NCBI RefSeq assembly: GCF_024345575.1 | Contig: NZ_JAGQBJ010000013.1 | Span: forward strand, 1 to 64,000 | Origin: Cyanobium sp. Morenito 9A2 | Lineage (GTDB): Bacteria; Cyanobacteriota; Cyanobacteriia; PCC-6307; Cyanobiaceae | Direction of reading: 5' to 3' | DNA: 64,000 nucleotides | Shown: positions 1 to 64,000 of the stretch, piece by piece | Numbering within the stretch: the stretch's first letter is position 1 | How the letters are laid out: every line of letters starts with the position of its first letter | Made by a program: the position numbers and the translations under genes | Notes under the pieces: generated by a model | Told to the model about the DNA's origin: nothing | The model's input: only the letters and a program-made list of their open reading frames with translations | The model's database searches: none

Positions 1-325
1 TGATGCCCCCGCGGGTGTCGAAGGCGGAAAAGCGGTGAAAGAGGTTGCTGCCCGCTGCCGTGCCGCCACCCACCTGGCAGAGGCCGGCGCCGCAGCTGCC
101 GCCCACCCGCCCATTCACCGCCGTGCCAAGGCCCAGGGCACCACCGGTGGCGCTCACGTCGCCGGCCCAGGCCCCTGCCCCGGCTGAAAGAGCGGCGCAA
201 CCGATGGCAAGAGCCGTGACCCTCCCGCCCGAAATGCGCAGGGACCAGCGACGGGGGGGCAGGTTGCTCAGAGGCACGGGCACCACCATCAGCAAACCGT
301 ATGAAAGGCTAAACCCGAGCGCCAT
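1..325 (-). CDS. Filamentous-haemagglutinin-like exoprotein, N-terminal part (cut by window edge)
   Basis: The minus strand is open from about 325 to the left edge. After a basic stretch comes a hydrophobic signal segment (VTALAIGCAALSAGAGAWA), then a glycine-rich region ending in GGGTAAGSNLFHRFSAF. That pattern is the hallmark of the haemagglutination-activity (TPS) domain of two-partner secretion exoproteins, which an outer-membrane TpsB protein exports and which often act in adhesion. Only about 108 residues are visible. The ATG at 325 follows a purine-rich AGGGGG; ATGs at 289 and 394 are alternatives. No TpsB partner is in view. Confidence 0.7.
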   Translation of the reverse strand, partial: MALGFSLSYGLLMVVPVPLSNLPPRRWSLRISGGRVTALAIGCAALSAGAGAWAGDVSATGGALGLGTAVNGRVGGSCGAGLCQVGGGTAAGSNLFHRFSAFDTRGGI

Positions 326-564
326 CGCCCCCTGCTTCCAAACCAACCAGACCTGAACCGACCCCGTAGCCAGGACGACAGTTTCAAGGCCCATCTGGGC
401 GCATTGCTCACTCTCCCGGTCCCATTGTTCCAGCGCTGCCAGCAATGTGAGCAAAGTGGTCAGCGAGCTGAAAACGTGCGGAGAATCGGGCCGCCATGCT
501 GCGCTTTCGGCCCATGGGGCTGTCCTAATCTCATCATCCACTCTTCCTCTGGTGCGCGGCTGCG

Positions 565-756
565 ATGGAGTTCCCTGATGCGCCCTCCCCTGCCGCCCTC
601 GAGCGCCCCCCCTCGCACCCACTTCTGATCGCGGCGGTGCTGGTTTGGTTGAGCGTCGATCTGATCGGTGACGGGATCCTGGCCGTCCTGGAGCTTCTGG
701 GGGCCCGCACCCCCAGCGCCACCGTTAGCCGGGACCGGCAGGTGACCCCCTCCTGA
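565..756 (+). CDS. Small single-pass membrane protein coupled to the GMC oxidoreductase
   Basis: A 63-residue protein with one central hydrophobic segment (roughly residues 19-45, LLIAAVLVWLSVDLIGDG and following), a proline-rich N-terminus and a short polar tail. Its TGA stop overlaps the ATG of the next gene (ATGA), which implies translational coupling. By position it could be a membrane anchor or small partner of the oxidoreductase; that is inference. I do not recognise the family. Confidence 0.5.
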   Translation: MEFPDAPSPAALERPPSHPLLIAAVLVWLSVDLIGDGILAVLELLGARTPSATVSRDRQVTPS

Positions 757-2396
757 TGCCCGTCGACGCCATCGTCGTGGGCTCCGGCGCCACCGGTGGT
801 GTGGCGGCGATGGTGCTCGCCGAAGCGGGGCTCGAGGTGCTGGTGCTTGAAGCGGGCCCTGATCTGAGCGTTGGGCGGGCCCTGGGGTCTGAGCCTCTCA
901 ACACGTTGCGGCGGCTGGGCAAGCTCACCAGTGGCGCCCAGAGGCGCCAGGCCAGTCATCCCGGGTACTGGAAAGCGAATCCCGAGCTGTTCGTCGATGA
1001 AGGCGAGAACCCCTACGGCACCCCCGTCGATCGCCCCTTTCTATGGACCAGGGGGCGGCAGGTGGGTGGCAAGAGCCTCACCTGGGGCGGCATCACCCTG
1101 CGGCTGTCCGATCTGGAGTTCAAGGCTGGGGAGCACGATGGCCACGGTCCGAGCTGGCCCCTGAGCCATGCTGACCTGGCGCCCTACTACACACGCCTGG
1201 AGCGGCTCCTGGCGGTGCGCGGTGACCGCGATGGCCTCCCCCAGCTCCCTGACGGCGACTACGACTCGCCCCTGCCGTTCACCCCTGCCGAGACCCATCT
1301 GCGGACCTCGATCGACCGCGAGCTGGGGCTGCCCCTGATTCATTCCCGCGGCTTTGCCCTGCACCGCGGCGGATCCCGCGCCGGCTGGCCTGCCTCCAGC
1401 TCCCAGGGGGGCTGCCTGGGGCGGGCGCTGGCCAGCGGCCGGGTAACGGTGCGCAGCAATGCGGTGGTGAGCCATGTGGAGCTGGATCGCTCGGGCTGCC
1501 GCGCCGAGGCGGTGGTCTACGTCGACCGGCTCAGCCGCGAACGCCAACGGGAAGCGGCACCCCTGGTAGTGCTCTGCGCTTCGACGATCGAGAGCGTGAG
1601 GCTGCTGCTCGCCTCCAGCGAGGACCAGCGTGTCGGCGGCCTGGTGGATCCCTCCGGCCGCCTTGGCCATCACCTGATGGATCACATCTCCAGCAGTCGC
1701 TTCTTTCGTCTGCCGGATCAGCCGGCCCCTGCTGGAGCCCCCGAGCTCTCGGGGGCGGGCAGCGTGTTCGTCCCCAACACTGTGAACCTCAAGCGGGGCG
1801 AAAGGTTGCCCTTCCTGCGCGGTTATGGGCTCTGGGGTGCCGTGCAGCGCTTCGATCCGCCCGGCATGCTCAAGCGCCGCCAGGGCGAAGCCGTGGGCTT
1901 CCTCATCGGCCATGGGGAAATGCTCAGTGCCCGTGGCAACCACGTACGCCTGGATGCCTCCGGCACCGATGCCTGGGGTCTGCCGACCGTGCACATCGAC
2001 TGTGCCTGGGGTGCCAATGAACGGCGGATGGTGGAGCACATGCACCGGCGCATGGCCGATGTGGTTGCGGCCTCCGGCGGCGAGATCCGCCCCCTGGAAG
2101 ACCTGTTCCTGATGCCCCTGATCGAGCCGCTGCTGCGCCGCAGCGTGGCCCTGGCGCCGGAGGCCCCGCCCCCCGGCTACTACATCCATGAACTCGGTGG
2201 TGCGCCGATGGCGGCCCTGGAGAGCGAAGGGGTCGTCGACCCCTGGAACCGCTGCTGGCGCGCCCCCAATCTGCTGGTGGTGGATGGGGCGTGCTGGCCC
2301 AGCGCCGGCTGGCAAAGCCCCACCCTGACGGAGATGGCGATCACCTGGCGGGCCTGCGAACGGGCCGCCGAGGATCTGCGCCGTGGGGGGCTGTGA
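756..2396 (+). CDS. GMC-family FAD-dependent oxidoreductase
   Basis: A 546-residue flavoprotein. The N-terminus has the dinucleotide-binding motif VGSGATGGVAAMVLAEAG followed by an acidic strand end (VLVLEAGP). RGRQVGGKSLTWGG matches the GMC flavin-attachment loop. The C-terminus has the family ending HELGGAPM then LLVVDGACWPSAGWQSPTLT, with the final FAD-contact segment. GMC enzymes oxidise alcohols, sugars or sterols; the substrate cannot be read here. It starts on the stop codon of the preceding small membrane-protein gene, and a good intrinsic terminator follows about 110 bp downstream. Confidence 0.85.
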   Translation: MPVDAIVVGSGATGGVAAMVLAEAGLEVLVLEAGPDLSVGRALGSEPLNTLRRLGKLTSGAQRRQASHPGYWKANPELFVDEGENPYGTPVDRPFLWTRGRQVGGKSLTWGGITLRLSDLEFKAGEHDGHGPSWPLSHADLAPYYTRLERLLAVRGDRDGLPQLPDGDYDSPLPFTPAETHLRTSIDRELGLPLIHSRGFALHRGGSRAGWPASSSQGGCLGRALASGRVTVRSNAVVSHVELDRSGCRAEAVVYVDRLSRERQREAAPLVVLCASTIESVRLLLASSEDQRVGGLVDPSGRLGHHLMDHISSSRFFRLPDQPAPAGAPELSGAGSVFVPNTVNLKRGERLPFLRGYGLWGAVQRFDPPGMLKRRQGEAVGFLIGHGEMLSARGNHVRLDASGTDAWGLPTVHIDCAWGANERRMVEHMHRRMADVVAASGGEIRPLEDLFLMPLIEPLLRRSVALAPEAPPPGYYIHELGGAPMAALESEGVVDPWNRCWRAPNLLVVDGACWPSAGWQSPTLTEMAITWRACERAAEDLRRGGL

Positions 2397-2503
2397 GCGC
2401 TTCAACACCGAACGCCGCATCCGGTGTCGATGACCACAGATCCCAAGGGATCTTCAGCGCACAATCAATTGTCGGCCTTTGACAGGTCGGGCAAGGGAGA
2501 TCC

Positions 2504-2535
2504 AAAGCGGGAGCTCATCACTCCTGCTTTTTTTT
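2504..2535 (+). terminator. Intrinsic terminator after the GMC gene
   Basis: AAAGCGGGAG (2504-2513) pairs with CTCCTGCTTT (2521-2530), with one G:T wobble, across a 7-nt loop. The 3' arm runs into an unbroken T tract to 2534. This fits rho-independent termination of the upstream two-gene unit. Confidence 0.7.
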
Positions 2536-2621
2536 GCCCGTTTATGTCTTGCCGGGTGCCGATACCGCCTCGATGACTCCCCCTTGGGAGCCGTACAAAG
2601 CAGCGAAGGCGGCCAGTCCAC

Positions 2622-2900
2622 TCAGCGCTTGAACAGGCCGTGCAGGTAGTGCTGGGCGACGGTGCGATCGGTGCAGCCGTTCTGGAACAGGAACCCGGCC
2701 AGGGCCGAGGTCACCACTCGGTACTGGTCCCAGTGGGGATGGGCTTGGATGAAGGCGCGCATGCCATCGAACAGGGCTTCGGGCACTTCGGCCTCAAGGC
2801 TGACGCTGCTCAGGCCAGGGGCCGTTGCCTGCTCGGCAGGCTGCTGGGCCATGCAGCGGGAGAGGTGATCGCGTCCCATCTCTCCCGGTGTCTGCTCCAT
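2622..2900 (-). CDS. DUF2811 family protein
   Basis: The C-terminal 60 residues (VSLEAEVPEALFDGMRAFI, HPHWDQYRVVTSALAGFL, FQNGCTDRTVAQHYL) match the small cyanobacterial DUF2811 family, whose function is unknown. The frame is open to 3017, but the family is short, so an internal start is likely. ATG 2900 (92 residues) has GAGGGAA upstream; ATGs at 2879 and 2852 are also possible. The upstream region holds DnaA-box-like repeats. Confidence 0.75.
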   Translation of the reverse strand: MEQTPGEMGRDHLSRCMAQQPAEQATAPGLSSVSLEAEVPEALFDGMRAFIQAHPHWDQYRVVTSALAGFLFQNGCTDRTVAQHYLHGLFKR

Positions 2901-3320
2901 CCCCCCCGTTCCCTCAACGCCGTCCAAGTGCTGCCGTCCGTGAATGCCCCCTAAGGAAGACACAGGGGAGGCCTGGGCGTCAAAGCCGAGGTCTTGGCGG
3001 AGCGCACGACGCATCAAAATGAGATGACCTGGGGCGCAAAGGATTTGAAGACTTCAAGCGGAGGGGAGATCACACCCGTAGGCGGGACGCGACGCTGTCA
3101 AGTTCCATTGGTGCCAAACGGGGAAATCCCCAACGGCCCCGGTCCCGCAACCCTTCAGACCCCCTGAACTGTGGAAAAACCGGGTCTGATCTGGGGAAAA
3201 CCCCTGGCGCCTGGGGAAAGACGCCATTGATAGGCAGAGCTTATCTGCATTGTGTCCATTGAGTCGCGGCCAAGATCGAGACGGTTGGGGCAGCGGTTTG
3301 TCAGGGTCTGCAAGCGGTGC
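2901..3320. other. Gene-free stretch between cbiX and the DUF2811 gene
   Basis: No convincing coding sequence in any frame. The stretch lies downstream of cbiX and upstream of the DUF2811 gene (both minus strand), so it should hold the latter's promoter. Its notable content is the series of GGGGAAA/TGTGGAAAA repeats at 3119-3220, listed separately. Confidence 0.6.
3119..3220 (-). promoter_or_regulatory. Cluster of DnaA-box-like sequences
   Basis: Read on the minus strand: TTTTCCACA at 3178-3170, the DnaA box reported for cyanobacteria; TTTTCCCCA at 3200-3192; CTTTCCCCA at 3220-3212; and ATTTCCCCG at 3127-3119. The first three begin 22 and 20 bp apart, about two helical turns. Two of the near-boxes also form local inverted repeats (GGGGAAATCCCC and GGGGAAAACCCC). 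Only one is an exact box. DnaA binding is inference, and a different regulator is possible. Confidence 0.35.
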
Positions 3321-4475
3321 TCAGGCCGTCGGCTCCTGATCGGCTCGAGGGGTGCTCAGGGTGCGGGGACCCAGGGGGTGATCGGCGTGGGGGTAAGGCG
3401 GATGGTGATGGCTGGGGGCATGGACGTGGCTGTGGTCAAGGGCGTGGCTGTGACCGTGGTCGTGTCCTGCCAGCGGGATCGGCACGCCATCGGGTTGGCA
3501 GGCGCCCGTGCATTCGTTGTCACAGAGGCTGCAGGGATCACTCAGCCCTTCCACGTGGTGGTGATGGCTCTCCTGGGGGGCCCCCACCTCGCGCTCGAAC
3601 CCCAGCACCTGGGCCCTGTACTTGCAGAGGGAGCAGTTCATGTTGGTGTCGCCGCGCACCACCTCCTCCACGCGCTCGATGAAGGTGTCGATCACCAGGG
3701 GGTGATCGCCCAGGTAGTCAACGGGCAGGAACTGCACCTCCGGGTGGTCGGCGACCACGCGCTCCGTGTGCTGACGGATGCGACTCACCAACACCCCGGA
3801 AAACAGGAAATAGGGGAAGACGAGGATGCGCTTGTAGCCGAGCCGCACCACATGGCGCAGGCCGGGCTCCACCAGGGGGAAGGTGACCCCGGAATAGACG
3901 GTCTCCCCCCAGCCGAAGCCGAAGCCCTCCACCAGCATCCGCGTCACCTTGGCCACATTGGAGTTGGCGTCGGGGTCGGAGGAGCCGCGACCCACCACCA
4001 CCAGCAGGGTGTCGTGCAGGGGGACTGGTCCAGCGGGGCCCACTGGGGTGCGATCGAGGGCCTCGCGGATCCGGGCGCCGGCGGCCTGGATCATCTTGAG
4101 GTCGATGCCCAGTTCGCGGCCGTAGTCGATCTGAAGACCCGTTTCGGCAGCGTAGGTGTTCAGCACCGAGGGGATGTCGTTCTTGGCGTGGCCGGCGGCG
4201 AACAGCATCCCCGGCACGGCCAGCACCCGGCCCACCCCCTGCTGCCGCAAACGCTCGAGGCCATCCCGCAGGATCGGTCGTGCAAACTCCAGATAGCCAT
4301 ACTCCACTGGGATCTGGGGCAGCTTCCGGCGCAGGCCCTCGGCCAGCTGGGCGAATTCGGCCACCGCCAGACGGTTGCGACTGCCGTGGCCGCAGATCAT
4401 CACGCCAAGGGGAGCACCGGGACGCGCGGCGGTCGAAAGGGTGGACAACGCCTGCTGCGCGGGGGTCGAAGCCAT
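3321..4475 (-). CDS. cbiX: Sirohydrochlorin chelatase, CbiX type, with His-rich tail
   Basis: Inserts a divalent metal into sirohydrochlorin, on the cobalamin or siroheme branch, in the cytoplasm. The start has the CbiX signature ICGHGSRN (about residues 27-34), followed by GYLEFARPILRDGLERL and AVPGMLFAAGHAKNDIP. The second half repeats the fold (VVGRGSSDPDANSNVAKV, FPYFLFSGVLVSRI), so this is the long double-domain form. Conserved cysteines follow (NCSLCKYRAQVLGFE, CSLCDNECTGACQ). The last 40 residues are histidine-rich (GHDHGHSH, PSHHHPPY), probably metal-storing. The frame is open to 4709, but homology begins near ATG 4475 (384 residues). Confidence 0.85.
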   Translation of the reverse strand: MASTPAQQALSTLSTAARPGAPLGVMICGHGSRNRLAVAEFAQLAEGLRRKLPQIPVEYGYLEFARPILRDGLERLRQQGVGRVLAVPGMLFAAGHAKNDIPSVLNTYAAETGLQIDYGRELGIDLKMIQAAGARIREALDRTPVGPAGPVPLHDTLLVVVGRGSSDPDANSNVAKVTRMLVEGFGFGWGETVYSGVTFPLVEPGLRHVVRLGYKRILVFPYFLFSGVLVSRIRQHTERVVADHPEVQFLPVDYLGDHPLVIDTFIERVEEVVRGDTNMNCSLCKYRAQVLGFEREVGAPQESHHHHVEGLSDPCSLCDNECTGACQPDGVPIPLAGHDHGHSHALDHSHVHAPSHHHPPYPHADHPLGPRTLSTPRADQEPTA

Positions 4476-4865
4476 GGGGAGCCCGTGATGAGGGGAACCT
4501 ATCGCCTCTCCAGGACTGGTTGGGCAAACCAGCGCGAGCGCCCCGGCCACGAACACCCAAGACCCGGTTACGTTGTGTTTACGTTTTGTTGCATCGTTCA
4601 TCAATGGTCCGGCCTGCTCCAGCGACCCCACGGCCTGGGGCGGCGCCCGGCAGCGGAGCCTGTGCGCGATGGGCCCGCCGAACTGCCCGCCGCCCAGGGC
4701 ATCCCCCACCGGATCGGCCTGGGCGCCAAGTTGGCGGGACCGACGGAATCAAGGCATGGACATTCGCCCGCCTTGCCTGCCGCTCCACCAGCGTGAGCTC
4801 CGCTCTCCCCGGTCGCTGGATCAGCGGCTTCTGAATGGGCTGGTGCCCTGATTCCAAGGAGTCCC
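4476..4865. other. Intergenic region between divergent cbiX and glycosyltransferase genes
   Basis: About 390 bp with no supported gene; open frames here are extensions or shadows. It should hold both divergent promoters. AAGGAG at about 4855-4860 is the ribosome binding site of the downstream glycosyltransferase. Confidence 0.5.
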
Positions 4866-7055
4866 ATGGACAGCGGAACGACGCCCGTGCCGGTGCAGGC
4901 CGAACCGCCTGGTCCCACCGACGTTCCATCAGAGGCGCCTGCGGAACGACCGGCCAGCACCGCCCTGCCCTATGTGCTGTGGGGGGCCCTGCCCCTGGCG
5001 GCCACGGCCTTGGTGCCCCCCGGCGGGGAGTCCCTGGTGGTGCTGACGGTGGTGGTCTGGGCCCTGGGATTGTCCTGGCGCCCCGAGGCCCTTCAACCCC
5101 TGGCGGCGCGGCGCTCGGCGGTGCTGGTGTTAGCCGTGCTGGGGCTGCGCTACCTCACCTGGCGTTTCGCTTCCACCCTGAACCTGGCGAGCCCAGGGGC
5201 GGCGGCCCTGAGCCTGCTGTTGCTGACGGCGGAGCTGGTGCTGCTGGCCAACGGCTTCCTGCAACTCGCGCTCACCTGGTTTCCCCAGCGGCCCGTGGCC
5301 GAGGTTCCGCCTCCAGCGGACCGAGTGTGGCCCAGCGTTGATGTGCTGGTGCCCAGCTACGGCGAGCCTCCGGAGCTGATCGAGCGCTGCCTGCGGGGTT
5401 GCCGGGCACTCGACTACCCCCATCACAAGGTGTGGTTGCTCGATGACAGCGGCCGGCCCGAGTTGGAGCAGCTCTGCGCCGACCTCGGTTGCCGCTATCT
5501 CAGCCGCAGCGACCGGCGCCATGCCAAGGCAGGGAACCTCAACCATGCCCTGGAACAGGCCGAAGGCGAGCTGGTCGTGGTCTTCGACGCCGATGTGGTC
5601 CCCCTGGAGCCCTTCCTGCGGCGCACCGTGGGCCTGTTTGCCGATCCGGCCGTGGGCTTCGTGCAGACGCCCCAGTCGTACATGACGGCGGATCCAATCA
5701 TGCGCAACCTGCGCCTGGAGCGCTGGCTGATGCCCGATGAGGAAAGCTTCTACCGCTGGATCGAGCCCACCCGCGCGGCGGTGGGCGCTGTGGTCTGCGC
5801 CGGCACCTCCTTCGTGGTGCGCCGCTCGGCCCTCGAAGCCGTGGGGCGCTTCGAGACGGGCACCGCTTCAGAGGATCTGGCCACCGGCATCCGGATCACC
5901 GCCGCCGGCTATCGCAACCTCTATCTGGATGAAAAGCTCAGCGCCGGCCTGGCCCCGCTGACGGCGGCGGCCATGGCCCGCCAGCGCAGCCGCTGGGCCA
6001 GCGGCACCCTCCAGACCCTGCGCACGGGGGCCAACCCGCTCACGATTCCTGGCCTGAGCCCGCTGCAGCGACTCGCCTACCTGGAGGGCATCCAGCACTG
6101 GTTCAATGTCATCCCGCAGCTGCTGCTGTTGCTGATGCCCCTGAGCCTGGGGCTGCTGAGGGTGGTGCCGATCCGACTCAGCGCCGAAGGGCTTCTGGCG
6201 GTCGCCCTGCCCTTCTACCTGGGGCAAATACTGTTGCTGAGCTGGTTCAGCCGCGGCTCTCGTTCAGCCGTCATGCCGGAGCTCTACCGCTGGATCTTCC
6301 TGATCCCGATCACCGTGGCCGTGGTCGCCACCGGCTTGGGCCACCCGCAACGCTTCCATGTCACCCCCAAGGCGCTCAGCCCGCAGCGTCGCCAAGGCCC
6401 TGAACCCCGCTTGCTGCTGCCGTTGCTGGCGCTGCTGGCGATCCAACTGCTCAATCTGGTGCACCTTGTGATCGGCCCCGATCCATCCCGGGCGGTGCCC
6501 CCCGTGCTCACCCCGGCCGGCCAGACCCTTGGGCTGGCGTGGTCAGGGTTGAGCGTGGTGCTGCTGCTGCTGGCACTGCGCACCTGCTGGGATCGGCTGC
6601 CGCCGACGGTCGCCCCCTGGTTTGCCCGGGACCAGTGGGTGACCCTGCGCACCGGCGGGGCGGTGGCGCGGGCGCGGCTCCTGGCGCTCGGGGAGGAGGG
6701 GGCCGAATGGCGCCTCGACGCTGGGGTGAGTCCACCGGCGGCGGGGGCGCTGGTGGTGGTTGAGGGCCTCTTGGCGCAGGGCCGCCCGTTGCCGTTGCGG
6801 CTGGAGCAGCGGAACTCCCGAGGGCGCGAGGGCTGGCAGCTGGGGGGGCGCTGGCAGGGCCTGGAGGGCGAAACCCAGGACGCCCTGCAGCATGAGCTCT
6901 ACCGCCGCAAGGGCCTCTGGCCCACCCGCCAGGCACCGTTTGAGCCCCGGGCGTTGCTGGCGGCGGCCGTGCGGCTGGTGCTGCCCCTGGGGGGCAGGGA
7001 CTGGTTCCAGCGCAGTTTGCTGCCCCAACAGCCCGGATGCCCCCCGAAGCACTGA
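4866..7055 (+). CDS. Cellulose-synthase-like membrane glycosyltransferase (GT2)
   Basis: A 729-residue processive beta-glycosyltransferase. Hydrophobic segments at about 35-75 and 85-140 precede a cytosolic GT2 domain (about 155-400). That domain has DDSGR near 197, HAKAGNLNHAL, FDADVVP near 240 (the DxD motif), an acceptor-site TSEDLATGIR and QRSRWASG near 372 (the QxxRW motif). Further membrane segments occupy about 410-590. A C-terminal beta-rich region (about 595-690) sits where BcsA has PilZ, but I do not see the PilZ RxxxR or D/NxSxxG motifs, so c-di-GMP control is unproven. ATG 4866 has AAGGAG five bases upstream. No bcsB or cellulase lies adjacent. Confidence 0.85.
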   Translation: MDSGTTPVPVQAEPPGPTDVPSEAPAERPASTALPYVLWGALPLAATALVPPGGESLVVLTVVVWALGLSWRPEALQPLAARRSAVLVLAVLGLRYLTWRFASTLNLASPGAAALSLLLLTAELVLLANGFLQLALTWFPQRPVAEVPPPADRVWPSVDVLVPSYGEPPELIERCLRGCRALDYPHHKVWLLDDSGRPELEQLCADLGCRYLSRSDRRHAKAGNLNHALEQAEGELVVVFDADVVPLEPFLRRTVGLFADPAVGFVQTPQSYMTADPIMRNLRLERWLMPDEESFYRWIEPTRAAVGAVVCAGTSFVVRRSALEAVGRFETGTASEDLATGIRITAAGYRNLYLDEKLSAGLAPLTAAAMARQRSRWASGTLQTLRTGANPLTIPGLSPLQRLAYLEGIQHWFNVIPQLLLLLMPLSLGLLRVVPIRLSAEGLLAVALPFYLGQILLLSWFSRGSRSAVMPELYRWIFLIPITVAVVATGLGHPQRFHVTPKALSPQRRQGPEPRLLLPLLALLAIQLLNLVHLVIGPDPSRAVPPVLTPAGQTLGLAWSGLSVVLLLLALRTCWDRLPPTVAPWFARDQWVTLRTGGAVARARLLALGEEGAEWRLDAGVSPPAAGALVVVEGLLAQGRPLPLRLEQRNSRGREGWQLGGRWQGLEGETQDALQHELYRRKGLWPTRQAPFEPRALLAAAVRLVLPLGGRDWFQRSLLPQQPGCPPKH

Positions 7056-7089
7056 GCGCAGGCCCATGGCACCGTAGGGCTCCTTTCTG

Positions 7090-7525
7090 TTGGCCATCCC
7101 CGGCCCGCCCGCCCCGGGGACATGGAGCTCGACCAGGTGGCACCAGGCTGCCGCAGCGGAGCACCGGAACGCCCTACTGGCACAGGGAGGCCAACGAACG
7201 GCCCAGCTCCCCGTGCTGGGAGGGGGCGCGGCCTTGATCGAGGCTGGGCGGCAGGACTGGAAAGGTGGCCTCGGGCCCCATCTGGCGCAGCCCCCGACGG
7301 GCCGCCAGGGTCAAGGCCCCAGTCCTGATGAGGCGGGTCTCCGTCGCCAGTTCGATCAAGCGCTGGACCAGGGCCGGGGGTGTGCCGGCGGGTGTTCCAT
7401 GGCGGTGACCCAGGGGCCTCGGCTTCCCAGTGGGCCGAGAGGCTGAGGATGGCGGCCGGCTGGGGCAGGGCGATGGCCCGCTCAGACCGGGCGCGACTGA
7501 ATCGATGGGATTCAATCGCGTCCAT
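7090..7525 (-). pseudogene. Decayed LigB/DODA-type extradiol dioxygenase
   Basis: Minus-strand fragments of one protein in different frames. From 7525: ERAIALPQPAAILSLSAHWE, the N-terminal metal-histidine segment of the 4,5-DOPA dioxygenase/YgiD family. After a frame change: PALVQRLIELATETRLI, then RGLRQMGPEATFPVL and GELGRSLASL. After another: VLRCGSLVPPGR, which resembles the GSGNLVHN segment. Large parts are missing and no frame holds the whole enzyme, so this is a relic. The glycosyltransferase gene end abuts its 3' side. Confidence 0.65.
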
Positions 7526-7685
7526 GGGGCTGCCGGGGCCGATGAACAGAGCTCAATGAACGCCAGCTCTGGGTCGCCAGGGCTGGTTAATCTGATTTTC
7601 TGATCGTTCGAGCCGGGGTCGGGCCGAACCTCGGGCCCGGTTCTTGCCCAGAAGGTTCACGTAGACAGCAGGAGCGCAGAATCCC

Positions 7686-8666
7686 TTGCCTGAGGACCCA
7701 TCCGCCCAGCAGTCCCCGGACGACCGGCATGAGCTGGAGGCCCTGCAGCGGGAACTCGATGAGGCGCGCGGGCAGCTGAGCGACCTCGAAGGTCTGCTGG
7801 GGGATCTGCCGCAGATCTTCGAGCGCACGTTTGAGAAGCGCTTGCAGCCGTTGCTGGATCAGCAGCGGCTGATGGCTGAGGAAAACCAACTGCTGCTCGA
7901 TCAGGTGCACCACGCCCTGGGCAGCGCCGAGCCCCCCGGCGCCCGACGGGCCCTGCCGGCCGCCCGGGCTGAGGAAAAATCGGGAGGTGGGGAGACCGTC
8001 AAACCCCAGGTGGGCCCGACTCCGCCGCGCCCACCTGGGGCCAGGAACCCGCCGGCTGCTCCATCCGCGCCGGTGCCTCCCCCCCCGGCTTCCGCTTCGT
8101 TGACTCAACCGCCCAGCCCGGCGCCTTCCGGGCCGAGCCCAGCGCCACCAGCGCCATCGGCGCACGCTGAGCCCCAAGGATCAGGGGGCCGTGGCCGTCC
8201 GTTCAGCCCAGGGGCTGACCTGGGGAGTGAGCAGGTGATCACGGTGCGCCACTGGGTGCTGCCCCGGTGGTTGCCCCAGGATGTTTCCGTCGCTCGCCTG
8301 CGCCAGGGCGCAGGCCTGCTGGTCCTTTCTGTTGGGCTGGCGCTGCTGGTGGCGGCCGGGGTTGTGGGCGTGCATCGGTTGAAGCCCCAGGGAGCACAAC
8401 CCGTCGTTGACACGGATGCCGCCGCCGATCCTTCCCAACAGGTGGTGCTCAAGGCCAGTGAGGCGAGCTGGCTGGACGTCCTGGATGCCAGCGGGCAGCG
8501 GCTGTTCGTCGGGGAGCTGAAGGGGGAGCGTCGTTTTCCCCTTGGCCAGGGCCTCAGGGTGATGGCCGGCCGCCCGGATGTGGTGACAGTGCGCGTGGCA
8601 GGGGGCCCTCCCCGGGTGCTGGGGCGGATCGATCAGGTGATCTGGCTGCCGATCAAGGCGCCGTAG
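7686..8666 (+). CDS. Coiled-coil membrane protein with RodZ-like C-terminal domain
   Basis: A 326-residue bitopic protein. A coiled coil at about 15-80 (ELEALQRELDEARGQLSDLE) leads to a Pro/Ala-rich linker (about 85-180), one membrane helix near 215-238 (GLLVLSVGLALLVAAGVVGV) and a C-terminal domain resembling the RodZ DUF4115 beta domain (SEASWLDVLDASGQRLFVGE, then FPLGQGLRVMAGRPDVV). RodZ links MreB to the cell-wall elongation machinery, but the usual N-terminal HTH is replaced by the coiled coil, so a RodZ role is inference. Start is TTG 7686, with AGGAG about 12 bp upstream. Confidence 0.7.
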   Translation: MPEDPSAQQSPDDRHELEALQRELDEARGQLSDLEGLLGDLPQIFERTFEKRLQPLLDQQRLMAEENQLLLDQVHHALGSAEPPGARRALPAARAEEKSGGGETVKPQVGPTPPRPPGARNPPAAPSAPVPPPPASASLTQPPSPAPSGPSPAPPAPSAHAEPQGSGGRGRPFSPGADLGSEQVITVRHWVLPRWLPQDVSVARLRQGAGLLVLSVGLALLVAAGVVGVHRLKPQGAQPVVDTDAAADPSQQVVLKASEASWLDVLDASGQRLFVGELKGERRFPLGQGLRVMAGRPDVVTVRVAGGPPRVLGRIDQVIWLPIKAP

Positions 8667-9189
8667 GGCACAGGGTCAGAAAGGTCTCACCGCCCGGGAC
8701 GCTCACGCTCACGCTTGGCAGTGGCTGATGGTTCCAACGCAGCAGCACCTGGGGTGCCAGATGCAGCACGACCCCCCTGCGGCCATCGGCAGCGGCGACG
8801 ACCAGGGGCGGATCCGGATGCTCGATCGGCTGCGGCAGGAACACCGGCGTGCTTCCCCAGTCGGCGAAAGGCACCAGTGGTTGCCCTTCGACCTGGGAAC
8901 CATCGCCCAGATAGGTCCAGGCAAGGCTGCCGTCAACGAGGCGCAGCCGTTGGCGCTGGTAGAGCACGGGCGCATCTTCAAGCACATCGAGATGGCGCAG
9001 GCCCCATTCATCGACCGCAAACAGTTCGCCGTGGATCAGTCCATCGCCGGCCACGGCCATCGGGTAAGGGCCGAGGTCGTGGAGGCGGGCTCCGATCAGG
9101 CGCCCGCGCCCTAGGAAGGGGGCACCGCGGAGCCAGTGGTGGTTGCCCTGGCCGCGCTTGAGAGTGCCGTAGACGAAGACCCTGTCCAT
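8653..9189 (-). CDS. Gamma-glutamylcyclotransferase-like (AIG2/GGCT) protein
   Basis: Starts with MDRVFVYGTLKRGQGNHHWL, the YGTL substrate-binding motif of the GGCT/AIG2 fold, then PYPMAVAGDGLIHGELFAVD and LDVLEDAPVLYQRQRL, which supplies the family's acidic catalytic region. The fold cyclises gamma-glutamyl amines or dipeptides. The protein carries an extra C-terminal ~70 residues beyond the minimal domain. ATG 9189 is chosen because homology begins there. Its 3' end overlaps the preceding plus-strand gene by 14 bp (convergent). Confidence 0.8.
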   Translation of the reverse strand: MDRVFVYGTLKRGQGNHHWLRGAPFLGRGRLIGARLHDLGPYPMAVAGDGLIHGELFAVDEWGLRHLDVLEDAPVLYQRQRLRLVDGSLAWTYLGDGSQVEGQPLVPFADWGSTPVFLPQPIEHPDPPLVVAAADGRRGVVLHLAPQVLLRWNHQPLPSVSVSVPGGETFLTLCPTAP

Positions 9190-9289
9190 GGCGGAGAGCA
9201 CTAGCCCGCCGACACCCACCCTGGGCGCAGCGGCCAACCTGGGAACCAAAGCTAGGTTGAAGCGCTAGCCCCAGTTCCGCTATCGCCCC

Positions 9290-9664
9290 GTGGCCCACTC
9301 CCGACGCTCGCTGCTGTTGCTGATGCTCATCGGCTGGGGTGCCCCTCTCCAGGCCCAGACCCTGATGGATCTCACCACAGCCGGGGCAGCCCAGGGGGCC
9401 TTGAATGCCACTGCGATGCCGTCCTACGTCGGCGCCCTCGGCGCCGCCCGCGCCGCCGTCAGCGGCACCCAGTCGTCGTCTTTCGCTCCAGGGGGCGTGC
9501 CCAGCTCATCCTGGGCGAGGGCCGTTGGCGGCTCGGCCACCGCAGCCCCCGCCGCCCCGCCCCTGGGCACCCCGCTGACCCAGATCAATGGCCGTCTGAT
9601 CGCCACCTGCTCCAGCGGCCAGCTCTGCCTCAGTCAGATTCGCTCGGCCATGGGATTGCGCTGA
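9290..9664 (+). CDS. Small secreted protein of unknown function
   Basis: 124 residues from GTG 9290. A clear signal peptide (basic AHSRR, hydrophobic LLLLMLIGWG, cleavage after PLQAQ) is followed by an Ala/Gly/Ser-rich mature chain. The C-terminus has a cysteine pair (CSSGQLCLSQIRSAMG). I do not recognise the family. It overlaps the tail of the convergent PAP/fibrillin gene by 35 bp. Confidence 0.6.
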   Translation: MAHSRRSLLLLMLIGWGAPLQAQTLMDLTTAGAAQGALNATAMPSYVGALGAARAAVSGTQSSSFAPGGVPSSSWARAVGGSATAAPAAPPLGTPLTQINGRLIATCSSGQLCLSQIRSAMGLR

Positions 9665-10271
9665 GCGCCAGGGGATGGCGGGTCAGCGCATACACAGTGC
9701 CGGCGCTGCCCCGGCAGATGCGCAGCGCCTGATCCAGCACGGTGACATCAAGCCAGGCCGAAAAGCTTTGGCGCAGGTTGCGCTGCAGCTCAAAGGGCCT
9801 GCTGCCCAGGCACGGCCCGCTCCAACCGCCCCGCACAAAGCGCAGGCTCAACCGCTGGGGACCGATCGGCTTGATCGCTGCCAGGACCGTGATCTGCCCT
9901 CCCAGGCCCGCTGGTCCACGCAGCCTCAGCAGGTTCAGGGCGCGGCCCTGGGCGGGATCGAGGGCCTGCAGGCTCTCGGTCCAGGGTCCAAGGAGCTGCT
10001 CGGGCCCCCGGCCGCTGCTCCAGCGCAGCTGCCAAACCCCCGGCAACAGATCGGCCTGCCGCGTCAGATCGGCGGGTTGCTCGCGCTCCAGGCTTTCGAT
10101 CAAGGCGCGCAGGGACCCGGGCTGGCTTCGTTCGGGCTGTTCAAGAGTGTGCAGCAGTTGCTGACGGAGGCTGGAAGCAGGGCCCATATCAGCCAGTCTG
10201 GCAACGGCAGCAGCGTGGGGACGCCAGAGTTCAGGGAACTCGAAGCGCACCGATGATGAGCCCCAGCCCAC
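9630..10271 (-). CDS. PAP/fibrillin-domain protein (plastid-lipid-associated type)
   Basis: 213 residues. The core LLPGVWQLRWSSGRGPEQLL, LNLLRLRGPAGLGGQITVLA and QRLSLRFVRGGW follow the PAP/fibrillin pattern (GxWxLxYT-like strand, lipocalin-like barrel). Fibrillins in cyanobacteria and plastids associate with thylakoid lipids and photoprotection. The N-terminal 70 residues form a helical lead-in (LIESLEREQPADL). Start 10271 overlaps the divergent small membrane-protein gene by 19 bp. Confidence 0.75.
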   Translation of the reverse strand: MGWGSSSVRFEFPELWRPHAAAVARLADMGPASSLRQQLLHTLEQPERSQPGSLRALIESLEREQPADLTRQADLLPGVWQLRWSSGRGPEQLLGPWTESLQALDPAQGRALNLLRLRGPAGLGGQITVLAAIKPIGPQRLSLRFVRGGWSGPCLGSRPFELQRNLRQSFSAWLDVTVLDQALRICRGSAGTVYALTRHPLALSAIPWPSESD

Positions 10272-10567
10272 AAGCCATTCTTGCCGCCTCCTCCGCTTGG
10301 GTGGCAGGGCTGTTGAACGTGGTACCCGGCCTGGGCACGGGCTACATCTACCAACGACGCTGGAAGGCCTACTGGATCACCTCGGCGGTGACCAGCGCCT
10401 GGTTCGTGCTCGGCGTGGTGCTGGGGCAGGGGGCCGAGGTCGAGGCGGTGCAGCAGAACCAACTGATCGGTCTGGGGGGCCTGCTGCTCGTGGCCGGCGT
10501 CACCGCAGCAGAGGCGGCCGTGGCGGTGAAGCGGGTGCGCCAGGCGAAGGTGAATCCCCCCGCTTGA
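10253..10567 (+). CDS. Small membrane protein, unknown function
   Basis: 104 residues with two or three hydrophobic helices. LNVVPGLGTGYIYQRRWKAY resembles the turn of TM2-domain-like small membrane proteins, followed by an SAVTSAWFVLGVVLG helix and an LIGLGGLLLVAGVTAAEA helix. Function unknown. It is divergent from and overlaps the PAP/fibrillin start, and lies 33 bp before arfB, so the two may be cotranscribed. Confidence 0.6.
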   Translation: MMSPSPQAILAASSAWVAGLLNVVPGLGTGYIYQRRWKAYWITSAVTSAWFVLGVVLGQGAEVEAVQQNQLIGLGGLLLVAGVTAAEAAVAVKRVRQAKVNPPA

Positions 10568-10600
10568 GCGGCTGGCAGCCTGGTGAGCCAAGGGAAGACG

Positions 10601-11041
10601 ATGGCCGCCGATCTCAAACTGACGGAAACGCTGACGATCCCCGTGCGAGAGCTGGCCTGGCGTTTTTCTCGGGCGTCGGGTCCGGGGGGCCAGGGGGTGA
10701 ACACCACCGACTCGCGGGTCGAGTTGGTGTTCCCCCTGGCCGCCTCCGAGGCCCTGCCGCCGCAGCTTCAGCAGCGCGCCCTGCGGCGGCTGGCGGGGCG
10801 GCTGGTGGAGGGCACGCTGGTGATCACCGCCAGCGAAGAGCGCTCCCAATGGCTGAACCGCCAGGCAGCCCTGCGGCGGCTGCAGGAGTTGCTGCGCTGG
10901 GCGATCAGCCCACCCCCCCCACCGCGGCGGCCCACCCGCCCCACCAAGGGCTCCGTGGAGCGGCGGCTTCTGGCCAAGCGCCAGCGGGGCCGGATCAAGG
11001 GCAATCGTGGCCGGGCCGGGGGGGCTGAGGAGGAGGGTTAA
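10601..11041 (+). CDS. arfB: Alternative ribosome-rescue peptidyl-tRNA hydrolase ArfB
   Basis: Class-I release-factor-like hydrolase that frees peptidyl-tRNA from stalled ribosomes. FSRASGPGGQGVNTTDSRVE carries the catalytic GGQ near residue 28. The RF-1 core follows (RRLAGRLVEGTLVITASEER) and then a basic tail (PTKGSVERRLLAKRQRGRIK) that enters the mRNA channel. About 146 residues, normal for the family. ATG 10601 has AAGGGA at good spacing; an upstream GTG at 10583 is possible. Confidence 0.9.
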   Translation: MAADLKLTETLTIPVRELAWRFSRASGPGGQGVNTTDSRVELVFPLAASEALPPQLQQRALRRLAGRLVEGTLVITASEERSQWLNRQAALRRLQELLRWAISPPPPPRRPTRPTKGSVERRLLAKRQRGRIKGNRGRAGGAEEEG

Positions 11042-11466
11042 AAGTAGGCGTCGAGGAAGGTGCCGGGCTTGATCGTGCTGGAGAACACCGTGCCGATCAA
11101 GGACGATGCGGAACCTTTGGCGACCCAGCACACCTCCGCCTCCAACGTCAGCTCGGCATGGCTGTAGCTGTGATGAAGCACAAGCGAGCCCAGCGTGTTT
11201 TCGGCGATCGACACGGTCTGGTTGAACTGGATCCCGGCACCGGCGGGACTGATGTCCCAGAGGCGGCCCCTGATGGAGATTCCATCGGAGCTGGTGAAGG
11301 TCGCGTCCACCCTCGCAATGGCACTGGGCAGGAGCTGCCGTTTGGAGCGCGGGGGGAAATCCGTGGGTTCCGAAGGGGCGTTCAAGGGCTGATCGGCTGG
11401 AAGGGCAGGCTCGAGAACCTTGATGAGCGACCGATCGTTCTCTGGGCTGAAGGTAGGGCATGCCAT
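11038..11466 (-). CDS. PilZ-domain protein
   Basis: 142 residues from ATG 11466. RSKRQLLPSAIARVDATFTS followed by GRLWDISPAGAGIQF gives an R-rich N-motif and the DxSxxG motif of PilZ, the c-di-GMP receptor fold. The strands LGSLVLHHSYSHAELTLEAE and GTVFSSTI complete the barrel. With no fused output domain it is probably a stand-alone adaptor. The first motif (RSKRQ) departs from RxxxR, so c-di-GMP binding is likely but not certain. Its stop overlaps the arfB stop (convergent). Confidence 0.7.
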   Translation of the reverse strand: MACPTFSPENDRSLIKVLEPALPADQPLNAPSEPTDFPPRSKRQLLPSAIARVDATFTSSDGISIRGRLWDISPAGAGIQFNQTVSIAENTLGSLVLHHSYSHAELTLEAEVCWVAKGSASSLIGTVFSSTIKPGTFLDAYF

Positions 11467-11560
11467 CGGGTCTGAGTAGCCCCTCGCCCTGGGCCGCCCC
11501 GGGCGCCCTGAGCGCTGCCCCGCGGCAAGGGCTCTGCAGCCCGAGGGCCGCAGGGCAGCC

Positions 11561-12001
11561 TCAGCGCTGGATGGAGGGCGCATCAGGGATTGCATTGCCC
11601 AGCAGCTCCACGATCCAGGGGGCGGGAATGCGCTCGATGGCGCCGGTGTCGATGTCGATCACCCGGGCGAAGCACTGGGCGGCGCGCTGGCCGCGGCTGA
11701 GGTCGCAGATGCGGCCGATGAACCACGGTCGGCCGGCCATGGCCACCACCGCCAGGTGACCGGGGCGGGCATCGCGGAAGCGCTGGGGCCGGGCCCTGCG
11801 AAGGGGCTCGACGGCGGGGTCCATCTGCCCGGGCTTCAACGGGTTGGTCTGGGGCTGCCCCTTGCTCCCCATGCTGGCCTGGCTGGAGCTGATCGGGTCG
11901 TTGCCGGGGCGAGCTGGTGGCCGTCGCGGGGCGCTGCTCTGCCGGACTGAGCTCTGCCGGTCGCTGCCCTGGAGCGTGCCGTCGAAACAGGAGGGCGCCA
12001 T
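11561..12001 (-). CDS. Conserved-looking protein of unknown function, possible SOS gene
   Basis: 146 residues. The N-terminal 75 are low-complexity (Ser/Pro/Arg-rich). The C-terminal half looks folded: GHLAVVAMAGRPWFIGRICD, AAQCFARVIDIDTGAIERIP, APWIVELLGNAIPDAP. I do not recognise the family. A site matching the cyanobacterial LexA box lies 30-43 bp upstream of the start, so damage-inducible expression is plausible. The start could be internal, since the low-complexity part may not be translated. Confidence 0.55.
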   Translation of the reverse strand: MAPSCFDGTLQGSDRQSSVRQSSAPRRPPARPGNDPISSSQASMGSKGQPQTNPLKPGQMDPAVEPLRRARPQRFRDARPGHLAVVAMAGRPWFIGRICDLSRGQRAAQCFARVIDIDTGAIERIPAPWIVELLGNAIPDAPSIQR

Positions 12002-12030
12002 GGGGGAGAAGGGGACGCAGCGCCCATGTT

Positions 12031-12044
12031 AGTACGCCTGTACT
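12031..12044. promoter_or_regulatory. LexA-type SOS box
   Basis: AGTACGCCTGTACT fits every position of the cyanobacterial LexA consensus RGTACNNNDGTWCB, and its GTAC half-sites form a palindrome. It lies 30 bp upstream of the minus-strand gene starting at 12001 and faces no plus-strand gene for over 1 kb, so the minus-strand gene is the likely target. Chance occurrence is possible, since the match is judged by eye. Confidence 0.6.
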
Positions 12045-12262
12045 GATTCCGCCATGGGGTGAGCTGGGCGTCTCTCCGGTGGTCTCGGCGTGACCCAGAT
12101 CGTGACCTTGGACAGGCTCGCCGCCCCCAGTCCCAGGCCCCTGACGCCGCTTCGGGGGGTGACGGCCTTAAGACGCCCTTGATGGAGATCGAGATCGAAG
12201 GCCGGTTGCCTTGGCGGCTGCGTCGCCTGGTCCGGGCTTCGGCCGGCACGCTGGGCCCCAGG

Positions 12263-12514
12263 TCACCGGCCCCGCCACCCCTGGGGCGGTGCGTCCGGCA
12301 GATCCCCGGGGCGCTTGATCCGACCCTGGAGCTCCAGGCCCAGGGCGGCCCAGGTCAAGGTCCAGAGGGCAACGGTGGCGGCGGTGCCCAGCTGCCCGGT
12401 TTCGAGCGAGTAGACCCCGGCCCGGATCAGTCCTGCGTCGATCAGGGAGCCGCCGGTGCCCCAGATCAGGATCCAGCCCAGCAGCAGGGCGATGCGTCGG
12501 AGCATGGGACTCAT
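12263..12514 (-). CDS. Small two-helix membrane protein
   Basis: 83 residues with two hydrophobic segments (RRIALLLGWILIWGTGGSLI and TAATVALWTLTWAALGLELQ) and a polar C-terminus. Family not recognised. Its ATG overlaps the TGA of the upstream gene ending at 12511, so the two are probably an operon. Confidence 0.55.
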   Translation of the reverse strand: MSPMLRRIALLLGWILIWGTGGSLIDAGLIRAGVYSLETGQLGTAATVALWTLTWAALGLELQGRIKRPGDLPDAPPQGWRGR

Positions 12515-13092
12515 GGGTCGGTGGCGGAGAAGTGGCAGCGCAGCATGGCCAGGGCCTCATCGGGCAGACCCAGGAAGCGATCGAACCAGGCTTCACCACT
12601 GGGTGGGATGGTCGCCACTCCGACCAGCCGCGCGGAGCCGTCGGCCGCCAGGGGTGCTCCGCAGGTGGTGTGCCGGCGGCCGCGCACGGTTCCGGTGCGG
12701 AGTTCGGTGTCCACCAGCAGGGGCGGGGCTCGGTAGAGGGAGCCGATGGCGAAGTGGAAGCGCGCCTGGAACCGCAGCGCCAGCTCACCGGTGGCGGCAT
12801 CGAGGCTTCCCTCCAGCCGCTTGGCGTCGATCACGATCGACAGACCCGGCGGCAGGGGCAGGCCCAGGAAGCGCGCGGTGCGCCAGCTGAGCGCCGGGAT
12901 CGACAGGGAGGCCGGATCGAACACCAGCGCCTGCGGCCCCGCTGCCGCCGAGGGCCCCAGCAGCCCGCGGCCGCGCCCGCCGCGGGCGTCGTAGCGGAAG
13001 GGTGGATAAGCGCCGATCACCAGGGCGCAAGCCTCGCTGGTGGAGAGCTGCAGATGGGTCGTTGCTGATGTCGCCTCGGTGGATGGACTCAC
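12511..13092 (-). CDS. Conserved-looking protein of unknown function
   Basis: About 193 residues from GTG 13092; the frame is open to 13329, but that would run into the divergent gene's promoter. Visible segments include SEACALVIGAYPPFRYDARG, ALVFDPASLSIPALSWRTAR and a beta-rich part with conserved-looking acidic and aromatic positions (LSIVIDAKRLEGSLDAATGE, LRFQARFHFAIGSLYRAPP). No catalytic motif or signal peptide is evident. It is followed with a 4-bp overlap by the small membrane-protein gene, which suggests a shared role at the membrane. Confidence 0.55.
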   Translation of the reverse strand: MSPSTEATSATTHLQLSTSEACALVIGAYPPFRYDARGGRGRGLLGPSAAAGPQALVFDPASLSIPALSWRTARFLGLPLPPGLSIVIDAKRLEGSLDAATGELALRFQARFHFAIGSLYRAPPLLVDTELRTGTVRGRRHTTCGAPLAADGSARLVGVATIPPSGEAWFDRFLGLPDEALAMLRCHFSATDP

Positions 13093-13212
13093 GGATGCCG
13101 TCGACGGACGCAACCGGCTGACCCTACCCAGGTTGGGCAGCGGCAGGACACGAGCCCTCGCCGACCCGCTGGAGGCCGTGCTGGAGTGGTTCGAACACGG
13201 AAGGATCGACCC

Positions 13213-13692
13213 ATGACCGCAGCTGGAGAGCACAAGCTGGATCGCGACCGCGACCTGCTGCGGATCCTCTCCTGGGTGGCCTGGTCGGATGGGGATGTCT
13301 CGGCCGAGGAAAAGGAGCTGCTGCTGCAACTGGGAGCCGATGAAGCCCTGGCCGTCGAGGCGCCCGGGCTCGAAGCCCTCGAGGCGCTGATCCCCCGAAT
13401 CGAAGGAGAAGACGAGCGGCAGCTAGCCGTGAAGCTGGCCTACCAGCTGATTCGGATCAGCCGCCGACCGGGCGACACTTCAAGCATCAACGCACAAGAG
13501 AAGGTGGCCTACCGGCGCCTGATTGACGGCCTTGGTCTGGAGGAAGCCCAGATTCAGGAGGCCGAATGGGCCGCAGAGCAGGACCTGGCCGGCCCCACAA
13601 GCCTGCTCGGCTTCCTGGCCAGCCGGTTCAAGGGGCTGGGGGCCTGGCCGGATGCGACGCTGCTTGAAGCGCCCGGTGCCCCGAGGCTCTGA
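13213..13692 (+). CDS. TerB-like (tellurite-resistance fold) protein
   Basis: 159 residues. RDLLRILSWVAWSDGDVSAE followed by EKELLLQLGADEAL is the typical first helix pair of the TerB/DjlA-type domain, with the conserved acidic metal-site pattern WSDGDVSAEE. The second half (LAYQLIRISRRPGDTSSINA, EKVAYRRLIDGLGLEEAQI) repeats the pattern. TerB domains bind metal and are associated with membrane-stress systems; no other ter gene is present. ATG 13213 has GAAGG upstream. Confidence 0.65.
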   Translation: MTAAGEHKLDRDRDLLRILSWVAWSDGDVSAEEKELLLQLGADEALAVEAPGLEALEALIPRIEGEDERQLAVKLAYQLIRISRRPGDTSSINAQEKVAYRRLIDGLGLEEAQIQEAEWAAEQDLAGPTSLLGFLASRFKGLGAWPDATLLEAPGAPRL

Positions 13693-13868
13693 GCGAGCGG
13701 AACTTCGCCGGGCCGACCTAGCGCAGGGCCGTTTGGTTTCAGACGGGGATCATGGGGTTTCCAGAGCCCCCAGAAGACCGTCAACAAACGGACGGATGGC
13801 ACACGGAGCCCTGCCAACCGGGGCCGACGTTTCTACCTTGCAGGCGAAGCCTTGCGCGGCATCCGTTG

Positions 13869-15599
13869 ATGGCCAGCCCCTCTGGAGATGCGGTGCGCCA
13901 GCTCGCGATCGTGGACTACGACGGCCATGGCGAGGGGGGGATGGCCAACCCGAACTTCAGCCATCTGCTCGTCTGCAGCACGGCGCCGATCAATACCGAG
14001 AACGCCTACCAGGAGTTCCTTCGGCCCCCCTCCCGGCGCGGCGCCGGTCTCCCTGACCTGACGGCGGAAGCCCTGGAGGCCTTCCGCCGCAAACTGCTGG
14101 CCTTTCTGAGCGGGAGCCAGGCGAAGGGCCTGGCCGCCGTCGATCTGAAGCTCAAGCTGCTGCTCAACATTCACGGCTTCAGCACCCCTCTGCCCCGGGT
14201 GCGGGAGAACGGCTACAGGATCACCCAGTCCCAGTTTGTCAGGGCCACCGAGAATCGGGCAGCCAGCGACCACCCCTACGACGACTTCGTGCTGTTCATC
14301 GACTACGCCTGGCCGTCGGAGGCGATCCTCAATGGCGACCTGCTGCGTTCCCTGGCGGGGGCCGTTCCGGCGCCGCTCTGGGGGCTGGTGGCGCTGGGGG
14401 TGCTGCTGGTGTCCCGCTCCCCGGGCCCATGCGCTCTGATCGGCGCCGCGCTGATCGGCCTGGTCGCCGCACTTCTGGCGCTGCGGCTGGTCGCCTACTT
14501 CCGCGACCGGGAGCGGGCGGCGGGCCACGGCGTCTACGACGCCGTGGAGCTGGTGCGCTGGTTGCATGTGATCTACGCCGATGCGATCGAGGCCGTTTAT
14601 CACACCAGCGCTGAAACGATCGTCCGGCAATTGAGGGAGCGGGCGGAGGCGGAGGCGTCGGAACACAGCCCCGCCATCGGCTTGATCAAGCTCAGCCTGC
14701 TGGCCCACAGTATGGGAGCGTTCGTCGCCACCCAGACGATCCGCACCCTTTCGGATGTGTTCGACCCCAAGGCGCTCGAGCGTTGGAAGCAGATCGACCC
14801 CCGCAACGGGCCCTTCGGCCTCCGCAACCGCGCCGCCGTTGCCCCCGAGCCCGGGGCCGACGCCGACGCAGATCCCGATTCCGATCCCGCCCTCCCACGG
14901 TGCCGCATCGGCGAACTCTTCGAGCTCAGCCGGTTGGTGCTCGCCTCCCCCGACATCCCGATCTGGGCGCTCACCAACGGCCGCGCCAATCCTCTGGCCT
15001 CCTCCCTGCGCCGCTTCCAGGAGGTGTTCGTGTTCAGCAACGACGCCGACATCGTGCTGCGGCTGGCCTCCACGGTGGCCAATTCGTTCGTGACCCCGGC
15101 CCGCAGTCGCCGGGGGGGCTACCGGCTCGGAAACCTGGTGCCGCTGGATCGAGCGGCGATGTCGTCTGGTGGAGTGAGGGAACTCGAGCTGAGCCAGGTG
15201 GGCCTCAACGGGCTCGGCCGCGGCCTCAGCCTGCGGGAGGCTCCGTTCAACACGACCTCGTTGTTGGGACGGCTGACCTTGGTGGACTGCACCGACTACC
15301 GCGACAGCGGGGCCGGCTCCGCTGACGGCCAGACGAAGCGGTGGCTCAGTGCCTTCACCGCCCAGCGGCGGGGAAGCCGGATCCTCAACTACGGGGCCAC
15401 CGCCGCGATGCAGCTGGCGAGTGCGATCGGATGGGGACGCCTCGATTCCCACGGTGGCTACTTCCGGGGTGAATTCAGCCTCAACCTGATGTATGCGCTG
15501 CTGCTCTACGGCAGCAAGCACGCCAAGAAAGTTTTCCCCGAATTCGAGAAGCGCCTGCAGGAGAAGCAGATCCGTTGGTGCCCCCTCCGGGACCCCTAG
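13869..15599 (+). CDS. Alpha/beta-hydrolase-like membrane protein
   Basis: About 576 residues. The N-terminus has KLLLNIHGFSTPLPRVRENG, a strand-loop typical of alpha/beta hydrolases. Two membrane helices follow (VPAPLWGLVALGVLLVSRSP; LIGAALIGLVAALLALRLVA). Later comes the nucleophile elbow LSLLAHSMGAFVATQTIRTL (serine in AHSMG), as in DUF900-type hydrolases. A region near SNDADIVLRLAS could hold the acidic residue and NYGATAAMQ lies near the end. An acidic repeat (ADADADPDSDP) interrupts the fold. ATG 13869 is used; ATG 13941 has a much stronger purine-rich GAGGGGGGG and may be the true start. Substrate unknown. Confidence 0.6.
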   Translation: MASPSGDAVRQLAIVDYDGHGEGGMANPNFSHLLVCSTAPINTENAYQEFLRPPSRRGAGLPDLTAEALEAFRRKLLAFLSGSQAKGLAAVDLKLKLLLNIHGFSTPLPRVRENGYRITQSQFVRATENRAASDHPYDDFVLFIDYAWPSEAILNGDLLRSLAGAVPAPLWGLVALGVLLVSRSPGPCALIGAALIGLVAALLALRLVAYFRDRERAAGHGVYDAVELVRWLHVIYADAIEAVYHTSAETIVRQLRERAEAEASEHSPAIGLIKLSLLAHSMGAFVATQTIRTLSDVFDPKALERWKQIDPRNGPFGLRNRAAVAPEPGADADADPDSDPALPRCRIGELFELSRLVLASPDIPIWALTNGRANPLASSLRRFQEVFVFSNDADIVLRLASTVANSFVTPARSRRGGYRLGNLVPLDRAAMSSGGVRELELSQVGLNGLGRGLSLREAPFNTTSLLGRLTLVDCTDYRDSGAGSADGQTKRWLSAFTAQRRGSRILNYGATAAMQLASAIGWGRLDSHGGYFRGEFSLNLMYALLLYGSKHAKKVFPEFEKRLQEKQIRWCPLRDP

Positions 15600-15649
15600 G
15601 CCCCCACCTCTCATGGGCCGCCTTCGTCGACCGTGCTGCCCTGAAGTGC

Positions 15650-16294
15650 TCAGCCCTGGCGCAGGCCCTCCAGTCGGCCCTGGCTGTGGAGTTCGGCGAG
15701 GGCGTCGTAGCCGCCGATCAGTTGGCCGTCGATCGACACCTGGGGGACGCTGCCGGCCTGGGGCTCCACCAGCCGGTAGGGAATGGTGAGGGTGCGCAGC
15801 AGGCGCAGGGCCCGGGCGCAGTAGGGGCATCCCGGGAACACCGCGATCTCCACCCGCGATCCCCCGGTGGGCGGTGCCCCTGGCGCGACCGCAGGGGGTC
15901 GGGCAGCCAGGGCCGGGAGTTCAGCCGCCGCCGAAGCGGGTAGGGTCGCTGCGCCGGTGGGCAGGGGGCCATCGAGCAGGCCCACGAGCAGGTCGGCCCC
16001 CTTGAGCACCAACGTGCCGGGCTCGATGTGGCCGCCCCACACCTGGCACTCGGGATCGGAGACGCTCAGGTGCAGGTGCACTCCGGCGGGAGCGAGGGTG
16101 CCCTGCAGGGTGATGATCTCGAGTTCGCCCTGGATCAGGGTGGGCGCTGGCGCACCCGGGCACTGGAAGGCGGCCTGGGAGAGGTTGCCCACCACACCGA
16201 GCACGAAGCCGGAGGCGTTCTCCTCCGCTGCCAGCCACTCGAGCGCGCGGCGCACGTCGCTGCCGGGTTCGAGGTGGAGAGGAACGGAGCGCAT
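15650..16294 (-). CDS. PCC (DUF296) domain fused to glutaredoxin
   Basis: About 214 residues. The N-terminal ~115 residues match the PCC/DUF296 fold (RSVPLHLEPGSDVRRALEWL, SGFVLGVVGNLSQAAFQ, ITLQGTLAPAGVHLHLSVSD, WGGHIEPGTLVLKGADLLVG). A Pro/Ala linker leads to a glutaredoxin domain with the dithiol site FPGCPYCARALRLL, the cis-Pro SVPQVSIDGQ and GGYDALAELHSQGRL. Glutaredoxins reduce disulfides with glutathione. PCC domains occur in trimeric proteins of poorly known role. The fusion implies a redox job for the PCC part. ATG 16294 is preferred to TTG 16309. Confidence 0.85.
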   Translation of the reverse strand: MRSVPLHLEPGSDVRRALEWLAAEENASGFVLGVVGNLSQAAFQCPGAPAPTLIQGELEIITLQGTLAPAGVHLHLSVSDPECQVWGGHIEPGTLVLKGADLLVGLLDGPLPTGAATLPASAAAELPALAARPPAVAPGAPPTGGSRVEIAVFPGCPYCARALRLLRTLTIPYRLVEPQAGSVPQVSIDGQLIGGYDALAELHSQGRLEGLRQG

Positions 16295-16341
16295 CGGCGG
16301 CGGCGGCAACTGGACCTGGGTCAGACTAGGCAGAGGCCGGA

Positions 16342-16375
16342 CCGGCTCCGACCGGCCCGGGGCGGTCGGAGCCGG
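16342..16375. repeat. Perfect 13-bp inverted repeat between divergent genes
   Basis: CCGGCTCCGACCG (16342-16354) and its exact complement (16363-16375) flank an 8-nt loop. It lies between the divergent PCC-glutaredoxin and NDH-2 genes, with no T tract, so it is more likely an operator or mRNA leader structure than a terminator. Confidence 0.6.
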
Positions 16376-16464
16376 CGGCGGCTCTGTGCGGAGAACCCCA
16401 TCGGGCTCCGCCCAGCCCGGGCACCCTCCTTACGGTTCAATCCATTCCCCATGGGCTGGAGCAC

Positions 16465-17892
16465 ATGGCGCCGGAACGCTTCTTCCTTGAACTGGAACCG
16501 CCCGCTCCCGACCTGGCCGCCGCCCCCCACGTGGTGGTGGTGGGTGGCGGTTTCGCCGGGCTGCGCCTCTGCCAGGCCCTGGCGGGCCAGCGGGTGCGCG
16601 TCACCCTGATCGACAAGCGCAACTTCAACCTGTTCCAGCCGCTGCTCTATCAGGTGGCCTCGGGGCTGGTGTCCGCCGCCGATGTGGCCTCGCCCCTGCG
16701 CCAGATGGTGGGCCAGGCCCGCAACGTTCAGGTGCTGCTGGGGGAGGTGAACGACCTGGATCTGGAACGCCGCGAGGTGGTGTTCAACGGCCAGCACTAC
16801 GGCTACGACCGGCTGGTGCTGGCCAGTGGCTCGGGCACCGCCTACTTCGGCCACGAGGAGTGGCGCCCCCTGGCACCGCCGATGAAGATTCTCGAGCACG
16901 CCCAGGAGATCCGCCGGCGCCTGCTGATGGCCCTGGAGGAGGCTGAGCAGACCACCGACCTGGTGCGGCGCCGTTTTCTGCAGTCGGTGGTGGTGGTGGG
17001 GGGAGGCCCGGCGGGCTGCGAGCTGGCGGGCTCGCTGGTGGAGCTGATGCGCTCGGCGATTCAACGCGATTTCAAGCAGCTCAAGGAGCAGGACTGCCGC
17101 GTGGTGCTGGTGGATGCGGTCGAGCGGGTGCTGCCGGCGATGCACCCCAGCCTTTCGGCCGCGGCGGCCGGTTACCTGCGCGCCAATGGCGTCGAGGTGC
17201 GGTTGAACACGCTGGTGGAGGCGATCGAACCAGGCACCGTGCGCCTGAAGCCCAGCACTGCAGCCGCTGGGGCGGCCCCGCAGGAGGAGGGAGTGGATCC
17301 CGCCGAACAGCTCCGGGCGGCCACCATTTGCTGGACCGCAGGGGTGCGTGCCTCGCGGCTGGGGAAGCTGCTGGCGGAGCGCAGCGGCTGCGCCACAGAC
17401 CGGGGCGGCCGGGTACTAGTGGAACCCGACTTCTCGATTCCCGGCCACCCGGAGGTGCGCGTGCTGGGGGATCTCTGCTGCTACCGCCACACCGCTGATG
17501 GGGCGCCCCTGCCGGGGATGGCCGGTCCGGCGGTGCAGATGGGCGCCTGGGTGGCCCGGGATCTGCTCAACGACCTCGCCGGACGCCCCACGGCGCCGTT
17601 CCGCTGGAACGACCTGGGCACGATGGCGGTGATCGGGCCGCTCTATGCCGTCGCCGACCTGCGCGGCCTGCGGCTTACCGGCCTGGCCGGTTGGCTGCTC
17701 TGGGGCCTCGCCCACCTGGCCTTCATCCCCGATACCGAAAACCGGATCACCCTGCTCAGCCGCTGGCTCTGGCAGATCGCCACCCGCCAGCGCCGGGCCC
17801 TGCTGATCACCGGCCGGCCCGACCAGCATCTGGGAGTGGACGTGGGGCTGGAGCGGGCCCGCTCCAGCGGCACGCTCTACGCCGAAGGCTGA
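16465..17892 (+). CDS. Type II NAD(P)H dehydrogenase (NDH-2)
   Basis: Membrane-associated single-subunit flavoenzyme that passes electrons from NAD(P)H to plastoquinone without pumping protons. It has two Rossmann motifs: VVVGGGFAGLRLCQAL (about 24-40, FAD) and VVVVGGGPAGCELAGSLVEL (about 172-192, NADH). Other hallmarks are NFNLFQPLLYQVASGLVSAA, GSGTAYFGHEEW, ATICWTAGVRAS and LGDLCCYRH. The C-terminus has an amphipathic or hydrophobic hairpin (LRGLRLTGLAGWLLWGLAHL) that would bind the membrane. 475 residues, normal length. Confidence 0.9.
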   Translation: MAPERFFLELEPPAPDLAAAPHVVVVGGGFAGLRLCQALAGQRVRVTLIDKRNFNLFQPLLYQVASGLVSAADVASPLRQMVGQARNVQVLLGEVNDLDLERREVVFNGQHYGYDRLVLASGSGTAYFGHEEWRPLAPPMKILEHAQEIRRRLLMALEEAEQTTDLVRRRFLQSVVVVGGGPAGCELAGSLVELMRSAIQRDFKQLKEQDCRVVLVDAVERVLPAMHPSLSAAAAGYLRANGVEVRLNTLVEAIEPGTVRLKPSTAAAGAAPQEEGVDPAEQLRAATICWTAGVRASRLGKLLAERSGCATDRGGRVLVEPDFSIPGHPEVRVLGDLCCYRHTADGAPLPGMAGPAVQMGAWVARDLLNDLAGRPTAPFRWNDLGTMAVIGPLYAVADLRGLRLTGLAGWLLWGLAHLAFIPDTENRITLLSRWLWQIATRQRRALLITGRPDQHLGVDVGLERARSSGTLYAEG

Positions 17893-18030
17893 GCGCTGCC
17901 GTCGCGGCGCAGGATCTGCAGCTCAAAGGCTTCGCCCACCAACGCATGGAGCCCCCATTTCATCCGAGCTCGCCCGCCGTAAAGAAGGGTTGCAACGGCT
18001 CAGGTTGGCGTCGCATCCATCCTGGACATC
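17893..18030. other. Short gap between convergent genes; possible mini-ORF
   Basis: Between convergent NDH-2 and the serine hydrolase. On the minus strand a 28-codon frame (17963-17877) reads MKWGLHALVGEAFELQILRR and ends at a TAG inside the NDH-2 tail. It looks protein-like and could be a gene fragment, but there is no support beyond that. Confidence 0.2.
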
Positions 18031-19623
18031 TCAGGAGCCCATGCGCCGGAACGCATAGCCCAGGTAGTCGAAGCCACTGATCCGGCCCGAGGGGTCCGTC
18101 TGGAAGGGCACCTCCACCGGAGAGGAGATCACGCCGGGCCAGAGCATGTGGAAGGTGTCGCCGTTCCAGGGGCTCACCGTCGCGCGGTAACGGGCCGGAC
18201 CCGCCAGTACCTCCAGGGCCCCATTCCGCTGGGCCACGCTCCAGGAGCCGAACAGGTCGTTGACGTATGTACCCGTGTAGGCCGACAGGGGCAGGGAGGC
18301 GGGCTTCGGGTTGGCGGGCTTCGGCTCCACCGCCAACACCAGGCTTTCGAGCTGACGGGCCTTGGCCCTGATCGCCGGCTGCAGATCGGGCTCGCCGGGC
18401 CGCCCGAAGGCCTGCTGCAGCAGGGCAGCTCGCACCGCCTCCGGCAGGGCCGTGAGGTTACGGTTGGCAAGGATCGCCACGGCAAAGCGCTTCTGGGGCA
18501 CGACCACCAGGAGGGTCCGCACACCATCGAGAGCGCCGCCCTTCTCCAGCACCTTCAGACCGTTGTAGTGGTACACCCCCCAGCCGGGGGAATAGTCGAA
18601 GCCGGAGTGCTCATCGATCGGGGGGAACTCGGCGAAGCCTGGCTCCTCGGCAATCACCGGCTCGAACAGGGCCTTCACCGCCGCCTCCGAGAGCACCCGC
18701 CTGCCGTCGATCTCGCCGCCGCTGACCAGCAGGGTGAGAAAGCGGCCGAGGTCGTTGGCGCTGCTGGCAAAGCCGCCGGCGGCGATGAACAGGGCGCTGA
18801 GGTTGGGGGGCACCACCTGCAGGCGGTCCCCGACAAGGGCATGGGAGCGGCTGACATTTGTGAGGCTGCCGGGGGCGGCGGCCGTGCCGATGAGGCTGGT
18901 GGCCACGCCCGTGCGGGTCATGGCCAGGGGCTTGAAGAGCAGGGAGCGGGTGAGCGCGGGGAAGGGCTGGCCGCCGGCCTTCGCCGCCAGTTCACCGGCA
19001 AGGAAGAAGCCGATGTTGGAGTAGGCGGGGCGGTCACGGAAGGAGGTGGCCGGCTTCACGTAGCGGATCCGATGCAGCACGTCGGCGCTGCCGTAGCCGA
19101 GGTGATCAAAGAGGTCGCCGAAGAAGGCGGGGAAGCCGGCGCGGTGGCTGAGCAGATCCCTGGCGTTCACCCAGCGGCCCGCATAGGCGTCATGGAGGCG
19201 GAAGTCCGGCAGCAGCGACACCATCGGCTGCTCCCAGGTGAGCCGCTTGCGATCCACCAGGGCGGCCACCGTGGCGGCCGTGAAGGTCTTCGAGACGCTG
19301 GCCAGCTGGAACACCGTGTCGGCGGTGGTGGGGGCTCCGGTACCCAGGTCGCGCACCCCGAAACCCTCCACCAGTGTCAGCCGGCCGTCCTGGACCAGGG
19401 CGATGGCCGCGCCCGGGACGGCGTAGTCGGCCAGGGCCCAGCGGCTGATGCGACGGGCCGCGTCGGCCTCCAGCCCGCTGCCGGGGGCGTAGCCCGGCAG
19501 CCCCGGTCCCTCAGCGCCGAGGGCACGGGGCTGGGGTGCAACCAGGACCAGACCCATGCTCAGCAGGGCCACCAGGGGCAGGCACGCTGACCGGAGAGCG
19601 GAGCGGATGGGGAGGGACATCAC
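18031..19623 (-). CDS. Secreted class-C beta-lactamase-like serine hydrolase
   Basis: 530 residues with an N-terminal signal (LPLVALLSMGLVLVAPQPRA). The catalytic SxxK is in FQLASVSKTFTAATVAALVD (S109/K112) and the YxN in RPAYSNIGFFLAGELAAKAG. A C-terminal beta domain (SAYTGTYVNDLFGSWSVAQR) resembles the DUF3471 extension. Members act as D-aminopeptidases, esterases or beta-lactamases in the periplasm; the substrate is not readable. It is the first of three related proteins in this window (also 22580 and 31381). Confidence 0.85.
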   Translation of the reverse strand: MMSLPIRSALRSACLPLVALLSMGLVLVAPQPRALGAEGPGLPGYAPGSGLEADAARRISRWALADYAVPGAAIALVQDGRLTLVEGFGVRDLGTGAPTTADTVFQLASVSKTFTAATVAALVDRKRLTWEQPMVSLLPDFRLHDAYAGRWVNARDLLSHRAGFPAFFGDLFDHLGYGSADVLHRIRYVKPATSFRDRPAYSNIGFFLAGELAAKAGGQPFPALTRSLLFKPLAMTRTGVATSLIGTAAAPGSLTNVSRSHALVGDRLQVVPPNLSALFIAAGGFASSANDLGRFLTLLVSGGEIDGRRVLSEAAVKALFEPVIAEEPGFAEFPPIDEHSGFDYSPGWGVYHYNGLKVLEKGGALDGVRTLLVVVPQKRFAVAILANRNLTALPEAVRAALLQQAFGRPGEPDLQPAIRAKARQLESLVLAVEPKPANPKPASLPLSAYTGTYVNDLFGSWSVAQRNGALEVLAGPARYRATVSPWNGDTFHMLWPGVISSPVEVPFQTDPSGRISGFDYLGYAFRRMGS

Positions 19624-19663
19624 CGGGTTCTTGAACCGCAGGGGCAGCGACAGTCTGTTTCAG

Positions 19664-20104
19664 TCACCGCAGGACGCACCATCCCAGGCGGATGCTTTCG
19701 GTTGGCGTGTTGAACCGGGGCGACGAGGCCAGCAGCCGCGCCACCGCGCCCACGGACAGCACCAGGCTGGAGAGCAGCTGGATCTGCGGGGAGATCTCCC
19801 ACTGGAAGGCACCGGCCAGTTCGATGGACAGGGGCAACGACACCGTCTCCGCAACCGTGAAGCGGCTGATCACGCCGTCGTCGCAGCAAGGGGAAAGGGA
19901 GAGCAGGATGGCCGCCAGCGGCGGCGGCGCCTGATCCTGGGCCGCCAGCTCCAGGGATGCATCGAAGCCCGCCAGCCGGGCCTTGGGGGGGGAAGGCGAC
20001 GCAGCTGCAGCAGAAGAGGCTGCGGGAGAGCAGCAGGGTGAGTGGTCCGTCGGCACTTCGGCGCCCACGACGGGATAGAAAACAGCGTTATCCCTCTTCT
20101 GCAT
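19664..20104 (-). CDS. Possible small hydrophobic protein, unknown
   Basis: An open frame of about 146 codons upstream of the serine hydrolase. Segments such as LAGFDASLELAAQDQAPPPL, SRFTVAETVSLPLSIELAGA and IQLLSSLVLSVGAVARLLAS look protein-like, and the frame is uninterrupted. I recognise no family. It could equally be a chance frame in GC-rich DNA, so it is listed with low confidence. Confidence 0.35.
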   Translation of the reverse strand: MQKRDNAVFYPVVGAEVPTDHSPCCSPAASSAAAASPSPPKARLAGFDASLELAAQDQAPPPLAAILLSLSPCCDDGVISRFTVAETVSLPLSIELAGAFQWEISPQIQLLSSLVLSVGAVARLLASSPRFNTPTESIRLGWCVLR

Positions 20105-20107
20105 GCT

Positions 20108-20415
20108 GTGGAGCTGAAGCACAAACGCACCCTGAGCTGATCTTCTCCCGTCCCGTAAACGGCAGCTTGCCATGGACGGACAGTGAAGCCCTGTTTCAGG
20201 TGCTCGACAGGGAACTTGGTGAGAGGGCGGGCGGCCGAGTCACGGTCGTTCCATTTGGCGATGTGAAGGTCGTGCACAGAGACCACCCATCGGCCGATGC
20301 GAACAAGGGCGCTGTCGCTTCAATCCGCAAATGGCCTGAAGAAACGGATCAGTTTCGCCGGGACAATCCTTGGGTTTTCTGGAGGAGCGGATGGCCTTGG
20401 ACCCTGCCTGGCTGA
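20108..20415 (+). pseudogene. hicA: HicA-type toxin, frameshifted
   Basis: After a frame break the sequence reads LIFSRPVNGSLPWTDSEALF, VLDRELGERAGGRVTVVPF and then DHPSADANKGAVASIRKW, the pattern of short HicA mRNA interferases (double-stranded-RNA-binding fold, catalytic His in the HPS segment). The expected N-terminus VELKHKRTL starts at GTG 20108 but is in another frame. One base appears lost near 20134 (CTGAGCTG where CTGGAGCTG is expected). The C-terminus runs past the normal end into the hicB remnant. Non-functional as read. Confidence 0.7.
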
Positions 20416-20620
20416 GATCCGCCGAGGATTTAAACAATCACTGGACGTCTTTCTACAGATCTGCATGTAACAAGGTGAGCCCCCGCAGACACGTTTCAGG
20501 CGAATTCAATCTTCGGACTCCGCCTGAACCGCTCGGGACGTTGGCGATGACTGCGGAAGCGCAGGGAAAGCGTTCCAACACGCTTGCTCAGAAGGCACAC
20601 CAGAGAACTGTCACGGCATG
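20363..20620 (+). pseudogene. hicB: HicB-type antitoxin, truncated and frameshifted
   Basis: In one frame LAEIRRGFKQSLDVFLQICM then QGEPPQT; in the next VSGEFNLRTPPEPLGTLAM followed by TAEAQGKRSNTLAQKAHQRT. Together these match the C-terminal half of HicB (RxxFxxSLDxYLxxC, then the SGxFNLRxPxxLH RHH-like DNA-binding end). The N-terminal half is absent, its place taken by the hicA tail. With the broken toxin this is a dead hicAB locus. Confidence 0.65.
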
Positions 20621-20679
20621 GAGGAACGGAGAACAAGCCTCTCAAGGGGACAGGCCAGCACCGATTTCCTGCTTACGAC

Positions 20680-21525
20680 CTAGAACCCTTTCCTACCACT
20701 CAGGGGTAGCGGTGGCCAGCACGAGCTCCGGGTTGGTGGGCGACCGACCCAGCAGCAGCGCCGCCAACGGGCAGGGGATGGCGCCGCTTCTCGAGGATGA
20801 AGCCCGGCCAGAGGAGGGTGATGCGGCCGCGGGGGACGTGGAAGCTGAACAGCGCCGTGACGGCCACCAGCACATCAGACAGGACTCAGGCCGGGGCACC
20901 CGGGAGTGCCAGCAGCAGGCGTCCAATCCGGTTCATGGCCGCGGCATCGTCGGGGTGATCAGGGCCATCAGCATCCGGGTGAAGCGGCGACAGGGGCTGG
21001 GGTGCGGATCAGCGGCGGCCTCCAGCAGGCGCGGATCGATCCGCTCCATCGCCCCCACCGACGGCAGCACCGCAATCGGCCACAGGTTGGTGGGCCGCCC
21101 GAGGAACACGGCGCTAGGGGCGTTCAGCAGCCGGAGCTCGCGCAGCAGCCCCAGCCCATCGAGCAGGCCGTGAGCCCGAGGTGCTGCACCAGGTCAGCAC
21201 CGGGCCGTTGTTGCCCAGCAGGCTGGTCCAGGTCACCGCCCGCACTGGCAGAAGCAGAGGGGGGCCGCACCACCGGAGCGTTCAACAGTGGTTGCCAGCG
21301 GCCGCCGTGGAAGCGGTGCGCGAAGGCCCGCGGGCAGGCCATGGGGGTTGAAGGCCATGAAGCGCTGGCCTAACGCCCCCAGGAGCCACGGCATGGCAGA
21401 GCGTCAGGACCTCCGGTCGACGTCGTCCCCAGCAAAACCATCCCGATGAAAGGGGCCGACAGGCAGCCCCGCAGCACCTCAGCGACTGGCCATGGGCTGC
21501 TGCCGGTCCACCTGCCGATCTCAAT
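20680..21525 (-). pseudogene. Decayed polyamine-type ABC transporter permeases (PotB/PotC-like)
   Basis: Minus-strand fragments in several frames. Near 21200-21235, WTSLLGNNGPVLTW matches the PotB LLGNNGPVN segment. At 20940-21150, LWPIAVLPSVGAMERIDPRL followed by LEAA and CRRFTRMLMALITP is the EAA loop of inner-membrane permeases. At 20800-20855, LFSFHVPRGRITLLWPGF matches the N-terminal SFN..WxGF region of PotC. Stops and frame changes interrupt all of it, so two adjacent permease genes seem to have decayed here. The ATPase and binding-protein genes are not found. Confidence 0.55.
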
Positions 21526-21627
21526 AGGATTCATGCATTCCATGGCCCGGGAGTCCTCAGCCCCCAGCGGCGGTTCGCTCAGCTGCTGGCATCAACAACC
21601 TGGTGGGGAACCATAACGAGGAGCCAG

Positions 21628-22182
21628 ATGCTGCGTTTCCATGGTCTGATCGGTGCTTCGCTGCTGGGTCTGTGCTGCTCACCCCTGGCGTTCACGGCCC
21701 CAGCGCCTGCCATCGAGCTGAGGGGGCAGACCTTTTTCGCAACGCCGCCCTGGAAACTCAGGTTGATCACCTACTCGCCTTACAAGGACGATGTGGGTCC
21801 TGAGTATTTCTTTTCGATCGACGTTCCCCAGACGGCTGAAGTCCCGCTCGCTGCCCTGGAAATTATGCAGACGGGCGGATTCGACAGGAACCTGTTCTAC
21901 GATTCAGCTCGCACCCATGCCTTCCTTGGCGTACCCCGCCATGGGGGCTCAAGGGTGCCCGTGGAGGTGACGATCCATGAGGCCACCCAGGTGGTACGAA
22001 TCGTTTTCCCCGAACCGGTTCAACCCGGTGCGACGGTCACCGTTGTGCTGATGCCCTACCGCAATCCGTCCCAGGCGGACACCTACATGTTCGCCGTGAC
22101 GGCATTCCCTTTCGGCCCCAATCCTGTCTCCAATCCTGTAGGCATGGCTTCTCTGCGGATCTATGAGCCGTCCTGGAGATGA
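21628..22182 (+). CDS. DUF2808 secreted protein
   Basis: 184 residues. The signal peptide (LIGASLLGLCCSPLAFTAPA) is followed by IELRGQTFFATPPWKLRLIT, YYFSIDVP-like strands (EYFFSIDVPQTAEVPLAALE) and the family's end LMPYRNPSQADTYMFAVTAF plus FPFGPNP. DUF2808 is a common cyanobacterial extracytoplasmic family of unknown function. ATG 21628 lies 10 bp after GAGGAGCC, a usable ribosome site. A GGCCTGCGATG hairpin sits downstream. Confidence 0.8.
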   Translation: MLRFHGLIGASLLGLCCSPLAFTAPAPAIELRGQTFFATPPWKLRLITYSPYKDDVGPEYFFSIDVPQTAEVPLAALEIMQTGGFDRNLFYDSARTHAFLGVPRHGGSRVPVEVTIHEATQVVRIVFPEPVQPGATVTVVLMPYRNPSQADTYMFAVTAFPFGPNPVSNPVGMASLRIYEPSWR

Positions 22183-22579
22183 GGGCGCCGATGTGCGCAG
22201 GCTCCGGCCGAGCGGGGCGCAGCCGTTCCTGATTCAGCCGCGCCCGTTGTCAACTCCAGACGCCATCGCGCCCATGGGCTTGATGGCGAAGCCAATTCTC
22301 AGCCGCTCTCCCGGTCCACCAGTTTGTTCAGGTTGGAGCCTCCGGGGGGTGGTTGCCCAGCCTCTGTGATGGATTATGGGGAATGGGCCTGCGATGTGAA
22401 CCATCGCCAGGCCAACCGGCGAGGCCGGATTGACCTGCTCCGCCGCCAGGTGGACAGCGGTAAGCCTGGGTTAGACCGTGATCGTTGAGGAGAGCTTCCT
22501 CTCCAACCTCCTGGGTGGAGTCCAGATCGATGTCCACCCAATCAGGGGAACCCCCCAGCTCCTTGCGGTGATCTCGGTG
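22183..22579. other. Intergenic region with a strong hairpin
   Basis: Nearly 400 bp with no supported gene. At 22386-22413 GGCCTGCGATG pairs with CATCGC-C-AGGCC (one bulged C) around a 5-nt loop. No T tract follows, so it may be a factor-dependent terminator or leader structure. The promoter of the following serine hydrolase must lie here. Confidence 0.45.
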
Positions 22580-24226
22580 ATGCAGCCCCAACCACTCTCC
22601 TGCCGCCCACGGCAGGTGTTCACGTTGGTGGGTTTGGTGTTTGGCGTTGGGATGTTCAGCCCGGCGCCATCGGTGTTCGCCGCCGAAGCCGCCGCCGGTC
22701 CACCGCCACCGCCGAGGCTGGTGACCGGGGCCAAAGTGACGGCGGCGCTACCGAAGCTGGAGGCCTTCGCCACGCAGATCCTGCGCCAGACAGGGGTGCC
22801 GGGCCTGGCGATCGCCGTGGTCCACGACGACCGGGTGGTGTTCCTCAAGGGCTACGGGCTGAGGGAGGTGGGCAAGGCCGAGACCGTGGATCCCGACACC
22901 GTCTTTCAGCTGGCCTCGCTCTCGAAACCGATCGCCAGCACGGTGGTGGCGGGCCTGGTGGGGGATGGCAGGGTGCGCTGGGACGATCCGGTGATCGGTG
23001 CTCTTCCCGGCTTTCGCCTCGGCCCGGCCGCCATCGCCGAAAGGGTGACCCTGCGGGATCTGCTCTCGCACCGCAGCGGCCTGCCCGACCACGCCGGCGA
23101 TTGGCTGGAGGACATCGGCTTCGATCGCAGCACCATCTTCCAGCGCCTGGGGCTGCTGCCCCTGGAGAACCGCTTCCGGTCCGTCTTCAACTACACCAAC
23201 TTCGGGTTCACGGCCGGCGCCATCGCAGCGGCGAACGCCACGGGCCAGGGCTGGGAAGTGCTCTCCAGGGAACGGCTCTATCACCCGCTGGGCATGGGCC
23301 GCACCAGCTCCAGCCATGCCGATCTGCTGGCGGCCCCCAACCGCGCCGTCCTGCATGTGCGCGAGAGCGCCAAGGGGGCGGCCAGCCCCCGCTGGGTGGC
23401 CCGTTACCAGCGGGACCCAGGGGCCCAGTCGCCCGCCGGTGGCGTGAGCTCCACGGCGCGCGACCTCTCCCAATGGTTGCGGCTGCAGCTGGCGGGGGGG
23501 CGCCTGGGAACCGGGGCCGGCGGCCGCCAGATCGTGGCCCCCGCCGCCCTGGCCGAGACCCACCGCCCGCTGATCGTCAGCGCGCCTTCGCGGGATCCAG
23601 CCGTGTACCGCAGCGGTTTCTACGGGTTGGGCTGGAACGTGAACAGCACCGACCAGGGCGCTGTGCAGCTCAGCCATTCCGGCGGCTTCGACCTCGGTGC
23701 CGCCACAGCGGTGTATCTGCTTCCAGGGGAATCACTGGGCATCGTGGTGCTGACCAACGGCCAGCCGATCGGGGTGCCAGAAACCGTGGCGCTGAGCTTC
23801 CTCGACCTTGCCCGTTTCGGCAGGGTCAAGGACGACTACCTCAAGCCCCTGGGAGAAACGTTCGCCCAGATGGCCCGTCAGGCCTATCCACAGGTGCTCC
23901 CGCCGGCGCATCCCGCTCCGTCGCGGCCATGGACGGCCTACAGCGGCCGTTACGGCAACGCCTACGTGGGAGCCCTCGCCGTGAAGCCCCAGGGGGGTGG
24001 CCTGGCGCTGGAGCTGGGGCCCCAGCGCAGGGTCTACCCGCTCACCCATGTCAGTGGTGACACCTACAGCTACCAGCCCAGCGGCGAGAATGCCTCCGGG
24101 CCGAGTGCGGTGGGCTTCAGAGTGGGCGGCGATGGGGAGGCCTACGAGGTTCAGATCGACAACCTGAACCTCGAAGGCCAGGGTGTGTTCCAGCGCCAAC
24201 GCCTCGGTGGCCCCCAGGAGCGGTGA
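22580..24226 (+). CDS. Secreted class-C beta-lactamase-like serine hydrolase
   Basis: About 548 residues from ATG 22580, with a signal peptide (VFTLVGLVFGVGMFSPAPSV, cleavage near FAAEA). Catalytic SxxK in VFQLASLSKPIASTVVAGLV and YxN in VFNYTNFGFTAGAIAAANA. The C-terminal region LSHSGGFDLGAATAVYLLPG supplies an HxG motif, followed by a beta extension (RYGNAYVGALAVKPQGGGLA). All three motifs are intact, so an active periplasmic hydrolase is expected. Substrate unknown. An upstream frame extension to 22478 would precede the signal peptide. Confidence 0.85.
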   Translation: MQPQPLSCRPRQVFTLVGLVFGVGMFSPAPSVFAAEAAAGPPPPPRLVTGAKVTAALPKLEAFATQILRQTGVPGLAIAVVHDDRVVFLKGYGLREVGKAETVDPDTVFQLASLSKPIASTVVAGLVGDGRVRWDDPVIGALPGFRLGPAAIAERVTLRDLLSHRSGLPDHAGDWLEDIGFDRSTIFQRLGLLPLENRFRSVFNYTNFGFTAGAIAAANATGQGWEVLSRERLYHPLGMGRTSSSHADLLAAPNRAVLHVRESAKGAASPRWVARYQRDPGAQSPAGGVSSTARDLSQWLRLQLAGGRLGTGAGGRQIVAPAALAETHRPLIVSAPSRDPAVYRSGFYGLGWNVNSTDQGAVQLSHSGGFDLGAATAVYLLPGESLGIVVLTNGQPIGVPETVALSFLDLARFGRVKDDYLKPLGETFAQMARQAYPQVLPPAHPAPSRPWTAYSGRYGNAYVGALAVKPQGGGLALELGPQRRVYPLTHVSGDTYSYQPSGENASGPSAVGFRVGGDGEAYEVQIDNLNLEGQGVFQRQRLGGPQER

Positions 24227-24773
24227 TCCGGTGATCGGCGCGAGCTCCGATCGTCTTCCGACCCGCCCGGCGGCGCTGATGATCCGGGGAAAGCGGGGGT
24301 GACACTCCGATCCCTGGCAACCTCGTACCCGCCTGTCGGCTGAGCAACCTGAGGGGGCTCCACAGCCAGGAGGGCACGCTGAGGGAGCCGCCGGTGCAGG
24401 GGGGCCATCGCTGCGTGGGCGGCTGGTCACCCGGGGGTTCGACAGCCGGCTGCTTGGCTGACCAGGAGGCCCGGGATGGCAGCGCACCGAACAGACATCG
24501 CTGAGGGGCTGTGGCTCCTGGTGGCGACGGCATCGCCTTCCCGCCGCACGTACTCCGAAGGCGGCGTTGTTCCGGCCATGGAGCGGGTGACAGGGGCGTC
24601 GATCTGGAACACCGGATTCACCGGCTGGCGGTGGGGCGACGCGGCTCGGCGGTCGTTGCCCACAAATGGGTTGGCTCGGGGAAGATGGGGCCATGCCCTG
24701 TTGCGAGAGCCTGGCCGGCCCGTGATCGCGACCCCCCTTGAGCACTTCTCACCCCAGCCCCGATGGTGATCCG
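24227..24773. other. Gene-free stretch of about 550 bp
   Basis: No frame carries recognisable protein sequence; the open frames here have no start context and a composition like antisense shadows. It separates two plus-strand genes and should hold the promoter of the amine oxidase. Confidence 0.45.
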
Positions 24774-26189
24774 ATGACGACGGCCACGCTTGAGGCAGCT
24801 GCAGCCGCGGTGGTGGATGTGGTGGTGGTGGGCGCCGGTCTCTCCGGCCTGATCTGCGCCCGCGACCTGCGACGCCAGGGCCTGGTGGTGCGCGTGCTGG
24901 AGGCGCGGGACCGCTGCGGCGGAAGGATGGTGGGCCGGCGCAGCGCCACCGGCCTGCCGCTGGATCTGGGCGGCCAGTGGGTGGGGGCCACGCACCGGCG
25001 CCTGATCGACCTGCTGGAGGAATTTGGCCTGCAGCGCTTCCCCACCTCCTACAACGGAGACGGAGTGTTCCACTGGAACGGGACGCCCCATCGGGCCGGC
25101 GTCGAGCCTGACTTTGGCTCCAGCTTTTTGTTCTTCCAACCCCAGCAGCTCGGCCTGCCCCAGGCGGAGCTGGAGGAAGCCCTGGCCCTGCAGCAGCGGT
25201 TTCAGTGCCTGGTGGCGCAGGTGCCGCCGGCGGCTCCCTGGACCGCCCCCAACGCTGAAGCGCTCGATCGGATCAGCCTCCAGGGCTGGCTGGAGGGGCA
25301 GGGGGCCGGCCCGTTGGCCCGCTATCCCCTGCACTGGCTGGCGCGGGTGGGGGGCTCCGGTGGTTTCGAACCCCACGAAAGCTCGATCCTGCACCTGGCC
25401 TGGACCCAGGCCGTCGCCCCCCAGCACGAGACGCCGGAGGCCTCTCTCGTGCACGGGGGAGCGGCCCAGGTGGCCGAGCGGCTGGCGGCCGAGCTGGCCG
25501 ACGTGATCCGGCTGCGGGCGCCGGTGGGGGCGATCGAGCAGAACGCCGGTGGGGTGCGGGTGTCCTTCGGCGAGGGGGACGCGCTCGGGGCCGCGGCCGT
25601 GGTGGTCGCCATCCCGCCGCCGCTGCGTCTGGGCCTCCGCTTCAGCCCCGACCTGCCGCCCGATGGGCGGGGCCTGCTGCAGCGCTCGCCGATGGGCTCG
25701 ATGGTGAAGGTGCTGGCGCTCTACCCGAAGCCGTTCTGGCGGGAGCGGGGCCTCAACGGCCTGGGCATCGGCAATCTGCCCACTTTGGAGCTCACCGTCG
25801 ACAGCTCACCCCCTGAGGGCCCAGGCCTGCTGGCCAGTTTCATCTCCGGGGATCGGGCCGCGCGCTGGCAGCGCTTGCCCGAGGCGCAGCGGCGGCGGGC
25901 CGTGCTGGCGGATCTGGCCGCCTGGTGGGGGCCGGCGGCGGCCGACCCCAGCGAACTGGTGATCCACAACTGGAACGAAGAGAGCTGGACCGGCGGCGCC
26001 TTCACCAGCTTCCTCAGCCCGGGGGCCTGGACCCGCCATGGCCCGGTGTGGCAGCAACCCCATGGCCGGGTGGTGTGGGCGGGCACCGAGGCCGCCTGCC
26101 GCTGGCCGGGCTACTTCGAGGGGGCGATCGAAGCAGGGCTGGCCGCCAGCGATCAGGTGCAGCGGCAGCTCGGCAGGGGTGGGCTTTAG
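24774..26189 (+). CDS. Flavin-containing amine oxidase family protein
   Basis: 471 residues. VVVVGAGLSGLICARDLRRQ (about 13-32) is the FAD Rossmann motif, followed by VLEARDRCGGRMVGRR and LPLDLGGQWVGATHRRLIDL, the classic monoamine-oxidase start. The C-terminus FTSFLSPGAWTRHGPVWQQP then VVWAGTEAACRWPGYFEGAI is the FAD-closing segment. Oxidises primary or secondary amines to aldehydes with H2O2 release; substrate not determined. ATG 24774 is chosen over a TTG at 24738. Confidence 0.85.
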   Translation: MTTATLEAAAAAVVDVVVVGAGLSGLICARDLRRQGLVVRVLEARDRCGGRMVGRRSATGLPLDLGGQWVGATHRRLIDLLEEFGLQRFPTSYNGDGVFHWNGTPHRAGVEPDFGSSFLFFQPQQLGLPQAELEEALALQQRFQCLVAQVPPAAPWTAPNAEALDRISLQGWLEGQGAGPLARYPLHWLARVGGSGGFEPHESSILHLAWTQAVAPQHETPEASLVHGGAAQVAERLAAELADVIRLRAPVGAIEQNAGGVRVSFGEGDALGAAAVVVAIPPPLRLGLRFSPDLPPDGRGLLQRSPMGSMVKVLALYPKPFWRERGLNGLGIGNLPTLELTVDSSPPEGPGLLASFISGDRAARWQRLPEAQRRRAVLADLAAWWGPAAADPSELVIHNWNEESWTGGAFTSFLSPGAWTRHGPVWQQPHGRVVWAGTEAACRWPGYFEGAIEAGLAASDQVQRQLGRGGL

Positions 26190-26262
26190 ATCGCGAAGGT
26201 GGCCTGGATCGGCCCCCGATCCCAGCGGCATCATTTAAGTAAGGTCAGATCCAGCCGCGGCC

Positions 26263-26928
26263 TTACCAGGGCAGCTCCTGGCCGTTGGCATGCCAGAAGC
26301 GGCCGGAGGTCTCCAGGCTGAGCGCATCGATGCGGTCCAGCAGGCCCCGCACCGCCTGCTCGGGAGCAACGGCCTGGGCGGCGAAACCGGTCATGCGCGT
26401 GCGCACCAGCCCGGGGTGCAGCAGGGCCACGGAGATGCCGCGTGGCTGGAGGTCGATCGCCAACGACTTGCCGGCCATGCACAACGCCACCTTCGACATC
26501 CGATAGCCATAGGAGCCACCGGAGCTGTTGTCGGCGATCGAGCCCATGCGGCTGGTCATCAGGATCAGCTTGGCGCCCGGGGCGAGCTGGCCCAGGAGGG
26601 CACGGCTCAGCAGCAGGGGGCCGATGGCGTTCACCTCGAACTGGCGCCGCAGGCTCTCGACATCCAGAGTCTCCAGGCAAGTGGCCTCCAGAAGGCCGGC
26701 GTTGTGAATCAGCACGTCGATCGGCAGACCCTCGAGCCGTTCCACAAGGCCGGCGATGGCGGCAGCGGAGGTGATGTCGACCCCGGACTCGATCCGCACG
26801 CCGAGGGCGTCCAGCTCGGGCGAGGAGCGGCGGCAGGCGGCGATCACGGTGTCGCCCCGGTCCTTGAGCTGGCGGCCATACTCGGTGCCGATGCCACGGT
26901 TGGCGCCGGTGATCAGGTAGGTGGCCAT
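26263..26928 (-). CDS. Short-chain dehydrogenase/reductase (SDR)
   Basis: 221 residues, a classical SDR. TYLITGANRGIGTEYGRQL is the TGxxxGIG cofactor site, DVLIHNAGLLE the NAG motif, LILMTSRMGSIADNSSG carries the catalytic Ser and YGYRMSKVALCMAGKSLAID the YxxxK pair. The C-terminal LLHPGLVRTRMTGF is typical. Binds NAD(P)H; substrate unknown. ATG 26928; neighbouring gene ends are 70 bp away (convergent with the amine oxidase). Confidence 0.9.
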   Translation of the reverse strand: MATYLITGANRGIGTEYGRQLKDRGDTVIAACRRSSPELDALGVRIESGVDITSAAAIAGLVERLEGLPIDVLIHNAGLLEATCLETLDVESLRRQFEVNAIGPLLLSRALLGQLAPGAKLILMTSRMGSIADNSSGGSYGYRMSKVALCMAGKSLAIDLQPRGISVALLHPGLVRTRMTGFAAQAVAPEQAVRGLLDRIDALSLETSGRFWHANGQELPW

Positions 26929-28370
26929 GGCAGCGACGACAGAGGGAACGGCTTCCGCACCCTCTCACCCCCCAGCCGCCCGAACGGGGGTCCCGTCACG
27001 CCGCTCTGACGATTCATCCAGGAAGCCCCCTTTCGTTGGTTGGATTGCGACAGACCGATTGCGGGCCTGGTAGAGCGATCGTCCATCCCTTGTTCCCGCC
27101 CAGCCAAAACGGCTCAAGCAGCAGCGGAAGCGGGTTTGGTTCATTCAATGAGAGATGCCCACAGGACGTACCTCGTGTTCAGCTCAAGGGTGCTGGCGCA
27201 GGGCCAGTGGGTGGGTCCACGCACGCATCAGGGCGAGGCCGGCACGAGCCTCAGACGGATTCCCTCCGAGCCCTGAGCTGTTCCCCCCGTGAAGCACAAC
27301 CCATGAGGATGACCAGTCAGCAGATCCTCCCCGCAGCTCTCGGTTCGGGCCTCGCATCCACCGCCTGCCGGGCTGGACAGGCTCACCAGGCCCAACCCCA
27401 CAGCGCCGCTGGATCCAGCCCCCAGACCCGCCTCGCGGGCGCCATACGGGCCGGTTGGGGATCAAAGCAGGAGCGCCAGCGCACACCCATCGCCGCGGCA
27501 CAGACAGATTCGCCAGCACGGTGCCCGTGGGCCAAAGGAATGCGAAGCATCCCTGAGCCACCGTGGCGCCCCTGGATTGAGGTGCACGTGCAGCCCCTGG
27601 TTGGTGGGCACGATCCGGATCGGCCCAATCCAGGCGACGTTGCCGGAGGAGGACACGGGCAGCCTTTCAGCCGACTCGAAGGCAACAGAGATCCCCCGAA
27701 AGCGGCGAAGCCGCAGCCTCTGAGGGGCCGCAGGGGGGCAATGGGAATGGCCTCGATGGGAGTGGGTCCGGCGAAGGAGACAAGTGTGATCACACCCCTG
27801 GCGCGATCGTCGATTCAGATTGCATCAAGAAACAGGCCACAATCACGCTGCCCGACGGCGGCAGTTGCGCATGCTGAGCCAGGGCTTCGTGAGCTCTGCT
27901 CGCCCGGCACCCAACAGGGCTGGCCCCGGACCGGGGGCCATGCTCGATTCCCTGGGCAACGAGCCTTGGTGCCCGTGCGCCCCCGGGGCCTGTCCATCGG
28001 AGCAGATCTCCGCCCGGGCCGGATGGCGGTGGCGCCGTCCCCCACGCCATCAATGCCCGAAACAAGGCCATCTCAACCCACGGCCGGGTGCTCCCCAGAG
28101 CGCCGATCGCCCTGGCCCCTCACTTTGGGTGTCGAACGTCCCGCGGGCCCTGGTGGCGGGAGCGGCTGGTCAACGGCCCCAGGGGAAGAGGTCCCAGGGC
28201 CCGGGGACCGTGTTCGCTCGCCATCGCCAAGCGGAGCAGCGGTGGAGTTGCCCCTCGCTTTGCGAGCGGCGGGCGGCAGTCGCCGACCGGGGTGCTCACG
28301 GCCCCCTGCTCGGCTCAGCCTCGGCGCCGGCGGGGGAAGCGAAGGGCAGGGACGGGCTTCCGGGCTCTGC
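26929..28370. other. Long gene-poor stretch, probably decayed coding DNA
   Basis: About 1.4 kb with no complete gene. On the minus strand, protein-like pieces sit in different frames: LVSFAGPTPIEAIPIAPLRP (near 27740), then SGNVAWIGPIRIVPTNQGLH (near 27620). This suggests a frameshifted former gene that I cannot identify. A 602-codon plus-strand frame crosses the region but has no domain-like sequence and looks like chance openness of GC-rich DNA. Confidence 0.35.
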
Positions 28371-29054
28371 TCACTCCTGGGCCCGCCACCAAGCCTCCAC
28401 CACCGCAGCGCTGCCGTACCAGCGCACTCCGAAGGCACCGCTGTGGGCGACCCCCGGCAACACCACCGGCATCGAGCCCGCCAGCAGGGCCGCGGTCACC
28501 GGCACGAGTCCATCGCCGCGGTCGTTGGCCAGCCCCGTGCTGTTGCGGTAGGCCGTCGGCGCCAGACGCCGGGCCAGGGGGGAGGCGTCCGGCAGCGCCA
28601 GATCTCCGGCGACCGAGACGTACCGCACCCGATCCGCGAAGGTCGATCCCGGCAGCCGCCGCTCCACCATCGCGCGCAGCACCGTGGCCTTCAAGGCGGT
28701 GTGGGGACTGCCCAGCATCAGCAGCGTGTCCGCCAGGGACTTGCCGTCGTAGCAGCGGCCCTGGAACGGGGCGTCATCGAGAAACAGCCGCAGCAGGATT
28801 CCGCCGGAACTGTGGCCGATCAGCGTTACCCGGCCCGTGGGTGACTGTCTGGCCAGGTTCGCCACCGTCGCCGCCACCCGGTCGAGGATCCGCGCCCAGG
28901 TCGAGGCAAACACGGTGAGCAGCCATTCGGGCTTGCCCACCGCCACCAGCCGCACCGGTTGGTGGCTCAGCTGCCCCAGCCGGGCCACCATCGGGGCGTA
29001 GGACTCCGGACGGATCAGGAAGCCCCCCAGGATCACGATCGGTTGGTCGGGCAT
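28371..29054 (-). CDS. Alpha/beta-fold hydrolase (lipase/esterase-like)
   Basis: 227 residues. PIVILGGFLIRPESYAPMVA resembles the oxyanion-side strand. The nucleophile elbow VTLIGHSSGGILLRLFLDD has Ser in GHSSG. An acidic residue appears in NDRGDGLVPVTAALL and the catalytic His in VVLPGVAHSGAFGVRWYG, giving a full triad in the right order. No signal peptide is seen, so it is probably cytoplasmic. Substrate unknown. Confidence 0.8.
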   Translation of the reverse strand: MPDQPIVILGGFLIRPESYAPMVARLGQLSHQPVRLVAVGKPEWLLTVFASTWARILDRVAATVANLARQSPTGRVTLIGHSSGGILLRLFLDDAPFQGRCYDGKSLADTLLMLGSPHTALKATVLRAMVERRLPGSTFADRVRYVSVAGDLALPDASPLARRLAPTAYRNSTGLANDRGDGLVPVTAALLAGSMPVVLPGVAHSGAFGVRWYGSAAVVEAWWRAQE

Positions 29055-29151
29055 GGGCCGCTCAGACGGGAGGGTGAGCCAGCAGCATGGTCAACCATCT
29101 CCAGTTCTGGAAGACTGGCCCCAGGGATGAGCGATGGGGGGCGATGGGTCG

Positions 29152-29460
29152 ATGAACGAACCCGATGACGCTGCGAGCGGCCCGCAGCCCCTGGAGCTGC
29201 CCGCCGGCCTCACCTTCCTGTGCCGCTGTGGCCGCAGCCGCCAGGGCTGGTTCTGCGACGGCGCCCACCTCGGTACCGGCCAGCTGGCCCGGGAGGTTCT
29301 GCTGGCAGCGCCGGGCACCGTGCAGGTCTGCGGCTGCGGCCGCTCCCGCCACTACCCCCTGTGCGACGGAAGCCATGGCCGAGCGGTCGTCAAGCGCTGG
29401 TGGATGGGGTGGAGATGGGGACCCCGGGCCGCGCCAGCGCCCACCCCTGAGCATCCGTGA
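29152..29460 (+). CDS. CDGSH iron-sulfur protein with two CDGSH motifs
   Basis: About 102 residues. There are two [2Fe-2S] sites of mitoNEET type. The first reads CRCGRSRQGWFCDGAHLG (CxCx..CDGxH, with Ala for Ser). The second reads CGCGRSRHYPLCDGSHGR. Each gives three Cys and one His ligand. Such double-CDGSH proteins are redox or iron-sulfur transfer proteins. The basic, Trp-rich tail RWWMGWRWGPR is unusual. ATG 29152 is chosen because it begins just before the domain; ATG 29134 is possible. Confidence 0.8.
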   Translation: MNEPDDAASGPQPLELPAGLTFLCRCGRSRQGWFCDGAHLGTGQLAREVLLAAPGTVQVCGCGRSRHYPLCDGSHGRAVVKRWWMGWRWGPRAAPAPTPEHP

Positions 29461-30064
29461 ACAGGTCGCTCGTGCCGTCGCTCTCCGTGGGGTCCTCGAG
29501 CAGAGAATGGCCGCCAGAAGGTGCCCCGGGCCGGCCCTGTCGGTGATCGTTGCTCGGTGTGTCGTCTCCATCGGGGTGGAGGAGCCGCTGGCACCCTCCA
29601 TGCCGGATGCGAGCGGGTGCTGAAGCACGCAGGCCCCTAGACCCAGCTGCATGCCGACGGAACCGCGATCAAGGGTGAGCGGCCCCCCGATGTTGGCCGC
29701 GATCGAGACGTGCCACCGGACGGTGTCCGCCATGGGCCACCCCCGCCTCTTCACCATGATCGCGATCAACACCCGCGCCGACCGTGACCAGACGCTGGAG
29801 GGCAAGGTGGTGCGCGTTGAGGCACTCCTGCCCCGGAACTGAACGGGTCGGCCCGACCTCCCCCGGGCGAGCTTCCCCGCTGGTGGCAGGGATCGGACCA
29901 GGGCTCGGGATCACAGAGCGACGCTCACCATCTCTGGGTGTCAGCGGTCCCGATGTCGGGCCTGGTGGCCCAGACTTTTTCCTTGCCGGCACTCAGGGAA
30001 TGGCGGCGGGACAGGTGGAGGCCGCCCACCGACCCGCCCGCCTGGGGGGGGCTGACACGGAAGC
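29461..30064. other. Mostly gene-free stretch
   Basis: Apart from a possible 63-codon frame (29651-29842, listed separately) nothing recognisable is seen. The right end abuts the broken padR gene and may contain its lost N-terminus beyond recognition. Confidence 0.4.
29651..29842 (+). CDS. Possible small protein, unknown
   Basis: 63 codons. The second half, AIETCHRTVSAMGHPRLFTM then INTRADRDQTLEGKVVRVEA, has the look of a compact helical protein or the tail of a larger one. No family recognised and no clear ribosome site, so it may be a remnant. Confidence 0.3.
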   Translation: MPTEPRSRVSGPPMLAAIETCHRTVSAMGHPRLFTMIAINTRADRDQTLEGKVVRVEALLPRN

Positions 30065-30575
30065 AGCTACGACATCAGCAAGCAGTTCGAGGAGTCGATG
30101 GCCTGCTACTGGACGGCCAGCCAGCAGCAGATCTACCGGGAGCTGGGGCGGATCGAGCAGAACGGCTGGGCCTGCTGCCAGGTGGTGCCCCAGCGCGGCA
30201 AGCCCGATCGCAAGGTGTACGCGATCACCGAGGCGGGCCGCCAGGAGCTGCGCCAGTGGGCTGCCGAGCCCTCCCTGCCCACCCCGATCCGCGAAGACCT
30301 GCTGGTGAAGGTGCTCGGCGGCTCCTCCACCGAGTCCGAGCAGCTGCTGGCGGAGGTGCAACGCCACCGGGCCGTGCATGCCAGACAGCTCGCCTCCTAT
30401 CAGGAAAACGAAGCGTTGGTGCTCAGCCAGGCCGGGCTGCCGCTCCATGCAGTACCGCTATCTCACCCTGCGCCGCGGCATCCTGTTCGAGCAGGAATGG
30501 ATCCGCTGGTGCGATGAGGGGATCGTGTCCCTCGAAGGGCAGCCACCGGGGTCCATCGCCGCCCCCGGTGGCTGA
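30065..30575 (+). pseudogene. PadR-family regulator, truncated and frameshifted
   Basis: The frame YDISKQFEESMACYWTASQQ, QIYRELGRIEQNGWACCQVV and KVYAITEAGRQELRQWAAEP is the PadR winged-helix domain with its C-terminal helical part (REDLLVKVLGGSS). The first ~15 residues and start are missing. Near 30450 the frame shifts, and the true ending (YRYLTLRRGILFEQEWIRWC) continues in another frame. PadR proteins repress stress genes; this copy cannot be made intact. Confidence 0.7.
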
Positions 30576-30686
30576 ACCGCAGCCGCCCCGTGCAGGACCA
30601 TCCCGCGGCGCCATCCATCGCTGCCTCCAGGTGGTTGATGGTGGGACAGCGGGTCTGGCAGGGCTACCGACAGGCTTCCCCACCGC

Positions 30687-31280
30687 TCAGGGAATCGTCG
30701 GCTCGAGAAGGCGGTGGGAGGGAACCTCCCGGAGGGACATCAGGGAACGCTCCACGGCGGTTCCTTGGGTCTTCAGCCAGGCCGCCATGGCCGCTGCCGC
30801 CTCGGGCCCTTGGAGGCGGTGGCTGTAGACCACGGCGGTGCCGCGGCCATCGGCCAGCCTCCATCGGGCGAACACGGCCTCGCTGGAATCGCGAACGGAG
30901 AAGAGGGCAACGATCAGGTGCTCGGCAGGCTGCTGGGCGGTTCTAGGAATTGAGCTGGTGCGAAGCACCATCGCCCTATTGCGCCTGTAGTTGTCGAGAA
31001 CTCGATTGGCCACTTGGGCCAGCCCTTCTCCATCGCTCACGCCGGGATAGGTGTTGATGGTGACCATGTCCCTCCAGCGGCTCAGGTCGTCCTGGCCCGG
31101 GGGTGTGAACTCGTGCTGGTGGTTCAACGACCAGCGCAGAAGATAGGTCTGACCGGCAAACGTCAGCGTCACGGGCGAAGCCGGTGGGCCGCCTGCCGCG
31201 GGCACGGCGATGGCCCCACCCATCGTTCCGGCCATCATCATCAGGGCGGCCGATCGAATCAGGCCACGGAGGCTGGACAT
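30687..31280 (-). CDS. Secreted protein of unknown function
   Basis: 197 residues. The signal peptide (RSAALMMMAGTMGGAIAVPA) precedes a mature protein with LTFAGQTYLLRWSLNHQHEF, WRDMVTINTYPGVSDGEGLA, LIVALFSVRDSSEAVFARWR and VVYSHRLQGPEAAAAMAAWL. Family not recognised. The start codon at 31280 nearly touches the divergent serine-hydrolase region. Confidence 0.6.
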   Translation of the reverse strand: MSSLRGLIRSAALMMMAGTMGGAIAVPAAGGPPASPVTLTFAGQTYLLRWSLNHQHEFTPPGQDDLSRWRDMVTINTYPGVSDGEGLAQVANRVLDNYRRNRAMVLRTSSIPRTAQQPAEHLIVALFSVRDSSEAVFARWRLADGRGTAVVYSHRLQGPEAAAAMAAWLKTQGTAVERSLMSLREVPSHRLLEPTIP

Positions 31281-31380
31281 GGTTCTTCCTGATCACGGCG
31301 AGACTACGAAGTCCCCCGGGGCGCCTCCCGGCGCTGGACCCCAGGGTCGAGCACCGGTGCCGCCATCTGCGCGCGCCGGT

Positions 31381-32643
31381 GTGGATCGCCGATGGTTCAG
31401 CCAGCAGGCGTTGTGTGGTCTGGGGGCCCTGCTCGTGGGTGGTCTGGGCGGAGCGGCTCCCGCCATGGCCATGGGCGCCAACGAGGGGCGGGCGGCGGAG
31501 TCGCCCCAGGCAGCCGGCATCCTGCGGATCGTTCGCCAGCGCATGGCGGTTGATCATCTGAGGGCGGTGATCGTCCGCGTCACGATCGACGGCAGGGAGG
31601 TGGTCACCGAGGCCATGGGGGAGTCGATGACGGGCGTGCCTGCCACCAAGGACATGCATTTCCGCAACGGGGCTGTCGCTCTTTCCTACGTGGCGACGCT
31701 GCTGCTGCAGCTGGTCGATGGGAACAGGGTGAGCCTCGACGACAAGCTCTCGCGCTGGCTACCGGAGATCCCGAACGCGGATCGGGTCACGCTCGGCCAG
31801 CTGGCCCGGATGACCTCCGGCTACCGCGACTACGTGATCGGCAATGACGCCTTCAACCAGGCGTCGCTCGCGAACCCGTTCCGCCCTTTCTCGGTGCAGG
31901 AGCTGCTCGCCTTCGCGGACCTGAAGACGCTCTTGTACGAGCCCGGCACGAGCTGGAACTACGCGCACACGAACTACGTTCTGCTCGGTCTGGCGCTGGA
32001 GCGAATCACGGGCCAGACGATGCCGGTGCTGATGCAGGAGCGGATCTTCACACCCCTGGACCTCCGCCACACGCGGGACCCTGGCGGCACCCCCGCGATC
32101 GCGCCGCCGGTTCTGCACGCCTTCTCGTCGGAGCGGCGGCAGACCCTCGGCATCCCAGCGGGGACGCGCTTCTACGAGGAGTCGACCTACTGGAACCCCT
32201 CGTGGACGATCACCCGTGGTGCGGTGCAGTTCACCACCATCCACGACATGGCGACCTCCGCCGAGGCGATCGGGACGGGACGACTGTTGTCGCCGCAGAG
32301 CCACAGGCTGCAGATCGCGCCGACGCTGCGGGGCTTCGGCAGGCCGATCGAGGGCTGCGCGACCTGCGCCACCCTCGGCGACTTCTACACCTACGGGATC
32401 GGGATCGTGCTCTCGGGCCCCTGGCTCCTCCAGAACCCGTTGTTCTCCGGCCAGGCCGGGGTGATGGCCTACCTGCCCTCGAAGAAGATTGCGATTGCGG
32501 TGGCGGTCACCTTCGACGAAGGGGCCTTCGACTCAAGCGGTGCCTACTGCAACTCCGCTGATGACATCTTCCGTGCCATCGGCGCGCAGCTGGCTCCGGA
32601 GGAATCCCCGCCCGTCAGGGGCCCTGCCAGAGGAAAGTGTTAA
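31381..32643 (+). CDS. Beta-lactamase-family protein with altered catalytic motifs
   Basis: About 420 residues from GTG 31381, which gives DRRWFSQQALCGLGALLVGG, a twin-arginine-like signal ending at PAMA. ATG 31279 is in frame but would overlap the start of the divergent gene. The fold is clear (LVDGNRVSLDDKLSRWLPEI, VTLGQLARMTSGYRDYVIGN, NYVLLGLALERITGQTM). However, the SxxK position reads GAVALSYVATLLL, YSN reads YAH, and no HxG is seen. Codon use (TCG, GCG) differs from its neighbours. Probably a non-catalytic or divergent member, perhaps acquired by transfer. Confidence 0.75.
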   Translation: MDRRWFSQQALCGLGALLVGGLGGAAPAMAMGANEGRAAESPQAAGILRIVRQRMAVDHLRAVIVRVTIDGREVVTEAMGESMTGVPATKDMHFRNGAVALSYVATLLLQLVDGNRVSLDDKLSRWLPEIPNADRVTLGQLARMTSGYRDYVIGNDAFNQASLANPFRPFSVQELLAFADLKTLLYEPGTSWNYAHTNYVLLGLALERITGQTMPVLMQERIFTPLDLRHTRDPGGTPAIAPPVLHAFSSERRQTLGIPAGTRFYEESTYWNPSWTITRGAVQFTTIHDMATSAEAIGTGRLLSPQSHRLQIAPTLRGFGRPIEGCATCATLGDFYTYGIGIVLSGPWLLQNPLFSGQAGVMAYLPSKKIAIAVAVTFDEGAFDSSGAYCNSADDIFRAIGAQLAPEESPPVRGPARGKC

Positions 32644-33250
32644 AGGGTCTCCCGCCCAGTTTTTGCTGCTGCCCCAGGGTGTTCTGGGTCGAGAGACTCA
32701 CCACGGCGCCGAGCCGATCGGCCAGCTTGAGGCACGCCTGGAACTGCTGGGCGCTGTAGCACTGCACATCGAGCTGGTTGCAGCCATCCCTGGGGACCAG
32801 GCCGACCTGGAACGGCTGGATGCTGCAGAAGATGGGCTTGGGGTAAAGCTGACGCAATAGATAAAAATCCTCAAGGCTGTAGTTGGCGAAGAAGTGATCG
32901 TCCACCTGGATCCCGTCGCCGTGGCGGGCCTCGTGCACCAGATCGGCGATCTGCAAGGCCCGGTACTGGGGGGACTGCACCCACACCACGGGCACCAGTC
33001 CCTCTCGGCGGGCTGCCTGGGCCGCCTCCCGCTGCATCCGGTCCGACACCCTGCGGACATCGAGGAATACCACCTTGAAGCCGCTGTCACGGATCTCGGC
33101 CATGGTCCCGTTAAGGGAATGGGTGGTGGCGTAGTACCAGATCTGGGGCTGCGACAACCAGGTGCCGTTCGGGGCCGCCTGCGCCGCTGCCGCGCTGAGG
33201 GCCAGGGCGGCTGCCAGGAACCGGCCACCGTCGAGGGCCAGATCCCCCAT
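32615..33250 (-). CDS. Secreted protein, TIM-barrel-like, unknown function
   Basis: About 211 residues with a signal peptide (GRFLAAALALSAAAAQA). The mature part reads like the start of a glycosidase-type barrel: WYYATTHSLNGTMAEIRDSG, FKVVFLDVRRVSDRMQREAA, LVPVVWVQSPQYRALQIADL, DGIQVDDHFFANYSLEDFYL. Successive strands end in conserved Asp or His (DDHF). A polysaccharide-acting role is a guess. The end overlaps the convergent beta-lactamase-like gene by 29 bp. ATG 33250 is preferred to ATG 33304. Confidence 0.6.
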   Translation of the reverse strand: MGDLALDGGRFLAAALALSAAAAQAAPNGTWLSQPQIWYYATTHSLNGTMAEIRDSGFKVVFLDVRRVSDRMQREAAQAARREGLVPVVWVQSPQYRALQIADLVHEARHGDGIQVDDHFFANYSLEDFYLLRQLYPKPIFCSIQPFQVGLVPRDGCNQLDVQCYSAQQFQACLKLADRLGAVVSLSTQNTLGQQQKLGGRPFNTFLWQGP

Positions 33251-33383
33251 GCAGCGCAGAACCCTCTGAGCGCCCCCCTGGAGCATCGACACAGGCTCGT
33301 CCATGGGCGCCGATCAAACCAGGGGCGACGGCCCTAATCTGCGCCACTTCGGGGCCCTGTGATCCACGGCCCGCCACCGTGCC

Positions 33384-34949
33384 GTGCTTCCCTCCCTGCC
33401 CACCCAGACCTGCGTGCTCGTGGTGGGGGCGGGCCCCACGGGCCTGCTGCTGGCGGGGGAGCTGCAGCGCCGCGGCGTGCCCACCCTGCTGATCGACGCC
33501 CGGGCCGAAGCCCTGCACTGGGACCGGGCCACGGTGATCCACCCCCTCTCGCTGGAGATCTTCGAGGCGCTGGGGCTGGTGGATCGCTTCCTCGAGGCCG
33601 GCTGCCGGCAGCGGCGGATCCTGATCCATGCCGACGGCCAAAGGCTGGGGGAACTGGATCTGGCCAGCTGCGGCAGCCGCTACGGCTTCAACCTCGGCCT
33701 CTCCGAAGAGGTGACCGAAGCGATCCTCACGGATCATCTCGAGAGCGCGGGGGGCACGGTGACGCGCGCCTGCCGGCTGGTGGGCCTCCAGCCCAGCGGC
33801 GACGGCATGAGCGCCACGGTGAGCTGCGGCGAGTGGGAGCAAACCGTGGAGGCCCGCTGGGTGGTGGGCTGCGACGGCCTGCGCAGCACCACCCGCGAGC
33901 TGAGCGGCCTCCACTTCGAGGGCCAGGCCATCGCCCGCCCCTGGGCCGTGTTCGATGCGGCCGTGGAGGGCTGGGCCGACAGCCATGAGCTGAACGCGGC
34001 CTATCTCGACGCGTCGCCGCTGATCCTCACGGCCCTGCCCGAGCAGCGCTGGCGGGTGTATCTGCGGCCCGCCGATGAGCAGGGCGATCTGGTGGCGGAA
34101 GCCACCGCCGTGCTGCAGCGTTACCTGCCGGAGGCCCACTTCAGCGCAGTGGAGAACCCCAATCTCTTCCACTGCCACAGCCGGGTGGCCAGCGCCTTCC
34201 GGGCCGGGCCGGTGTTCGTGGCGGGCGATGCCGCCCACGTCTGCTCCCCCGCCGAGGGTCACGGCATGAACTGCGGGCTGCACGATGCCGCCAACCTGGC
34301 CTGGAAGCTGGCGCTGGTGCACCACGGCGCCGCCGCCCCCGCGCTGCTGGACAGCTACGAGCAGGAGCGGCGTCCGGTGGCGCAGGCGATCTGCCGCTCC
34401 GGCGACGCCACCGAGCAGGCCCATGGCCTGAAGGAGCCCGTTGAGCGCGCCGAACGCGACCGGACCATCGCCGCCATGCTGGCCAACCCGGTGGCCCGCC
34501 AGCAGGAGGTGGTGGCGGAAACCGAGCTGAACGTGAGCTACGCCGACTCGGCGATCAGCGGCGGCAGCGGCGGCCAAGGCGGCCAACCATTCGCCGCCGG
34601 TCAACGGTTGCCCACCACAATCCCGCTGCCGCCCGGGGCTGGCGCGGCACTGCTGCACCAGCTCACCCACCGACGCGGCCACACGCTGCTGCTGCTGGCT
34701 GGTCCGCAGTCACCGCAGGAGGCACTCGCCAGCCTGCAGGCAGAGCTGGAGGCCGAGCGGGCCACCGGCATGGTTCCGCCGGCGCTGGTGGAGGCGGTGG
34801 TGTCGCTGCGGCTGGAGGAGGCGCCCAGCCTGGGCCTGGGCCCCCTCACCCTGCTGGCCGTGCGGCCGGACGGTTTCATCGCCCTGCGGGCCGACACCGA
34901 CCACAGCGGCGCGGTGCGGCGATATGCCGAGCTGGTGCTGGGCCGCTGA
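33384..34949 (+). CDS. FAD-dependent aromatic-ring monooxygenase (PheA/TfdB/UbiH type)
   Basis: 521 residues. LVVGAGPTGLLLAGELQRRG is the FAD-binding GxGxxG (about 10-29). The DG motif WVVGCDGLRSTTRELSG (about 155-171) contacts NADPH and FAD. VFVAGDAAHVCSPAEGHGMN followed by CGLHDAANLAWKLALV is the GD motif. The C-terminal 100 residues (AGQRLPTTIPLPPG, LLLAGPQS, LLAVRPDGFIALRAD) form the thioredoxin-like tail of phenol-hydroxylase-type enzymes. Hydroxylates an aromatic or polyketide substrate. GTG 33384 start. Confidence 0.85.
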   Translation: MLPSLPTQTCVLVVGAGPTGLLLAGELQRRGVPTLLIDARAEALHWDRATVIHPLSLEIFEALGLVDRFLEAGCRQRRILIHADGQRLGELDLASCGSRYGFNLGLSEEVTEAILTDHLESAGGTVTRACRLVGLQPSGDGMSATVSCGEWEQTVEARWVVGCDGLRSTTRELSGLHFEGQAIARPWAVFDAAVEGWADSHELNAAYLDASPLILTALPEQRWRVYLRPADEQGDLVAEATAVLQRYLPEAHFSAVENPNLFHCHSRVASAFRAGPVFVAGDAAHVCSPAEGHGMNCGLHDAANLAWKLALVHHGAAAPALLDSYEQERRPVAQAICRSGDATEQAHGLKEPVERAERDRTIAAMLANPVARQQEVVAETELNVSYADSAISGGSGGQGGQPFAAGQRLPTTIPLPPGAGAALLHQLTHRRGHTLLLLAGPQSPQEALASLQAELEAERATGMVPPALVEAVVSLRLEEAPSLGLGPLTLLAVRPDGFIALRADTDHSGAVRRYAELVLGR

Positions 34950-34959
34950 GCCGGTCTGC

Positions 34960-35202
34960 TCACCAGCCCGGTTGGCTGCTCAGCTCCGTTGAGGATGTGG
35001 CCCTCCCATCCAGGATCGATTCGCCCATTCGAGGAATTGAGACCATCTGCAGGGTTCCCCAGATGGCCCGCCAGTCGTCTTCCGATTGGAGCATGGCGTT
35101 GCCACGCTTGCCGGTGATCTGGATCGGCTCATGGGATTGCCCCACCTCGTCGATGAAGGCGTCCAGCCGCTTTCGGGCCTCGGTGGCGGAAAGACTGCTC
35201 AC
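34960..35202 (-). CDS. YefM/Phd-family antitoxin, orphan
   Basis: 80 residues from GTG 35202, which has AGGA four bases upstream. [40 protein letters not shown] and [19 protein letters not shown] fit the YefM/Phd fold from DNA-binding N-terminus to toxin-wrapping tail. No YoeB/RelE toxin gene follows; the next gene, downstream on the other strand, is the monooxygenase. The toxin seems lost, leaving a lone antitoxin that may still repress or neutralise in trans. Confidence 0.75.
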
Positions 35203-35434
35203 AGATCCTGCAGAAGGCGTACGCCAAAGCGCATTGCTCTCGGTTCTCGTCCGGGCTGGTTTCGTTGCGGCATCAGCGGGGGGAGAACTCAACCCATCAG
35301 TTCCACCCCTGTCACCCCAACCTTCACCCCCACCCCTCACCATCGCAAGCGGCGGCAACAGCTCAGCGGGACTGGAGCGCTGCGGGCGCCGGCGAAGTTG
35401 AAGCTCGAACGCACCGGCAAAAGGCACTCCAGCG

Positions 35435-35458
35435 ATGGCGACAGGTTCGCCAGGATGA
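35435..35458 (+). promoter_or_regulatory. Seven-codon upstream ORF overlapping the first selO start
   Basis: ATG GCG ACA GGT TCG CCA GGA TGA encodes MATGSPG and its stop overlaps the selO ATG at 35455. A 28-nt block containing it is identical upstream of the second selo gene, though the flanks differ. Possible translational coupling; unproven. Confidence 0.35.
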
Positions 35459-37203
35459 TGAGCTCAAGGCCAGGGCCCGCCCCAGGCCGCCCAACACCCG
35501 AGAGACCCGTGCCGACTGCCACGCCGACAGCGACGACCACAAGCTTTGCGGAGTTCGCCCAACGGGCTGACTACTCGCTGCTGGATTCCCTGCAGGCGGA
35601 TCCCCAGGCCACCGGCGATGGCCACGATCACCGGCCCCGCCAGGTGTTCTCCGGTCATTACGTGCCGGTGACACCAACCCCGCTTCCGGCACCGGAGGTG
35701 GTGGCGCACAGCAGAACCCTCTTTGGCGAGCTGGGCCTGAGCGATGCGCTGGCACACGACGACCAGTTCCGCCGTCTGTTTTCCGGCGACATCACGGCGG
35801 CGCAGGAGCCGATGCGGCCCTATGGCTGGGCCACCGGCTATGCCCTCTCGATCTACGGCAGCGAATACATCCAGCAGTGCCCGTTCGGCACCGGCAACGG
35901 CTACGGCGATGGCCGGGCCATTTCCGTGTTCGAAGGCGTGTTCAACGGCCGGCGCTGGGAACTGCAGCTCAAGGGCGGTGGCCCGACGCCCTACGGCCGC
36001 GGCGCCGATGGCCGCGCCGTGCTGCGCTCCAGCGTGCGCGAGTTCCTGGCGCAGGAGTTCATGCACGCCCTGGGGGTGCCCACCTCCCGCTCGCTGACGC
36101 TGTATGCGTCCGGCTCGGAAACCGTGCGGCGGCCCTGGTATGCGCCGAACTCCCGCTCGTTTGATCCCGACATCCTGGTGGACAACCCGGCGGCGATCAC
36201 CACCCGGGTGGCGCCGTCGTTTCTGCGGGTGGGCCAGCTGGAGCTGTTCGCCCGGCGCGTCCGCCGCGGTGCCCATCCGCAGGCGCTGCATGAGCTGCGG
36301 ATGATCGTGGCTCACCTGATCGAGCGCAACTACCGGCAGGAGATCGATCCGGGCCTGGCGTTCAGCGACCAGGTGGTGGCGCTGGCGGGGTTGTTCCGCG
36401 GACGGCTCACGTCTCTGGTGGCGAACTGGATGCGCGTGGGCTACTGCCAGGGCAATTTCAACAGCGACAACTGCGCGGCAGGGGGCTACACCCTCGACTA
36501 CGGCCCCTTCGGATTCTGCGAACTGTTCGATCCCCGGTTTCAGCCCTGGACCGGCGGCGGCGAGCATTTCTGCTTCTTCAACCAACCGGCGGCGGCTGAA
36601 GCCAACTACCAGATGTTCTGGGCCGCCCTCCGGCCGCTGCTCGAGGGCCACTCGCAGGCCCTGGCGCGGCTGGATCAGATCCAGGGCGGCTTCGCCGAAG
36701 CGATGCGCCAAGAGATCGAGGCGATGTGGGCCAGCAAGCTCGGCCTCTCTACCTATGACGTTGAACTGGTGAACGAGCTGCTGGAGCTGATGGTGCGCTC
36801 CAAGGTGGATTACTCGATCTTTTTCCGCCGGCTCTCTGAGATCCCCGAGCAACTCTCCGCCTTGAAAGAGAGCTTCTACCTGCCGTGTTCGGAAGAGCTT
36901 GAGGCGCGATGGACGCAGTGGCTGCAACGCTGGCGGGATCGCATCACGGCAGGCGGCGACACCAAGGTGACATCCGCAGCGATGCAACGCGTGAACCCCG
37001 CGATCACCTGGCGCGAATGGCTGATTGCCCCGGCCTATGAACAGGCGGCCCAGGGGGATTTCAGCCTGGTCCAGGAGCTGCAGGAAGTGTTCAGCCATCC
37101 CTATGACGAACCATCCGCGGAGTTTGCGGCGAGGTACGACCGCCTGAAGCCCCGAGAGTTCTTCAACGCCGGTGGCGTGTCGCACTACAGCTGTTCGTCG
37201 TGA
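35455..37203 (+). CDS. selO: SelO-family protein adenylyltransferase (copy 1)
   Basis: 582 residues, a pseudokinase-fold enzyme that transfers AMP from ATP to protein hydroxyls. Visible hallmarks are [80 protein letters not shown], the metal-binding NFNSDN and [18 protein letters not shown]. The cyanobacterial/algal subtype shows in CQGNFNSDN, where many bacteria have HGVMNTDN. It ends SHYSCSS: Cys sits where eukaryotic SelO has selenocysteine (USS). The N-terminus before [10 protein letters not shown] is low-complexity and differs from copy 2. Starts ATGATG at 35455. Confidence 0.85.
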
Positions 37204-37213
37204 ACCGACCACA

Positions 37214-37224
37214 TCTACACTTGG
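37214..37224 (+). promoter_or_regulatory. Motif shared by two vapB promoters
   Basis: TCTACACTTGG lies 25 bp upstream of the vapB start at 37250. TCTAGACTTGG lies 19 bp upstream of the other AbrB-type vapB at 44751. The TACACT/TAGACT core could be a -10 element, with the motif serving as an autoregulatory operator. Confidence 0.35.
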
Positions 37225-37249
37225 CTGTACCCACGCGAGGAGTTGTCCT

Positions 37250-37504
37250 GTGGAGGTCCTGCCCAGCCGCGTGTTGATGAACGGCAACAGCCAGGCCGTG
37301 CGCATTCCCGCGGAGTTTCGCCTCGGCACCGATCGCGTGCAGATCAGCCGCACTCCGGAGGGTGATCTGCTCATTCACCCCTGTCCCAGCCAGCGGGGGC
37401 AAGCCCTGCTGCAGGCGCTCAGTGGGTTGGATGCCGACTTCCTGGAGGCGCTGGAGCAACAGCAGGCCGACAAGCTGCCGGTGCAGGAACGGGAAGCCCT
37501 GTGA
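37250..37504 (+). CDS. vapB: VapB-type antitoxin (AbrB/SpoVT fold)
   Basis: 84 residues from GTG 37250. MNGNSQAVRIPAEFRLGTDR is the swapped-hairpin AbrB DNA-binding motif (NGNSQAVRIP), followed by an acidic C-terminus (LSGLDADFLEALEQQQADKL) that would wrap the toxin. The TGA overlaps the GTG of the downstream vapC. That toxin is frameshifted, so the antitoxin is probably left alone. Confidence 0.8.
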   Translation: MEVLPSRVLMNGNSQAVRIPAEFRLGTDRVQISRTPEGDLLIHPCPSQRGQALLQALSGLDADFLEALEQQQADKLPVQEREAL

Positions 37505-37907
37505 TCTACCTGCTCGATACGAACTCCTCTTCTATCTGAGCAAGAACCGTCCGCCCCAGGTGGCCGAGCGCATCGATGCCCTCAGCGATGACGACACCAT
37601 CGCCATGTCGTTCATCACCTGGGCCGAGTTGCTACGTGGGGAAGCGGGCAGTCGGCGGCGGGAGGCCACCCTGCAGCAGCTGGAGGCCCTGACGCGATTG
37701 GTGCCGGTGCTCTATCCCCAGGGACCGGGAATCTGCGAGCACTACGCCGTTCAGGCCACCGCCTTGAAGCGCCGTGCCACACCGATCGGCGCCAACGACC
37801 TCTGGATCGCCTGTCACGCCCTGGCGATCGGCGCCACCGTGGTGAGCCACAACGTCAGCGAGTTCAGCCGCGTCGATAGGCTGCAGCTGGTGGACTGGGC
37901 CGCCTGA
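37501..37907 (+). pseudogene. vapC: VapC-type PIN toxin, frameshifted
   Basis: GTG 37501 begins VIYLLDTN, the PIN start with its first catalytic Asp, but the frame ends at TGA 37537. One base seems lost between 37524 and 37527. The remaining frame reads LFYLSKNRPPQVAERIDALS, SFITWAELLRGEAGSRRREA and GANDLWIACHALAIGATVVS, holding the second (Glu) and third (Asp) acidic residues, and ends NVSEFSRVDRLQLVDW. The RNase would be complete if the lost base were restored. Confidence 0.8.
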
Positions 37908-37963
37908 ATCTCCCCCTCACACCGCCAACGAATCGGCAGCGTCACCCCGCCAAGCTTGTTCTC

Positions 37964-37990
37964 AACTGCTGCGCAGAAGCCTGCGGCTAC
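37964..37990 (-). repeat. 27-nt dispersed repeat, copy R1
   Basis: The minus strand carries the core GGCTTCTGCGCAGCAGT. Compared with the uninterrupted paralogue near 45615, these 27 nt stand where the paralogue has 3 nt (CTC). They encode VAAGFCAAV between FVR and ENKLGGVTLP. Confidence 0.75.
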
Positions 37991-38197
37991 CCGCACAAAC
38001 AGCATCACGCGGCTGCTGCGCTCGGCGTGGCGGATGTAGCGCTGGCCGGTAACGGAGGCTTCGCGGGTGAGGCTCTGGCTCTCCCAGTGGAAATCCCACT
38101 GGGAGATCGCGCCGTCGTTGGTGCGGGTGGTGGGGGAGAACAGGCGCTCGGACTTCTTGAGGGTGATTAAAATGACATCGCACTGGGTCGCCTTATC

Positions 38198-38224
38198 GAA
38201 GCCGACGGCTTCTGCGAGGCAGTG
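38198..38224 (+). repeat. 27-nt dispersed repeat, copy R2
   Basis: The plus strand reads GACGGCTTCTGCGAGGCAGTG at its core. It replaces 3 nt of the paralogue (AAA in CATCAAAGAACACCCC near 45828). It is in the opposite orientation to R1 and R3, yet the host frame stays open. Confidence 0.7.
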
Positions 38225-38233
38225 GAGGACTCC

Positions 38234-38260
38234 AACTGCTGCGCAGAAGCCTTCGGCTAC
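38234..38260 (-). repeat. 27-nt dispersed repeat, copy R3
   Basis: The minus strand carries GAAGGCTTCTGCGCAGCAGT, differing from R1 by a single base over 27 nt. It replaces CTC of the paralogue just before GCGGCCGGGGAAGG. It lies 9 nt from R2. Confidence 0.75.
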
Positions 38261-38296
38261 GCGGCCGGGGAAGGGCCTGGCCTCGTTGATTTGGCC

Positions 38297-38323
38297 ATGG
38301 CCGAAGGCATCTGCGTAGCAGTG
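38297..38323 (+). repeat. 27-nt dispersed repeat, copy R4
   Basis: The plus strand reads GAAGGCATCTGCGTAGCAGTG at its core. It sits at the point where an internal block of the helicase paralogue is missing, so its borders cannot be set by comparison. Confidence 0.6.
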
Positions 38324-38398
38324 GGCGGCAGCCCAGAGCTGGACGAGGGCCTCGGCCAGGGGCACGTGCTGCCGGACGCTGAAACTGTCGCCGTGGGC

Positions 38399-39098
38399 TC
38401 ATCCGAGGGCGACCCCGCCGCCAACCAGCCCAGCGCCCTGTTCCTGCCCGGGTGCCTGGGGTGGCCCAGGCGGCAGGTTGAGTTCGGCGCGCCACTGGCT
38501 GAGGGGCTTGTTCCAGCCTTCTTCCCAGCGCTGGGCGAACAGGGGCTGCGCCTGCTGGCCCATCTGCAGTCCGGTGAGGATTGCCTCCACCAGCAGGGGC
38601 AGTTGCTCGGGTTCGAAGAGGGTGGTGGAGAGCAGGGCCTGGGCCGTGAGCAGGCTGGCGAGGGGGTAGGGGAACTGGCTGAGGTGGAAGGCCTGCAGGG
38701 CGATCTCCCCGTGCACCGAGGTATCGAAGCCGGTGAGCAGGTGCCAGAGGTCATGGGTCTGGCTGAGCCGTAGTTCCACATAGATCCCATCGGTGCTCGG
38801 CACCATGCCGGCATGGAGGTTGGGGTCGTAGCCGAGGCGGGCCAGCCTCATGGCGTAGGTGTGGCCGAGGGAGCCGCTCGGCAGGGCGGCCAGGGCCTCC
38901 AGGTTCTGGGGCCCGGGGATGTAGCGCTCCTCGATCAGGGCGGCGCAGGCGGGATCACGGCGCAGGTGCTCGGCCGCCAGTCCGTAGGAGGGGGTGGCGA
39001 GCAGGGCGTCGGTGAGGGCCCCCACCAGCTCGAGGTCGTCGTCGCCTCCGGTCATGGCGAGGAAGGTGCCGAGCACTCGGAATGGGGTGGTGGTCATG
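38399..39098 (-). CDS. Coq4-family protein
   Basis: About 232 residues. YIPGPQNLEALAALPSGSLG, HTYAMRLARLGYDPNLHAG and SQTHDLWHLLTGFDTSVHGE carry the Coq4 metal-site motif HDxxH-x(n)-E, and ALQAFHLSQFPYPLASLLTA continues the family. Coq4 is needed for ubiquinone synthesis in mitochondria; cyanobacteria make plastoquinone, so the role here is open (perhaps quinone or lipid binding). A well-formed promoter with an overlapping operator lies upstream, shared with a divergent TetR gene. ATG 39098 is preferred because the in-frame ATG at 39157 falls at the predicted transcription start. Confidence 0.8.
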
Positions 39099-39144
39099 GC
39101 AGGAGAGGGGAAGGAAGGGGTGCTCGGGAGGGCCGAGAGAACAT

Positions 39145-39192
39145 GAGCAAAGCTCATATCAAGAAAATATGAGCGCCCCTCAGCTTTGTCAA
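39145..39192 (-). promoter_or_regulatory. Promoter and TetR-type operator for the Coq4-like gene
   Basis: The minus strand has -35 TTGACA (39192-39187), a 17-bp spacer and -10 TATTTT (39169-39164). An 8-bp inverted repeat GCTCATAT/ATATGAGC with a 7-nt spacer (39152-39174) covers the -10, and GAGCAAAGCTC (39145-39155) adjoins it. The location between the Coq4-like gene and a divergent tetR suggests repression of both by that regulator. Confidence 0.65.
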
Positions 39193-39259
39193 GGAGGATG
39201 CGAGGATCGCTCGTGTTTTCCTGGAGTTGGCCGCTGCCGCGGCGATTCGGCCTGCCGCC

Positions 39260-39937
39260 ATGACCGACCACCCCGGATCCCCCCCTGGGTCTGCCGAGCC
39301 CTCCGGCCTGAGACGCCAGCCCCGCCAGGCCCGCAGCCAGGAGCGGGTGAGGCGGATCCTGGAGGCCGCCGAGGCGTTGTTCGTGTCCGATGGGGTGGGG
39401 ACCACCACCACCAACGCCATCGCGGCGCGGGCCGGGGTGCCGATCGGCTCCCTCTACCAGTTCTTCCCCGACAAGGGGGCGATCCTGCGCAGCCTCGCCC
39501 GGCGCTATGGGGAGCAGCTCCATGGGGAGCTGGCCGCCTTGGAGCAGGAGGAGGGCGCAACCCTGGACCTCGACGCCTACATCGAAGCGGTGGTGGCTCG
39601 CACGGATCGCTTCTTCGCCGAGCATCCCGGCTATCAGGCCATCTTCATCGACCTGCAGAGCAGCACCCCCGACCTGGTGGCGATCGAGGAGGAGACCGAT
39701 GCCCGACTGGTGGCCGATTGGTCGGTGGCCCTCGGGGCCCGGGCCGCTACCGCGGGAGCAGGCCTCAGCCCCGAGGAGGCCGGCCTGATGGCCTACGTGC
39801 TGGTGAAGACGATCGGCAACCTGCTGTGGCTTTCCCTGAGCCAGCCGCCGCCCATGCGGGCGCGGTTGGTCAAGGAGACGGTGCAACTGGCGGTGGCCTA
39901 TCTGCGCCCACGGATTGAGGGGGATCCTGGGGGCTGA
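39260..39937 (+). CDS. TetR-family transcriptional regulator
   Basis: About 225 residues. The N-terminal HTH reads RVRRILEAAEALFVSDGVGT, TTTNAIAARAGVPIGSLYQF, FPDKGAILRSLARRYGEQL, a textbook TetR DNA-binding domain. The helical ligand domain follows (YQAIFIDLQSSTPDLVAIEE; LMAYVLVKTIGNLLWLSLSQ). It is divergent from the Coq4-like gene with a palindrome between them, so it most likely controls that gene and itself. ATG 39260; an upstream ATG at 39227 is in frame. Confidence 0.85.
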   Translation: MTDHPGSPPGSAEPSGLRRQPRQARSQERVRRILEAAEALFVSDGVGTTTTNAIAARAGVPIGSLYQFFPDKGAILRSLARRYGEQLHGELAALEQEEGATLDLDAYIEAVVARTDRFFAEHPGYQAIFIDLQSSTPDLVAIEEETDARLVADWSVALGARAATAGAGLSPEEAGLMAYVLVKTIGNLLWLSLSQPPPMRARLVKETVQLAVAYLRPRIEGDPGG

Positions 39938-40010
39938 AGCCCGACGACCTTGCGAATGCCTTGGGTGAGCACGAAGCACGCGCGACGGCAATGGCATCGG
40001 CATCCCACCG

Positions 40011-40034
40011 ATGGCGACAGGTTCGCCAGGATGA
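40011..40034 (+). promoter_or_regulatory. Seven-codon upstream ORF overlapping the second selO start
   Basis: The same MATGSPG mini-ORF as at 35435, with its TGA overlapping ATG 40031. The 28-nt identical block is 40009-40036; sequences further upstream are unrelated to copy 1. Confidence 0.35.
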
Positions 40035-41794
40035 TGACTCCAGCGTCAGGGCCCTGCCCGGGCCGCTCAAAACCCGAGAGACCCGTGACGACCACAGTGC
40101 CGACACCAGTGACGACAGCCGCGCCGACAGCCACGTTCGCGGAGTTTGCCCAACGGGCCGACTATTCGCTGCTGGATTCCCTGCAGGCGGATCCCCAGGC
40201 CACCGGCGATGGCCACGATCACCGGCCCCGCCAGGTGTTCTCCGGTCATTACGTGCCGGTGACACCAACCCCGATTCCATCGCCGGAGGTGGTGGCGCAC
40301 AGCAGAACCCTCTTTGGCGAGCTGGGCCTGAGCGATGCGCTGGCACACGACGACCAGTTCCGCCGTCTGTTTTCCGGCGACATCACGGTGGCGCGGGAGC
40401 CGATGCGACCGTTTGGCTGGGCCACCGGGTATGCCCTCTCGATCTACGGCACGGAGTACATCCAGCAGTGCCCGTTTGGAACCGGCAACGGCTACGGCGA
40501 TGGCCGGGCCATTTCCGTGTTTGAAGGTGTCTTCAACGGCAGTCGTTGGGAGATGCAACTGAAAGGCGGTGGCCCGACCCCCTACTGCCGCGGGGCCGAT
40601 GGACGCGCCGTGCTGCGTTCCAGCGTGCGGGAGTTTCTGGCCCAGGAGTTCATGCACGCCCTGGGGGTTCCCACTTCACGCTCCCTGATGCTGGTGGTGT
40701 CTGGATCTGAAACCGTACGCCGGCCCTGGTACTCCCCGAACTCCCGCTCGTTCGATCCCGACATCCTGGTGGACAATCCGGCGGCGATCACCACCCGCGT
40801 GGCACCCTCCTTTCTGCGGGTGGGCCAGCTGGAGCTGTTTGCCCGCCGCGCCCGCAGCGAGGCCCATCCACAGGCGCTCAACGAGCTGCGGATGATCGTG
40901 GCGCACCTGATCGCGCGCAACTACCGGCCTGAGATTGATCCGAACCTGGAGTTCAGCGAGCAGGTGGTGGAGCTGGCGGGATTGTTTCGCACGCGGCTCA
41001 CCTCACTGGTCGCCAACTGGATGCGCGTGGGCTACTGCCAGGGCAATTTCAACAGCGACAACTGCGCGGCAGGGGGCTACACCCTCGACTACGGCCCCTT
41101 CGGCTTCTGCGAACTGTTCGATCCCCGGTTTCAACCCTGGACCGGCGGCGGCGAGCATTTCTGCTTCTTCAACCAACCGGCAGCGGCTGAAGCCAACTAC
41201 CAGATGTTCTGGGCCGCGATCCGGCCGCTGCTCCGGGGAGACACGGATGAGCTGGCAAGGCTGGATCAGATCCGTGATGGCTTCGCCGGCGCGATGCAGC
41301 AGGAGATCGAGGCGATGTGGGCCAGCAAGCTCGGCCTGATCCGCTACGACGCCGCGCTGGTGAACGAGCTGCTTGAGCTGATGGTGCTCTCGAAGGTGGA
41401 CTACACGATCTTCTTCCGCAGGTTGTCGGATATCCCCGAGCAGCTTTCAAGCCTGAAAGAGAGCTTCTATGTGCCCAGCTCAGAGCAGCTCGATGGGCAA
41501 TGGACGCACTGGCTGCAGCGGTGGAGGGATCAGGTCACCAGCAGCGGCGACCCCCGTGAGACATCCGCAGCGATGAAACGCGTGAATCCGGCCATCACTT
41601 GGCGCGAATGGCTGATCGCCCCGGCCTATGAACAGGCGGCGCAAGGGGAGTTCAGGCTGGTCAGGGAGCTGCAGGAGGTGTTCAGCCATCCCTATGACGA
41701 GCTATCCCCGGAGCTTCAGGCGACCTATGACCGCCTGAAGCCCAGGGAATTCTTCAACGCCGGAGGCGTGTCCCACTACAGCTGTTCGTCCTGA
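40031..41794 (+). CDS. selO: SelO-family protein adenylyltransferase (copy 2)
   Basis: 587 residues, closely similar to copy 1 over the whole catalytic domain (identical in [34 protein letters not shown] and SHYSCSS). Differences include [13 protein letters not shown] where copy 1 has [13 protein letters not shown] (an extra Cys near the nucleotide site), [12 protein letters not shown] for [12 protein letters not shown], and a different low-complexity N-terminus. The catalytic Asp/Asn motifs (NSDN, DYGP) are kept, so both copies should be active. It follows the tetR gene by about 90 bp. The duplication covers the gene and its 28-nt leader only; flanks differ. Confidence 0.85.
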
Positions 41795-41810
41795 GCCGCG
41801 TCTGGCGGTC

Positions 41811-42248
41811 TCAGGCATCGATCAACCACAGGGCCTCGCGGCCGCCAGCCACCGCCTCGCAGCTGAGGCGGCGATCGAAGCTCACCAGCCAGCCACCGCG
41901 GTGCACCGCCAGCGCCAGAAGATAGGTGTCGGTGAGCTGGCTTGCCTCCAGCAGGTGCGATGCATCCACACCGCTGTGGCCCAGCAGGCTGAGCGAATCC
42001 GGCCAGAACTGATGCTGCGGGTGGCGGATCAGTTCCGCCATCAAAGGGGCCACCACCGCCGGCGGCCCCGGACTGTTGGGGTAGCGCGGCTGGCCGAGGA
42101 TGCGCAGCACGGCGTTCTGGGTGAGGGGGCAGGTGGCCCAGCCATGGGCCTGCGCTGCCGCAAACCAGCCATGGGCAGGTTCATGGTGTACGTGGCGCCG
42201 ATCCAGCAGGGCGATCAGCACGTTCACATCCAGTAGAGCCACCCTCAC
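41811..42248 (-). CDS. PIN-domain toxin (VapC family)
   Basis: 145 residues. RVALLDVNVLIALLDRRHVH carries the first PIN Asp, followed by HHEPAHGWFAAAQAHGWATC and LTQNAVLRIL. The later acidic cluster is in LTDTYLLALAVHRGGWLVSF, and DRRL follows. It has the N-D-x-L variant of the PIN core used by the TA_0919/VapC subgroup. Predicted ribonuclease. It lies just downstream of, and overlaps by 4 bp, its probable antitoxin. Confidence 0.8.
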   Translation of the reverse strand: MRVALLDVNVLIALLDRRHVHHEPAHGWFAAAQAHGWATCPLTQNAVLRILGQPRYPNSPGPPAVVAPLMAELIRHPQHQFWPDSLSLLGHSGVDASHLLEASQLTDTYLLALAVHRGGWLVSFDRRLSCEAVAGGREALWLIDA

Positions 42249-42496
42249 GCCAGCTCGTCGCGCAGGCTGTTCACGAGCTCCAGATCCACCGGTGCCCCCT
42301 GCTCCTTCCAGGGCAGCAGGGGCAGGCCGTTGCGATGGTCGGCCCTCCGATGTTCCGAGCTGGAGCCTGGTGCTGGTGCCACCAGGGCCTGGCGCGCCAG
42401 CTCGCTGATCACGGCCCCCAGGCTGGTGCGCTGTTGCCGGGCCAGCACCCGCGCCGCTGCCAGCACGTCATCGTCGAGTTGCAGGGTGGTGCGCAT
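42245..42496 (-). CDS. CopG/RHH-like antitoxin partner of the PIN toxin
   Basis: About 83 residues. RTTLQLDDDVLAAARVLARQ then QRTSLGAVISELARQALVA is a ribbon-helix-helix-type antitoxin start (DUF2191-like), and LPLLPWKEQGAPVDLELVNS is the toxin-binding tail. The TGA overlaps the toxin ATG (4 bp). ATG 42496 is favoured over 42514 since the RHH strand begins there. Confidence 0.8.
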   Translation of the reverse strand: MRTTLQLDDDVLAAARVLARQQRTSLGAVISELARQALVAPAPGSSSEHRRADHRNGLPLLPWKEQGAPVDLELVNSLRDELA

Positions 42497-42568
42497 CTGA
42501 TGTTGTGGCATCAAGCATCAATTTAAGGGGCAGTCCTCCTGTCTGCGCCATTCCCGCCAGAGGCAGGC

Positions 42569-42595
42569 AACTGCTGCGCAGAAGCCCTCGACGAC
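42569..42595 (-). repeat. 27-nt dispersed repeat, copy R5
   Basis: The minus strand carries GGCTTCTGCGCAGCAGT, as in R1 and R3. It is followed by CCGCATCAAC, resembling the R1 flank CCGCACAAAC, so it may mark another helicase scrap. No uninterrupted reference is available here. Confidence 0.6.
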
Positions 42596-42618
42596 CCGCA
42601 TCAACGCCAGCACCCAGC

Positions 42619-43098
42619 TCACTCCCCGAGCAGATGCAGGCTCAGCTGCCGGTGCTGGGCCTGGGCCCGGTGCTCCCAGAGATAGACGGCCTGCCAGGTG
42701 CCGATCAGCAACCGCCCGCCCCGGAACGGCAGGGCGAGGGTGGTGCAGGTGAGGGCCGTGCGGATGTGGGCGGGCATGTCATCCGGGCCCTCGTCGTCGT
42801 GGCGATAGGGGCGCAGTTCGCCCCGGCCGCTGATCGGTCGCACCCCCTCCTGGGGCACCAGGGCCTGGAGGTAGGCGGCCAGATCCAGCAGCACCCGAGG
42901 GTCGGCGTTCTCGTTGATGGTGAGCGAACAGGAGGTGTGCAGACAGGCCAGGTTGGCCAGGCCGGTGGCCAACCCGCTGGCCCCGATCTCCCGGTCGAGG
43001 GCGGTGGTGATGTCGGTGAAGCCTTCGCCCCGGGTTTGGAGGCTGAGCTGGTGGAGGCTCTGGCGCAACATCGCCGCATCGGCAGGGCACTTCTCCAT
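42619..43098 (-). CDS. yjbQ: YjbQ/UPF0047 family protein
   Basis: 159 residues. The family signature is complete: GFTDITTALDREIGASGLAT, LHTSCSLTINENADPRVLLD, RHDDEGPDDMPAHIRTALTC and GTWQAVYLWEHRAQAQHRQL. The conserved His/Cys/Glu residues form a metal or phosphate site. Members have been linked to thiamine-phosphate synthase activity as a secondary trait; the physiological role is uncertain. ATG 43098, 11 bp from the divergent desaturase start. Confidence 0.9.
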   Translation of the reverse strand: MEKCPADAAMLRQSLHQLSLQTRGEGFTDITTALDREIGASGLATGLANLACLHTSCSLTINENADPRVLLDLAAYLQALVPQEGVRPISGRGELRPYRHDDEGPDDMPAHIRTALTCTTLALPFRGGRLLIGTWQAVYLWEHRAQAQHRQLSLHLLGE

Positions 43099-43109
43099 AG
43101 CATCACCCC

Positions 43110-44696
43110 ATGGCGAACCAGGCGGCGACAGGAGGGGTTCCGCCGCATCACTGCAGAGAACCGGATCTGGTGGTGGTGGGCAGTGGGCTGGGGGGGCTCT
43201 GCGCCGCCGCCATGGCCGCCCGTCATGGCCTCGAGGTGCTGGTGCTCGAAGCCCACGACCAGCCAGGCGGCGCGGCCCATGGCTTCCAGCGCCAGGGCTT
43301 TGCTTTTGAATCCGGGCCCTCCCTCTGGAGCGGTCTGGGGAGCTGGCCCAGCAGCAACCCCCTGGCCCAGGTGCTGCGGGCGATCGGGGAGGAGGTGCCG
43401 GTGCACAGCTACCACGAGTGGGGGCTGCTGCTGCCCGAGGGCCAGCTGCGGGTGGGTGTGGGCCTGGAGCCCTTCCTGGCCGTGGTGCGCGACCTGCGCG
43501 GAGCCGCCGCCGCCGACGAATGGGCCCGCTTCATGCAGGTTCTGCAGCCCTTCTGCGCCGCCGCTCGCTCCCTGCCGCTGCTGGCCCTGCGGCCGGGCCT
43601 GGGCACGGCGGCCGTCCTCGGCGGCCAGGGTCTGGGGCTGCTCGCCCAGGCGGGCCGGCTGGGCCAGCTGGGGGGTGCCTTCGGACCGCTCGCCCGTCGC
43701 CACCTGCGCGATCCTTTCCTGCTCCACTGGGTGGAGCTGCTCTGCTTCCTGATCTCCGGGCTGGGGATGGAGCAGACCAGCGCCGCGGCGATGGCCACCC
43801 TGTTCGGCGAGTGGTTCGAGCCCGACGCCGCTCTGGACTACCCGATCGGCGGCAGCCCCGCGGTGGTGGCGGCCCTGGTGCGCGGCCTGGAGCGCCACGG
43901 CGGCCGGCTTCAGTGCCGCTCCCCGGTGGCGGAGATCCTGGTGGAAGGTGGCAGGGCCTGCGGGGTACGGCTCACCGGTGGCGAACGCATGGGTGCCCGG
44001 TTGGGCGTGATCGCCAACCTCAGCCCCTGGGATCTGCCGGCCCTGCTCCCAGAGGGCTCCGTTTCCGAGCGCTGGAGGAGGCGGCTGCAGGCCACCCCGG
44101 CCTGCGCCAGCTTCCTGCACTGGCACCTGGGCCTGCGTGGCGACGACCTGGCTGAGCTGCCGATCCATCACGTCTGGGTGGGCGACTGGCAGCGGGGCAT
44201 CGGCGCCGAACGCAACATGGTGGTGCTGTCGATGCCGTCACTGCTGGATCCCTCCCTGGCGCCCCCGGGGCATCAGGTGCTGCATGGCTACACCCCCGCC
44301 AACGAACCCTGGGAGCTCTGGAGCGAGCTGGAGCGGAGCAGTGCCGATTACAAACGCCTCAAGCAGGAGCGCTGCGCGGTGTTCCACCAGGTGTTCGATG
44401 GCGTGCTGCCCGACTGGCGCGAGCGGGTGGTGATCGAGCTGCAGGGGACCCCCCTCACCCACCGCCACTTCCTGCGGCTGCACCAGGGCAGCTACGGCCC
44501 GGCCTGGCCCGCCGATCGGGGGCCGTTTCCCGGCGGCGGTACTCCGGTGCAGGGGCTGGTGCTCTGCGGCGCCGGCGTGTTCCCCGGCATCGGCGTACCG
44601 CCGGCGGCCGTGAGCGGCGCCATGGCGGCCCACCACTTCGTGGACGCCCGCCGCCAGCGGCGGCTGCTGCAGGAGACGGGCATCCTGGCGGCTTGA
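43110..44696 (+). CDS. CRTISO/phytoene-desaturase-like FAD oxidoreductase
   Basis: 528 residues. DLVVVGSGLGGLCAAAMAAR (about 19-38) binds FAD and EAHDQPGGAAHGFQRQGFAF follows as in CrtISO/CrtI proteins. ESGPSLWSGLGS and the C-terminal LVLCGAGVFPGIGVPPAAVS (FAD-closing segment) complete the fold. It resembles the carotene isomerase branch more than plain phytoene desaturase, but GGxxH-like signatures vary, so the substrate is uncertain. An all-trans carotenoid or related polyene is likely. It lies among toxin-antitoxin genes, not a carotenoid cluster. Confidence 0.75.
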   Translation: MANQAATGGVPPHHCREPDLVVVGSGLGGLCAAAMAARHGLEVLVLEAHDQPGGAAHGFQRQGFAFESGPSLWSGLGSWPSSNPLAQVLRAIGEEVPVHSYHEWGLLLPEGQLRVGVGLEPFLAVVRDLRGAAAADEWARFMQVLQPFCAAARSLPLLALRPGLGTAAVLGGQGLGLLAQAGRLGQLGGAFGPLARRHLRDPFLLHWVELLCFLISGLGMEQTSAAAMATLFGEWFEPDAALDYPIGGSPAVVAALVRGLERHGGRLQCRSPVAEILVEGGRACGVRLTGGERMGARLGVIANLSPWDLPALLPEGSVSERWRRRLQATPACASFLHWHLGLRGDDLAELPIHHVWVGDWQRGIGAERNMVVLSMPSLLDPSLAPPGHQVLHGYTPANEPWELWSELERSSADYKRLKQERCAVFHQVFDGVLPDWRERVVIELQGTPLTHRHFLRLHQGSYGPAWPADRGPFPGGGTPVQGLVLCGAGVFPGIGVPPAAVSGAMAAHHFVDARRQRRLLQETGILAA

Positions 44697-44720
44697 GTCG
44701 GCGCGGCGCTTGCGAACCGG

Positions 44721-44731
44721 TCTAGACTTGG
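44721..44731 (+). promoter_or_regulatory. Motif shared by two vapB promoters
   Basis: TCTAGACTTGG, 19 bp before the vapB ATG at 44751, matches TCTACACTTGG before the vapB at 37250. TTGCGA at 44710 and TATCTA near 44732 could be the -35 and -10. Confidence 0.35.
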
Positions 44732-44750
44732 TATCTATCACTTCGGATCG

Positions 44751-45011
44751 ATGCGCGCCAAGCTTTTCCGCAACGGCCGCAGCCAGGCGGTGCGGCTACC
44801 CGTCGAGTTCCGCTTCGAGGGCACGGAGGTGGAGGTGCATCGCGATCCCGAGAGTGGCGCTGTGGTGCTCACGCCGGTGCGGCCATCGGCCCGCGCCTTA
44901 CTGGATCAAAGGGATGACCTGCTTCAGGAGCCTGGCTTCCAGGCCGAGCTGGAAGCGTTTTTCGAGGGGTTGCGCGACACGCGCCCTGCGGAACCGGTGG
45001 AGTTCCTCTGA
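44751..45011 (+). CDS. vapB: VapB-type antitoxin (AbrB/SpoVT fold)
   Basis: 86 residues. RAKLFRNGRSQAVRLPVEFR is the AbrB-like DNA-binding hairpin (NGRSQAVRLP), then EVHRDPESGAVVLTPVRPSA. The acidic tail QAELEAFFEGLRDTRPAEPV binds toxin. The stop TGA overlaps the ATG of vapC (position 45011). Complete module with its partner. Confidence 0.85.
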   Translation: MRAKLFRNGRSQAVRLPVEFRFEGTEVEVHRDPESGAVVLTPVRPSARALLDQRDDLLQEPGFQAELEAFFEGLRDTRPAEPVEFL

Positions 45012-45409
45012 TGGCTGCGGCAAAGGGGAGGCTGATGCTCGACACCAACGCCGTGAACGCCTTTCTGAAAGGCCTGTCGCCGTGCCTGGATACCTGGGTG
45101 CGTGAGCAACGCTGTTGCCTGTCGTCGATCGTGGTGGCGGAGATCCGATATGGCCTGGAGAAGCTGCCGCCTACGTCGCGGTTGCAAGCGCTGGTGGAGA
45201 ACACTCTCAAGACCCTGGAGATCCTGCCCTGGTCAGAAGCCTGCGCCAGGGTGTATGGCCGGCTGAGGGCCGATCTCGAACGCAACGGGAAGCCCTTGGC
45301 GGCGATGGATCTGCTGATCGCCAGCCATGCCCTCAGCGAAGGTTGCGCCCTGGTGACGGCGGATCAGGCCTTTGCCCATGTGGCCGATCTGCACCTGGAG
45401 GCCTGGTAA
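45011..45409 (+). CDS. vapC: VapC-type PIN ribonuclease toxin
   Basis: 132 residues. RLMLDTNAVNAFLKGLSPCL gives the first catalytic Asp, CLSSIVVAEIRYGLEKLPPT the Glu, and LAAMDLLIASHALSEGCALV followed by TADQAFAHV the C-terminal Asp residues of the FitB/VapC PIN fold. Cleaves tRNA or rRNA in characterised relatives. The operon overlaps by one base with vapB. All catalytic positions are intact. Confidence 0.9.
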   Translation: MAAAKGRLMLDTNAVNAFLKGLSPCLDTWVREQRCCLSSIVVAEIRYGLEKLPPTSRLQALVENTLKTLEILPWSEACARVYGRLRADLERNGKPLAAMDLLIASHALSEGCALVTADQAFAHVADLHLEAW

Positions 45410-45464
45410 TGGCCAGCAGGCAGGGGTTGGCCAGGTGCCTTCCCACTTGGCGTTCTGCCCCCCC

Positions 45465-47444
45465 TCACACCGCCACCGCCAGCTCCGGATAGAAGCCCCC
45501 CGGAATCGCACGCTGCAGCCGCCAGCGAATCGCCATCGGGCGTTCGCCTTCGTGGCTCACGTAGTCGGCAAAGCCCAGGCAAAGAAACGGCAACGTGACG
45601 CCGCAGCGCCGGTTCTCCTCCCGCACAAACAACAGCACTCGGCTACTGCGGGCGCGGTGGTGGATGTAGCGCTGGCCGGTGGCTGAGGCTTCGCGGGTGA
45701 GGCTCTGGCTCTCCCAGTGGAACTCACGCGGTGAGATGGCGTAGTCGTTGTAGCGGGTGGTGGGGGAGAACAACCGCTCACTCTTCTTCAGGGTGATGAA
45801 GAACACGTCGCAACGCGACGCCTCATCAAAGAACACCCCCTCGCGGCCGGGGAAGGGGCGGGCCTCGTTCAGCAAGCCAAACGCCGCGAACACTTCGGCG
45901 CGGGAGTAGCGGCCGTGGAGCATGAGGGGCACCGGCGGGGCTGGATCGCTATCGGACAGAAACGGCCAATCGAGCGGTGCCACCAGGTGGTCGGTGCGCT
46001 CCAGCAGGAGCCCAGCCAGCTCCACCAGCTCGGCGCGGATGGCGGAAGCGGCCCAGAGCCGCACCAACGCCTCTGCGAGGGGCACATGGTTGCGGCCACT
46101 GCCCCAGAGCTGGGCCAGCAGAATCCGCCACTGACGCTCCGCACACAGATCCAACCCCGCCGGATCAGGCGCCACGGGCCGCTGCAGCTGATCCACCAGC
46201 CAGCGCAGGCGCTCGGGGTCGTCGAGATGCAGCAGGCCGCCGGCGATCCCCCGCCCCAACCGCTCCTCATCCGCCGTGGGCTCCCCGGAGGCTGCCGCCG
46301 CTCCCCACCCCAGCTCCCGCTGCAGTAACGCCCAACACCCCGCCACCCGATAAAACTCCCCCAGCTCCATCCCGAGCCCATCGAGCAGCGCCGCCAGCGA
46401 GCAGGCCCCGAAGCGTCGGCATTCGGCGAGCAGCTGGGGCCGGCGGCTGGGCAGCGACTCGCGCAGATTGGAAAGCACCCGCTCCGTGGAGACGCGATCG
46501 AGCTGGAGGCTGCAGCCGGCGGGGAGGAAGGGGAAGCCGGTTTCGATCTGCTGGCGCAGCTGGTCGCGGGTGCCGCCGAGCAGGGCGCGGTAGCGGAGGT
46601 CGTGGCGGAAGCGGCGGTGGGCCTGGCCGATGAAATCAAGAACGGTGAGGCAGCTCTTGCCCGGGCAGAGGCGCAGACCGCGGCCGAGCTGCTGCAGGAA
46701 CACGATGGCGCTCTCGGTGGGCCGCAGGAACAGCACCGTGTCGATCTCGGGGATGTCGAGCCCTTCGTTGAACAGATCCACGGCGAAGAGGATCTGCAGC
46801 TCACCGGACCTGAGGCGGCGGATCTGCTCGGCGCGCTCCTCGCGGGGGCTGGAGGCATCGAGGGCGGCGGCGCGCAGGCCGGCATCGGCGAACTTGCGGG
46901 CCATCCAGCCGGCGTGCTCCACGCTCACGCAGAAGCCCAGGGCCCGCATCGTCTGCAGGTGGGTGATCTTGCCCTCGAGTTCGCGCAGGATCAGGCGCAG
47001 GCGGGCGTCGTCGGCTGTGTAGAGCCTGGAGAGGGCGCCGCTGTCGTAGCCGTTGCGGCGCCATTCGATGCGGGAGAGGTCGGTGCCGTCGTGGAGGCCG
47101 AAGTAGTGGAAGGGCGCCAGCAGGCCCTGATCGAGGGCGCTCCAGAGCCGCAGCTCAGCGGCGGTGTGGCCGCCGAACCAATGGAGGATGTCGAGGCCGT
47201 CGGTGCGTTCGGGGGTGGCGGTGAGGCCGAGCAGCAGGGACGGCGCCAGGTGGGCCAGCCAGCGCTCGTAGCTGGAGGCGGCGGCGTGGTGGAACTCATC
47301 GACGATCACCACGTCGAACGTGCCCGGCGCCAGGCCCGCCGGATCGATCCCCGCGAGCGACTGCACCGAGGCGAACACATGGCGCCACTGGCCGGGACGC
47401 TGGCCATCCACCAGCAGCTCACCGAAGGAGCCATCGCGCAGCAC
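45465..47444 (-). pseudogene. DEAD/DEAH helicase with DUF3427-type C-terminus, N-terminally truncated
   Basis: 659 codons are open. Present: motif II DVVIVDEFHHAAASSYERW, motif III LLLGLTATPERTDGLDIL, motif VI VFLQQLGRGLRLCPGKSCL and a long DUF3427-like end (FITLKKSERLFSPTTRYNDY; FHWESQSLTREASATGQRYI). Missing: the N-terminal phospholipase-D-like nuclease domain and the Walker A motif of this family. The homology stops near FKEGFTTFRQVLRDGSFGEL, and upstream DNA on this strand has stops. Without Walker A it cannot hydrolyse ATP, so it is a relic or a non-enzymatic fragment. Confidence 0.75.
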
Positions 47445-47600
47445 CTGGCGGAAGGTGGTGAAGCCTTCCTTGAATTGATCGACGGGAATGTGGGTCTGCA
47501 GGCCGCCCCCTACCGGTGGAGGGTTCTTTCGTGTTGCTGGACGAGGTGGTGGCGAGGCTGAGCGAGGGAGCGGTCAGGGCGGCGGCATTAAAGTGCTTGA

Positions 47601-47620
47601 GCATGTAATTGGTGACATGC
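47601..47620. repeat. 6-bp inverted repeat upstream of the CBS-HEPN gene
   Basis: GCATGT (47601-47606) and ACATGC (47615-47620) flank 8 nt, about 65 bp before the ATG at 47684. A possible operator; related GCATGTGCAT lies nearer the start (about 47671). Confidence 0.3.
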
Positions 47621-47683
47621 AGCAAAGTGCACGCACCCATGACAGACAACCGTTGATAAGCTCTGCCAAGAGCATGTGCATCA

Positions 47684-48850
47684 ATGTTTAAGGATTACGC
47701 CGGTATCGAAGTCTTGGCAATGGAAGCCATTCGAGCTGAGCATTTTGCTACGTCTGACTTGCTACTTGCTAAGCCTGACGATATCGCCGGAGAGGTGCTG
47801 GCATGGATGACGGGTAACGACTTTGATGTCGCACCAGTCACAGATCATGCTGCTCTTGGTTTTCTCCAGAGGGAGGACCTTCGGGCAATGGAACGCCAAT
47901 CTTCCATTCAGACTGCAATCCGGCCACTTGATGAAGCACTGATCGTCGCGCCTTCACTTTCCCTTCAGGATGCAATCCGGATACTCACTGAAAAGGGGTG
48001 GTTCTTTCTGCAAGAGGATGGAGATTTAGTTGGCATAGCCACGCGAGATGATCTTTCCAAGCCAGCTGTTTGCCTTTACCTTTTTGCCAAGACAATGGCG
48101 CTTGAAGCTGGCCTTCGGCGACTGATTGGTACCTATGACACTACGCCAATTCCAGATTCTCCGCCTGATGAAAACGATGACTCTCCGGGACCAAGATATC
48201 TCCGAGAGGTAATCCTGAGAACGAAGCAGAACAAGAAACTCCTCGGCGATCTAGGCTATTCAGGGAAGGGGGCCAGTGGCAGATTCGATGAGCTATCAAA
48301 GTTTGTGAATCGCTTGAGAAATCATATCGCCCACGGAAGAAGCCTCCTCGCCATCAGTGAGAAGGTTGCCAGCTATGGAAGCCGTTTGCAGGAACTTGAT
48401 CTGCTGTTGGGGAGGATTCAGAGCCTCTCCGTCGATTCTCTTCAAGCATGGGAGGCCTATGCCTCTACTGAGATCGTTCGACGCGTTGTCTCCGAAGAAG
48501 TTTGGGCAGGTTCGCAGCCGGGCGATCTTCCGGAGGGATCGCCATGGATCATTCTCACTGCATCGAATCCGCACGAGGAGGTGCTGAGCGAGGCTGAGAA
48601 CGCCGAACGAAATCACGAGCTTGTGAATCTCCTTGCTCAAAGGGGCTACGATCCTATCCCTGTGGAAGGACGCTCAAGTTGCGGTCGCCGGAGAGAAGAG
48701 AGTGTCGCCATTAGAGGAATGCAAAGGGATGAAGCAGGAGAGGTCTGCAAGCTTTTCCGGCAAAGGGGATTCTTTGAGATCACCGACTTAAACTTCGTCG
48801 TATATTCAGCAGATGGGGTTGAAATGCGGCGAAGAGGTAGAGCGACTTGA
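47684..48850 (+). CDS. CBS-pair, HEPN-like and DUF3293 fusion, putative defence protein
   Basis: 388 residues. About 20-135: two CBS-like units (LAKPDDIAGEVLAWMTGNDF; APSLSLQDAIRILTEKGWFF then DGDLVGIATRDDLSKPAV), which typically bind adenosine nucleotides. About 140-245: a helical domain with FVNRLRNHIAHGRSLLAI, which holds the Rx4H motif (RNHIAH) of HEPN ribonucleases. About 285-385: SPWIILTASNPHEEVLSEAE, NHELVNLLAQRGYDPIPVEG and RREESVAIRGM fit DUF3293. A nucleotide-gated RNase is an inference. Its GC content is visibly lower than its neighbours, indicating transfer. It lies 150 bp before hsdM. Confidence 0.65.
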   Translation: MFKDYAGIEVLAMEAIRAEHFATSDLLLAKPDDIAGEVLAWMTGNDFDVAPVTDHAALGFLQREDLRAMERQSSIQTAIRPLDEALIVAPSLSLQDAIRILTEKGWFFLQEDGDLVGIATRDDLSKPAVCLYLFAKTMALEAGLRRLIGTYDTTPIPDSPPDENDDSPGPRYLREVILRTKQNKKLLGDLGYSGKGASGRFDELSKFVNRLRNHIAHGRSLLAISEKVASYGSRLQELDLLLGRIQSLSVDSLQAWEAYASTEIVRRVVSEEVWAGSQPGDLPEGSPWIILTASNPHEEVLSEAENAERNHELVNLLAQRGYDPIPVEGRSSCGRRREESVAIRGMQRDEAGEVCKLFRQRGFFEITDLNFVVYSADGVEMRRRGRAT

Positions 48851-49000
48851 GCGGCATCAGCCTGCTCGATTCCTGTCATCATTGAATTAAGATATAGATT
48901 CCGCAAGAGCATGGTCTCAATAGCCGCAAAGCGAAGAGAAGGTGATTTGCGATTATCCGATTCTCATTGCTAGGCTGGCATCTAACGGCGACTGATCCGC

Positions 49001-51184
49001 ATGAACCACAACGAGATCGTCAGCTTCCTCTGGGGCGTCGCCGACCTGATCCGTGACACCTTCAAGCGCGGCAAGTATCAGGACGTGATCCTGCCGCTCA
49101 CGGTGCTGCGGCGGCTTGATTGTGTGCTCGCAGGAACGAAGGAAACTGTGCTGGCCAAGCAGGCGGAGCTGCGGGACAAGAAGTTGGAGAACCTGGATCC
49201 GCAGCTGCGCAAGGCCGCCGGCTTCGCCTTCTACAACACCTCCCGCTACGACTTCGAGAAGCTGCTGGCCGATGCACCCGATCTGGCCAAGAACCTGCGC
49301 AACTACATCGCGGGCTTCAGTCCTAACATGCGCGAGGTTATCGAGAAGTTCGACTTCGACAACACGATCAGCAAGCTCGATGAAGCCGGGCTACTCTTTC
49401 AGGTGCTGGAACGATTCAAGAAGGTAGATCTGCACCCCAGCCGGATCGACAACGCCACCATGGGTACGATCTTTGAAGAACTAATCCGCAAGTTCAACGA
49501 AGCACTGAATGAGAACCCTGGGGAGCACTTCACGCCGCGGGATGTGGTTCACCTAATGGTGGATCTCATGCTGGCCGGTGATGCAGAGCTCATCCGTAGG
49601 CCGGGTGTCGTGGCCACCGTGTATGACCCATGCTGCGGTTCGGGCGGCATGCTGATGATCAGCAAGGAGCACATCACTTCTGGCCTACGCAAGAATGGTG
49701 AGCTGCTCAGCCCTGCGATCAACGAACAGGCCGAGCTTCATCTATTTGGCCAGGAGGTCAATCCAGAAACCTGGGCCGTGTCGAAGTCGGATCTATTCAT
49801 GAAGGATCCCAGTGGCCGTGATGCCGACAATCTCTTTTATGGCAGCACGCTCGCCAACGACCGCCACAGAGGCATCAACTTCGATTACCTAATAGCCAAT
49901 CCCCCCTACGGCAAAGACTGGAAGCGGGATGAAACAGACGTGCGAGCCGAACACGAGCGAGGCGCCGCCGGGCGCTTTCCACCGGGTCTGCCGCGCATCA
50001 GTGATGGACAGCTGCTGTTCCTGCTGCACATGCTGGCCCATGCCAAGGATCCAGCCGAAGGCGGTTCCCGCATCGCGATCATCATGAACGGATCGCCGCT
50101 GTTCACGGGCGACGCCGCCAGCGGCGAAAGCGAGATCCGCCGCTTCATCCTGGAGAACGACTGGCTGGAAGCGCTGATCGCCCTTCCCGAGCAGCTCTTC
50201 TACAACACCGGCATCGCCACCTACGTGTGGGTAGTGACGAACCGCAAGGCCCCTGAGCGAAAGGGGAAAGTGCAACTGATCGATTCGTCGCACTTCGATC
50301 AGGACACCAAGACCGGACTGTTCTGTGCGGCGATGCGAAAGTCCCTGGGCGACAAACGCCGTGAGATCCCCTACGCGAAGGCCCAGGACATTCTCAAGAT
50401 CCTTGCTGACTACACCGACGGCGATACCCGCACGGTGACGAAGGACGGCAAGACCGAGGAGATCGTGGTGAGCCGCATCTTCCCCACCACCCACTTCGGC
50501 TTCCGCAAAATCACGGTGGAGCGACCGCTGCGGCTCAGCTTCCAGGCCAGCCCCGAACGGGTCGCACAGCTGCAGGCCGAGAAGGGTTTCTTGGCCCTGG
50601 CCACTAGCAAGAAGAAAGGGGAGGCCGGAGCCCGGGACATCTCTGAAGGCCGCGCTCTACAGGAGAAGATCTGCGACCTGGTGAACGATCTACCGGAGGA
50701 GCCGTTCCCGGATCGGGTCGAGTTTGACAAGCTCCTCACCCTGGCCGCTCGCCACGCCGGTGTGAAGCTCACCGCACCAGCCCGCAAGGCGATCCTCGCC
50801 GCCCTGGGCGAGCGGGACGAGAACGCGGAGATCTGCACCAATGGCGACGGCACGCCCGAGCCCGACCCCGAATTGCGCGACACCGAAAGCGTTCCCCTGC
50901 CGCCCGGTCCCGACCCGGTCGACGATGAGGGAATCCCAGCCAGCGTGCAGGCGTTCTTCGATCGCGAGGTGCTCCCCCATGTGCCCGATGCCTGGATCAA
51001 CACCAGCAAGCGCGACGAACGCGACGGCCTGGTGGGGCTGGTGGGCTACGAGATCAACTTCAACCGCTACTTCTACCGCTACACACCACCTCGCCCGCTC
51101 GAGGAGATCGAGGCGGACATCCGCACGATCGAAGACGACATCCTGCGGATGCTGGCGGAGGTGACGGCCGCAGGCAGGGTCTAA
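49001..51184 (+). CDS. hsdM: Type I restriction-modification methyltransferase subunit HsdM
   Basis: 727 residues. The N-terminal helical HsdM domain (SFLWGVADLIRDTFKRGKYQ) leads into the N6-adenine methylase: GEHFTPRDVVHLMVDL, the SAM motif YDPCCGSGGMLMISKEHITS (about 208-227) and the catalytic NPPYGKDWKRDETD (about 300). It is longer than typical (~500-550), with a C-terminal extension ending in a helical segment (LEEIEADIRTIEDDILRMLA) that may contact HsdS. Methylates adenine at the site set by HsdS. First gene of the operon continuing to hsdR. Confidence 0.95.
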   Translation: MNHNEIVSFLWGVADLIRDTFKRGKYQDVILPLTVLRRLDCVLAGTKETVLAKQAELRDKKLENLDPQLRKAAGFAFYNTSRYDFEKLLADAPDLAKNLRNYIAGFSPNMREVIEKFDFDNTISKLDEAGLLFQVLERFKKVDLHPSRIDNATMGTIFEELIRKFNEALNENPGEHFTPRDVVHLMVDLMLAGDAELIRRPGVVATVYDPCCGSGGMLMISKEHITSGLRKNGELLSPAINEQAELHLFGQEVNPETWAVSKSDLFMKDPSGRDADNLFYGSTLANDRHRGINFDYLIANPPYGKDWKRDETDVRAEHERGAAGRFPPGLPRISDGQLLFLLHMLAHAKDPAEGGSRIAIIMNGSPLFTGDAASGESEIRRFILENDWLEALIALPEQLFYNTGIATYVWVVTNRKAPERKGKVQLIDSSHFDQDTKTGLFCAAMRKSLGDKRREIPYAKAQDILKILADYTDGDTRTVTKDGKTEEIVVSRIFPTTHFGFRKITVERPLRLSFQASPERVAQLQAEKGFLALATSKKKGEAGARDISEGRALQEKICDLVNDLPEEPFPDRVEFDKLLTLAARHAGVKLTAPARKAILAALGERDENAEICTNGDGTPEPDPELRDTESVPLPPGPDPVDDEGIPASVQAFFDREVLPHVPDAWINTSKRDERDGLVGLVGYEINFNRYFYRYTPPRPLEEIEADIRTIEDDILRMLAEVTAAGRV

Positions 51185-51213
51185 CGCAAAATGAAGGCAC
51201 CTTGCCATACGTT

Positions 51214-51284
51214 GCCGACATCTCGCGTTGACAGGGGCCGCAGTTTCGCTCAGATTGTCGGCATGGCTGCTCCATCTGCCGACA
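51214..51284. promoter_or_regulatory. Promoter and inverted-repeat operator of the AbiE module
   Basis: GCCGACA occurs at 51214-51220 and 51278-51284, and its complement TGTCGGC at 51256-51262. TTGACA near 51228 with CAGATT 17 bp on would be a promoter between the first two half-sites. Known AbiEi antitoxins bind inverted repeats in their own promoter, so autoregulation inside the operon is plausible. Confidence 0.55.
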
Positions 51285-51865
51285 TTTCGAGCCAGGAAGC
51301 CGGCCTGGGCGCCTTCTTCCGCTCCAGTGATCTGGATGCGGCCGGGCTCAGCCGCCATCAACTGCCCAGCCTGCTGCGTTCTGGGGCAGTGGAGCGGCTT
51401 GGTCGCGGCCTCTACCGCCGCACCGACGCCGAACCCAGCGAGCACTATTCCCTGGCGATGGCCTGCGCCGCGGTCCCCCACAGCATCGTGTGTCTGCTGT
51501 CGGCCCTGCAGGTGCATGACATCGGCACCGAGGCGCCGGCTGCGATCTGGCTGGCCATCCCCCACAAGGCGCGCCTGCCCCAGCTGGAGACCCTGAAGCT
51601 GCGGATCGTGCGCTTTAGCGGCCCGGCCTGGACCTATGGCGTGAGCAAAACCACGTTCGAGGGCGTGCCGGCCCGGATCACCTCGCCGGCGCGCACGATT
51701 GCCGATTGCTTCCGCTTCGAGCGGCTGGTGGGCAGCGAAACAGCCCTGGAAGCATTAGAGGATGGCCTGCGACAGCACAAGGTGAACATGGCGGAACTGG
51801 AGCGGGTGCTGGAGGTGCTGCCGTCTCGGCGTCTGCGTGCGGCCCTGGCGGTGGGGCAGCGATGA
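51263..51865 (+). CDS. abiEi: AbiEi-type antitoxin (type IV system)
   Basis: 200 residues. The winged-helix N-terminus (GLGAFFRSSDLDAAGLSRHQ; LLRSGAVERLGRGLYRRTDA) is the AbiEi antitoxin domain. The C-terminal part TFEGVPARITSPARTIADCF, RFERLVGSETALEALEDGLR is the AbiEi_1/_4 region needed against the toxin. In type IV systems the antitoxin does not bind its partner but opposes its effect and represses the operon. ATG 51263 lies within the operator. Stop overlaps abiEii by 4 bp. Confidence 0.85.
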   Translation: MAAPSADISSQEAGLGAFFRSSDLDAAGLSRHQLPSLLRSGAVERLGRGLYRRTDAEPSEHYSLAMACAAVPHSIVCLLSALQVHDIGTEAPAAIWLAIPHKARLPQLETLKLRIVRFSGPAWTYGVSKTTFEGVPARITSPARTIADCFRFERLVGSETALEALEDGLRQHKVNMAELERVLEVLPSRRLRAALAVGQR

Positions 51866-52791
51866 AGGGGAACCCAGCCGCCTCGGTCAAAGACCGCCTG
51901 CTGGCCAAGGCTGGCGGCGAAGCCTTCCAGCGCACCCTCACGCGCTATGCCGCTGAACGACTGCTCTACCGGCTCGGTGCGTCAGCGGTGCGGGAGCGTT
52001 TCGCCCTCAAGGGGGCGAGTTTGCTCACGGTGTGGTTGCCCGATCCCTACCGCGGCACCAAGGATGTGGACCTGCTGGCATCCGGTGATCCCAGTGACGC
52101 TTCCATTCGGGCATTGCTCGAAACCGTTTGCGCGGTGCCTTGTCCGGAGGATGGAGTGATCTTTGATCTCAGCACGCTCCGTCTGGAGACGATCCGGCCC
52201 GAGGAGGAGTATTCCGGCAAGCGGGCCCGCTTCCGCGCCCTGCTTGGCAACACACGCATTGGCGTGCAGCTGGATCTGGGCTTCGGTGATGCTGTGGTGC
52301 CGGAGCCGGCTGACATCACCTACCCAACCCTTCTGAACGATCTGCCGGCACCGGAGCTACTGGCCTATCCGCGGGAGGCGGCTGTGGCGGAGAAGTTCGA
52401 AGCGATGCTGAAGCTCGATCTGCGCAACAGCCGCATGAAGGATTTTCATGACCTGTGGGCCCTGGCCAGTTCCTTCAGTTTCGAGGGGCAGGTGTTGCAG
52501 GCAGCTGTAGACGCGTGCTTCAAAAGGCGCGGTACCCCTTGGACGGAGCAGATCCCCACGCCGCTGACGCCGGTCTTTTACCAACGACCGGATTTGGCGG
52601 CACGATGGGCGGGTTATCTAGCCCGGGAGGCCGTGCTGGTGCCCCCGCCGAATCGCTTCGAGGAGATCGGAGAGGCGATCCTTGCCTTTCTGGGGCCGGT
52701 GCGGGAAAGCCTGGTGGCTGGTGGTCCGTTCGATCGGGGATGGCCAGCAGGTGGGCCTTGGTGGGGGCTTAGCGAGGAGGTGGCGAGTTGA
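51862..52791 (+). CDS. abiEii: AbiEii-type nucleotidyltransferase toxin
   Basis: 309 residues. ERFALKGASLLTVWLPDPYR then GTKDVDLLASGDPSDA carries the nucleotidyltransferase signature GS..DxD (KGASLL; KDVDLL). REAAVAEKFEAMLKLDLRNS, RMKDFHDLWALASSFSFEG gives the conserved Lys and Asp of AbiEii/DUF1814 proteins. Relatives use a nucleotide to block tRNA or growth in infected cells. Starts on the abiEi stop and ends on the hsdS start. All key residues are visible. Confidence 0.85.
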   Translation: MKGNPAASVKDRLLAKAGGEAFQRTLTRYAAERLLYRLGASAVRERFALKGASLLTVWLPDPYRGTKDVDLLASGDPSDASIRALLETVCAVPCPEDGVIFDLSTLRLETIRPEEEYSGKRARFRALLGNTRIGVQLDLGFGDAVVPEPADITYPTLLNDLPAPELLAYPREAAVAEKFEAMLKLDLRNSRMKDFHDLWALASSFSFEGQVLQAAVDACFKRRGTPWTEQIPTPLTPVFYQRPDLAARWAGYLAREAVLVPPPNRFEEIGEAILAFLGPVRESLVAGGPFDRGWPAGGPWWGLSEEVAS

Positions 52792-54113
52792 GCTCGGTGG
52801 AAGCGGGAACGAAAGAGGGGCTGCAAGGGCGGTTCAAGCCCTATCCCGCCTACAAGGATTCGGGAGTGGAGTGGCTGGGAGAGATACCCGAACGTTGGAC
52901 CGCGAAGCGACTGAAGTTCTCAGTGGTGATGAATCCAGTTGCCTCAGAACTTCGTGCGCTTCCCCCTGACACGGAGGTCTCCTTTGTCCCCATGGAAGCG
53001 GTTGGTGAGCATGGAGGTCTAGCGCTGTCGGGAAGCAAGCTACTTGTAGATATTGGAACTGGTTACACCTACTTTAAAGACGGCGATATTGTCGTTGCAA
53101 AGATCACACCTTGCTTTGAAAATGGGAAGGGTGCTGAAGCGACTGGGCTAGTCAACGGAATAGCTTTTGGCACGACGGAGTTGCACGTCTTGCGGGCAGT
53201 CGCCTGCCTTGATCAGCGTTTTCTTTTCTACATCACCCTGAGCGACGCCTTCCGAAAGATCGGTTGGGCAGACATGTATGGAGCGGGCGGTCAGAAGCGA
53301 GTGCCGGAATCATTTATCAAAAACCTCCGGCATCCCCTTCCACCCGAACCAGAACAACGCGCCATAGCCACCTTCCTCGACCGCGAGACCGCCCGAATTG
53401 ATGCCCTGGTGGCGAAGAAGCAGCGGCTGATCGATCTGCTCCAGGAGCAACGCACCGCCCTGATCACGCGCGCCGCTACGAAGGGCCTCGATCCAACCGT
53501 TCCCATGAAGGATTCAGGGGTGGAGTGGCTGGGGGAGATTCCAGCTCATTGGCAGGTCAAGCCACTGAAGCGCTTGTTTTCAAACCTTGACTCAGTACGC
53601 GTTCCACTCAGCGGCGAAGAGAGGTCATCGATGGCAAAGGAATACCCGTACTATGGGGCGTCGGGAGTAATCGATTTCGTCGAAGATTATCTATTTGATG
53701 AGCCACTCATCCTTGTTGCTGAGGATGGAGCAAATCTTTACTCACGCTCCTCACCCTTGGCGTTTGTTGCGCCTGGAAAGTATTGGGTAAACAATCACGC
53801 TCACATTTTGAAGCCGGTGGATGGCGACATTAGATACTGGGCACAGGTGCTCAGTTGCGTAGTGTTTGATCCATGGATTTCTGGTTCTGCTCAGCCAAAG
53901 CTAACTGGCGAAAAGCTGGGGTCCATACCCATGCCAGTCCTGCAGCTTTCTGAGAGGCAATCCATCGCTGGCTTCCTTGATCTCGAAACTGCTCGGATCG
54001 ATGCGCTGATTTCTAAAGTCCGCGTCGCGATCGCACGTATCCAGGAACTCCGCGCCGCCCTGATCTCCGGAACTGTCACAGGCAAGATCGATGTGCGTGA
54101 GGAAGTGGTATGA
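52788..54113 (+). CDS. hsdS: Type I restriction-modification specificity subunit HsdS
   Basis: 441 residues. Two target-recognition halves start YKDSGVEWLGEIPERWTAKR and MKDSGVEWLGEIPAHWQVKP. Each half ends in a long helix (ATFLDRETARIDALVAKKQR; AGFLDLETARIDALISKVRV) that spaces the half-sites. TRD cores (about 52920-53330 and 53560-53930) are lower in GC than the conserved parts, as expected from TRD shuffling. The specificity site cannot be read from sequence. Start is TTG 52788, overlapping the abiEii TGA by 4 bp. Confidence 0.95.
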   Translation: MSSVEAGTKEGLQGRFKPYPAYKDSGVEWLGEIPERWTAKRLKFSVVMNPVASELRALPPDTEVSFVPMEAVGEHGGLALSGSKLLVDIGTGYTYFKDGDIVVAKITPCFENGKGAEATGLVNGIAFGTTELHVLRAVACLDQRFLFYITLSDAFRKIGWADMYGAGGQKRVPESFIKNLRHPLPPEPEQRAIATFLDRETARIDALVAKKQRLIDLLQEQRTALITRAATKGLDPTVPMKDSGVEWLGEIPAHWQVKPLKRLFSNLDSVRVPLSGEERSSMAKEYPYYGASGVIDFVEDYLFDEPLILVAEDGANLYSRSSPLAFVAPGKYWVNNHAHILKPVDGDIRYWAQVLSCVVFDPWISGSAQPKLTGEKLGSIPMPVLQLSERQSIAGFLDLETARIDALISKVRVAIARIQELRAALISGTVTGKIDVREEVV

Positions 54114-55255
54114 CCCGCGTGGCGATTGAGGGTGCCATGCTCCGGTGGGCGCGCGAGCGTGCCGGAAGAACCCGAGAAAGCCTGGCATCGAAGTTTGCCC
54201 CCCTTGCGGATTGGGAGACAGGAGAAGCGCGGCCAACGCTGAAGCAGCTTGAGGCCTATGCCAAAGCTGTTCATGTTCCAATTGGCTACCTGTTCCTTCG
54301 CGAACCCCCTGAAGAGATTGTACCGATTCCCGATTTCCGCACGGTTGCAGACCAGCCACTGCGCCGCGCCAGCCCCGACCTGCTGGACACGGTCTATCTC
54401 TGCCAGCAGCGCCAGGAATGGTACCGCGATGATGCCCGGCAGGCTGGGGCTCAGCCCTTGCCCTTCGTGGGATCACTCGCGCTTGGGGCTGATGTCGTTC
54501 GCAGTGCTGCTTCCATTCGCACAGCCCTCGGCGTTGATCTGGAGGCCCAGCGGCGCCTGCCGACGTGGACCGATGCTCTGCGCGCCTTCATTGAGAAAGC
54601 AGATGCGCTCGGCGTTCTTGTGATGGTGAGTGGAGTCGTGGGCAGCAACAATCGGCGGGCGCTCGATCCCTCGGAGTTCCGCGGCTTTGCCTTGGCCGAC
54701 CCTGTGGCCCCACTCGTGTTCATCAACGGCGCCGACAGCAAGGCGGCGCAGATGTTCACCCTGGCCCATGAGCTGGCCCACCTCTGGCTCGGTGAATCGG
54801 CCCTTTCGGATGCCCAGGCTTCTGAAGCCCCGGCGCAGGCTGTTGAGCGCTGGTGCAATCAGGTTGCTGCAGAGCTCCTTGTACCGCTTGCTGTGTTCAC
54901 AGCTGAACAGGATACGGGTGCTGATCTGCAGGAGGAGCTCAATCGTTTGGCGAGGCGATTCAAGGTGAGTACCTTGGTTATCCTGCGCCGGATGCATGAC
55001 GCAGGCAGCCTGCGTGGTGAGGCCTACTGGCACGCGTACAACGCCGAACTCGAACGCCTTCTTGAACTCCCTGGAGGCAGTGGTGGCAATTTCTACCTCA
55101 CCCTGGGGGCAAGAGTCAGCAAGCGATTCGCACGGGCGGTGGTGAGCAGCACCCTGGAGGGGCGTTCCTCCTTCACGGAGGCTTTTCGCCTACTGGGCTT
55201 TCGGAAGATTGACACCTTCCGCCAGCTCAGCACCAGCTTGGGAGTCGCTTTCTGA
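54110..55255 (+). CDS. HTH-ImmA/IrrE metallopeptidase, antitoxin-like
   Basis: 381 residues. The N-terminal XRE-type HTH (RWARERAGRTRESLASKFAP, LKQLEAYAKAVHVPIGYLFL) is followed by the metalloprotease domain with zinc motif FTLAHELAHLWLGESALSDA (HExxH reads HELAH, about 223) and ERWCNQVAAELLVPLAVF as third-ligand region. Such Xre-ImmA/IrrE proteins pair with PIN or other toxins and can cleave repressors on a stress signal. It overlaps hsdS by 4 bp and the PIN gene by one base, so the pair is cotranscribed with the restriction genes. Confidence 0.85.
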   Translation: MTRVAIEGAMLRWARERAGRTRESLASKFAPLADWETGEARPTLKQLEAYAKAVHVPIGYLFLREPPEEIVPIPDFRTVADQPLRRASPDLLDTVYLCQQRQEWYRDDARQAGAQPLPFVGSLALGADVVRSAASIRTALGVDLEAQRRLPTWTDALRAFIEKADALGVLVMVSGVVGSNNRRALDPSEFRGFALADPVAPLVFINGADSKAAQMFTLAHELAHLWLGESALSDAQASEAPAQAVERWCNQVAAELLVPLAVFTAEQDTGADLQEELNRLARRFKVSTLVILRRMHDAGSLRGEAYWHAYNAELERLLELPGGSGGNFYLTLGARVSKRFARAVVSSTLEGRSSFTEAFRLLGFRKIDTFRQLSTSLGVAF

Positions 55256-55755
55256 TGGCTTACCTGCTGGATGCGAACGTTTTCATCTCAGCCAAAAACC
55301 TCCACTATGGGTTCGACTTCTGCCCGGCCTTCTGGCAATGGCTGGATGATCGCAATGCCGATGGAACGGTCTTCAGTATCGAGAAGGTGGGAGATGAAGT
55401 TGAGGCCGGAGCTGACGATCTTGCGAGGTGGGCAGCTGCACGCCGAGGCAGTTTTTTCTTACCTCTTAGCCCGGGGGTGGTGACATCACTCGGGGCTGTC
55501 AGTTCGTGGGCTGTTGGGCAAAGCTATGACCCGGCCGCAGTCAATACGTTTCTGAGTGTGGCTGATTATTATTTGGTTTCGCAGGCGCATGCTGGTGCGC
55601 ACACAGTTGTGACCCATGAAAAGCCGCGTGCCTCCATCAAGATCATCAAGATCCCTGATGCCTGCATCAGCCTCGGGATCCGCTGCATCACGCCCTATGA
55701 GATGCTCCGCAATGAACGGGCACGCTTCGTGTTGGGTCTTGGAGGCGCGCCATGA
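55255..55755 (+). CDS. DUF4411 PIN-like toxin
   Basis: 166 residues. AYLLDANVFISAKNLHYGFD carries the PIN first Asp, FCPAFWQWLDDRN and IEKVGDEVEAGADDLARWAA give further acidic positions, and VADYYLVSQAHAGAHTVVTH supplies the C-terminal Asp. It matches the DUF4411 branch of the PIN superfamily, usually coupled to an HTH-ImmA/IrrE gene as here. A ribonuclease toxin is predicted. The ATG overlaps the upstream TGA by one base; it is followed by hsdR with 4 bp overlap. Confidence 0.8.
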   Translation: MAYLLDANVFISAKNLHYGFDFCPAFWQWLDDRNADGTVFSIEKVGDEVEAGADDLARWAAARRGSFFLPLSPGVVTSLGAVSSWAVGQSYDPAAVNTFLSVADYYLVSQAHAGAHTVVTHEKPRASIKIIKIPDACISLGIRCITPYEMLRNERARFVLGLGGAP

Positions 55756-58700
55756 CGCCTGAGATCTCCGAACGCGTGCTCGAAGAGGCGATCGAAACGG
55801 CCCTGATCCAGCACGGCACGTCCAACGACGGCGCCCACCAGCCCGGCTACCACAAGCGCAAGCCCGATCAATACGACCGTAATCTCTGCTCGCTCTCGCA
55901 GGATTTGCTCGACTTCGTACTGGCCACCCAGCCGAAGCAGTGGAACAAGCTCGCCCAGCACCATGGCACCGCCGTACGGGAGCAGTTTCTCAAACGTGTT
56001 TCCGCCGAGATCGAGCGACGCGGCACCCTTGATGTGCTCCGTCAGGGACTCAAGGATTCCGGCTGCAAGTTCCGTCTGGCCTACTTCCAACCCGCCAGCG
56101 GTCTCAACGAGGAAACCCGCCGCCTCCATGGCGCCAATCTTTTCGCCGTGGTGCGCCAGCTCCACTACAGCACCCGCAATGAGAACAGTCTTGATCTGGT
56201 TCTCTTTCTAAACGGAGTTCCTCTCTTCACCGCCGAGCTTAAGAATCCGCTGACGGGACAGAACGTCCAAGACGCGATCCGCCAGTACAAGACCACCCGC
56301 GATCATCGCGAACCGCTGCTCGCCTATGGCCGCTGCCTGGGCCACTTCGCCGCGGATTCCGAGCTCGCGTACGTGGCTTCCCAGCTGGCAGGGCCGCGCA
56401 CCCGCTTCCTGCCCTTTAACCAGGGACGCTTTGGCGGTGCCGGCAACGCCCCTGTGCCGCCCACCCGGTCCGGCTACGCCACCGCCTACCTCTGGGAGCA
56501 GATCTGGTCGCCCTCCAGCGTGCTGGATCTGGTTCGCCAATTCATCCACGAGGTGGAGCAGGAAGACGACAACGGCCGCAAGACTGGCAAGCACTTCCTC
56601 ATCTTCCCCCGCTACCAGCAACTTGATTGTGTGCGCCGCTTGGTGGCCGATGCCCGCAGCCGTGGCCCCGGCCAGCGCTACCTAATCCAACACTCCGCCG
56701 GCAGCGGCAAGAGCTTCACCATCGCCTGGCTGGCCCACCAGCTCAGCACCCTCCACAACGCATCCGATGCGCGCGTATTCGACTCGATCGTGGTGATCAC
56801 CGACCGCCGCATCCTCGATCGCCAGCTGCAGAGCACCATCCGCCAGTTCGAGCAGACCCTTGGCGTGGTCGAAACCATCGACACCACCTCTCGCCAGCTC
56901 AAGGACGCGCTCGAATCCGGCAAGACGATCATCGTCACCACCCTCCAGAAGTTCCCAGTGATCGCTCAGCAGATCGGTGAGCTACCCGGCAAGCGCTTCG
57001 CAGTGATCGTGGATGAAGCCCACTCGTCCCAATCGGGCGAAAGCACCAAGAGCCTCAAAGCCGTGCTCAGTGCCTCCTCTCTGGAAGCGGCCGAAAGCGA
57101 AGAGGAAACCGCAGCTACGCCGGAGGAGGAACTCGAGGGCACGATCCTCGCCGAGATGGAGAAGCGCGGCCGGTTGCCGAACGTGTCTACCTTCGCTTTC
57201 ACCGCTACCCCCAAGCCGAAAACCCTGGAGCTCTTCGGTGTTCGCCGGCCCGACGGCACCTTCGCTCCCTTTCACCTTTACAGCATGCGCCAGGCGATCG
57301 AGGAGCGCTTCATCCTCGATGTGCTGGCCAACTACACCACCTACACGGCCTACTGGCGGCTGCTCAAGAAGGTCGATGACGATCCGCGGTATGACAAGCG
57401 CAAGGCGGAATACCTGCTCAAGTCGTTTGTGGAGCTGCATCCCCACGCCATCGGCGAGAAGGTGCGGATCTGCGTGGAGCATTTCGCCACAAGCGTGCAG
57501 GATCAGATCGGCGGCATGGCCAAGGCGATGGTTGTGACGCGCTCACGTCTCCATGCGGTGCGCTACAAGCTCGCCATCGATCGCTATCTTGCCGAACGTG
57601 GCTACCCCTTCAAGTCCCTGGTAGCTTTCTCCGGAACGGTACAAGATGGGGGTAAGGGCTACACCGAATCTGGCATGAATGGTCTGCCAGAGGCGCAGAC
57701 CGCCAGCACCTTCGAGCAGGCCGAGTTCCGTTTCCTGATCGTGGCCAACAAGTTTCAGACCGGCTTCGATCAGCCCCTACTCCACTCTATGTATGTGGAC
57801 AAGAAGCTTGGCGGTGTGGGGGCAGTGCAGACCCTCTCACGCCTCAACCGCACCCACCCCAAGAAGGCAGGCACCTTGGTGGTGGACTTCGCCAATGAAG
57901 CCGATGCCATCAAGGCTGCCTTTGAGCCCTATTTCGAAGCCACCCTGCTTTCGGAGGCCACTGATCCGAATCTGCTTTACGAGATTGAAACGCGCCTGGC
58001 GGACTTCCCCGTCTACACCCCGGCCGATATCCATGCCTTCGCCGAGCTGTTCTTCAACCCCAAAGCCACCCAGGATGGCCTCTACCAGGTGCTGATGCCC
58101 CTGTTAGATCACTTTGAAGGACTCGGCATTGATGAACGGCACGAGTTCCGCAGCCAGCTTACTGATTACGTGCGCCTCTATGCCTTTCTGGCTCAGGTGA
58201 TTCCCTTCACCGACGCCGATCTTGAAAAGCTCTACCAGTTCGCCCGCTACCTGCGCAGACTCCTGCCCGCTGACCAACTGGAACTGCCCCTTGAGGTGCA
58301 GCAGAACATCGACATGGAGTCGTACCGAATTCAGGAAACCAGCCGTGGAGCCATTCCCCTGGATCGTGGCAACGGCGTGCTCCAGCCAGTGGGAACGAAG
58401 GGCCCCCATGGACCTGCCCCTGAGGAGCTCGAAACGCTCTCGCGCATTGTGGCCGAGCTCAATGAGCGCTTCGGGCTGAACCTGGGGCCCGAGCATCGGA
58501 TCACGCTTGGCCAGATGATGGAGCGCTTGGCCGATGACGTGGCCCTTGAGGCTGCGGCTCGCGTCAACACCCGTGAAAATGTGCGGCTCACCTTTGATCA
58601 GAAGGTGGAGAATGTGATTCAGGACATCGTTGATTCAAATTTCGATCTCTACAAACGGATCACTGATGATGCGGCTTTCGGTGAAACCGTCAAGAACTTC

Positions 58701-59234
58701 CTCTTCGATCAATACCTGCGCGGCCATCGCAACGCCGAAGAGCTGATCAAACGAGGTGAATCGAAAACCCTTGAGTTCAAGTCCACCCTCCGCTGGAGCC
58801 TCCAGGAAAACCGTAAGGACGACAAGGGCGTCACCCATGCAGCACTCAAAACCATTGCCGCCTTCCTCAACACCGAAGGCGGTGACCTGCTGATCGGTGT
58901 TGCCGATGATGGCTCAATAGTAGGCATTGAGCCGGATAAGCTCGAGAACGACGACAAGTTCATGCGCCACCTCTCCCAAGTGGTCCGGAACGGCCTAGGC
59001 GATCGTGCCGGCACCTGCATCGACCCCAAAACCCAGAACGTTCAAGGCCGCACTGTGTGCGTGGTGAGCTGTCAGCGCAGTCCTGAGCCAGTGCGTCTTC
59101 GCTGGAAGGGACTGGAGGCCACCCCAGATGGCGACTTCTTCGTGCGTAGTGGTCCCGGCACAGTGAAGTTGGCTCCCGAGAGCGCCACGGAGTTCATCCG
59201 TACGAGGTTCCCAGGATTCAACCCAGGCCCTTAG
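55752..59234 (+). CDS. hsdR: Type I restriction enzyme HsdR with C-terminal AlbA_2 domain
   Basis: 1160 residues. The N-terminal nuclease core has VLFLNGVPLFTAELKNPLTG (about 150-170, PD-ExK type Glu/Lys). SF2 translocase motifs: Walker A IQHSAGSGKSFTIAWLAHQL (about 313-332), motif II AVIVDEAHSSQSGESTK (about 417-433), FAFTATPKPKTLELFG, and RFLIVANKFQTGFDQPLLHS. After the helical C-domain, residues about 995-1155 form an extra AlbA_2/Schlafen-like domain (ELIKRGESKTLEFKSTLRWS; AAFLNTEGGDLLIGVADDGS). Standard HsdR lacks this domain. Last gene of the operon. Confidence 0.95.
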   Translation: MTPEISERVLEEAIETALIQHGTSNDGAHQPGYHKRKPDQYDRNLCSLSQDLLDFVLATQPKQWNKLAQHHGTAVREQFLKRVSAEIERRGTLDVLRQGLKDSGCKFRLAYFQPASGLNEETRRLHGANLFAVVRQLHYSTRNENSLDLVLFLNGVPLFTAELKNPLTGQNVQDAIRQYKTTRDHREPLLAYGRCLGHFAADSELAYVASQLAGPRTRFLPFNQGRFGGAGNAPVPPTRSGYATAYLWEQIWSPSSVLDLVRQFIHEVEQEDDNGRKTGKHFLIFPRYQQLDCVRRLVADARSRGPGQRYLIQHSAGSGKSFTIAWLAHQLSTLHNASDARVFDSIVVITDRRILDRQLQSTIRQFEQTLGVVETIDTTSRQLKDALESGKTIIVTTLQKFPVIAQQIGELPGKRFAVIVDEAHSSQSGESTKSLKAVLSASSLEAAESEEETAATPEEELEGTILAEMEKRGRLPNVSTFAFTATPKPKTLELFGVRRPDGTFAPFHLYSMRQAIEERFILDVLANYTTYTAYWRLLKKVDDDPRYDKRKAEYLLKSFVELHPHAIGEKVRICVEHFATSVQDQIGGMAKAMVVTRSRLHAVRYKLAIDRYLAERGYPFKSLVAFSGTVQDGGKGYTESGMNGLPEAQTASTFEQAEFRFLIVANKFQTGFDQPLLHSMYVDKKLGGVGAVQTLSRLNRTHPKKAGTLVVDFANEADAIKAAFEPYFEATLLSEATDPNLLYEIETRLADFPVYTPADIHAFAELFFNPKATQDGLYQVLMPLLDHFEGLGIDERHEFRSQLTDYVRLYAFLAQVIPFTDADLEKLYQFARYLRRLLPADQLELPLEVQQNIDMESYRIQETSRGAIPLDRGNGVLQPVGTKGPHGPAPEELETLSRIVAELNERFGLNLGPEHRITLGQMMERLADDVALEAAARVNTRENVRLTFDQKVENVIQDIVDSNFDLYKRITDDAAFGETVKNFLFDQYLRGHRNAEELIKRGESKTLEFKSTLRWSLQENRKDDKGVTHAALKTIAAFLNTEGGDLLIGVADDGSIVGIEPDKLENDDKFMRHLSQVVRNGLGDRAGTCIDPKTQNVQGRTVCVVSCQRSPEPVRLRWKGLEATPDGDFFVRSGPGTVKLAPESATEFIRTRFPGFNPGP

Positions 59235-59293
59235 CCTTTTGAGCTGAGGTGATACGGAGGGGGCATTGGCTCTAGAGCAACCGCCCCTAACCC

Positions 59294-59668
59294 TTGGCTA
59301 CCCGTGCCGTCTACACCTTCTCTGGCTTTCCCGGCGAATCGAACCACCATCTCTACCTTCATCACGACGGCTACCCCAGTGGCGCCGCTTGGCGGTTTTC
59401 CCAAGCCCTCCAACACGGGGGGGAGCCCTCGGCCTTCCTCATCTCCTTTCTCCGCACCCAAGCCGTTGCAGAACAGCTGTCACACCCGGATCAGTGCGCC
59501 GATGCCGAGTTCCGCTACCGCGTGCAGTTGATCATCGCCAACAATCCATTCATTGAGGTGCAGTGTTGGCGGCGGCTGCCAGGAGGCACGGGCTGGCATT
59601 CCCGCTGCAACTCTATGCCGTTGGCCTCATTTATCCAGAGGTTCTTACCCAGCGAGGGTCCTTCTTGA
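59294..59668 (+). CDS. Small protein of unknown function beside the restriction operon
   Basis: 124 residues from TTG 59294. VYTFSGFPGESNHHLYLHHD, GYPSGAAWRFSQALQHGGEP and ADAEFRYRVQLIIANNPFIE look like a conserved fold with many His/Tyr and Asp positions. The start HHDGYPxGAAxxF is a motif I associate with small proteins found near defence genes, but I cannot name a function. Intact and 60 bp after hsdR. Confidence 0.6.
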   Translation: MATRAVYTFSGFPGESNHHLYLHHDGYPSGAAWRFSQALQHGGEPSAFLISFLRTQAVAEQLSHPDQCADAEFRYRVQLIIANNPFIEVQCWRRLPGGTGWHSRCNSMPLASFIQRFLPSEGPS

Positions 59669-59677
59669 TGGCTTACC

Positions 59678-60616
59678 TCAGTGCCTCAGAGCTTCCCGAT
59701 GGTCAGCCAAAAAGGATTCCTGCTCCCGACTGAACGGCCGGATCAGGTTGGCGCCCTCAATCCCCCAGCAGCGCAACGCATCGCGGGCCGCCTCGTGTTC
59801 GCAGAGCAGTGCACCCCCGGAATCGAAGCTGATCCAATGGCGGTCGAACAGCTTGTCCACATGGGGGGAGAGCAGCAGGCCGTTGGCACCGCTGAGCCTC
59901 TCGCGGTTGTCGCAATCGCGCCAGGGTTTGATGTGGCTCGCCACCAGAAACTGTTGTCGCGCCAGCCCCGTCACCCGGCAGAACGGCTCCAGTTCCGACA
60001 CCCGATGGCGGAACAACCCCTGCCCCAGCCGCGCCTTGGTGAGCGCATCGCGCTCGGTGCTGCTCGGCACCTCCCGCAGCCGTTGCATGTCATCGAGCAG
60101 GGCGGCTGTGTAGTCGCCTTCTTCCGCCAGCACCACCAGGTGCACCCGCACCGCCGGATCGGCATGGTCTTCGATCAACTTGAGCAGCAACAGGCCAAGG
60201 GTTTCGCCCAACCCCGCCAGGTACACACCCTGGTTGCCCCGACCTGAGTTGGTGCTGATCGGGCTGTGGCGCTCAGGCAGCAGCGGTTGCAACAGCTCGA
60301 AAAACGTCTGCGGCACCAGCGCCTGGCGCAGCGGCTGCCAGTTCACGCGCACCAGCCAACCTTCCTGGCTCCAGTTCTCCCCGGCCGATCCGAACTCCGG
60401 TGGCTTGGGGGCCGTGACCACCGCTGTTTCCACCAGGCCGATCTGGCTGATCTTGCCGTTGGCGTAGCTGAACACCACATCCCCCCGCTGGCAGCGGGTG
60501 AGGTTGTCGTAGCTCACGTTCCGCGCGCCGTTGGCATTGGCCTTCGGCGACCAGATGTAGCCGCCGTCGGTTTCCTGCCGGTAGGTCTGCTTGTGGTTGA
60601 CCCACCAGTAGGCCAT
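59678..60616 (-). CDS. PUA/EVE-like domain fused to HNH nuclease
   Basis: 312 residues. The first ~90 residues (AYWWVNHKQTYRQETDGGYI; VSYDNLTRCQRGDVVFSYAN; GKISQIGLVETAVV) resemble EVE-type base-sensing domains (WW start, VFSY strand). The C-terminal ~110 residues hold an HNH nuclease: FCRVTGLARQQFLVASHIKP, GANGLLLSPHVDKLFDRHWI (the HNH_2 pattern HIKPW..N..LL..HxDxLFD). The combination fits type IV, modification-dependent restriction, where a reader domain directs cleavage. It faces hsdR from the other strand. Reader specificity is inference. Confidence 0.75.
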   Translation of the reverse strand: MAYWWVNHKQTYRQETDGGYIWSPKANANGARNVSYDNLTRCQRGDVVFSYANGKISQIGLVETAVVTAPKPPEFGSAGENWSQEGWLVRVNWQPLRQALVPQTFFELLQPLLPERHSPISTNSGRGNQGVYLAGLGETLGLLLLKLIEDHADPAVRVHLVVLAEEGDYTAALLDDMQRLREVPSSTERDALTKARLGQGLFRHRVSELEPFCRVTGLARQQFLVASHIKPWRDCDNRERLSGANGLLLSPHVDKLFDRHWISFDSGGALLCEHEAARDALRCWGIEGANLIRPFSREQESFLADHREALRH

Positions 60617-60667
60617 GAATGGTGGCTGGCGTTGGCCCAGTTGTAGCCGAGTCAGAGCTGAGTGTCT

Positions 60668-61601
60668 TCAGTAGGCCTGATGCGCAGGAATCACCCCCCG
60701 CACTCCACCCCGCGGCTGCTCACAATCCCCTTCTCGCCTCAGGATCAGATGCCAATGCGCATGAAACACCGTCTGGCCGGCCGCTTCGCCTGAGTTCAGC
60801 CCCCCCTCTTGCGTTGAGCGAACCAGCCCAGCCGCTGATCCCGGCATCGTCAGCCGCGAGCTGCTCCCGCCGGCGCTTGAGCAGCTCCACCACCGCATTC
60901 CACTCCGGCTGGTGCAACTCCAGCCCGTCGGACACATGGCGCCTGGGGATCACCAGGCTGTGCCCCTCACTCACCGGATAGGCATCGGCGATACAGAGCG
61001 CCAGTTCGTTCTCCAGCAGCACCCGGCGGCTGTCCTCCTGCCTGATCTGGTAGCTGGCGAGGAGTCCGCGAAAGTCGGTGCGATCCGTGTCCCGCTTGCC
61101 CGTATTGCAGCGGAAGCAGAGGGCCTGGACGTTGGAGAGGTCGTCGGGTCCTCCTTGGTTTCTGGGGATGATGTGATCCACCTCCAGGGCGCACTGGTGC
61201 TCGTGGGCGCCGCAGAATTCGCAGCGGCCTCGGGCGCGGGTGAGCACGCGGTACTTGATGGAGCCGCTGATCGGGCTGCGGTGGCGGCTGCGGTGGGCAA
61301 ACACCTCCTCGCCGCGCTGGGCGCGGAAGGCGTCGAGGCGCTGCCGGCAGAGGGCCAGGAGCTCATCGCGCTCGGCGTCGCTCAGCTCGCTTGCGCCAAT
61401 AAGGCTTTAGACCCCACTGCCGTAGGTGGTGATGCCGTTGCCGGTGAGCACCTTGCCCACCATCCGCTTGACACGTTCGCTGTAGTAGTCGATCTGGGTC
61501 ACGTCCTCGCCCAGGATCCTGCGGGCGACGTCCTGCACTGGGGCGGGGCTGCGGCGGCCCAGCAGTTCCATGAGCATGAGCGGTTGATAGATGTGGCTCA
61601 T
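60668..61601 (-). pseudogene. HNH nuclease-HIT hydrolase fusion, nonsense plus frameshift
   Basis: Start SHIYQPLMLMELLGRRSPAP, DVTQIDYYSERVKRMVGKVL, then TAA at 61409; the same frame then continues SELSDAERDELLALCRQRLD. The HNH part follows (RGRCEFCGAHEHQCALEVDH; IIPRNQGGPDDLSNVQALCF), then a HIT domain (CIADAYPVSEGHSLVIPRRH). At a seven-G run (60806-60800) the frame shifts and the HIT end (SGEAAGQTVFHAHWHLILRR, with HxHxH) continues in another frame to 60668. A Tyr codon mutated to TAA and one extra G would explain both breaks. Confidence 0.75.
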
Positions 61602-61821
61602 GCGCATCCGCCGCGTCAAGTAGTCGCGCAGGCGTTCGTAGGTGGGGGAGTGGGCAGGGGGCGTGGAGCGATGCTGGCGGTTGCCGGGCGCTCCGGCCAG
61701 GTTGGGTTTTGGGCGGCCCGTCAGGCAGGAGCACCTGCTGGGATCCCTTCTGGTTTGGGCGCGTGGCGGCTGCAACCAACCCGGCTCCGGGAGTGGCTGT
61801 GCCGCCCCAGCCAGCCCTAAG

Positions 61822-61833
61822 ATGTGTACACAT
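61822..61833. promoter_or_regulatory. Perfect 12-bp palindrome before the Phd-like antitoxin
   Basis: ATGTGTACACAT, overlapping a possible -10 (TAAGAT, 61818-61823) and 17 bp before GTG 61850. Phd antitoxins repress their own genes at such palindromes, so this is a likely operator. Confidence 0.55.
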
Positions 61834-61849
61834 TTGGCGGGAGGACGGC

Positions 61850-62129
61850 GTGACGACCCGTATTGGCATCCGTGAACTCAGGTCCCGGCTGGCCTCCCAT
61901 CTGGAATCGTCCACGCCGATTGAGGTGACCCGCCATGGCCGCACCATTGGCCTCTTCGTGCCCTTGCCCCAGCAAGGCAACCTGAGTGATCGGGACAAGG
62001 TCTTGGAGGCTGGCCGGCTGCTGCATGCTGCTGCAGGCGGAACTGGAGCGCCTCGGCCTCAGCGAAGACGGGCTCAGTGCCGACGTCAAGGCCTGGCGGA
62101 AAGGTCACCGTGACCAGCCAACGGTTTGA
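61850..62129 (+). pseudogene. Phd/YefM-family antitoxin, frameshifted
   Basis: From GTG 61850 (GGAGG upstream): TTRIGIRELRSRLASHLESS, TPIEVTRHGRTIGLFVPLPQ, SDRDKVLEAGRLL, the Phd DNA-binding fold. Around 62025 the frame breaks; the toxin-binding tail LQAELERLGLSEDGLSADVK then AWRKGHRDQPTV continues in the next frame to TGA 62127. No PIN or Doc toxin follows; instead a duplicated HNH-HIT fragment lies there. The N-terminal part could still bind DNA. Confidence 0.65.
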
Positions 62130-62132
62130 GTG

Positions 62133-62402
62133 AGGTTCCCCCAGGATCCGGCGGGTCACGTCCTGCGCGGGGGCCGGGCTGTGGCGGCTGATCAGCTCCA
62201 ACCGCTACGCGGACGCCTTCGGCTGCAGCATCAATGGCTGGTAAATGTGGCTCATGCGCATCCGCCGCGTCACGTCGTCGTGCAGGCGAAGGAAGGCAGC
62301 AGAGGGGCAGTTGGCCATGGAGTGATGCTGGCGGCTGCCGGGCGACCGGGCGGGCTTGGCTTGGGGTGGCCCATCCGGCGGGCACCCCTGCTGGAACCCC
62401 CT
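62133..62402 (-). pseudogene. Partial duplicate of the HNH-HIT gene start and leader
   Basis: The minus strand repeats the first ~30 codons of the gene at 61601 (MRMSHIYQPLML ... SPAPAQDVTRRILGE) plus ~140 bp of its upstream region (compare 61500-61745 with 62135-62402). A 27-nt repeat (R6) interrupts it between PLML and ELISRHSPAP. The gene body is absent. It looks like a segmental duplication followed by decay. Confidence 0.7.
62200..62226 (-). repeat. 27-nt dispersed repeat, copy R6
   Basis: The minus strand core reads GAAGGCGTCCGCGTAGCGGT, a diverged member of the R1-R5 family. Relative to the uninterrupted HNH-HIT copy (61570-61580) it replaces 3 nt (ATG), net +24, like R1-R3. It introduces a stop (TAG) in the host frame. 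Confidence 0.65.
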
Positions 62403-62523
62403 CTGGCGTGATCGCCTGACGGCGCCACGGCCAGAGCATGACGCGCTTCGATCGGCAGCTCCTGCCAGCCCCTTCGCCCTGGTCCTGCCGGGGGCTGCCA
62501 GAGTGATCGGGCTGCGGTGTCCC

Positions 62524-64000
62524 ATGCCTACCCACGGCCCGCCCCTGGCCACCCCGATCGACCTGAACCGCCTTCTGGAGGCCGGCCTCGGGCGCGACCC
62601 GGCGGCAGCGGCGCTGCAGGATCTCACCCACGCCATCAGCTGGGCCGAGCTCGATCGCCAGGTGGAGCAACTGGCCCGGGCCTACCGGCGGCTGGGACTG
62701 CAACGGGGCGACCGGCTCGCCTCCCTGATCCCCAACCGGGTGGAGCTGGTCGTCCATTACCTGGCCGGGCTGCGCAGCGGTCTGGTGCTCACCCCGCTCA
62801 ATTATCGCTACGTGCCGCCGGAGATCGACCATGCCCTGGCGGTGAGCGGGGCGTCGGCCCTGGTGTTCCACGGCGAACGGCTGGCCGATGTGAAGGCCAG
62901 CGCCGTGGCGGGCAGGTTGCCGCTGGGCTGCCTCCGCATCGATGATCCCACCGGTTTCGAGGGTCTGCTGGCCGCGGCCCCCGCCGCCGGCGGCGCCCCG
63001 CCCTGGCCCGCGCTGGCCGACGACGATCCCTGCTTCCTCTACTTCACCTCCGGCAGCACCGGCCGGCCCAAGGGGGTGACCCACAGCCGGGCCAGCTTCG
63101 CCGCCGTGCTCACTTCCCTGATCCAGGCCAGCGAACTGAAGGCCGGCGAGGAAGTGCTGGCTGGCAGTTCGGTGGCCCACATCGCCTCCTCCACCCTCGT
63201 GCTGGCGGCCCTGGCCACCGGCGCCTCCGCCGCCATCGCCAGCCCCATCGATGCGGCCACCGTGGAAACCCTGCTGCGGCGCCACCGGCCGACGCTGCTG
63301 TTGATGCTGCCCGCGGCCCTGTTCGAACTGATCCGCGATGAACGGCTCCAGCCGACGGATCTGGCATCGATCCGCCTCTGCATCAGCGGCGGCGACAAGG
63401 TGCCCCACCAGCTGCAGGAGGAGTTCCGCCAGGCCGCCGGCTTCGGCATCGACGAATGCTTCGGCATGAGCGAGATCGGCTACGCCACCCTGGCGCCCCC
63501 ATCGGGGCTCAACCGGATCGGTTCGGTGGGCCGGCTCTGCCCGGGGTTCCGCGCCAGCCTGCGCGATGAGCACGGCGCCGAGGTGGCCCCGGGCGAGCAG
63601 GGTCGCCTCTGGATCCAGGCGCCTTCGATGATGGTGGGCTACTGGGACAACCCCCAGGCCACCGCCGAGACCATCGTGCAGGGATGGCTGGACAGCGGCG
63701 ATGAGATGCGCGTCGACGCCGACGGCTACTTCTGGTTCTGCGGCCGCCGTAAGCAGATCATCGTGCACGACAGCTCCAACATCTGCCCCCAGGAGGTGGA
63801 GGAGGCGCTGGCGGAACATCCGGCGGTGGATCTGGTGGGGGTGATCGGCATCCAGGACCCGGTGCATGGCGAGAACGTGCTGGCCTACCTGACCCTGCGC
63901 CCGGATCAGCCCGTCCCCAGCGAGGCCGAACTGATCGCCTTCGCCCGGGCCCGGGTGGGCTACAAGGCTCCCGAAGAGATCCGCGTGCTGCCCGAGCTGC
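62524..64000 (+). CDS. AMP-dependent acyl-CoA synthetase/ligase (cut by window edge)
   Basis: 492 residues visible. The ANL-superfamily signatures are all present: P-loop FLYFTSGSTGRPKGVTHSRA (about 173-192), LCISGGDKVPHQLQEEFRQA, the A5 motif IDECFGMSEIGYATL, GYWDNPQATAETIVQGWLDS, GDEMRVDADGYFWFCGRRKQ (A7/A8) and NICPQEVEEALAEHPAVDLV. It activates a carboxylic acid as acyl-AMP and joins it to CoA or another thiol; the substrate is unknown. ATG 62524. The stop lies beyond 64000. Confidence 0.9.
   Translation, partial: MPTHGPPLATPIDLNRLLEAGLGRDPAAAALQDLTHAISWAELDRQVEQLARAYRRLGLQRGDRLASLIPNRVELVVHYLAGLRSGLVLTPLNYRYVPPEIDHALAVSGASALVFHGERLADVKASAVAGRLPLGCLRIDDPTGFEGLLAAAPAAGGAPPWPALADDDPCFLYFTSGSTGRPKGVTHSRASFAAVLTSLIQASELKAGEEVLAGSSVAHIASSTLVLAALATGASAAIASPIDAATVETLLRRHRPTLLLMLPAALFELIRDERLQPTDLASIRLCISGGDKVPHQLQEEFRQAAGFGIDECFGMSEIGYATLAPPSGLNRIGSVGRLCPGFRASLRDEHGAEVAPGEQGRLWIQAPSMMVGYWDNPQATAETIVQGWLDSGDEMRVDADGYFWFCGRRKQIIVHDSSNICPQEVEEALAEHPAVDLVGVIGIQDPVHGENVLAYLTLRPDQPVPSEAELIAFARARVGYKAPEEIRVLPEL

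Follow-up and report, generated by a model that had tools for sequence, protein, structure and literature searches.

A cyanobacterial CBS-HEPN protein with a SAM-lyase-like DUF3293 domain, a candidate single-chain ribonuclease of defence or stress

Among the genes of the window (the whole stretch of 64,000 nucleotides from Cyanobium sp. Morenito 9A2 that was analysed here), the one at 47684..48850 on the + strand encodes, from an ATG start, a protein of 388 amino acids made of three parts. These are an N-terminal CBS pair, a HEPN-like helical domain, and a C-terminal DUF3293 domain whose predicted structure is closest to that of the phage SAM lyases. We propose that the protein is a single-chain defence or stress RNase, with the HEPN domain as its effector and with the CBS pair and DUF3293 in control, a reading that we regard as evenly poised between right and wrong. 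The findings give DUF3293 a testable identity, with a place among the SAM lyases of the PII-like superfamily, and they extend the newly proven CBS-HEPN type of defence by a second ligand module. The natural fusion of a CBS-HEPN core with a SAM-lyase-like domain also suggests that the ligand is SAM, MTA, or a relative of these.

The gene and its base composition

The open reading frame is a real gene under purifying selection. When it is compared with its ortholog at L021, in another genome of the same family (about 73-74% identical), dN/dS comes to 0.10 for the whole gene and to 0.06 for the middle, HEPN-like domain, which means that all three parts of the protein are under selection. With a GC content of 51.9% and a GC3 of 49.6%, it has the lowest GC among the measured genes of the region: hsdM stands at 61.3% (GC3 79.5%), the upstream helicase at 69.7% (88.0%), and hsdS at 54.7% (58.1%). 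The L021 ortholog has a similarly low GC3 of 51%. A preliminary description, made from the letters of the window, had named an open reading frame of three parts at 47684-48850, with CBS units, an Rx4H motif, and a DUF3293 end, and had placed its GC below that of the flanking DNA. The coordinates and all three parts are borne out, and so is the contrast in composition, since the measured neighbors lie between 54.7 and 69.7%.

The CBS pair

The CBS pair occupies residues 1-126 (47684..48061, + strand). Its second unit (residues 85-125) is intact and is recognized over the cut-off by the Pfam CBS profile PF00571, with an E-value of 1.9e-5, or 2.1e-6 when the domain is searched alone. The first unit is degenerate, and its ligand motif is lost. 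It can still be traced in two ways, as residues 15-124 align in phmmer with the CBS pair of IMP dehydrogenase, and the structural matches of model residues 13-128 are mostly CBS pairs. The paired CBS-like units of the preliminary description are thus recovered, the second through Pfam and the first through the model and the phmmer alignment.

In CBS proteins, a motif of the form G-h-x-T/S-x-x-D grips the ribose and the phosphate of adenosine ligands. The second unit of the window protein has G117-I-A-T120-R-D-D123 at this place (GIATRDD; 48032..48052, + strand), and G117, I118, T120, and D123 are invariant in 11/11 aligned sequences, whose main groups share 34-43% identity. We take this motif to be of the ribose/phosphate-binding type. 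The PDB entries matched by the CBS part of the model carry AMP, ATP, SAM, and MTA, a list of what CBS pairs can bind and not of what this particular pair binds.

The HEPN-like domain

Residues 127-262 (48062..48469, + strand) make up a HEPN-like helical domain, assigned by hhalign and by weak Pfam matches in relatives. It contains the HEPN superfamily motif R-(N/D/H)-x4-6-H in the form of the Rx4H motif RNHIAH (residues 212-217; 48317..48334, + strand). Taken by itself the motif is weak, because 5% of shuffled proteins of the same composition contain R[ND]xxxH by chance, and it is conservation that carries the HEPN argument. All 11 aligned sequences agree at R212, A216, H217, G218, and R219 and have either N or D at position 213, and the domain's first helix has a further set of invariant residues (E141, G143, L144, R145, R146, and L147). 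In hhalign, the fusion family matches a short cyanobacterial CBS-HEPN family over both CBS and HEPN (probability 98.8, E 9e-17). This places RNHIAH in register with the RNKLAH of the short family, in which the motif RN(K/R/Q/N)LAH is strictly conserved among 19 sequences.

The middle domain of the window protein has no significant Pfam match, and its relatives come closer: HEPN_RiboL-PSP reaches an E-value of 2.3e-4 on the L031 domain (21.5 bits against a curated Pfam cut-off of 28.4), and HEPN_Swt1 reaches 4.7e-5 on the short relative L024, also under the cut-off. Searched with profiles segment by segment, the protein thus has its CBS and DUF3293 parts over their cut-offs, whereas the HEPN part has only sub-cut-off matches, and these in relatives. 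The full-chain AlphaFold2 model was built from four sequences and has a mean pLDDT of 52. Its HEPN part has the helices predicted in order, with a pLDDT of about 40 in the full chain and 49 when modeled alone. No HEPN is found among the structural matches of these low-confidence models, and the matches of the HEPN-alone model (the best a potassium channel complex, Z 4.5) are meaningless. The reading of the window protein as a CBS sensor joined to a HEPN effector, already put forward in the preliminary description, is well supported at the level of sequence by the invariant R212 and H217 and by the hhalign match, and it has a precedent in the DS-11 system described below; the fold models that go with it reach a pLDDT of only 40-50.

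The C-terminal domain resembles SAM lyases

The last part of the protein covers residues 277-388 (48512..48847, + strand). Its core at residues 291-361 is matched by the Pfam family DUF3293 (PF11697) with an E-value of 1.7e-12 and 48.2 bits, against a gathering cut-off of 25. The preliminary description was right about the presence of this DUF3293 end, but left unnamed what turns out to be the most informative part of the chain. When the full-chain model is aligned to known structures with VIA-align, the top match is the SAM lyase of phage T3 (8bb1_E; Z 9.5, 3.2 A over 107 residues, model residues 277-388) and the second is the Svi3-3 SAM lyase (7ock_J; Z 9.1, 2.6 A over 102 residues). Both outrank every other structure, all CBS pairs included, and the T3 enzyme (8bb1_E) is also among the matches found by Foldseek. 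The predicted elements of the domain follow each other as strand, helix, strand, strand, helix, strand, the same ferredoxin-like succession as has been described in SAM-AMP lyase (PMC12255297).

Three residues of SAM lyases, a Gly, a Glu, and a Gln (G56, E69, and Q104 in Svi3-3), are strictly conserved (PMC7877911), and all three have counterparts in register in the window protein. G329 (48668..48670, + strand) aligns with G56 of Svi3-3 and G55 of T3. E338 (48695..48697, + strand) aligns with the catalytic Glu, E69 of Svi3-3 and E68 of T3, and some relatives have Gln in its place. Q360 (48761..48763, + strand) aligns with Q104 of Svi3-3 and Q94 of T3. Across DUF3293 as a whole, the Gly and the Gln never change and the Glu hardly ever does. 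The 11 fusion sequences do not vary at G329, S331, and S340, and every one of them that aligns at position 360 has the Gln. The SAM-lyase Tyr (Y58 in Svi3-3) is not kept, and its equivalent in the fusion family is the invariant Ser331.

DUF3293 might instead be just another ferredoxin-like domain, whose likeness to SAM lyases is a convergence of fold without functional meaning. The domain model leaves some room for this, being of moderate quality (pLDDT 54-87 across most of the domain), and the sequence-only searches remain below significance. HMMER comparisons of DUF3293 with SAM lyases in both directions give E-values of about 1, for a set scaled to 1000 sequences, and no SAM lyases came up when the DUF3293 alignment was run as a profile against PDB sequences (hmmsearch), where a match to topoisomerase V (E 0.015) was taken as chance. 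The SAM-lyase profiles match in the proper place and weakly. PF23780 (S-AdoMet_lyase) has an E-value of 0.07 on the window protein (13.5 bits against a gathering cut-off of 28) and 0.05 on L032, while PHROG 2226, the T3 SAM-lyase family, has 0.36 on the window protein and 0.06 on P0002. Against convergence stand the rank of the SAM lyases above all other structures, the agreement of separate comparisons with Gly, Glu, and Gln in register, and the outcome of a direct comparison of profiles. In this comparison (hhalign), 14 DUF3293 domains were set against 8 phage SAM lyases, and scores of 32-37 over 71-79 columns were obtained, with P between 2e-5 and 4e-4 depending on direction and trimming (best run: P 2e-5, score 36.4). 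None of 300 column permutations exceeded 25.4, and the reversed profile scored 11. PII and CutA, which belong to the same superfamily, match far less well (21.3 over 21 columns and 16.8 over 17, respectively). The signal depends on the set used: the stand-alone DUF3293 domains (n = 8) score 25.4 against the SAM lyases (P 0.002), which only equals the top score among the permutations of the full set, and the DUF3293 domains of the fusion members score higher, at 30.3. We consider a meaningless convergence quite unlikely, and find it plausible that DUF3293 is a SAM-lyase-like domain within the PII-like superfamily.

The open literature that was searched has no text on DUF3293 and shows no link between the domain and SAM lyases, no DUF term occurs in PMC12255297, and within this scope no priority is claimed. 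The T3 SAM lyase (phage T3, L052 402-860) is labeled as a "SAM-dependent methyltransferase" in its record and in PHROG 2226, which is misleading. In L028 (3136-4793), a stand-alone DUF3293 gene starts 2 bp after a NAD-binding, dehydrogenase-like gene whose product matches AdoHcyase_NAD weakly (E 0.002), and this may connect DUF3293 with SAM metabolism. Across the neighborhoods of stand-alone DUF3293 genes, no constant partner gene was found.

Sensor or enzyme

The catalytic position divides the family. Position 338 is Glu in the window protein and in L021, L022, L031/L094, L032, and L097; it is Gln in L002, L098, L099, and the broken L100 (4/11 aligned). In Svi3-3 the same change (E69Q) lowers activity 4500-fold and leaves the binding of SAM and MTA intact (PMC7877911), and in SAM-AMP lyase it lowers activity without abolishing it (PMC12255297). 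Because Glu gives way to Gln in some members while the remaining conserved positions stay, ligand binding is more likely than turnover to be the feature common to all members, as far as their sequences indicate. DUF3293 would then be mainly a sensor of a SAM-type ligand that controls the RNase, and the window copy, with its catalytic Glu kept, may still be an enzyme.

Were the SAM-lyase-like domain a working enzyme, it could act as a further toxic effector and deplete SAM once the protein is activated. Alternatively, it could degrade an adenosine-type messenger and thereby turn off the RNase, a part that SAM-AMP lyase and ring nucleases play in type III CRISPR. The window protein does keep G329, E338, and Q360, the positions strictly conserved in SAM lyases (PMC7877911), and the SAM-AMP lyase, a PII-like relative, uses the same Glu and Gln (PMC12255297). 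However, the change of Glu to Gln occurs in several relatives whose domains are otherwise intact, and the SAM-lyase Tyr is absent. Moreover, the Cas10 palm domain (PF22335) is absent from the window's genome, which is 99.8% complete, so that Cas10-made SAM-AMP is not expected and Cas10/SAM-AMP signaling is ruled out here. Overall, we hold a working enzyme to be rather unlikely.

Proposed mechanism

In the single-chain RNase that we favor, the HEPN domain (R212 and H217) would be the effector; it would cut RNA, by the metal-independent activity expected of the superfamily, and would probably do so in dimeric form. Its control would lie with two modules. The first is the CBS pair, with its one intact adenosine-nucleotide site, and the second is the C-terminal PII-like DUF3293, whose ligand would be SAM or an adenosine compound derived from it (MTA or SAH, for example). 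During phage attack, a change in these pools (a loss of SAM or a rise in MTA caused by a phage SAM lyase), or another nucleotide signal, would free the RNase, and the outcome of its release would be abortive. The fusion of a CBS pair with a SAM-lyase-like domain is a sensible one, since MTA, which SAM lyase produces, and SAM itself are known CBS ligands, as the titles of structures 3kpd and 3kpc indicate, and since the phage SAM lyase counters SAM-dependent restriction (PMC7877911, PMC8406200).

A more specific form of this mechanism can be imagined, in which a host immune RNase has captured the fold of a SAM lyase as its sensor. Phages that destroy SAM, and thereby disarm the neighboring restriction-modification system, would then trigger the RNase through the rise in MTA, the fall in SAM, or contact with the lyase itself. 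The protein would serve as a back-up guard of restriction, with its CBS pair and its SAM-lyase-like domain reading the same family of metabolites. We see this as a rather improbable extension; if true, it would be a host answer to the phage SAM lyase, a long-known anti-restriction weapon.

Genomic surroundings

The gene ends 150 bp before hsdM and is the first of an island whose genes lie on the + strand. The hsdM gene (49001..51184; PADLOC MTase_I, E 5e-259) encodes a type I, SAM-dependent methyltransferase. It is followed by a pair of AbiE-like genes, an AbiEi-like antitoxin (51191..51865; PADLOC AbiEi, E 4e-56) and an AbiEii-like toxin (51706..52791; PADLOC AbiEii, E 1e-95 over residues 56-352, with the true start probably inside the open reading frame). 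After these come hsdS (52788..54113; PADLOC Specificity_I, E 6e-102), a gene for an HTH and M78 peptidase protein (54110..55255; PF06114, E 1.8e-19), a gene for a DUF4411 protein (55255..55755; PF14367, E 9e-51), and hsdR (55752..59234). The AbiE pair, the HTH-M78 peptidase, and the DUF4411 protein therefore sit between hsdM/hsdS and hsdR (51191-55755). At its C-terminal end, HsdR has an SLFN_AlbA_2 domain (residues 1003-1140, E 8e-19), and such a fusion to a type I restriction subunit looks uncommon. Just past hsdR, on the - strand at 59681-60616, there is a gene for an HNH_2 endonuclease-like protein (E 3e-12), which may mark the distal border of the defence island. None of the PADLOC models covers the window protein.

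The island is common to the window and to L025, with 81-85% identity in blocks that start 47 bp before the window ORF, and in L025 the AbiE pair, hsdS, M78, and hsdR are kept in the window's order. In both, remnants of a DUF3427 helicase border the island. The one in the window (45465-47444) is without about the first 290 profile positions, and a short second DUF3427 fragment lies 7 kb away (37814-38365).

In these two genomes, hsd genes adjoin the fusion gene; none do so at L026/L030, L027, L031, or L032, or in the short flanks of L097 and L098. A subunit or a regulator of restriction-modification is thus ruled out, since most relatives are without hsd genes alongside. The position "directly before hsdM," which the preliminary description had singled out, is correct for the window but holds in two genomes only, and it does not make the gene a regular part of restriction-modification. 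At L026/L030, the fusion gene is flanked by an AlbA_2/RecG-like regulator and a TIR gene. In the Pseudanabaenaceae, it is found behind a 100-aa cysteine-rich gene, amid toxin-antitoxin-like genes.

This cysteine-rich gene (L031 2844-3146, L032 4372-4674, and L027 11010-11354) has no Pfam match and usually lies from a few to about 30 bases upstream of the fusion. In the Pseudanabaenaceae it is found in 8/8 genomes with the fusion and in 1/30 without it (Fisher P 1.8e-7). Such an association, directly upstream, is what would be seen if the HEPN domain were the toxin of a toxin-antitoxin pair and the cysteine-rich protein its partner in this family. However, the small gene is missing upstream of the fusion both in the window and in L021, where similarity starts 47 bp before the ORF, and a toxin-antitoxin pair is to our minds very unlikely.

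Relatives and distribution

Full-length relatives are few. In a phylum sample of 386 genomes, there was one other (L002, 37% identity), and about 25 genomes matched the CBS-HEPN part only. A sample of 197 near-relative genomes had the DUF3293 form in few of them and added two more full-length relatives, L021 and L022 (39%). Among the Pseudanabaenaceae, the fusion occurs in 8/38 genomes, where stop codons break one copy and contig ends divide another. When the genome collection was scanned, three loci came up, every one cyanobacterial. No homologs were found in viral contigs, which were queried with the protein, the fusion alignment, and the short family, or in phages searched by tblastn, and plasmids yielded only haloarchaeal CBS matches and stand-alone DUF3293 in Burkholderiales. 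The patchy distribution, the decayed copy, and the low GC agree with an accessory gene that spreads horizontally. The first two of these, together with the defence-type neighbors, are also part of what the link to defence rests on.

A role outside defence has been weighed as well: the protein could be an ordinary cyanobacterial stress-regulatory RNase, in which CBS would read adenylate charge and HEPN would trim RNA. The related short CBS-HEPN family (about 267 aa; L003-L020, L024) is in keeping with this, as it is highly conserved in large-genome cyanobacteria and present in about 25/386 genomes of the phylum sample, and a role of this kind was proposed for CBS-HEPN fusions by Anantharaman et al. 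in 2013 (PMC3710099). No described function for the short cyanobacterial family was found in the literature searched. The DUF3293 form is distributed otherwise, being patchy in the Pseudanabaenaceae and rare among the near relatives, and it has a restriction-modification/AbiE island beside it in two genomes and TIR and AlbA_2 genes close by in another. We therefore consider a purely regulatory role unlikely, and retain the RNase of defence or stress, controlled by two ligand modules, as the preferred reading.

Comparison with known systems

The closest precedent is DS-11, a one-protein system of CBS and HEPN that came from DefensePredictor and protects E. coli against phage (PMC13092281). Its protection is abolished by mutating either a CBS Tyr, which contacts adenine in a model, or the HEPN catalytic residues, and its ligand is unknown (PMC13092281). 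Like DS-11, the window protein has CBS followed by HEPN in one chain and no partner gene in the window, and adenine-type sensing and ribonuclease activity would be expected of it. Unlike DS-11, it is without about 65-80 profile positions N-terminal to the CBS pair, and it adds the SAM-lyase-like DUF3293, none being mentioned in the DS-11 text. Membership in DS-11 is ruled out by profile: the NCBIfam model NF053863 (DS11_antiphage) gives 13.6 bits on the window protein and 17.7 bits on L031, against an equivalog cut-off of 260. Its weak matches in the fusion family (E 0.0015-0.027) lie over the CBS part and, for some relatives, reach as far as the first helix of HEPN, and none of the 386 genomes in the phylum sample has a match over the cut-off.

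The short cyanobacterial CBS-HEPN family shares the CBS-HEPN core of the window protein and is without DUF3293. The phage SAM lyases (T3 gene 0.3 and Svi3-3; PF23780, PHROG 2226), whose pocket lies at a trimer interface, share the PII-like fold, as judged by structure match, and have Gly, Glu, and Gln in register. However, they are stand-alone enzymes with an active-site Tyr, whereas here the fold is the C-terminal domain of a host protein, in some relatives of which the Glu has become Gln. The CARF-HEPN proteins Csm6 and Csx1 likewise fuse a nucleotide sensor to a HEPN RNase, but their sensor is CARF and not CBS, and they are tied to CRISPR. They are listed in PMC3710099, a paper of 2013 that also drew attention to fusions of HEPN with CBS. 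The SAM-AMP lyase of type III CRISPR is also comparable, being PII-like, with the same Glu and Gln, a defence context, and an adenosine-type messenger (PMC12255297); it is encoded by a gene of its own within a type III CRISPR locus, whereas no Cas10 palm domain was found in the window's genome. Finally, in a distant genome of the phylum, a CBS-HEPN-like module with the motif RNQVFH is fused to a DEAD/Helicase_C part (L039 1339-3747), and this module is the nearest to DS-11 in the phylum sample, at an E-value of 4e-25 that is under the cut-off.
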